In this document: in pieces, positions 1 through 24,394 of the stretch | How positions within the stretch are numbered: position 1 is the stretch's first letter | How the letters are laid out: each line of letters begins with the position of its first letter | Virus record (IMG/VR): IMGVR_UViG_3300030102_003221 | Coordinates: 7,713 to 32,106 of that record | Reading direction: 5' to 3' (one strand) | DNA from: a virus | DNA length: 24,394 bases | Translations under genes and position numbers: made by a program | Notes under the pieces: model-generated | What the model saw: only the letters and a program-made list of their open reading frames with translations | What the model was told of the DNA's origin: nothing | Databases searched by the model: none

Positions 1-2
1 TG

Positions 3-35
3 GAGAAAGTCTTTGGAAATAAAATGCACAAATAA
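3..35 (+). CDS. 3' end of an upstream gene (partial)
   Basis: The window opens inside a gene. The third frame reads EKVFGNKMHK and then TAA, ending two bases before the next ATG, which fits the tight spacing of this operon. Another frame ends in GESLWK followed by TAA at 20-22, so the true frame cannot be fixed from so little sequence. No function can be inferred. Confidence 0.3.
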   Translation, partial: EKVFGNKMHK

Positions 36-37
36 AA

Positions 38-187
38 ATGCAAGACTTAAGAATTTATGGTATAAGTTTAGGCGGTATAACCTTTTCTATAATGCCAGAT
101 ATAAATCCGCTGCTACAAACAGTAGTATTATTATTAACAATAGTATATACCTTAATAGGTATAAAAAATAAATTAAATAATAAATAA
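38..187 (+). CDS. Small membrane protein, holin candidate
   Basis: This 49-residue ORF begins MQDLRIYGISLGGITF and ends KNKLNNK. A hydrophobic stretch at about residues 24-42 (LLQTVVLLLTIVYTLIGI) is long enough to cross the membrane. A shorter apolar segment at residues 6-18 could make a hairpin. The C-terminus is basic, as in many holins. The stop is one base before the ATG of the M15 peptidase gene, so the two look like a holin-endolysin lysis pair. A holin would form lesions in the inner membrane that let the endolysin reach peptidoglycan. No Shine-Dalgarno is seen; the start follows an A-rich stretch. The holin role is inferred from size, topology and position only. Confidence 0.5.
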   Translation: MQDLRIYGISLGGITFSIMPDINPLLQTVVLLLTIVYTLIGIKNKLNNK

Positions 188-188
188 A

Positions 189-539
189 ATGCCTTTAAAA
201 TATTTTAATGAATCTGAATTCAATGATTTTAAAATGATGAACAAAAAACTTCTTAATATGTTAGATAACTTACGAGAAGTATATGGTTCACCAATAAAAA
301 TAACATCAAGTTATAGAAGTCCTGATCATCCAATAGAAGCAAAGAAAAAAGCACCAGGTGAGCATGCATATGGTAATGCTGTTGATATTGCAAGCGTTGG
401 AGGTGAAGCAACATTTAAATTAGTTAAAGCCGCTATAGAAGTTGGCTTTACAAGAATAGGTGTAAGTAGAAAAAATAATTTTGTCCACGTGGGTATTGGT
501 TATCCCGGTGCTCCTGATATAACTCTTTGGACATATTAA
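189..539 (+). CDS. M15-family peptidase, probable endolysin
   Basis: This 116-residue single-domain protein has the Peptidase M15 (M15_3-like) pattern. It contains SSYRSP at 40-45, HAYGNAVD giving H59 and D66, and FVHVGIG giving H100. In the family the first His, the Asp and the last His bind zinc, and the enzyme cuts peptide bonds in the peptidoglycan stem or cross-bridge. At 116 residues it is a bare catalytic domain with no wall-binding module and no signal peptide, so it would need a holin, and the preceding small membrane protein is a candidate. The position three residues before the last His, an acid in VanX-type members, is N97. The HxD common in M15_3 proteins is HVG here. Fold assignment is good; activity is less certain. 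A role in virion entry is the alternative. Confidence 0.75.
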   Translation: MPLKYFNESEFNDFKMMNKKLLNMLDNLREVYGSPIKITSSYRSPDHPIEAKKKAPGEHAYGNAVDIASVGGEATFKLVKAAIEVGFTRIGVSRKNNFVHVGIGYPGAPDITLWTY

Positions 540-549
540 ATATAATTAA

Positions 550-768
550 ATGAAATTAATAAGAAAAATATCAATTGGCCAAGATTATAAGAATGAAGCT
601 ATGCATTATTCTGTAGGTCAAGAAGTTTATGGTGGCCATACAATATGTGATATATTTGAAAAAGAAGATGGTTATCATATATATATACAAAAAGATAATA
701 ATCAAATACCGTGGAAACACTTTAATATAAACATGGCTGTTTCTGTAGAATACAATTTAGATTATTAA
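550..768 (+). CDS. Hypothetical protein, 72 aa
   Basis: I do not recognise a characterised family. The protein starts MKLIRKISIGQDYKNEAMHY and has alternating hydrophobic residues suggesting a small beta-rich soluble domain, with no membrane segment or signal peptide. The last base of its TAA is the first base of the next ATG (TAATG at 766-770), so translation of the GroES-like gene is probably coupled to it. It lies between the lysis genes and the packaging genes. Confidence 0.6.
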   Translation: MKLIRKISIGQDYKNEAMHYSVGQEVYGGHTICDIFEKEDGYHIYIQKDNNQIPWKHFNINMAVSVEYNLDY

Positions 769-1364
769 TGAAATCACTTTACAATTATATTATATATACT
801 GATAATAGATACGACAATAAAAAAAATATTGATGGTAAAGAACTTATACTTAATTCAGAATTATCTGAAAGAGATTATAAGTTTGTAAATAGAATAGGTA
901 TAGTTAAAAGTGTACCTATAAATTATAAAACTAAAATAAAACCAGGTGATAAAGTAATTGTTCATCACAATGTATTTAGAAGATGGATTGATGTTAAGGG
1001 TAAAGAAAAAAATTCATCATCATATATTGATGAAAATATTTATTCTGTCGGTATTGATCAAGTATACGCGTACAAAAATAACGGTGAATGGAAATGTCCT
1101 GATAGATATTGTTTTGTTAAGCCATTACCACAAGATTTTAAATGGAGTGTTTTAAAAGAAAAAGAATTGGTTGGAGAGCTTGTGTATAGCAATAAGCTTT
1201 TAAGTTCGTTAAACGTGTCCGTAGGCGATATAGTGGGCTTTACACCGGGTTCTGAATATGAGTTTAATATTGAAGACCAAAAATTATACAGAATTTTATT
1301 AAATGATATAACAATAAACTATGGACGTAAAAAAAACAAGAGAGAGACTACTCAAAGCTGCTGA
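768..1364 (+). CDS. Tandem GroES-like (co-chaperonin fold) protein
   Basis: This 198-residue protein reads as two GroES-like domains. Domain 1 is about residues 5-103: a strand NYIIYT, a loop GKELILN in the place of the GroES mobile loop, GIVKSVP, then PGDKVIV (59-65) and a closing VGIDQVYAY. Domain 2 is about 113-185: RYCFVKPL, VGELVYS, VGDIVGF (152-158), and a last strand pair ending NDITINY. GroES has the same order: a VxPL-type first strand, a mobile loop, GxV, VGDxV and a final SDILAI-like strand. Phages T4 (gp31) and RB49 encode co-chaperonins that work with host GroEL to fold the capsid protein, so a capsid-folding role is plausible but inferred. The 3' end overlaps the next gene by 44 bases. 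Only the first domain keeps a recognisable mobile loop. Confidence 0.55.
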   Translation: MKSLYNYIIYTDNRYDNKKNIDGKELILNSELSERDYKFVNRIGIVKSVPINYKTKIKPGDKVIVHHNVFRRWIDVKGKEKNSSSYIDENIYSVGIDQVYAYKNNGEWKCPDRYCFVKPLPQDFKWSVLKEKELVGELVYSNKLLSSLNVSVGDIVGFTPGSEYEFNIEDQKLYRILLNDITINYGRKKNKRETTQSC

Positions 1365-1578
1365 AAACTCTATAGATGAGTTAATAAAAGTTATGAATAA
1401 AAAAATGGATCCAGAAGAACTAGATCCTGAAAAAGTAAAAATATCAGCATCAGCCTATAGATTAGCTATGGAAGACGCTATGGCTATGATGGCTAAAGTA
1501 GAAGAAATTACAAGTGTAGATAAAGAAGATAAATCTAAAAAACAAGAATTCTTCGGTGTAGAAGATCGTATTAAATAA
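1321..1578 (+). CDS. Putative terminase small subunit
   Basis: This 85-residue charged, mostly helical protein has a basic helix at about 3-28, a Pro/Asp/Glu linker (DPEELDPEKV) and a second, Ala/Met-rich helix at about 38-63. It has no membrane segment. The gene lies directly before the large terminase gene and overlaps it by one base (TAATG at 1576-1580), the usual place of the DNA-recognition subunit. Small terminases form rings that bind packaging sites and pass DNA to the large subunit. Assignment rests on position, size and helical pattern; I see no clear helix-turn-helix. The 5' end overlaps the GroES-like gene in a different frame. Confidence 0.45.
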   Translation: MDVKKTRERLLKAAENSIDELIKVMNKKMDPEELDPEKVKISASAYRLAMEDAMAMMAKVEEITSVDKEDKSKKQEFFGVEDRIK

Positions 1579-3818
1579 TGTATAAACAAAGCTTATATAA
1601 GATACACACCGAACATTTATCATCTAAGTTAGTTAAAAATAATAATAGATATAAAAAATTCGAGTACGGTTATAACAAAGATTTAGATTGTGTTATTATA
1701 AGTAAAGACGGTACGATAGGTGAAATATATGAAATACAAGGATTAAAAATTGCGCTTCCTTCAATACCTAAAAAAATTAACGGTCAAGAATTAAAAAAAG
1801 AAGAACAGGTATTTATTAAAACACCAAAACCAGCTACACTTAAAAAAATTAAAAGTATATATAATTTTAAGTCGTATAACGAAGATATAAAAGAAAAGTA
1901 TTATGAATACATTAATAAAGAGTTTGATTTTCGTTCTGATGGTTACTGGTTCATGTGCAACGGTGAGCCATGTTACCTCACCGGCTCCCATTATATATAC
2001 CTCAATTGGACAAAGATCGATGTGGGTTCACCCGACTTTAGACATGCAAACAGGTTATTCTTTTATTTCTGGGAGGCATGTAAGGCCGATTATAGATGTT
2101 ATGGAATGTGCTACCTCAAGAATAGACGGTCTGGTTTCTCCTTTATGGCGTCTTCAGAAGTTGTCAACGTTGCAACTATTACCAGAGATGCGAGGTTTGG
2201 GATATTATCAAAGACTGGAGCAGATGCGAAGAAGATGTTTACAGATAAGGTTGTTCCGATTTCCACAAACTACCCGTTCTTTTTTAAACCAATACAGGAC
2301 GGTATGGAGAGGCCAAAGACAGAACTATCGTATAAGGTACCATCGAGAAGGCTCACAAGAAAGACAATACAAGCAACCACCCCAACCACCGAAGAGAGTG
2401 ATCAGATGGGACTTGATACCACCATCGACTGGAAGAATACAGGTGACAATTCCTACGACGGGGAGAAATTACAAATCCTCGTCCATGATGAATCGGGTAA
2501 ATGGGAGAAGCCGGATAACATTCTCAATAACTGGAGGGTCACAAAGACGTGTCTCCGTCTCGGTTCGAAGATAGTTGGTAAATGTATGATGGGATCTACA
2601 TCTAATGCATTAGATAAAGGTGGTAGTAATTTTAAAAAAATTTATAATGACTCAGATCTCACAAAGAAAAAGCGAAATCGCAATGGGCAGACTGCTAGTG
2701 GATTATATGCTTTGTTCATACCTATGGAATGGAACTTCGAAGGATTCATTAACAAATTTGGTTTTCCTGTCTTCGACACTCCGGAAACTCCGGTTGAAGG
2801 AATTGACGGGGAACTTATCTACAACGGAGTTATCGATCATTGGGAGAATGAAGCAGATGGGCTCAAAGATAATGCCGATGCTTTAAATGAATATTATAGA
2901 CAGTTTCCTAGAACTGAAAAACATGCATTTAGAGATGAAACAAAAGAATCCATATTTAATTTATCAAGAATATATGAACAGATAGATTTTAATGAAGAAA
3001 TGGTTGCATCAGGATATGTAACAACAGGTTCTTTTCAATGGAAAAACGGTGTTAAAGATACACAGGTACAGTTTTATCCTAATCCCCATGGAAGATTTAA
3101 AATATCTTGGATACTTCCAACGGATATGCAAAACAATATAGAAGTTAAAAATGGTATTAAATATCCAGGTAATAAAGCTTATGGTGCTTTTGGATGTGAT
3201 AGCTATGATATAAGTGGAACAACAGATGGTGGTGGTTCAAATGGATCATTACACGGATTAACAAGTTTTTCGTTATCACCAGATGTTCCTAAATCACAAT
3301 TCTTTTTAGAATATATTGCAAGGCCACAAACAGCTGAAATATTTTTTGAAGATGTATTAATGGCAATAGTATTTTATGGTATGCCAATACTTGCAGAAAA
3401 TAATAAACCAAGATTATTATATCATTTAAAAAGAAGAGGTTATAGAGGATTTTCTATGAACCGTCCAGATAAAGTTAGAAATAAATTGTCTGTAACAGAA
3501 AAAGAATTAGGTGGAATACCTAATACATCAGAAGATATAAGACAAGCCCATGCCTCCGCTATAGAATCTTACATAGAAGAAAATGTAGGTATAACAAATG
3601 AAGAGCATGGTAGAATGTATTTTCAAAGAACACTTGAAGATTGGTCTAAGTTTAATATAAACAATAGAACAAAGTTTGATGCTTCAATAAGTAGTGGTTT
3701 AGCTATAATGGCTTGCCAAAGACATTTATATGCTCCAAGAGCAGAAAGACAAACAAGAAAAATAGATTTTGGATTTTCTAAATATAATAATTCAGGATTA
3801 AAAAGTAAAATATTATAA
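1578..3818 (+). CDS. terL: Terminase large subunit (packaging ATPase-nuclease)
   Basis: This 746-residue protein is the DNA-packaging motor. The ATPase part shows a Walker A-like segment KNRRSGFSF (R183, R184, G186, S188), a Walker B ILVHDES (D304, E305) and a coupling motif MMGSTSN (about 337-343). The nuclease part, RNase H-like, shows GCDSYD (D541, D544) and FDASISSG near the end (D701), where family members carry metal-binding acids. The Walker A lacks the usual GK[ST]; Arg or Lys earlier in the loop may substitute, as in other deviant terminases. A roughly 120-residue region precedes the ATPase domain. Codon use changes sharply at about 1930-2880, where GC rises to about 40-50% from about 20% on both sides, mainly at third positions and without breaking the frame. 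The gene is coupled to the small-subunit candidate and is followed by the portal gene after two bases. Confidence 0.9.
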   Translation: MYKQSLYKIHTEHLSSKLVKNNNRYKKFEYGYNKDLDCVIISKDGTIGEIYEIQGLKIALPSIPKKINGQELKKEEQVFIKTPKPATLKKIKSIYNFKSYNEDIKEKYYEYINKEFDFRSDGYWFMCNGEPCYLTGSHYIYLNWTKIDVGSPDFRHANRLFFYFWEACKADYRCYGMCYLKNRRSGFSFMASSEVVNVATITRDARFGILSKTGADAKKMFTDKVVPISTNYPFFFKPIQDGMERPKTELSYKVPSRRLTRKTIQATTPTTEESDQMGLDTTIDWKNTGDNSYDGEKLQILVHDESGKWEKPDNILNNWRVTKTCLRLGSKIVGKCMMGSTSNALDKGGSNFKKIYNDSDLTKKKRNRNGQTASGLYALFIPMEWNFEGFINKFGFPVFDTPETPVEGIDGELIYNGVIDHWENEADGLKDNADALNEYYRQFPRTEKHAFRDETKESIFNLSRIYEQIDFNEEMVASGYVTTGSFQWKNGVKDTQVQFYPNPHGRFKISWILPTDMQNNIEVKNGIKYPGNKAYGAFGCDSYDISGTTDGGGSNGSLHGLTSFSLSPDVPKSQFFLEYIARPQTAEIFFEDVLMAIVFYGMPILAENNKPRLLYHLKRRGYRGFSMNRPDKVRNKLSVTEKELGGIPNTSEDIRQAHASAIESYIEENVGITNEEHGRMYFQRTLEDWSKFNINNRTKFDASISSGLAIMACQRHLYAPRAERQTRKIDFGFSKYNNSGLKSKIL
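1930..2880. other. GC-richer compositional island inside terL
   Basis: Hand counts on 60-base lines give 45% GC at 1981-2040, 50% at 2341-2400, 47% at 2521-2580 and 48% at 2761-2820, against 18% at 1861-1920 and 20% at 2941-3000. There is a dip to about 27% at 2581-2640. C-ending codons such as CTC, ATC, ACC and TAC, rare elsewhere in the window, are common here. The terminase frame is intact throughout. The tract covers the ATPase domain including Walker A, Walker B and the coupling motif. It may be a recombined segment from a higher-GC relative, or a tract under nucleotide-level constraint. Confidence 0.75.
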
Positions 3819-3820
3819 TA

Positions 3821-6181
3821 ATGGCAGAAGCTACAGGATATACAACTCAATTTCCCAGCCAATCGGTTGATGACGCTACAAAAGCTAGTGAAAAGTACGG
3901 ATTGGAAGTGGCAAGAGGTATAAAAAATGAGTGGTTTAGAAAAAGCGCCGGTACAGGTAGGTTTCTTCAAAACCAACGAGAATTCCATAGATTAAAATTA
4001 TATGCTAGAGGCGAACAGTCAATACAAAAATATAAAGATGAATTTTCTATAAATGGCGATTTATCTTATTTAAATCTTGATTGGAAGCCTGTACCTATAA
4101 TTCCAAAATTTGTTGATATAGTTGTAAATGGTATGCAAGATAGACTATTTACAATTAAAACATTTGCGCAAGATCCATCGTCTACAAAAAAAAGAACTGA
4201 TTTTGTAGAAATGATGCTAGAAGATATGAATACACAAGACTTTATTAAAGAAGTTGATTCTAAATTAGGTTTAAATGTAGAAAATTTTTCTGAAATGCAA
4301 ATACCTGAAAGCGATGAAGAATTAGAACTTCATATGCAAATAGGATATAAACAATCTATTGAGTTGGCTCATGAGCAAGCTATTGATAATATTTTTAAAA
4401 GAAACAACTATTACGAACTAAAAAAACGTTTAGATTATGACCAAACTGTTCTGGGTATATCTTGTGCTAAGCATACTTTTAATAATACTGACGGTATTAA
4501 ACTCGAATACGTAGATCCTGCTAATTTAGTATATTCTTATACAGAAGATCCTAACTTTCAAGATGTATATTATTTTGGTGAAATAAAACAAATAAAATCT
4601 AACGAACTTAAAAAACAATTTCCTGGATTATCGGATGAAGAGTTTGAAGATTGTATAAAAAGATCTTCTAAAATGAATCAATATGATTATACTAATAATG
4701 ATTCAAATGATTCTTATGATTCTAATACATTAACAGTATTATATTTTAATTGGAAAACCTGGGAACAAAGCGTATTTAAAATAAAAGAAACGTCTTCTGG
4801 CGCTAAAAAAGCAATTAAAAAAGATGATAAGTTTAATCCACCTAAAGATCAAAGAACAAGATTTGAAAGAGTAGCACAAGCAAGAGAAGTTATATATGAA
4901 GGTGTTATGGTTTTAGGTGCTAATAAACTTTTAAAATGGCAAAAAGCTGAAAACATGGTTAGACCTGATTCAAATGTGAATACAGTTATGATGAACTATG
5001 TTGTTAGTGCACCTAGATTTTATAAGGGTAAAATTGAAAGTTTAGTTAGCCGAATGGTTACTTATGCTGATTTAATACAATTAACACATTTAAAATTACA
5101 ACAAGTAATACAAAGAATGACACCATCTGGTGTATTTGTAGATGCTGACGGATTATCTGAAATAGATTTAGGTAATGGTACAAATTATAATCCGCAAGAA
5201 GCATTAAATTTATATTTTCAAACAGGATCTATTATTGGTCGTTCTATGACTGTAGACGGTGATATGAACCCCGGTAAAGTTCCTATTCAAGAATTACCAG
5301 GTGGTGGTGGACAACAATCTACACTTTTAATTCAAGCATATAATTATTATTTAAATATGATAAGAGATGTGACCGGATTAAATGAAGCAAGAGATGGTTC
5401 TGATCCAGATCCACATGCTTTAGTAGGTGTACAAAAATTAGCAGCTGCAAATTCTAATACAGCTACAAGACATATATTACATAGTTCTATGTATATAACT
5501 AGCGAATTAGCTGAAGCTATATCTATAAGATTAAAAGATGTACTTACTTATCATCCTCAAAGAGATGTATTTGTTAAAAGTTTAGGAAGATTTACGGTAG
5601 GGGCTTTAAAAGAATTAGAAAATGTTCATCTGCATGATTTCGGTGTATTTATTGAATTAGATCCTGATGAAGAAGAAAAGCAATTGGTTGAAAACAATAT
5701 ACAAATAGCTTTATCAAAAGATCAAATACATTTAGAAGATGTAATAGATATTAGGTCAATAAAAAATATAAAGCTAGCTAATCAATTATTAAAATATAGA
5801 AGAGCTAGAAAAGCTGCTGCAGATCAAATGAAAGCTGAAAGAAATATTGCTGCTCAATCGCAAGCTAATGCACAAGCCGCACAAGCTGCTGAACTTGCGA
5901 AAGCTCAAGCTGAAACTGTAAAAGTTGAATCAAGAATGAAACTTCAAGAAGCACAAAAGAATTTTGATATACAAAAACTTGAAACAGAAGCTAGAACAAA
6001 AAGGGAGTTAATGCAATTTGAGTTTGATTTAAACATGAAATTAAAACAAATGGAGTTAGATTCAAAAGAAAAAGTGGAACTTAGTAAACCTGTACGAAGT
6101 GCAAAACCTTCTAAGCCATTTGAATCTAAAGGTAACGATGTTTTAGGTGGAATCGATCTTTCAAGATTTGAACCTAAATAA
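3821..6181 (+). CDS. Portal protein
   Basis: This 786-residue protein directly follows terL, the usual portal place, and is the length expected of podovirus portals. Twelve copies would form the channel at the capsid vertex through which DNA enters and leaves. Residues 85-105 (NLDWKPVPIIPKF then VDIVVNGM) resemble the N-terminal core of portals of crAss-like and flavobacterial phages. The middle carries a typical stem/wing alpha-beta region, with a helical part including IESLVSRMVTYADLIQ and GLNEARDGSDPDPHALVGVQ. The C-terminal part, about 660-757, is a long Ala/Gln/Lys/Glu-rich helix with coiled-coil character, as expected for a barrel or crown. Its start overlaps nothing and has no Shine-Dalgarno. 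Assignment is by order and pattern. Confidence 0.8.
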   Translation: MAEATGYTTQFPSQSVDDATKASEKYGLEVARGIKNEWFRKSAGTGRFLQNQREFHRLKLYARGEQSIQKYKDEFSINGDLSYLNLDWKPVPIIPKFVDIVVNGMQDRLFTIKTFAQDPSSTKKRTDFVEMMLEDMNTQDFIKEVDSKLGLNVENFSEMQIPESDEELELHMQIGYKQSIELAHEQAIDNIFKRNNYYELKKRLDYDQTVLGISCAKHTFNNTDGIKLEYVDPANLVYSYTEDPNFQDVYYFGEIKQIKSNELKKQFPGLSDEEFEDCIKRSSKMNQYDYTNNDSNDSYDSNTLTVLYFNWKTWEQSVFKIKETSSGAKKAIKKDDKFNPPKDQRTRFERVAQAREVIYEGVMVLGANKLLKWQKAENMVRPDSNVNTVMMNYVVSAPRFYKGKIESLVSRMVTYADLIQLTHLKLQQVIQRMTPSGVFVDADGLSEIDLGNGTNYNPQEALNLYFQTGSIIGRSMTVDGDMNPGKVPIQELPGGGGQQSTLLIQAYNYYLNMIRDVTGLNEARDGSDPDPHALVGVQKLAAANSNTATRHILHSSMYITSELAEAISIRLKDVLTYHPQRDVFVKSLGRFTVGALKELENVHLHDFGVFIELDPDEEEKQLVENNIQIALSKDQIHLEDVIDIRSIKNIKLANQLLKYRRARKAAADQMKAERNIAAQSQANAQAAQAAELAKAQAETVKVESRMKLQEAQKNFDIQKLETEARTKRELMQFEFDLNMKLKQMELDSKEKVELSKPVRSAKPSKPFESKGNDVLGGIDLSRFEPK

Positions 6182-6209
6182 ATTTTAAATTATTATATAT
6201 TATTAAATT

Positions 6210-7493
6210 ATGGAAAAGTGGAAAGTAAAAGGAATCGTCACAGACGAACCAAAATCTAAACAACAAACAGAACAAGCTGTTTTAGATAAAGCTGTAGAAA
6301 AAGGTGAAATACAACCAGAAGCTGCAGGCAAAAAAGATAACGATGTTATAAAAGTAGATTTAGATAAATTAAAAAATAAAGAAAAAGATGCCGTTCAGAA
6401 GCAAAGCACAAATGAGGTATCTGTACGCGACGGATCCGAAACTAGCAAAGAAGTTCAAAAGGAAAACAAAGAGGAAGTTAAAGAACCTACCGGAGAAAAT
6501 AAACAAGAAGAAAACAATAAAAGTAACAAGGAAGAACAAGGGGAAGAAATAGATTCTCCTATTGAACTTATAAAAGAAGAAGAAAATAAACAGCCAGAAA
6601 AAGTTGAAACTAATCAACCTAAAGTTGATCAACGTTCGGCTGAGGTGAACAAAAAACCTGAACCAAAAGAACCTGAAGTAAATTTACCAGAAAATGTTGA
6701 TAAGCTAGTAAAGTTTATGGATGAAACTGGAGGTTCAATTGAAGATTATGTAGCTCTTAATAAAGATATATCTAGTTTAAAAGACAGTGAATTATTAAGA
6801 GAATATTATACAAAATCTAAACCATGGGAACAATCTGAAATATCAGAATATATGGAAGATAATTTTTCATATACTGAAGATGATGACCCTAAAGAAATAC
6901 GTGCTAAAAAGCGCGCATACAAAGAAGAAATACATAAAGCTCGACAGTTTTTTACTATTAATAGGGATAAATATTATGCTGACATCAAGTTGAATAAGCA
7001 AAACGAAATACCTGAACAATATCAAAATGCTTTAAAGTTTTATGAAGATTCAAAAAGGAACGAAGAAATAAACAAAGAAATAACAGATAAATTTTTACAA
7101 AGAACAGAAAATGTTTTTAGTAACGACTTTAAAGGATTTGATTTTCAGGTTGGAAATAACAAATATAGATATAAAGTCAATAATATTACAGAAACAAAAA
7201 ATGCTCAATCTAATCTTGCAAATTTTGTAAATCAATTTTTAAATGATAAAGGAGATTTAGAAAATGCAAGTGGTTATCATAAAGCTTTATTTACTGCAAG
7301 AAATGCAGATAAAATAGCTCAGCATTTTTATGAGCAGGGCCGTGCCGATGCTCTACAACAAAGTGCAAAAGAAGCTAAAAATATAAATATGGAACCAAGA
7401 AAAGAAGGATTTATTGAAACTAAATCCGGACAAAAATTTAGAGTTGTTTCAGGTAATTCAAGTTCAAAACTTAGAGTTAAACTTAAACAATAA
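6210..7493 (+). CDS. Probable capsid scaffolding protein
   Basis: This 427-residue, highly charged protein lies between portal and major capsid genes, the classical scaffold position. Residues 1-160 are a low-complexity Lys/Glu/Gln/Asn/Pro-rich disordered region. Residues about 160-260 form a more ordered helical part beginning LPENVDKLVKFMDETGG and including a cluster of acids (EDDDPKE) and KKRAYKEEIHKA. The C-terminus is basic (KLRVKLKQ), fitting the short basic capsid-binding tails of scaffolds. Scaffolds direct shell assembly and leave before or during packaging. No protease is seen nearby, so whether it is cleaved cannot be said. Its first codons closely resemble those of the gene at 9011 (MEKW in both). 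Confidence 0.65.
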   Translation: MEKWKVKGIVTDEPKSKQQTEQAVLDKAVEKGEIQPEAAGKKDNDVIKVDLDKLKNKEKDAVQKQSTNEVSVRDGSETSKEVQKENKEEVKEPTGENKQEENNKSNKEEQGEEIDSPIELIKEEENKQPEKVETNQPKVDQRSAEVNKKPEPKEPEVNLPENVDKLVKFMDETGGSIEDYVALNKDISSLKDSELLREYYTKSKPWEQSEISEYMEDNFSYTEDDDPKEIRAKKRAYKEEIHKARQFFTINRDKYYADIKLNKQNEIPEQYQNALKFYEDSKRNEEINKEITDKFLQRTENVFSNDFKGFDFQVGNNKYRYKVNNITETKNAQSNLANFVNQFLNDKGDLENASGYHKALFTARNADKIAQHFYEQGRADALQQSAKEAKNINMEPRKEGFIETKSGQKFRVVSGNSSSKLRVKLKQ

Positions 7494-7506
7494 AAATTTA
7501 TAAAAA

Positions 7507-8940
7507 ATGTCATTAACTGGAATAGAACATTTGACGCCTTCGCCTAGCAAAGGCCAATTGTTTCAAGGTAATTATATTACCAATTTTGATTTTACAAACC
7601 AGTTCTTACCTGATGTTTATGAAAAGCAAGCTGAAATTTATGGAAACAGATCTATTGGTGGTTTCTTAAAATTAGTATCTGCAGAGATGCCTTCAGCTTC
7701 TGATGAAATAAGATGGGTAGAACAAGGTAGATTACACATAGCTTACAAAAATGTAAATGTAACGGGTGATAACTTTGTAGTAACTTTTGACGCATTGCCT
7801 GATGGCACGTCAGCTGGTACTGGACAAATACCTGCTGTTAGAGTAGGACAAACTATTATGGCTCAAGGAGTTACAAACGCTGGAGTAAATACAGGAGCTG
7901 TATTGAAAGGTGTTGTAACATCTGCTGGGGTAAACACAAATGCCACAACAGGTACATTTGTAGCTAAATGTTTAGAAGCTGCAAACTGGGGCACAGTAGC
8001 ATCTTCACATCATGCAACTGTATTAGTATATGGTTCTGAATTTGCAAAAGGTTCCGACGGTATGACCGGAGAAATTGATGCAGTATATCAGTCTTATACT
8101 AATAAGCCTATGATATTAAAAGATAACTATGCTATCAACGGTTCTGATACTGCACAAATAGGATGGATTGAGGTTACTTCTGAAAATGGAGCTTCAGGAT
8201 ATTTATGGTATTTACAATCTGAGCACGAAACTCGTCAAAGATTTGAAGACTATTTAGAAATGTCTATGATAGAGTCTGTTAAAAAAGCTAGTACTTCAAC
8301 ATTATCTGCTGCACAATCACCAGGAGGTACTGAAGGATTGTTTGCTGCATTAACATCTAGAGGAAATGTTTATGCAGATCTTTCTGGAGATTTATCAGCT
8401 TCTGGTCTTCCAATGACCGGCTTTGATAATATATTAAAGCAATTTGATAAAAATGGAGCTATTGAAGAAAATATGCTTTATATTGACAAAACATTATCTT
8501 TAGCTATTGATGATGCACTTGCTGCTAAGAACTCTTATGGTACTGGCGGTACTTCTTATGGTGTATTTAACAACAGCGAAGAAATGGCTTTAAACTTAGG
8601 ATTCTCAGGATTTAGAAGAGGAGGATATGACTTCTATAAAACTGACTGGAAATATCTAAATGACTTTGGAACAAGAGGTCAATTTGATGATGTTGAAGGT
8701 GTTATAATTCCTGCTGGAACTTCTACAGTTTACGACCAAGATTTAGGCCAAAATATTAAAAGGCCTTTCTTGCACGTAAGATATAGAGCTTCTGAAACGG
8801 ATGATAGAAAAATGAAAACTTGGATTACAGGTTCTGTAGGTGGTGCTTATACTACTACTACAGATGAAATGCGAGTTTCATTCTTATCTGAAAGATGTTT
8901 AATAGTACAAGGTGCTAATAACTTTGTTTTATTAAAATAA
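7507..8940 (+). CDS. Major capsid protein
   Basis: This 477-residue protein follows the scaffold-like gene and is followed by a strong terminator, as expected for the most abundant virion protein. The N-terminus begins MSLTGIEHLTPSPS and contains NRSIGGFLKLVSAEMPSAS and IRWVEQGRLHIAY, a pattern I associate with HK97-fold capsid proteins of flavobacterial and crAss-like podoviruses. The sequence is rich in Gly, Ala, Ser and Thr, without membrane segments, and ends in ANNFVLLK. An insertion-like Gly/Ala/Thr-rich section at about 95-180 could be a surface domain. Codons here use slightly more C and G than the flanking genes, which fits high expression. The fold is inferred; no structure prediction was run. 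Confidence 0.8.
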   Translation: MSLTGIEHLTPSPSKGQLFQGNYITNFDFTNQFLPDVYEKQAEIYGNRSIGGFLKLVSAEMPSASDEIRWVEQGRLHIAYKNVNVTGDNFVVTFDALPDGTSAGTGQIPAVRVGQTIMAQGVTNAGVNTGAVLKGVVTSAGVNTNATTGTFVAKCLEAANWGTVASSHHATVLVYGSEFAKGSDGMTGEIDAVYQSYTNKPMILKDNYAINGSDTAQIGWIEVTSENGASGYLWYLQSEHETRQRFEDYLEMSMIESVKKASTSTLSAAQSPGGTEGLFAALTSRGNVYADLSGDLSASGLPMTGFDNILKQFDKNGAIEENMLYIDKTLSLAIDDALAAKNSYGTGGTSYGVFNNSEEMALNLGFSGFRRGGYDFYKTDWKYLNDFGTRGQFDDVEGVIIPAGTSTVYDQDLGQNIKRPFLHVRYRASETDDRKMKTWITGSVGGAYTTTTDEMRVSFLSERCLIVQGANNFVLLK

Positions 8941-8951
8941 TTATTTTTAAC

Positions 8952-9000
8952 ATAAAGATGAGGTGTCTTAATTGGCACCTCAATCTTTATTTATTTTATT
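8952..9000 (+). terminator. Hairpin terminator after the major capsid gene
   Basis: The arm at 8952-8967 pairs with 8974-8990. The core GAGGTGTC pairs with GGCACCTC (one G-U pair), extended outward by AAAGAT against ATCTTT with one bulged A at 8983. The loop is six bases (TTAATT) and a T-rich stretch (TTATTTTATT) follows. This is a standard intrinsic terminator 11 bases beyond the capsid stop. It would lower transcription of the downstream tail genes relative to the capsid gene. Confidence 0.8.
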
Positions 9001-9010
9001 AAATTATATT

Positions 9011-9730
9011 ATGGAAAAATGGGAATTAAAAGATAGGACATATAAATTAAAAAATATGTCTCCTTTAACATACAAAATAAAAAGCTCTAGAATGCTTTGG
9101 TTTGATGAAGACAAAGGTATTAATAGAGAAATTAGATATGCAAGTAATCAAAAAAGTTTATTTGTAGAAGAGCAAGACAAATATGCACAACTGAATCACG
9201 TAGTATTTGAAGATGGGACGCTTGTTGTTCCAAGAAATAACCCTTTACTACAACAACTTTTATCTATATATCATCCTGATAAACATTTATGGGAAGAACT
9301 AGATGCGGTTCAAGAAGCTAAAGATGATATTGATATGATTGAACAAGAAATTGAAGCACAACGATTAGTTCAAGAATTAGAAATAGAACATCTTGAAGCT
9401 ATACTTAGAACAGAAGTTGGTTCAGAAGTAACTAGTATGTCTACTAAAGAAATAAAAAGAGATTGTTATTTATTTGCAAAAAATAATCCTGAGTTATTTA
9501 TTGAAGTTGCTAATGATGAAGATATAAAACTTAGAAATCTTGCAAATAGAGCTGTAGAATCACATTTAGTAAGTTTAACTGATGATAATACAGTATTTAA
9601 ATGGGCTAAAAATGGTAAAACAATAATGAAAGTACCATTTGATGAACACCCTTATACAGCGTTTGCTCGCTTCCTTAAAACAGATAAAGGAGTAGACGTT
9701 ATGAAAGCTATACAAAAAAAGCTTTCGTAA
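9011..9730 (+). CDS. Head-module protein of unknown function, 239 aa
   Basis: The start is the ATG at 9011 (MEKWELKDRTYKLKN). An in-frame TTG at 8972 would lie inside the terminator hairpin and is rejected. Visible parts are an N-terminal beta-like region with REIRYASNQKSLFVEE and VVFEDGTLVVPRNN, a helical acidic segment at about 95-137 with coiled-coil character (EAKDDIDMIEQEIEAQ), and a C-terminal part with NGKTIMKVPFDEHPY. I recall similar proteins after the capsid gene in related marine phages but know no function. A minor head or head-completion role is inferred from position alone. It is the only gene between two hairpins, so its mRNA may be made or processed separately. Confidence 0.7.
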   Translation: MEKWELKDRTYKLKNMSPLTYKIKSSRMLWFDEDKGINREIRYASNQKSLFVEEQDKYAQLNHVVFEDGTLVVPRNNPLLQQLLSIYHPDKHLWEELDAVQEAKDDIDMIEQEIEAQRLVQELEIEHLEAILRTEVGSEVTSMSTKEIKRDCYLFAKNNPELFIEVANDEDIKLRNLANRAVESHLVSLTDDNTVFKWAKNGKTIMKVPFDEHPYTAFARFLKTDKGVDVMKAIQKKLS

Positions 9731-9736
9731 AACACC

Positions 9737-9766
9737 TGGCTATGGTTATTCGCTTAGCCATAGCTA
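9737..9766 (+). terminator. Perfect-core stem-loop, possible terminator
   Basis: GCTATGG at 9739-9745 pairs with CCATAGC at 9758-9764. The stem extends on both sides to 12 pairs (9737-9748 with 9755-9766), including two G-U pairs, and closes on a six-base loop TTCGCT. It starts seven bases after a stop codon and ends 19 bases before the next ATG. What follows is AT-rich but not a T-run, so it may act weakly as a terminator or instead as an RNA-stability or processing element. Confidence 0.55.
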
Positions 9767-9785
9767 ACTAATTAATAAATAAATA

Positions 9786-10502
9786 ATGGTACTTACAGAT
9801 AGTGTTTATAAAACAGTATTAAATATACTAAATAAAGAAAACAGAGGTTATGTAACGCCGGCTGAGTTTAATACTTTAGCTAAGCAGGCACAGAATGAAA
9901 TATTTGAAGGTTACTTTTCTTCAAGAAACTATGCTATAACAAACTCTTCTGATTATTCTGATATAAGAAAAAATATAGAAGAAAAAATAGCTTTATTTGA
10001 AAATGAAGAAACAATATCTTCAGCAAGCTTTACAAATGCTGCCGGCAATACAACCGCTAGCTACTATGCTTATCCAGATAATTTTTATAGACTTAGTAGT
10101 GTATTTCACATATTAAATTCTGTAAATATACCTATACAAGAAACAACTAATAAATTATTAAATGTTTTAAATAGGTCACCATTAGCAAAACCAACAACTA
10201 CATCACCGGTATATGTGTTACATGAAAATGGTTTAGTTGTAAATCCTACATCAGGTATATCAAGTATAACAATTAATTATATAAGAAAACCAAATGATCC
10301 TAATTGGGTAGGTGGTACTGCAGCAGGTCAAATTGTTGCGAATACATCGGATAATAACTATAAAAACTTTGAGTTACATCCATCTGAGTTTCATGAATTA
10401 GTTATTAAAATACTTGCTTACGCGGGAGTTATTATAAGAGCTGCAGATATAACACAAGTAGCTTCAGCAAAAGAACAACAAATAATTCAATCTGAAAGAT
10501 AA
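9786..10502 (+). CDS. Head-tail connector (ring/adaptor) protein
   Basis: This 238-residue protein begins MVLTDSVYKTVLNILNKENR, with GYVTPAEFNTLAKQAQNEIF at 21-40, and has FELHPSEFHELVIKILAYAG near the C-terminus (about 195-214). This N-terminal helix and the C-terminal HPSE helix are a pattern I associate with neck ring proteins of crAss-like and flavobacterial podoviruses. Such proteins sit below the portal and connect it to the tail. It follows the head genes and overlaps the next gene by one base (TAATG at 10500-10504), so the two are probably made in step. It has no membrane segment. Confidence 0.6.
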   Translation: MVLTDSVYKTVLNILNKENRGYVTPAEFNTLAKQAQNEIFEGYFSSRNYAITNSSDYSDIRKNIEEKIALFENEETISSASFTNAAGNTTASYYAYPDNFYRLSSVFHILNSVNIPIQETTNKLLNVLNRSPLAKPTTTSPVYVLHENGLVVNPTSGISSITINYIRKPNDPNWVGGTAAGQIVANTSDNNYKNFELHPSEFHELVIKILAYAGVIIRAADITQVASAKEQQIIQSER

Positions 10503-11452
10503 TGGCAGAAACTAGAAAAGAATATACTGGTCAACAGTATTATGCACAACATCAAGGTGATAGCGGTAATATACCATCTGATTTTAAAGGATTAGGTTAT
10601 TACAGTAGAACTAGTTTAGAAGATATAATTAATAACTTTATAGTTGCTTATATAGGTGAAGATAAAGCTTTACCTAAAATACCAAGATATGAATTAGACT
10701 TCTGGGCTCAAAGGGCAATGCAAGAATTTAGTTATGATGTATTGCATTCTGAAAAAAGTATGGAACTAGATTTAGGTGATTCATTACAATTTCCATTGCC
10801 ACAAGATTATGTAAACTATATTAAAATATCTTGTGTTGGAATAGATGGTGTTAAAAAAGTATTATTACCGCAAAGAAGATCAGGAGATCCAACAACTCCA
10901 TTACAAGATAATAATAGTAATATTACATTTGACGGACAAGGTAAAATAGTTACAGTAGCTAAATCAACTTTAGCAACACGTTTTCAAGATGCTAGCAACA
11001 CGGCAAATACATTACAATCTGCGCAAGATTATTATTATTCAAATTATAATAATGATAATTTTTCATATTTTAATAAAAGATATGGTGGAGTACCTGAAGA
11101 TATGAATGCTGCTGGAACTTATTTTATAGATCATAAAGCAGGTTTAATATTTTTTGATGGTTCTTTTGCAAATAGAAATGAAGACTTAATTGTATTAGAT
11201 TATATAAGTGATGGTTTAGATGATAATGCAGATTTAAGTAAAGTATTTATGCCTAAACTTGCAGAAGATGCAACTTATGCATACATGTTATATAATTTAT
11301 CCAAAGTTCGTCCCGCTAGTGCACAATTAGTGCCTTTATATAAAAAAGAAGCCACGGCAAAATTAAGAAACGCTAAAATAAGATTAAGTAATTATAAATT
11401 AGAAGAACTTGCTCAAATACTCAGAGGCAAAAGTAAGTGGATTAAACATTAA
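10502..11452 (+). CDS. Second neck ring / tail tubular-type protein
   Basis: This 316-residue protein contains PRYELDFWAQRAMQEFSYDV (about 62-81), a beta part with LQFPLPQDYVNYIKISCVGI, GLIFFDGSFANRNEDLIVLDYISDG and a C-terminal helical part with KKEATAKLRNAKIRLSNYK. The combination of helices around a beta domain with the PLPxDYVxYxK signature resembles tail tubular protein A-type (T7 gp11-like) and crAss-like ring proteins. It would form the ring onto which the tail nozzle docks, which fits the nozzle N-terminal fragment that follows six bases later. Assignment is by pattern and order. Confidence 0.6.
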   Translation: MAETRKEYTGQQYYAQHQGDSGNIPSDFKGLGYYSRTSLEDIINNFIVAYIGEDKALPKIPRYELDFWAQRAMQEFSYDVLHSEKSMELDLGDSLQFPLPQDYVNYIKISCVGIDGVKKVLLPQRRSGDPTTPLQDNNSNITFDGQGKIVTVAKSTLATRFQDASNTANTLQSAQDYYYSNYNNDNFSYFNKRYGGVPEDMNAAGTYFIDHKAGLIFFDGSFANRNEDLIVLDYISDGLDDNADLSKVFMPKLAEDATYAYMLYNLSKVRPASAQLVPLYKKEATAKLRNAKIRLSNYKLEELAQILRGKSKWIKH

Positions 11453-11458
11453 AATTAA

Positions 11459-13465
11459 ATGGCACAAAGCAAAAGAAGTTTTAGTCAAGCTAGACTCGAA
11501 AGAGATTTAGATGATAGAATAGTACCTAAAGGTACATATAGAGATGCTTTAAATATTAGTATAGATACTTCAGAAGATGCAAATGTTGGAGTTATAGAAA
11601 ATTTAAAAGGTAATGAACTTATTGCTAATCAAAGTATAACAGGGCTTTCTTCTTCTTCAAATCCCAATGCAAAAGTTATAGGTAGTTATGCTCATCCTGA
11701 AGGTAATAGAATATACTATTTTGTTACAGGAGATAAATCAGATGGTATTTTTGAACATAATTTAAAAGATAATACTGTTAAAACTATTATTATTGATAGT
11801 TCTGATTTTGTGGCTTCAAGCCCAACAAAAGTTACATTACCTACATTTACTTTTTCAGATGCTGTTGTAGTTGCTACTGTTACTAAAGATGGTACTATTG
11901 GTGTATCAGCAACGCTTGGAACTGTTTTTTCTTTAACACCAGATTTTGGTGCTTCTGTTTCAACTAATACAACAAGGGTAATACAAGCACAAGTTACTGT
12001 TCCTGCAGGATATTCTAATACAGGAAAATTTGTTACCGGTACAGTTACAGCAACACAAGCAGCAATAGCTGCGCCTGTTGTAAACATACTAGATTGTACT
12101 GATATTACAGATAATAGTGTAACTTTAAATGGTGAGTATACAAACGATAGTGCAGGTGTTACAGCAATTGGTTTTTATTATAAAGCAAATACAGGTGGTA
12201 GCTCTACAGTAACTAATTTTACAAATGAGCATGTTATCCGCTCTTTAAGTGGTAGATCTGCAAATTTATCTTCAGGTGCGCCGCTTTGGACTGATCCTTT
12301 TGATGGAGTTGCTGCAAGTGATCTTACAGTAAAAGATAAAGATGGTACAACAATTACATCTTCACAATATGATTATCAAAATTTAGTGGGACCACAACCT
12401 AATACAATATACTTTAAATCAAACTTAGGTACAGTAGATCAAGTCCATGCTAAACTACCTATAACAGTTTCTCAAACTTCAACAGGTACAACAGTAACAA
12501 ATGCATTAACTGCAGCACAAGTACAATCTTCGGGTACAAATTGTCCTGTTACACCTATAACATCACCTTTTTCAAAAGCTCTTACAGGTCTAACTGCAAA
12601 CACAACTTATGCTGTAGTAGCTTATGCTACAAACAGTGTGGGTACAACATTAAGCACTATAAAATATTTTACAACCTCTGCATCTACTGTAAATAGACCA
12701 ATATCAAATAAATTATATATAGTACCTGCTATAAGCTCTTCAATTGTAATGAATAGAAATGTTGGTTATGGTACTTTTGAAAAATCAGATGGTAATTTTT
12801 ATTTTACCCCATTTAGTAGTGCTAGCACAGGGGTTTTTAGTGATATGGCTGCTGGTGAAAATAATATAACTTTTTCAAATACAGGACCACAAACATTAAC
12901 TTTTAATGATGGAGGTGGAGTTGGTGGTAGTAAACATGATTCTCAAAACGTTAGTGGTTCTGGTTTACCCGCAGGAATGTATAATATAACAGCCTCTAGA
13001 TCTGGACATATTTCTAATACTATACAAATAAGAGTAGGGTCACCTCCAAACGCTGTACGTACATCAATTTTTACTCCAAATATAACCAGTACAGGCTCGG
13101 GTACTACACCTGTGGTAGCAGACTCAACTTCTGGAGGTTATCAATATAATACGGGTATAAGCGCCGCCCCAACAGCTGTATTTCAAATAGGACCACATGA
13201 GGCCGGTATTAAAGGGGTAACACTTATACCTTTGTCAACAAATAATAGTACAGCTTTTCCATCATTTAGTGGATTTGATGCTTCAAAATTAACTATATCT
13301 ATTTCAGGCAAAACAGATGGTGTTGATTATAATAGTTTTATATGGGATACTGGGCCACCTATATTTGGTACAGTACCTTGTATTATGATTGAATGTGACC
13401 CAGATACTTTAAACGGAGGTACCGCATCTGTAACACACACTTTAAATATAACTTATAATTATTAA
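11459..13465 (+). CDS. Tail-nozzle N-terminal part fused to Ig/Fn3-like modules
   Basis: This 668-residue protein has at residues 1-118 the N-terminus I associate with the large nozzle/stabilization protein of these phages: RDLDDRIVPKGTYRDALNI, GVIENLKGNELI, and a propeller-like NRIYYFVTGD followed by IFEHNLKDNTVKTIIID. It then leaves that family. Residues about 125-205 are a Thr/Val-rich beta domain. About 206-406 is a fibronectin-III-like module (ITDNSVTLNGEY, AIGFYYK, then LTGLTANTTYAVVAYATN and FTT). A separate stretch of about 90 residues (255-345) lies inside that module. Residues 407-668 are Gly/Ser/Thr-rich beta. The expected continuation of the nozzle begins the gene at 13693. The fused modules may be displayed on the tail as glycan or receptor binders, which is inference. 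Confidence 0.65.
   Translation: MAQSKRSFSQARLERDLDDRIVPKGTYRDALNISIDTSEDANVGVIENLKGNELIANQSITGLSSSSNPNAKVIGSYAHPEGNRIYYFVTGDKSDGIFEHNLKDNTVKTIIIDSSDFVASSPTKVTLPTFTFSDAVVVATVTKDGTIGVSATLGTVFSLTPDFGASVSTNTTRVIQAQVTVPAGYSNTGKFVTGTVTATQAAIAAPVVNILDCTDITDNSVTLNGEYTNDSAGVTAIGFYYKANTGGSSTVTNFTNEHVIRSLSGRSANLSSGAPLWTDPFDGVAASDLTVKDKDGTTITSSQYDYQNLVGPQPNTIYFKSNLGTVDQVHAKLPITVSQTSTGTTVTNALTAAQVQSSGTNCPVTPITSPFSKALTGLTANTTYAVVAYATNSVGTTLSTIKYFTTSASTVNRPISNKLYIVPAISSSIVMNRNVGYGTFEKSDGNFYFTPFSSASTGVFSDMAAGENNITFSNTGPQTLTFNDGGGVGGSKHDSQNVSGSGLPAGMYNITASRSGHISNTIQIRVGSPPNAVRTSIFTPNITSTGSGTTPVVADSTSGGYQYNTGISAAPTAVFQIGPHEAGIKGVTLIPLSTNNSTAFPSFSGFDASKLTISISGKTDGVDYNSFIWDTGPPIFGTVPCIMIECDPDTLNGGTASVTHTLNITYNY
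12221..12493 (+). other. Stretch nested inside an Fn3-like module
   Basis: Residues about 255-345 of the 668-aa protein sit between the GFYYK strand and the closing GLTANTTY part of the Fn3-like module. They include DLTVKDKDGTTIT and TIYFKSNLG, an Ig-like strand pattern of their own. The neighbouring modules in the 1250-aa protein have loops of varied length at the same place. Boundaries are approximate. Confidence 0.4.
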
Positions 13466-13466
13466 T

Positions 13467-13691
13467 ATGGCTATAGCTAAAATTCAACCGCCTTCTTTTG
13501 TAATGGATAAAAAAACTTTTACTCCAGATAAAGATATTAAAATTAATTCTGTTCAAAATTTATATTTATTACCTTTAAATTTTAAAGAAGGTGATATAAT
13601 AGAAGCTGGCACAGAATTAAAATTTAATATTGATGGATTTGATGATTTTCGTGCATTTCCAGAAGCTATAATAGATTATACAGAATTATAA
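13467..13691 (+). CDS. Small ORF of 74 aa between nozzle pieces
   Basis: I do not recognise this protein. It begins MAIAKIQPPSFVMDKKTFTP and has alternating polar and apolar residues (INSVQNLYLLPLNFKEGDII, LKFNIDGFDDF) suggesting one small beta domain, with no signal peptide or membrane segment. It starts one base after the stop of the preceding gene, and the next gene starts one base after its own stop. It could be a minor tail component, a further module separated from its neighbours, or a chaperone for them. Confidence 0.6.
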   Translation: MAIAKIQPPSFVMDKKTFTPDKDIKINSVQNLYLLPLNFKEGDIIEAGTELKFNIDGFDDFRAFPEAIIDYTEL

Positions 13692-13692
13692 T

Positions 13693-16600
13693 ATGGCAAG
13701 TAACATACTTAAGTTTCATCCTAGTAATTTAATTACAGGAATAAATATTGTTGATGACATGCTGTTTTTTACAGATGGTGTTAACGAACCTAAGAAAATA
13801 GACCTAAATATATTTAGAGCTGCAGATCACACTACAGGTAATACTATTGTATATGGTAGAAATTTTCAAGAAAGGGATATAACAGTTATTAGACCTCATC
13901 CACAAACAGCTATAACAACTACTACATCTGCTTCAACTGCTGTAATAAATCCTATAGCATCTGCTCCGCTTATTCAAACCGATAAAGCATATACTCAGAG
14001 CACAGACGTTGTATTATATGGTCAAGCTAGAAGCGGATCAATACCTTTTACAGAAAGAGGTTTTGTATATAAACAAATAGATTCTTTAGATGCGCCAACA
14101 TTACAAGAATTGTTATCAGGAGGCATACCAGTTGTATCTCATACTAATACTGGAAGATTTGATGCAAAAGTGTCTGGGTTATCTTTAACTAAAAGATACT
14201 ATTATATTGCATATGCAAAAAATGCTGTTACTCCTGGAAAAATTTATGCAAAAGATGTAGATGGTACAGATGATATAGAAACGTTTGTAATTAACGATAC
14301 TTCAAATGCAGCATTTACACCTAATTTAGCAGTTCGAACAATGTCTATTAGCCCTGGAGATACTTTTCCAGGTAAAGGAGCAGATGGTACTGTTATACTA
14401 CATGGTACTGTTACTTCTAATACTAATGCTGCGACTATAACTAATAGAGGTTTTTATGTATTTAGAACGGTTACATCAGATAATAGAACATTTACTGCTA
14501 GTGATATTTTAAGTGATGTTAGTGATGATGTGTTAACTTTTGATGGTATTCAAGTACATACTAAATTCCCAAGAGGGACTGATGACCCTAGTGGAAGAAA
14601 TTTTGTTACAACTATAGATGATTTTAGTTTTGGTGAAAAATTGTTTGTACAAGCTTTTGCTTCTACAGGAATAGATCCAGTTCAAAGGGTTGGTGAAATT
14701 AAATCATTTCCTATATCCGCATCAAACGACCCAAATAACAAAGCAGTACAGCATAAACCAAACCCTTCAATGTCAGAGCCAGATCAGAATAATACTTCTG
14801 TAACTATGAAAGCTCGAATTGATCATAATAATTGGAATATAACTGCTTCAGGTAGATTAGAAAGAGGTTTTTATTTTTCTAAAAAATCATTTGATGTTAA
14901 AAAAATAACAACACTTACATTTGCATCAGGTGTAGGCACAGAGGTTGATCAAGGCTATAATGGTAGAATAGAGTGGAAACAAGCAACAAATGACCCAGAA
15001 ATATTTAGAGTATCTCAATTTTGGGACGGTGGTTATCCGCAATCTGAAGAAGCCTATGCTGTAGAAACTTCTGCAATATCTGCATTTAGTATTACAAGAG
15101 ATGAAAGTATATTTATATGTGCTTTTGGTAGAAGCAATTTTGGTGAAGGATATGAAAGACATAGAGGTAAATCTGCTGTAAAAGAATATAAAGCTGGAAC
15201 AGGAACTGCAAATGTGCCAATTACAATAACAGCTGATGCTATTAGATTTACTGCTGGGAAAATAGAGGTAGATGTTACTATTGCTCACAATACTCCTATT
15301 GCTACTGAAATGGGATTATATTTTACATCACAAGAACCTGGTGTTGATTTAGGTAATGGCACTAATTTACAAAAGCAAGGTATAATATTAGATAGAGCAC
15401 AAAGACAAAATGACAATTTTGCTAGAATGATACCTGGCCCAGCAACTAGTATTAAAGATATAAACGGTCAAGTTGTATTAAATACATCAACACAAAAAAT
15501 ACAAGAAGGTAATTTTACTTTTCAATATGGATTTGATATTGATAGATTTCCAATAACAAACGGAACAGGTAATGTTTCTAGTAAACTACCTATAGATAGA
15601 AAAGATTATTATGCTATGCCTTTTGTAAAAGTTAATAATAAAGAAATATACGGGTCAGTAATTGGTCCACCTAAATTAGGTAATATAAATGAGCCACCAG
15701 ATATTGAAACCTTAAATTATACAGGTAATCAAATAAGCGGTGGACAACCTAAAGTTACTTTTAATGGTCAAGTATTCGAACAACTATCTAATACACCTAC
15801 ATTAACAGAAGCTGGGTTTATTTATGGAACAAATGCAAATGAAGTTGCCGCGGGAACTGGAAGTACCATTGTTGCGGTAAGTAATACCGTTACAAGTAAT
15901 ACACCAAGTAGTATATCTTTACTAAATTCATTTTTAGGACAACAAGGATCAGCTGGACAAACTCCTAAGTTTTCAGTTCAAGCTACTCTTACGGGTCAGC
16001 ACGGACAAGTTATTTATTATATAGCTTATGTTAAAATATCAGGAGATGGCGGAAATACTTTGCATTTAGCAGAAGATGATAATCAAACAGGTGATTATGG
16101 TAAAGGGGTTGTTAGAGTTCAACTACAAGGTACTGCAGCTGTAACTTCTGGTGTTGGCACTAGACTACCTGTGCCAGAATTATTAGTTACAAAAGATGTA
16201 GGAAGAAAAGCCGGTACATTTAGAGCAAATCAAGGTGATAATGGAGGTTCTAATAAAAGTTTAACTGAAATGACACCTAAGTTTTACTATATGAAAGAAA
16301 CTTCTATACCTGCAGCTTCATTATATAGAGGAAGTAGTACGGTTACAGAAGCAACAACACAAGCATATATTAAAATTAATGCTGCTAGTTCGCCTAACGC
16401 AACATCAGGAGTTGTTACTGTAACTGCTGACACTGATGATTTATCAAACTTAAAAAATTCAATAGCAACAACTATTTCAGGATTAGACGCAAACACTAGA
16501 TATGTTTATTTTGTTACAGCGAATAATGGTGTAGCAATTACATCAGCTCCTTTTGCGCAAGGCGAAGGGCCTTCAAAAAGATGTTTTTCTTTTAAAACAC

Positions 16601-17445
16601 AACCTGAACCACCCGCATATCCTAATGGACAAAGAGCATTTTCTAAAATTATAGAAATAAAAAATGTAACAACAAATTCTGCAGAAGTACATATTAAATG
16701 GACAGGTGGTGGTGGTGATATTTCAACTATTACAAAACACGGTGTTTATTATGCTAAAACATCTGCAATGACTGCTCCATTTACTATTGTGAGTATTTGG
16801 AATGCAAGTCCTGCTAAAACTTTTGTTTCAACTAATGAACCATTAGAAGATACTGCAGAATTAACAGGATTAGAACCTGGAACGGAATATCATGTATGCT
16901 GTACTATGCTAAACGATAATACACTTGGCGATATTGCTGGAATGACCGGTTCAGGAGGTGAAGGTATTAGTAGTGTTAGAAAATTTACAACACAGGGAGG
17001 AACAGTTGCTAACCCTATACCTGTGCCGGTACAAAGTATAAAGGTTAATCCCACAAGACTTATAATAGCTGAAAATGGCAAAAAGAAAGTTTTTGGAAGA
17101 AGATTAGCAAACGGTTCACCTTCATCAATGCGATATGCAAATCCTTCATTTGCTATTTCAATATCACCAAAAGATGCAGAACTTAAAGAATCTGATATAA
17201 CTTTTCCAGCATATAGTTTTATAAATCCAAAAGTTGTTGTTAATAAATCAAAATTAATTAGACAAGGAAATGGTCAATATAGAGTTGAACTTGAAATAAA
17301 CCCAAATCAAGGGATTTTTGCAAAACCAAGTTTAAGTGGGGTTGTAACAGTTAAACATCCAAACCCGCTTGTAAAAGCGGCTACGGTTGATTTATCACAA
17401 GCTGGTCCTGCTAAAGGTAAACCGATTTTTACAAAATGGCCTTAA
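13693..17445 (+). CDS. Tail-nozzle internal part with seven Fn3-like modules
   Basis: This 1250-residue protein opens in mid-domain. Residues 3-70 (ILKFHPSNLITGINIVDDML, FFTDGVNEPKKIDL, GRNFQERDITVIRPHP) match what normally follows the propeller start found in the gene at 11459. From about residue 84 it has at least seven Ig/Fn3-like modules, each marked by a Gly-aromatic strand: RGFVYK (122), RGFYVF (252), RGFYFS (391), MGLYFT (540), AGFIYG (707), KFYYMK (863) and HGVYYA (1016). Several end with an AYA-type or FTT strand. The last part, about 1110-1250, has VQSIKVNPTRLIIAENGKKK, like a bacterial Ig-like domain. Such modules in Bacteroidetes surface proteins bind glycans or act as spacers. 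Here they are probably displayed on the tail for adsorption. No catalytic domain is seen. Confidence 0.65.
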   Translation: MASNILKFHPSNLITGINIVDDMLFFTDGVNEPKKIDLNIFRAADHTTGNTIVYGRNFQERDITVIRPHPQTAITTTTSASTAVINPIASAPLIQTDKAYTQSTDVVLYGQARSGSIPFTERGFVYKQIDSLDAPTLQELLSGGIPVVSHTNTGRFDAKVSGLSLTKRYYYIAYAKNAVTPGKIYAKDVDGTDDIETFVINDTSNAAFTPNLAVRTMSISPGDTFPGKGADGTVILHGTVTSNTNAATITNRGFYVFRTVTSDNRTFTASDILSDVSDDVLTFDGIQVHTKFPRGTDDPSGRNFVTTIDDFSFGEKLFVQAFASTGIDPVQRVGEIKSFPISASNDPNNKAVQHKPNPSMSEPDQNNTSVTMKARIDHNNWNITASGRLERGFYFSKKSFDVKKITTLTFASGVGTEVDQGYNGRIEWKQATNDPEIFRVSQFWDGGYPQSEEAYAVETSAISAFSITRDESIFICAFGRSNFGEGYERHRGKSAVKEYKAGTGTANVPITITADAIRFTAGKIEVDVTIAHNTPIATEMGLYFTSQEPGVDLGNGTNLQKQGIILDRAQRQNDNFARMIPGPATSIKDINGQVVLNTSTQKIQEGNFTFQYGFDIDRFPITNGTGNVSSKLPIDRKDYYAMPFVKVNNKEIYGSVIGPPKLGNINEPPDIETLNYTGNQISGGQPKVTFNGQVFEQLSNTPTLTEAGFIYGTNANEVAAGTGSTIVAVSNTVTSNTPSSISLLNSFLGQQGSAGQTPKFSVQATLTGQHGQVIYYIAYVKISGDGGNTLHLAEDDNQTGDYGKGVVRVQLQGTAAVTSGVGTRLPVPELLVTKDVGRKAGTFRANQGDNGGSNKSLTEMTPKFYYMKETSIPAASLYRGSSTVTEATTQAYIKINAASSPNATSGVVTVTADTDDLSNLKNSIATTISGLDANTRYVYFVTANNGVAITSAPFAQGEGPSKRCFSFKTQPEPPAYPNGQRAFSKIIEIKNVTTNSAEVHIKWTGGGGDISTITKHGVYYAKTSAMTAPFTIVSIWNASPAKTFVSTNEPLEDTAELTGLEPGTEYHVCCTMLNDNTLGDIAGMTGSGGEGISSVRKFTTQGGTVANPIPVPVQSIKVNPTRLIIAENGKKKVFGRRLANGSPSSMRYANPSFAISISPKDAELKESDITFPAYSFINPKVVVNKSKLIRQGNGQYRVELEINPNQGIFAKPSLSGVVTVKHPNPLVKAATVDLSQAGPAKGKPIFTKWP
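13942..16995 (+). repeat. Array of about seven divergent Fn3/Ig-like modules
   Basis: The modules recur every 130-170 residues within the 1250-aa protein and are recognised at protein level by a Gly-Phe/Leu/Val-aromatic strand. Module starts are approximately residues 95, 201, 346, 506, 668, 820 and 970. I see no DNA-level tandem identity, so the array is old or was built from unrelated copies rather than by recent duplication. Confidence 0.6.
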
Positions 17446-17460
17446 AATATATAATATAGT

Positions 17461-20400
17461 ATGTCAGAAAAATTACCATTTGAAAAAATTTTTCCGTATT
17501 TTAGTTACAGATGGCGTTATAACGATGGACAATTTTCTCCTTATGCACCATTTAGTAAAGTTGCTTTTATTCCAAAAGATCCAGATGTTGAAGATTTTTT
17601 TAGAAAAGGGCATAATACTTCTGTAGCAAATAAATTAGAACAAATAACTTTAAAAGATATAGATAGAGGAGGGCCTGATGTAGAGGCTGTAGATATATTA
17701 TATACAGAATCTATTTCAAGTACTATCTATGTTTTAAAAACTATTGAAATACCAGAAGCTGAAAGAGGTAATGGTAGTCCCTTAACTGTTCAATTAAAAG
17801 AAAGAAGTTTTGGAGCAGCATTACCAGCTAGCCAATTAACAAGACAATTTGATAGTGTACCAAAAAGTGCAAAAGCACAAGAAATTACAGCTAATAGAGT
17901 TATATATGGTAATTATATTACTAAATATAATCAAAATGATAATTTAAAAATTGAACTTGGTACAGCTGTTTTCCCAGATCCTTTAAACGGTCCATCTTTA
18001 AAAGGTAATAGAACTTATGAAGTAGGTGTTGCTTATATGGATAGATTTGGTAGAATAGGTGGTATGTTAACTCAAAAAGCACCTGATACAGATGCTGAAG
18101 GCTCAAGTATAAAAACACCCTTTACACAAAGATTTAGAACTGGATTAACAGCAAAAATAACTAGCGATCCACCTGAGTGGGCTAAGTTTTATAGATATTA
18201 TGTAAAAGATGTATCAGGTGAGCATTTTAATTTATCTTCATTTAATATATATAATGATGGTACAGCAGATGACAATGATTCAGATAATGTTTATTTACAA
18301 TTTAATTCTACAGATAGAAATAAAATAACTGAAGATACAGTATTAATACCTAGAAGACATACATTTAATAGAAAAATAAATGGCGCTGCTATAGAAACTA
18401 TATTTGCAGGTGAATCAAGACATCCGGTGCTAGGTATTGAAAATGATGCTCCTGATGTTGTAAAAACTCAAATAACAGAAAGAGTGGTAATTCCTGTTGT
18501 AACGTTTGTAGAAAGAAATGGTAGAATAAATAATCCAACTACCACAACCGGGCAAGGGGGAGGACAGGCTGCTTATATAACTCAACCAGGTGATACAGCT
18601 GTTGCTATTGGAGATGAATCTAACTTTGCTGTTGTAGCAAGTAAATTAAATGAATATATCGCCTCTCAAGACCCTAGCCAAAGTACAAGATTTGAACTTG
18701 GTACAGGAACATCAGCTTCAGGGCTTGCTGATCAAGTTGTCGATGTTTCTAGTTATGGAGAAAGATTAGCATTAAGGTTTAAACCTGCTAATAAATCAGA
18801 TGATAATCAATATAAAACTGATTTAAATTTAATTGATGAAGTAAGATTTTTAGCTGCCGATTCAAGCCAAAAAAAAAGACATGTTTTTAAGTTTACTCTT
18901 GCGGATAGACTTGATGACGATGGGCAACCTATAGCTGGAACAGGATTAAGTAAAGGTGGTCATACCTTACATGGAGGCGGTGCCTTCAATGATCCTACTA
19001 TGTCTTTAAAGATATATAAATTAGGTTTATCAGAAGATGGTAAAAATAAATTAAAAGGATCGTTTTTTGTAAAAGTACCTAGACTGTTTTCAACTACAGC
19101 AACAATTGTTACTTCTGGCACAGGGTTAGTTGCAGGTCAAACACCGCATGATAACGATGGAAATGTTGCTGGTAATGAAATTCTCGAAGCTAACTTTGAA
19201 ACAGAACCGGGGCCAGATTCTAATTTAGATTTATATTTTGAAGGTAATAGAACTTATGAAGTTAGAGATGATGATGGTAATATTACAGATCATGGGCAAA
19301 CAAATACAGTAGAATTTGCAAATTGTATTGCTACAGCAGAAGATACTTCAAAAGAAGTTTACTTAGAATCAAGAAAGCTTTTTGATAAGTTTAATACTGT
19401 TGAACTAGTAAAAGGTATTAGAGTAAATACACCTGATCCAAGATATGCAGAAGAAAATAGAAAAACAGGATTAATATTTTCTGGTTTATATAATTCTAAA
19501 ACTGGTACAAATAATTTAAATCAATTTGATTTATCTACAGGTATTACTAAAGAACTTGAACCAAACTATGGTGGTATACAAAAGTTATATACACTTGATA
19601 CAAACTTGTTAGCGCTTGCTGAAGATAAGGTATTTAGAGTATTAGCTGATAAAGATGCATTATTTAACGCTGACGACGGTGTAAATGTTACTGCAACTAA
19701 TTTAGTATTAGGTCAAGCAATGGCTTATCAAGGTAATTATGGTATAAGTACACACCCTGAATCATTTGTATATTTTAAAAATAATATTTATTTTTCAGAT
19801 GCTAAAAGAGGTAGTATTATACAATTAACACCTGCCAATGGACAAATGTTTCCTATTAGCTCAAAAGGTATGTCAAACTTTTTTAGAGATAGATTAGGAG
19901 CACTGCAAACTACAACAGCTACAGATAATGATGGAAATGTATTTAATACAGCTAAAATTTTAGGGCTTTACGACGGGCACAAAAAAAATTATATAGTATC
20001 AATACAAGGGTATAACCAATCGGATGCGTCTATTGGCTCCGAAAGTATTCCAAATGAGACATCTAACATCACTTTATCATATAGTTTAAACTCACAAGGC
20101 TGGACAAGTCGATATTCATTTATTCCAGAAACAGGAATTAGTATGAATAATAAGTTTTTTACATTTAAAAATGGTAAAGCATATTTGCATCATTCTAATA
20201 CTGCAAATAGAAATAACTTTTATGGAGTAGCTGGTAATTCAGAAGTACAAATAATATTTAACGATAATCCTTCTTTTGTTTCAGATTGGCTTAGTTTAAA
20301 TTATGAGGGTACAGCTGGATGGTTAGCATCGGAAATAATAGGTGAACAAGATTCAACTTATAGTATAACCAATGTTAGATTATTAGATTCTGAAGATTCT

Positions 20401-20652
20401 AATTTTGATGGTTGGTTTTTAAAAGAAGGTAAATATTATGGATCTATAGTTGGTACACAACCTGTATACATTATACAACCAGGTAGCAGTATAGGTTCAG
20501 ATGGATTTTATCCATTAATTCAAGACGGATCAAATACACAAGATATATCCGGTACAAAAGGCTTTTTCTTAAAAGCAAGATTTAAAAATACATCAACTTC
20601 TGTATGTGAACTTGCAGCAGTTGGAAGTGAATATTATATTAGTCAAACTTAA
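17461..20652 (+). CDS. Tail-nozzle (stabilization) protein, main C-terminal part
   Basis: This 1063-residue protein begins MSEKLPFEKIFPYFSYRWRY, then NDGQFSPYAPFSKVAFIPKD. This FSYRWRYxDGxxSPxxPFS stretch is normally internal to the nozzle/stabilization protein of these phages, and here it is at the very start. Later parts carry beta-propeller-like repeats (GLIFSGLYNSKTG, LALAEDKVFRVLADKDA, FVYFKNNIYFSDAKRGSIIQ) and QGWTSRYSFIPETGISMNNK, the usual C-terminal propeller of T7 gp12-type nozzles. It would close the distal tail tube. With the N-terminal parts of the genes at 11459 and 13693 it makes up one conventional nozzle. Its own start is a clean ATG 15 bases after the previous stop, with no Shine-Dalgarno. 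Confidence 0.7.
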   Translation: MSEKLPFEKIFPYFSYRWRYNDGQFSPYAPFSKVAFIPKDPDVEDFFRKGHNTSVANKLEQITLKDIDRGGPDVEAVDILYTESISSTIYVLKTIEIPEAERGNGSPLTVQLKERSFGAALPASQLTRQFDSVPKSAKAQEITANRVIYGNYITKYNQNDNLKIELGTAVFPDPLNGPSLKGNRTYEVGVAYMDRFGRIGGMLTQKAPDTDAEGSSIKTPFTQRFRTGLTAKITSDPPEWAKFYRYYVKDVSGEHFNLSSFNIYNDGTADDNDSDNVYLQFNSTDRNKITEDTVLIPRRHTFNRKINGAAIETIFAGESRHPVLGIENDAPDVVKTQITERVVIPVVTFVERNGRINNPTTTTGQGGGQAAYITQPGDTAVAIGDESNFAVVASKLNEYIASQDPSQSTRFELGTGTSASGLADQVVDVSSYGERLALRFKPANKSDDNQYKTDLNLIDEVRFLAADSSQKKRHVFKFTLADRLDDDGQPIAGTGLSKGGHTLHGGGAFNDPTMSLKIYKLGLSEDGKNKLKGSFFVKVPRLFSTTATIVTSGTGLVAGQTPHDNDGNVAGNEILEANFETEPGPDSNLDLYFEGNRTYEVRDDDGNITDHGQTNTVEFANCIATAEDTSKEVYLESRKLFDKFNTVELVKGIRVNTPDPRYAEENRKTGLIFSGLYNSKTGTNNLNQFDLSTGITKELEPNYGGIQKLYTLDTNLLALAEDKVFRVLADKDALFNADDGVNVTATNLVLGQAMAYQGNYGISTHPESFVYFKNNIYFSDAKRGSIIQLTPANGQMFPISSKGMSNFFRDRLGALQTTTATDNDGNVFNTAKILGLYDGHKKNYIVSIQGYNQSDASIGSESIPNETSNITLSYSLNSQGWTSRYSFIPETGISMNNKFFTFKNGKAYLHHSNTANRNNFYGVAGNSEVQIIFNDNPSFVSDWLSLNYEGTAGWLASEIIGEQDSTYSITNVRLLDSEDSNFDGWFLKEGKYYGSIVGTQPVYIIQPGSSIGSDGFYPLIQDGSNTQDISGTKGFFLKARFKNTSTSVCELAAVGSEYYISQT

Positions 20653-20665
20653 AAAATAAATTATT

Positions 20666-21283
20666 ATGTCAAGTCCGTTAAAATTTGCTGACCCGGTATC
20701 AGCTATTGCTGGTGCAGTAGGAGGTTTAGGACAGATTGCTACAGGTATATTTGGTAGCAGAAGAAGAAAAAGAGAAGCTAGAGCCGCTGCGGCAGAACTT
20801 CAAGAGGCAAGACAGGGCCTTATAGATACAACATTTACAAATCAATTTTCAGGTCTTGATAATCCGTTTGAAGACATGCAAGTAAATTTACAAGCATCTC
20901 AATTTCAAGCACAACAAACCGATCAAGCTTTAGCACAGGGTTTAGATGCCGCTGTACAATCAGGTGGTGGTGCAACAGGGTCTGCACAAGCTATAGCTGA
21001 TGCTGCCCTCCGCTCTAAACAAAATATTGCAGCTGATATTGCAAGACAAGAATCTGCTAATCAAAAAATGGCTGCAGATGCACAAATGCAATTAGATTTT
21101 AGAGCTGCGCAATCCGCAGATGATATACAGCTTAGAAATTACGATAAACAACAACAAATATTAAATTTAGCAGCAGCAAGAAAACAAGCGGCTGATCAAG
21201 CAAGGGCACAAGCTACAGCAGCTATAACAGCAGGGTTTGGATCATTAGCTGGGTCTGCAGCAGCTGGTAATTTTGAGGGATAA
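20666..21283 (+). CDS. Internal virion (ejection) protein, small
   Basis: This 205-residue Ala/Gln-rich protein has an apolar, Gly-rich N-terminal segment at about 12-30 (SAIAGAVGGLGQIATGIFG) followed at once by basic RRRKREAR, and another at about 185-200. The middle holds FSGLDNPFEDMQVNLQASQF and a long Gln/Ala-rich helix (SKQNIAADIARQES). This NPFEDMxV pattern with a helical Gln/Ala region is one I associate with small internal virion proteins of marine podoviruses, comparable in role with T7 gp14, which is ejected and inserts in the host envelope. The two following genes look like its larger partners. Confidence 0.6.
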   Translation: MSSPLKFADPVSAIAGAVGGLGQIATGIFGSRRRKREARAAAAELQEARQGLIDTTFTNQFSGLDNPFEDMQVNLQASQFQAQQTDQALAQGLDAAVQSGGGATGSAQAIADAALRSKQNIAADIARQESANQKMAADAQMQLDFRAAQSADDIQLRNYDKQQQILNLAAARKQAADQARAQATAAITAGFGSLAGSAAAGNFEG

Positions 21284-21285
21284 AT

Positions 21286-21290
21286 AAGGA
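21286..21290 (+). promoter_or_regulatory. Shine-Dalgarno-like AAGGA before the gene at 21295
   Basis: AAGGA lies four bases before the ATG at 21295. It is one of the few purine-rich ribosome-site-like sequences before a start in the window, where most starts have only A/T-rich leaders. The spacing is shorter than usual, so its function is uncertain. Confidence 0.35.
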
Positions 21291-21294
21291 TAAT

Positions 21295-23529
21295 ATGAGC
21301 AACAACAAATCAAACAGTCCATTTTTTGCAATAGGACAAGGTATAAACAATCTTTTAGACTATCAAATGATAGCCCGTGCTGGTGCTCCGAGAAACTTTT
21401 TGGGTACAGCTATTGGTGCAGTTGGTTCTTTAATTTCTAGATTAGATTTTTCTGAAATGACTAAAAATGATGAAGAACTAGTAGACCCTAATGCAGGTAA
21501 AGAAAAAACAACTAAATTAAATACAGAAAACACAGGTGTTACTGATGCAGAAGAATTAACAGAAACACTAGCAGACGGGTTTGTAAGTAAAGTATTACAA
21601 AATGAAAAAAAAGAAGTTACTACATCATCTACCAAAGGAGATGGTAAGGGAGGCAAGAGACCTGATGGTATGCCTGATGCAGATATGAATACCGGTAAAG
21701 GAGGTGGTATAACTAATACTCAAAAAAAGAATTTGATAGCTCAATCCCAGTTTAGAAAAAAATTATTAACTGGAGATGATCCTATTGCTGGTTTTGATGA
21801 TATGGGTTTACCTATTAAAGCTAAAGATGTTAATTATGAAGGTGATCCAATAAATATTCAAGCAAAGCTTGAAGCACCGGAAGGGTTTTATTACGATAAA
21901 GATGGTAATTTAAAATCATTAGGTTCTATAGCAAGAGGTCTTGGTCAAGCTGCTAATTTTTTTGGAAAGGTATTTACAGATATGACTACTGTAGGGGATA
22001 GGTATGACGGTTTAAAAACTCCCACGTCAAGCTCTAAAAGACTTAGACCTGAAATATTAGAAATAATAGAGGATTCAAGATATAAAAGAAAAGGTAAAGA
22101 CGATACTAAACTACATAGGATAGGGTATTTCCTTAGAAGTCCTTTTTATCAAACAAAAAATAGACCTTATAAAGAATTAGCAAAAGTAGCTGAAACACCG
22201 GGTGATGCTTTTAGTTTATTACCAGGAGGTATTAATCCTGCAACACAAGCTTACAATGCAGTTATTGAATCTGAAAATTATAGAAGAAGAATAGAAAATG
22301 AATTTGATGAAGATTTAACAAAAGAAGTAAGTTCATTAAATGTTGATTTAAGTAAAGCTAATGTTTCAGGTCAACAAAGACAAGATTTACTTGATCTTTC
22401 ATTAAACAATAAAAAACAATTATCTGAAGCTTTTCAAAAATATGCAGATGGTAAAATGAGTAAATCTGAATATGAAATGCTAAAAACTAATTTATTAGCA
22501 GAAGTAAATACTTTATCTAGTGATTTAGGTTTAATAAAAGCAAAAGCTGCAGATTTTTTAAAAAATAAAGATAATATTGATTTACCTGCTAGTAATCCTG
22601 AAGTTGCTGATTTTTATCAAACAGCTATAAAAAATCCTGATAGTATACGTATTGTAGAAATAAACGGTACAAAATATTTTAAAGGCACAACAAATGGAGG
22701 TAAAGATTTTCAAATTGAAGTTGGAGCTATATCTAATGGGGATGCATCGTTTTTATTAACTGAAAAAGCAGATCCTACTAAATTTATTTCAGGTGCTCTT
22801 AATGCTATGACAGGATTTGTAGTTGAAGGAAAAACAGCTATGGGTATGGGAGAAATGCAATTACCTGATGATACTAAAATGGTAGATGGTAAACTAGTTA
22901 AAAGTAAAATTAGAACTATTGGTGAAAATTCATTAGTTGCAAACTTAAATCAAAACCCAGATATGGTTCGATCTTTACTTGCTCAATTTAGAGGTATTAA
23001 TTATGAAGGGTATCAAACTTTAATTAATCAAGATAGAGATGGTGATGGTAAAACAACATCTCAAGAAATACAACAAAACGAGCAAGAAATGTTATTACAG
23101 CTTGCTGAAGAAATGTATGATGAATTTGTTGCGCCTCAGTATAATCCTAGGTCTAAAACAACAAGAATGAATACTCAAGGTGGTGGTACTAAATTAACAC
23201 AAGCAGAAAGGGATAGAAGAACTAGAGATGCATATATAGCGTCTTTACCTAATCCAACGGAAGAAAATTTTGGTGACTATAGAGATATTATAGGTAAAGA
23301 TTTTACTTATACAATTGAAGATGGTACATTAAAAATTAAAAAACAAAATCAAAAAGAAGGATTTAGTTCTATAAAATTAAATGATCCTAAATTTAAAGAT
23401 TTTATTAAAAAATTTGTAGATCCAAATCTTACAACCACTAAGCTAGGCGTACAAAAAAATCAAAACGCAACGCAAGAACAAATAAACGCAGCTATTAACG
23501 CATATTTAGATAGAAAAAATAAATCCTAA
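21295..23529 (+). CDS. Probable internal virion protein with EF-hand-like loop
   Basis: This 744-residue protein has no recognised enzymatic domain. An N-terminal apolar part (FLGTAIGAVGSLI) is followed by a Lys/Thr/Asp-rich flexible region with GKGGKRPDGMPDADMNTGKG, then mostly helical sequence. Residues 580-591, DRDGDGKTTSQE, fit the 12-residue EF-hand/dockerin calcium loop exactly (D1, D3, D5, G6, E12). The C-terminus is Lys/Gln/Asn-rich. It lies between a small internal-type protein and a large membrane-segment protein, so a structural or ejected virion protein is inferred. Alternatives are a tail-associated adsorption protein or a calcium-sensing cargo protein. No signal peptide is seen. 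Confidence 0.55.
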   Translation: MSNNKSNSPFFAIGQGINNLLDYQMIARAGAPRNFLGTAIGAVGSLISRLDFSEMTKNDEELVDPNAGKEKTTKLNTENTGVTDAEELTETLADGFVSKVLQNEKKEVTTSSTKGDGKGGKRPDGMPDADMNTGKGGGITNTQKKNLIAQSQFRKKLLTGDDPIAGFDDMGLPIKAKDVNYEGDPINIQAKLEAPEGFYYDKDGNLKSLGSIARGLGQAANFFGKVFTDMTTVGDRYDGLKTPTSSSKRLRPEILEIIEDSRYKRKGKDDTKLHRIGYFLRSPFYQTKNRPYKELAKVAETPGDAFSLLPGGINPATQAYNAVIESENYRRRIENEFDEDLTKEVSSLNVDLSKANVSGQQRQDLLDLSLNNKKQLSEAFQKYADGKMSKSEYEMLKTNLLAEVNTLSSDLGLIKAKAADFLKNKDNIDLPASNPEVADFYQTAIKNPDSIRIVEINGTKYFKGTTNGGKDFQIEVGAISNGDASFLLTEKADPTKFISGALNAMTGFVVEGKTAMGMGEMQLPDDTKMVDGKLVKSKIRTIGENSLVANLNQNPDMVRSLLAQFRGINYEGYQTLINQDRDGDGKTTSQEIQQNEQEMLLQLAEEMYDEFVAPQYNPRSKTTRMNTQGGGTKLTQAERDRRTRDAYIASLPNPTEENFGDYRDIIGKDFTYTIEDGTLKIKKQNQKEGFSSIKLNDPKFKDFIKKFVDPNLTTTKLGVQKNQNATQEQINAAINAYLDRKNKS

Positions 23530-23532
23530 TAC

Positions 23533-24394
23533 ATGGAAGAATTAAATAGTATTATTGGGGAAATGATTGCTAATGGGGAGCCGCAAGAAGTAATGGATGC
23601 TGTAATTGCAGAATGGGAACAACGAAATCCAGGTGTATTAACTTCTAATACATTATCGACATCTGAGGAACCTAAAATTGAACCAGAAGTACCAACATGG
23701 TTAGAAAATACTTTTGGTAATGACACATTTGGTGTTGATTTTGTTAGCGATATGTATAGAGCTGTAAAATCTGGATGGAACCAAAGCTCAGCTGTTGGCG
23801 AAATAAAAGATGTTTTTATTGGAGACAGATCAGATGAAGCTTTAAACGATATGCGAAAAGCTTTAGAAGATTCAAGAAAATCAGGTGTTTCTGAAGAAAT
23901 GCAAGAATATCAACAGCTTGTTGAAAAATATAAAAAAGATGGAGATAGCGGATTTTTAGCAGGTTTTAAAGCTTTATTACAAAATCCAACTATTGGGCCT
24001 GAAGTTATGTTATCTTCTTTTGTAGGTATGGGAAGAGCAGCTATTGAAGCACCAGAACTTATTGCCGCAGGTGCTGCTACAGGTGCTGCTGCGGGTGCTG
24101 TTGGACTTGGGGCTGGAGTTGCTGCAGGTACATTTGTAGGTGCATCTACAGCTGCAATGACAGCAATGGAAACAACCGGAACTTTTGCAGAATTACTACA
24201 AGAAGAGCTTAAAGAAAGAGGTTTAGACTTTAGTAAAAACGATGATATACGAAAAGTTTTTGAAGACGAGGACGCTATGTTTAGTATTAGAAGCAAAGCT
24301 TTAGGAAGAGGTATTGCTATTGGTGCTATAGAAGCATTAACCGGTGGAATAGCAGGTAAAATAGGTGCAAGAGCTATTGGTGGAACTAGACGGG
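23533..24394 (+). CDS. N-terminus of a large internal virion protein (partial)
   Basis: The frame opens at the ATG at 23533, three bases after the previous stop, and stays open to the end of the window (287 codons and one base). Residues 1-35 are helical (SIIGEMIANGEPQEVMDAVI). There is an acidic linker, then NTFGNDTFGVDFVSDMYRAV and KALLQNPTIGPEVMLSSF. Residues about 177-209 form a long Ala/Gly-rich apolar stretch, and a second Gly/Ala/Ile-rich one lies at about 259-279. In podoviruses the large last structural gene often encodes an internal core or ejection protein, sometimes with lytic transglycosylase or polyvalent domains. None is visible in this N-terminal part, so only the virion role is inferred. 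Confidence 0.6.
   Translation, partial: MEELNSIIGEMIANGEPQEVMDAVIAEWEQRNPGVLTSNTLSTSEEPKIEPEVPTWLENTFGNDTFGVDFVSDMYRAVKSGWNQSSAVGEIKDVFIGDRSDEALNDMRKALEDSRKSGVSEEMQEYQQLVEKYKKDGDSGFLAGFKALLQNPTIGPEVMLSSFVGMGRAAIEAPELIAAGAATGAAAGAVGLGAGVAAGTFVGASTAAMTAMETTGTFAELLQEELKERGLDFSKNDDIRKVFEDEDAMFSIRSKALGRGIAIGAIEALTGGIAGKIGARAIGGTRR

Follow-up and report, generated by a model that had tools for sequence, protein, structure and literature searches.

A crAss-type muzzle protein divided over three open reading frames in a clade of uncultured viruses

Results

The muzzle locus

The DNA analysed, hereafter the window, is a stretch of 24,394 nucleotides that covers positions 7713-32106 of a virus record of 53,026 bases (IMGVR_UViG_3300030102_003221). 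It contains a head-tail module in which genes for a terminase, a portal, a major-capsid-type protein and two probable ring proteins are followed by three long ORFs, designated chains A, B and C. Upstream of the terminase gene, at 189-539, lies a Peptidase M15_3 family protein (E 9.3e-14), probably an endolysin-type peptidase. The features of the locus are the following.

9786-10502 and 10502-11452, + strand: two virion structural genes preceding chain A, probable ring/adaptor proteins (phrog_14543, phrog_13977; SU10_adaptor E 1.1e-5, just under cut-off)
11459-13465, + strand: chain A of the split muzzle, 668 aa (ORF with ATG and TAA; phrog_14478 positions 2-104, E 2.4e-18; blastp and profile matches)
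11459-11806, + strand: chain A residues 1-116, predicted N-terminal ring-joining segment and propeller blade 1 (aligns with residues 1-108 of single-chain muzzles; model strands 64-106; dN/dS 0.05-0.23)
11807-13462, + strand: chain A array, about 550 aa, probably Fn3/Ig-like, with a free C-terminus (weak similarity to the B arrays; diverges faster than the blade part)
13467-13691, + strand: 74-aa ORF separating chains A and B (relatives in part of the three-chain clade)
13693-17445, + strand: chain B of the split muzzle, 1250 aa (ORF with ATG and TAA; blastp and profile matches)
13699-13944, + strand: chain B residues 3-84, predicted propeller blade 2 (aligns with residues 109-186 of single chains; model strands 122-182; dN/dS 0.05-0.15 for residues 1-73)
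13945-17442, + strand: chain B array, about 1170 aa, Ig/Fn3-like domains with a free C-terminus (Pfam fn3 and Pur_ac_phosph_N; model matches titin and fibronectin FnIII tandems)
17446-17460, + strand: spacer of 15 nt from chain B to chain C, containing a second TAA in frame (17452-17454)
17461-20652, + strand: chain C, 1063 aa, predicted IG1, IG2, crass-like variable region, remaining blades and C-terminal part (phrog_14478 E 4.1e-80; ATG and TAA; blastp and profile matches)
18496-19140, + strand: chain C residues 346-560, fast-diverging, probably part of the crass domain (dN/dS 0.31-0.77, against 0.11-0.29 around it)

Ring genes directly upstream of the muzzle are the podovirus tail gene order, and this order is found in the window; phi38:1, Gundel_1 and elemo have two virion structural genes at the same place. 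A preliminary description had spoken of three reading frames. There are indeed three ORFs, but only two frames, as chains B and C share one and chain A lies in another. The 74-aa ORF gave no family match in PHROGs, Pfam or NCBIfam; similar ORFs are present in L002, L003, L094, L096, L173 and L177, with a dN/dS of 0.36-0.61 calculated on few sites.

Chains A, B and C are consecutive parts of one protein

Each chain was compared by blastp with related proteins made as a single chain. Residues 1-116 of chain A aligned with residues 1-108 of the single chains (E down to 8e-20), residues 3/5-84 of chain B with residues 109-186 approximately (E 8e-7 to 3e-4 in six relatives), and chain C, starting from its residue 7-11, with residues 191-208 onward (E down to 7e-46). 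The match of chain B to elemo had an E of 0.05, while its location was constant across all relatives. In the MAFFT alignment, the three chains tiled the single chains end to end without overlap. The whole record was then searched with a profile built from seven relatives, unsplit or split elsewhere, none of which has three chains. Profile positions 1-108 fell on chain A (E 3.4e-27), 104-187 on chain B (E 2.1e-11) and 198-1214 on chain C (E 1.6e-68). This search detected no second muzzle copy in the record: the matches lay on the three ORFs alone, and in order. The family phrog_14478 likewise covers chain A with its positions 2-104, and much of what remains of it matches chain C; it is filed under head and packaging, yet holds the tail-tip muzzle/nozzle protein. 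By tblastn, chains A and C led to the same cultured phages and, in each, to one and the same structural protein; the only match to chain B was in the Manatee Spring record MW202828, immediately after that to chain A. By muzzle, the nearest named phages belong to Pervagoviridae, Pachyviridae and Elemovirus.

These comparisons confirm, at the level of sequence, that the three ORFs read as consecutive parts of one protein. The preliminary description had proposed exactly this for the N-terminal parts of the 668-, 1250- and 1063-aa proteins, and blastp, MAFFT and profile tiling bear it out. It had also advised searching the fragments separately and aligning them to a full-length homolog, which gave an ordered tiling on the single-chain relatives, and it would have been abandoned if no single-chain relative spanned all three. 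That objection falls, since such relatives exist, among them Cellulophaga phi38:1 gp097.

The split protein belongs, by homology to its relatives, to the crAss-type muzzles

An AlphaFold2 model was made of residues 1-1190 of the phi38:1 single-chain muzzle (mean pLDDT 77.6, pTM 0.71, residues 1-49 and those after ∼1131 being mostly unreliable). Compared to known structures, it matched PhicrAss001 gp44 (7qol) with a Z of 22.9 over 553 residues, and P22 gp10 with a Z of 17.4. As unrelated WD40 propellers reach a Z of up to 15.8, the crAss match stands clear, whereas the P22 match is merely slightly higher. A ring-joining segment and a propeller with IG1 after blade 2 were both recognised on the alignment of the phi38:1 model with 7qol, and the window matches phi38:1 by sequence. 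Two relatives scored above the Pfam cut-offs (L005, crAss_MUZ, E 2.8e-15; L155, crAss_MUZ_C, E 4.6e-9). The window chains are below them (chain C, crAss_MUZ_C, E 0.0076), so that their membership rests on homology to the relatives. Searches of PDB sequences with chain C, one relative and two profiles found no muzzle; the link was obtained through Pfam models and structure comparison. We conclude that the split protein is, as judged from the phi38:1 model, a crAss-type muzzle, within the T7 gp12/P22 gp10 nozzle class. The initial reading of a nozzle protein was thus right as to the class, and is narrowed from a generic nozzle to the crAss type. A crAss-type muzzle is a single polypeptide, and the window has three ORFs in its place; we therefore class it as a split variant rather than an ordinary member.

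On the model, the cuts fall at blade and domain boundaries

In the phi38:1 model, the strands of blade 1 are at 64-72, 77-84, 88-94 and 99-106, and those of blade 2 at 122-128, 133-139, 146-149 and 178-182, with IG1 starting from 197; blades were assigned from strand order and the published gp44 layout, not from 3D inspection of the coordinates. In the numbering of this model, break 1 is at ∼108/109 and break 2 at 186-196. By these strand positions, the linker that joins blades 1 and 2 contains break 1, and break 2 separates blade 2 from IG1. On the model, then, the cut points coincide with blade and domain boundaries, and chain B is predicted to supply one whole blade. The preliminary description had chain B begin in mid-propeller; on the model, its start does not lie inside a blade but coincides with that of blade 2. 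When chain B was modelled alone, blade 2 came out at low confidence, as might be seen with a part that depends on partners, though this is no proof. At the same joints, which by construction are gaps between conserved blocks, single-chain relatives have inserts of up to 435 aa (joint 1) and 668 aa (joint 2).

Arrays at the ends of chains A and B

Ig/Fn3-like arrays had been described after the first two muzzle parts. For chain B this is well supported: Pfam detected fn3 (E 1.8e-7) as well as Pur_ac_phosph_N, and the model, although of low confidence overall (pLDDT 61, pTM 0.28), matched FnIII tandems of titin and fibronectin. The case of chain A is weaker. Its array gave no Pfam match, and its weak similarity to the B arrays, together with a reading of motifs, suggests that it is of the same kind. 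No similarity was detected between the arrays of the split chains and the inserts of long intact single chains, the sole hit being L117, which is L118/L119 in broken form. The argument for descent from such an insertion is therefore one of position only, and insertion followed by a new start is indistinguishable, as an origin, from the joining of an array gene.

The three-chain form is conserved in one clade

All loci, from 172 records in total, were scanned with six segment profiles (S1 to S6). The three-chain layout, S1|S2|S3-S6, was found in 26 records, all segments were in one chain in 41, and a cut before S6 was present in 51, counts that mirror the search queries and are not frequencies. 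Wherever both breaks can be seen in a three-chain record, both are present (23/23). A tree was built from 135 records; in it, the three-chain members whose core could be used, 19 in number, formed one clade (support 1.0). Clustering at 90% identity sorts these into 12 groups, and their cores are at least 60% identical. On the same side of the midpoint root lies a group of single chains of great length (up to 3230 aa), and the branching next to the clade is weak (support 0.25). The three-chain arrangement is thus kept across a group of uncultured viruses. No three-chain phage was found in a phage collection, nor virion proteomics of any such phage. Being clean, present in 26 records and monophyletic, the breaks are neither frameshifts nor assembly errors, in agreement with the clean stops and ATGs first noted in the window. 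In three loci (L101:7971-9965, L103:7992-9965 and L106:5818-7791), chain A is cut again, into a 208-aa blade-1 chain and an Fn3-like ORF, followed by chain B.

Selection was estimated by comparing the window with L003, L002 or L004. Values of dN/dS were 0.05-0.23 for the blade parts of A and B, 0.11-0.29 for the chain C core, and 0.3-0.97 for most array stretches. Some array stretches were nearly as conserved as the blades against L003 (0.06-0.17), and dS was high against L004, so that the contrast lends support but does not decide the matter. It nonetheless shows that the short blade segments are being preserved. Residues 346-560 of chain C, with 46% identity to L003 against 91-96% around them, are a candidate host-contact region within the crass domain.

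A two-chain form cut at another joint

The muzzle of Cellulophaga phi19:3 (L181:8001-13571) consists of two chains, gp120 (S1-S5) and gp121 (S6). In phi19:3, as in the 51 records of this layout, the cut precedes the last blades and the first chain ends in a variable extension. Many records have further DNA in the cut, up to 3.6 kb (L031, L037), as in a module-exchange site, and the end of the first chain contains TSP_3 repeats in L016, He_PIG in L024 and Big_9 in L006. In L005 (4265-9016), the first muzzle chain has in its tail a DSSGSM stretch that resembles a von Willebrand A metal site, with no Pfam confirmation. Both gp120 and gp121 are annotated as structural, by similarity to phi8:3 gp114 and gp115, and near-identical gp121 genes are present in phi18:3, phi13:2 and phi46:3. 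If the phi8:3-derived annotations stem from virion proteomics, then virions contain both parts of a cut muzzle, which would be an independent hint that such chains co-assemble. One-chain and two-chain forms are intermixed in the tree, which suggests, with no formal count, repeated change at joint 3.

Muzzle ORFs broken across frames were also encountered. L117 (9199-13997) has the near-identical and intact L118 and L119 as counterparts, L068 (8983-13076) has an intact sister, L049, and a third case is L009 (7422-11335). All three are probable frameshifts, and contrast with the clean three-chain breaks.

Discussion

We propose that the window encodes one muzzle in three polypeptides, a reading in which we have high confidence. 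Blade 1 and the ring-joining N-terminus would come from chain A and blade 2 from chain B; chain C would account for IG1, IG2, the crass region and all other blades. The three would co-assemble, probably in six copies each, into the hexameric tail-tip gate. The cuts would lie in linkers where other nozzles bear inserted domains, and each would free the C-terminus of an array, so that a long linear arm hangs from the joint and its ends need not rejoin one loop. In the single-chain relatives, both ends of an insert must return to the propeller. Ig/Fn3 arrays are linear, with ends far apart, so a long arm would be easiest to accommodate at the end of a chain, with a new chain beginning at the next blade. 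A free end would also explain why an array lies upstream of each cut, and why the downstream chain opens directly with the next domain. The arms probably touch the host surface.

Three other explanations were weighed. Artefacts of sequencing, assembly or mutation in one genome may well exist in the muzzle family, as L117 (compared to L118/L119), L068 (compared to L049) and the Panino halves, which overlap in different frames, look like such cases. We give this explanation practically no credence for the window: clean breaks, independent start codons and arrays hundreds of residues long are common to 26 records whose core identity goes down to 60%, and each fragment is under purifying selection. 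The conserved three-chain clade refutes it. It is also very unlikely that the mRNA or the protein is rejoined into one chain, with the arrays kept or not, by an intron, an intein, readthrough or frameshifting. The shared frame of B and C would suit this, and group I introns and inteins do interrupt genes in some crAss-like phages (PMC7886860), but the intervening sequence is itself an open reading frame for Ig/Fn3-like arrays, two in-frame TAA stand between B and C, and chain A is in the other frame with the 74-aa ORF between A and B. An Rfam search for intron RNA gave no match at E up to 0.5 and the Pfam search found no intein; with the stops and the coding arrays, this led us to reject the intron, intein and readthrough readings.

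The last explanation is that A and B are separate adhesins, whose blades are virion anchors or relics, and that C closes a smaller propeller alone. The array does make up most of A and of B, and the physical assembly of the three chains is something we infer. Still, chain C begins at IG1 and is devoid of blades 1-2, for which the profile search revealed no other source in the record; the blade parts of A and B rank with the best-conserved stretches, and the two chains are kept together in 23/23 records. We consider this explanation improbable, if somewhat less so than the two preceding ones, and retain a muzzle co-assembled from three chains.

Beta-propellers are usually closed within one chain. 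Among known systems, PhicrAss001 gp44 (7QOK/7QOL; Pfam crAss_MUZ) resembles the window protein by its ring-joining segment, its seven-bladed propeller and its IG1, located between blades 2 and 3 (PMC10172136). It is one chain, and its reported length variation concerns the crass and IG2 regions (PMC10172136), neither at the blade 1/2 joint nor before IG1. In the SU10 nozzle, gp17, blade 1 bears a fibre dock and four Ig-like domains separate blade 2 from blade 3; blades 1-3 are away from the channel (PMC9509320). These extra domains are in the same regions as the cuts in the window, a likeness of described layout, but gp17 is a single chain, and its inserted domains are tied to the propeller at both ends. 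The sequence relatives phi38:1 gp097 (1324 aa) and Elemovirus gp22 (1470 aa) span all three window chains, unsplit and without long arrays at joints 1 and 2. Finally, phi19:3 gp120 and gp121 (Pachyviridae) also form a multi-chain muzzle, with a variable extension ending the first chain, but cut at another joint, before the last blades. We found no description of split nozzle or muzzle genes in the literature searched, which was limited to one library. The parts are of known kinds, and the multi-chain propeller is new.

A wider proposal, which we favour only slightly over its negation, is that nozzle propellers in this lineage of phages are breakable at defined joints, with fission at two places at least, joints 1 and 2 in one clade and joint 3 elsewhere. 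The gate would then comprise two to four different chains, and could bear a dozen or more exchangeable, free-ended adhesin arms. On the practical side, chain B has no match in PHROGs, the Pfam muzzle models or NCBIfam, which means that automatic annotation misses muzzle genes in such phages. If our reading is true, a conserved, natural three-chain propeller stands at the genome gate, and the closure of a propeller may be shared between chains. It would also yield a concrete rule by which phages add further host-contact modules to the tail tip.
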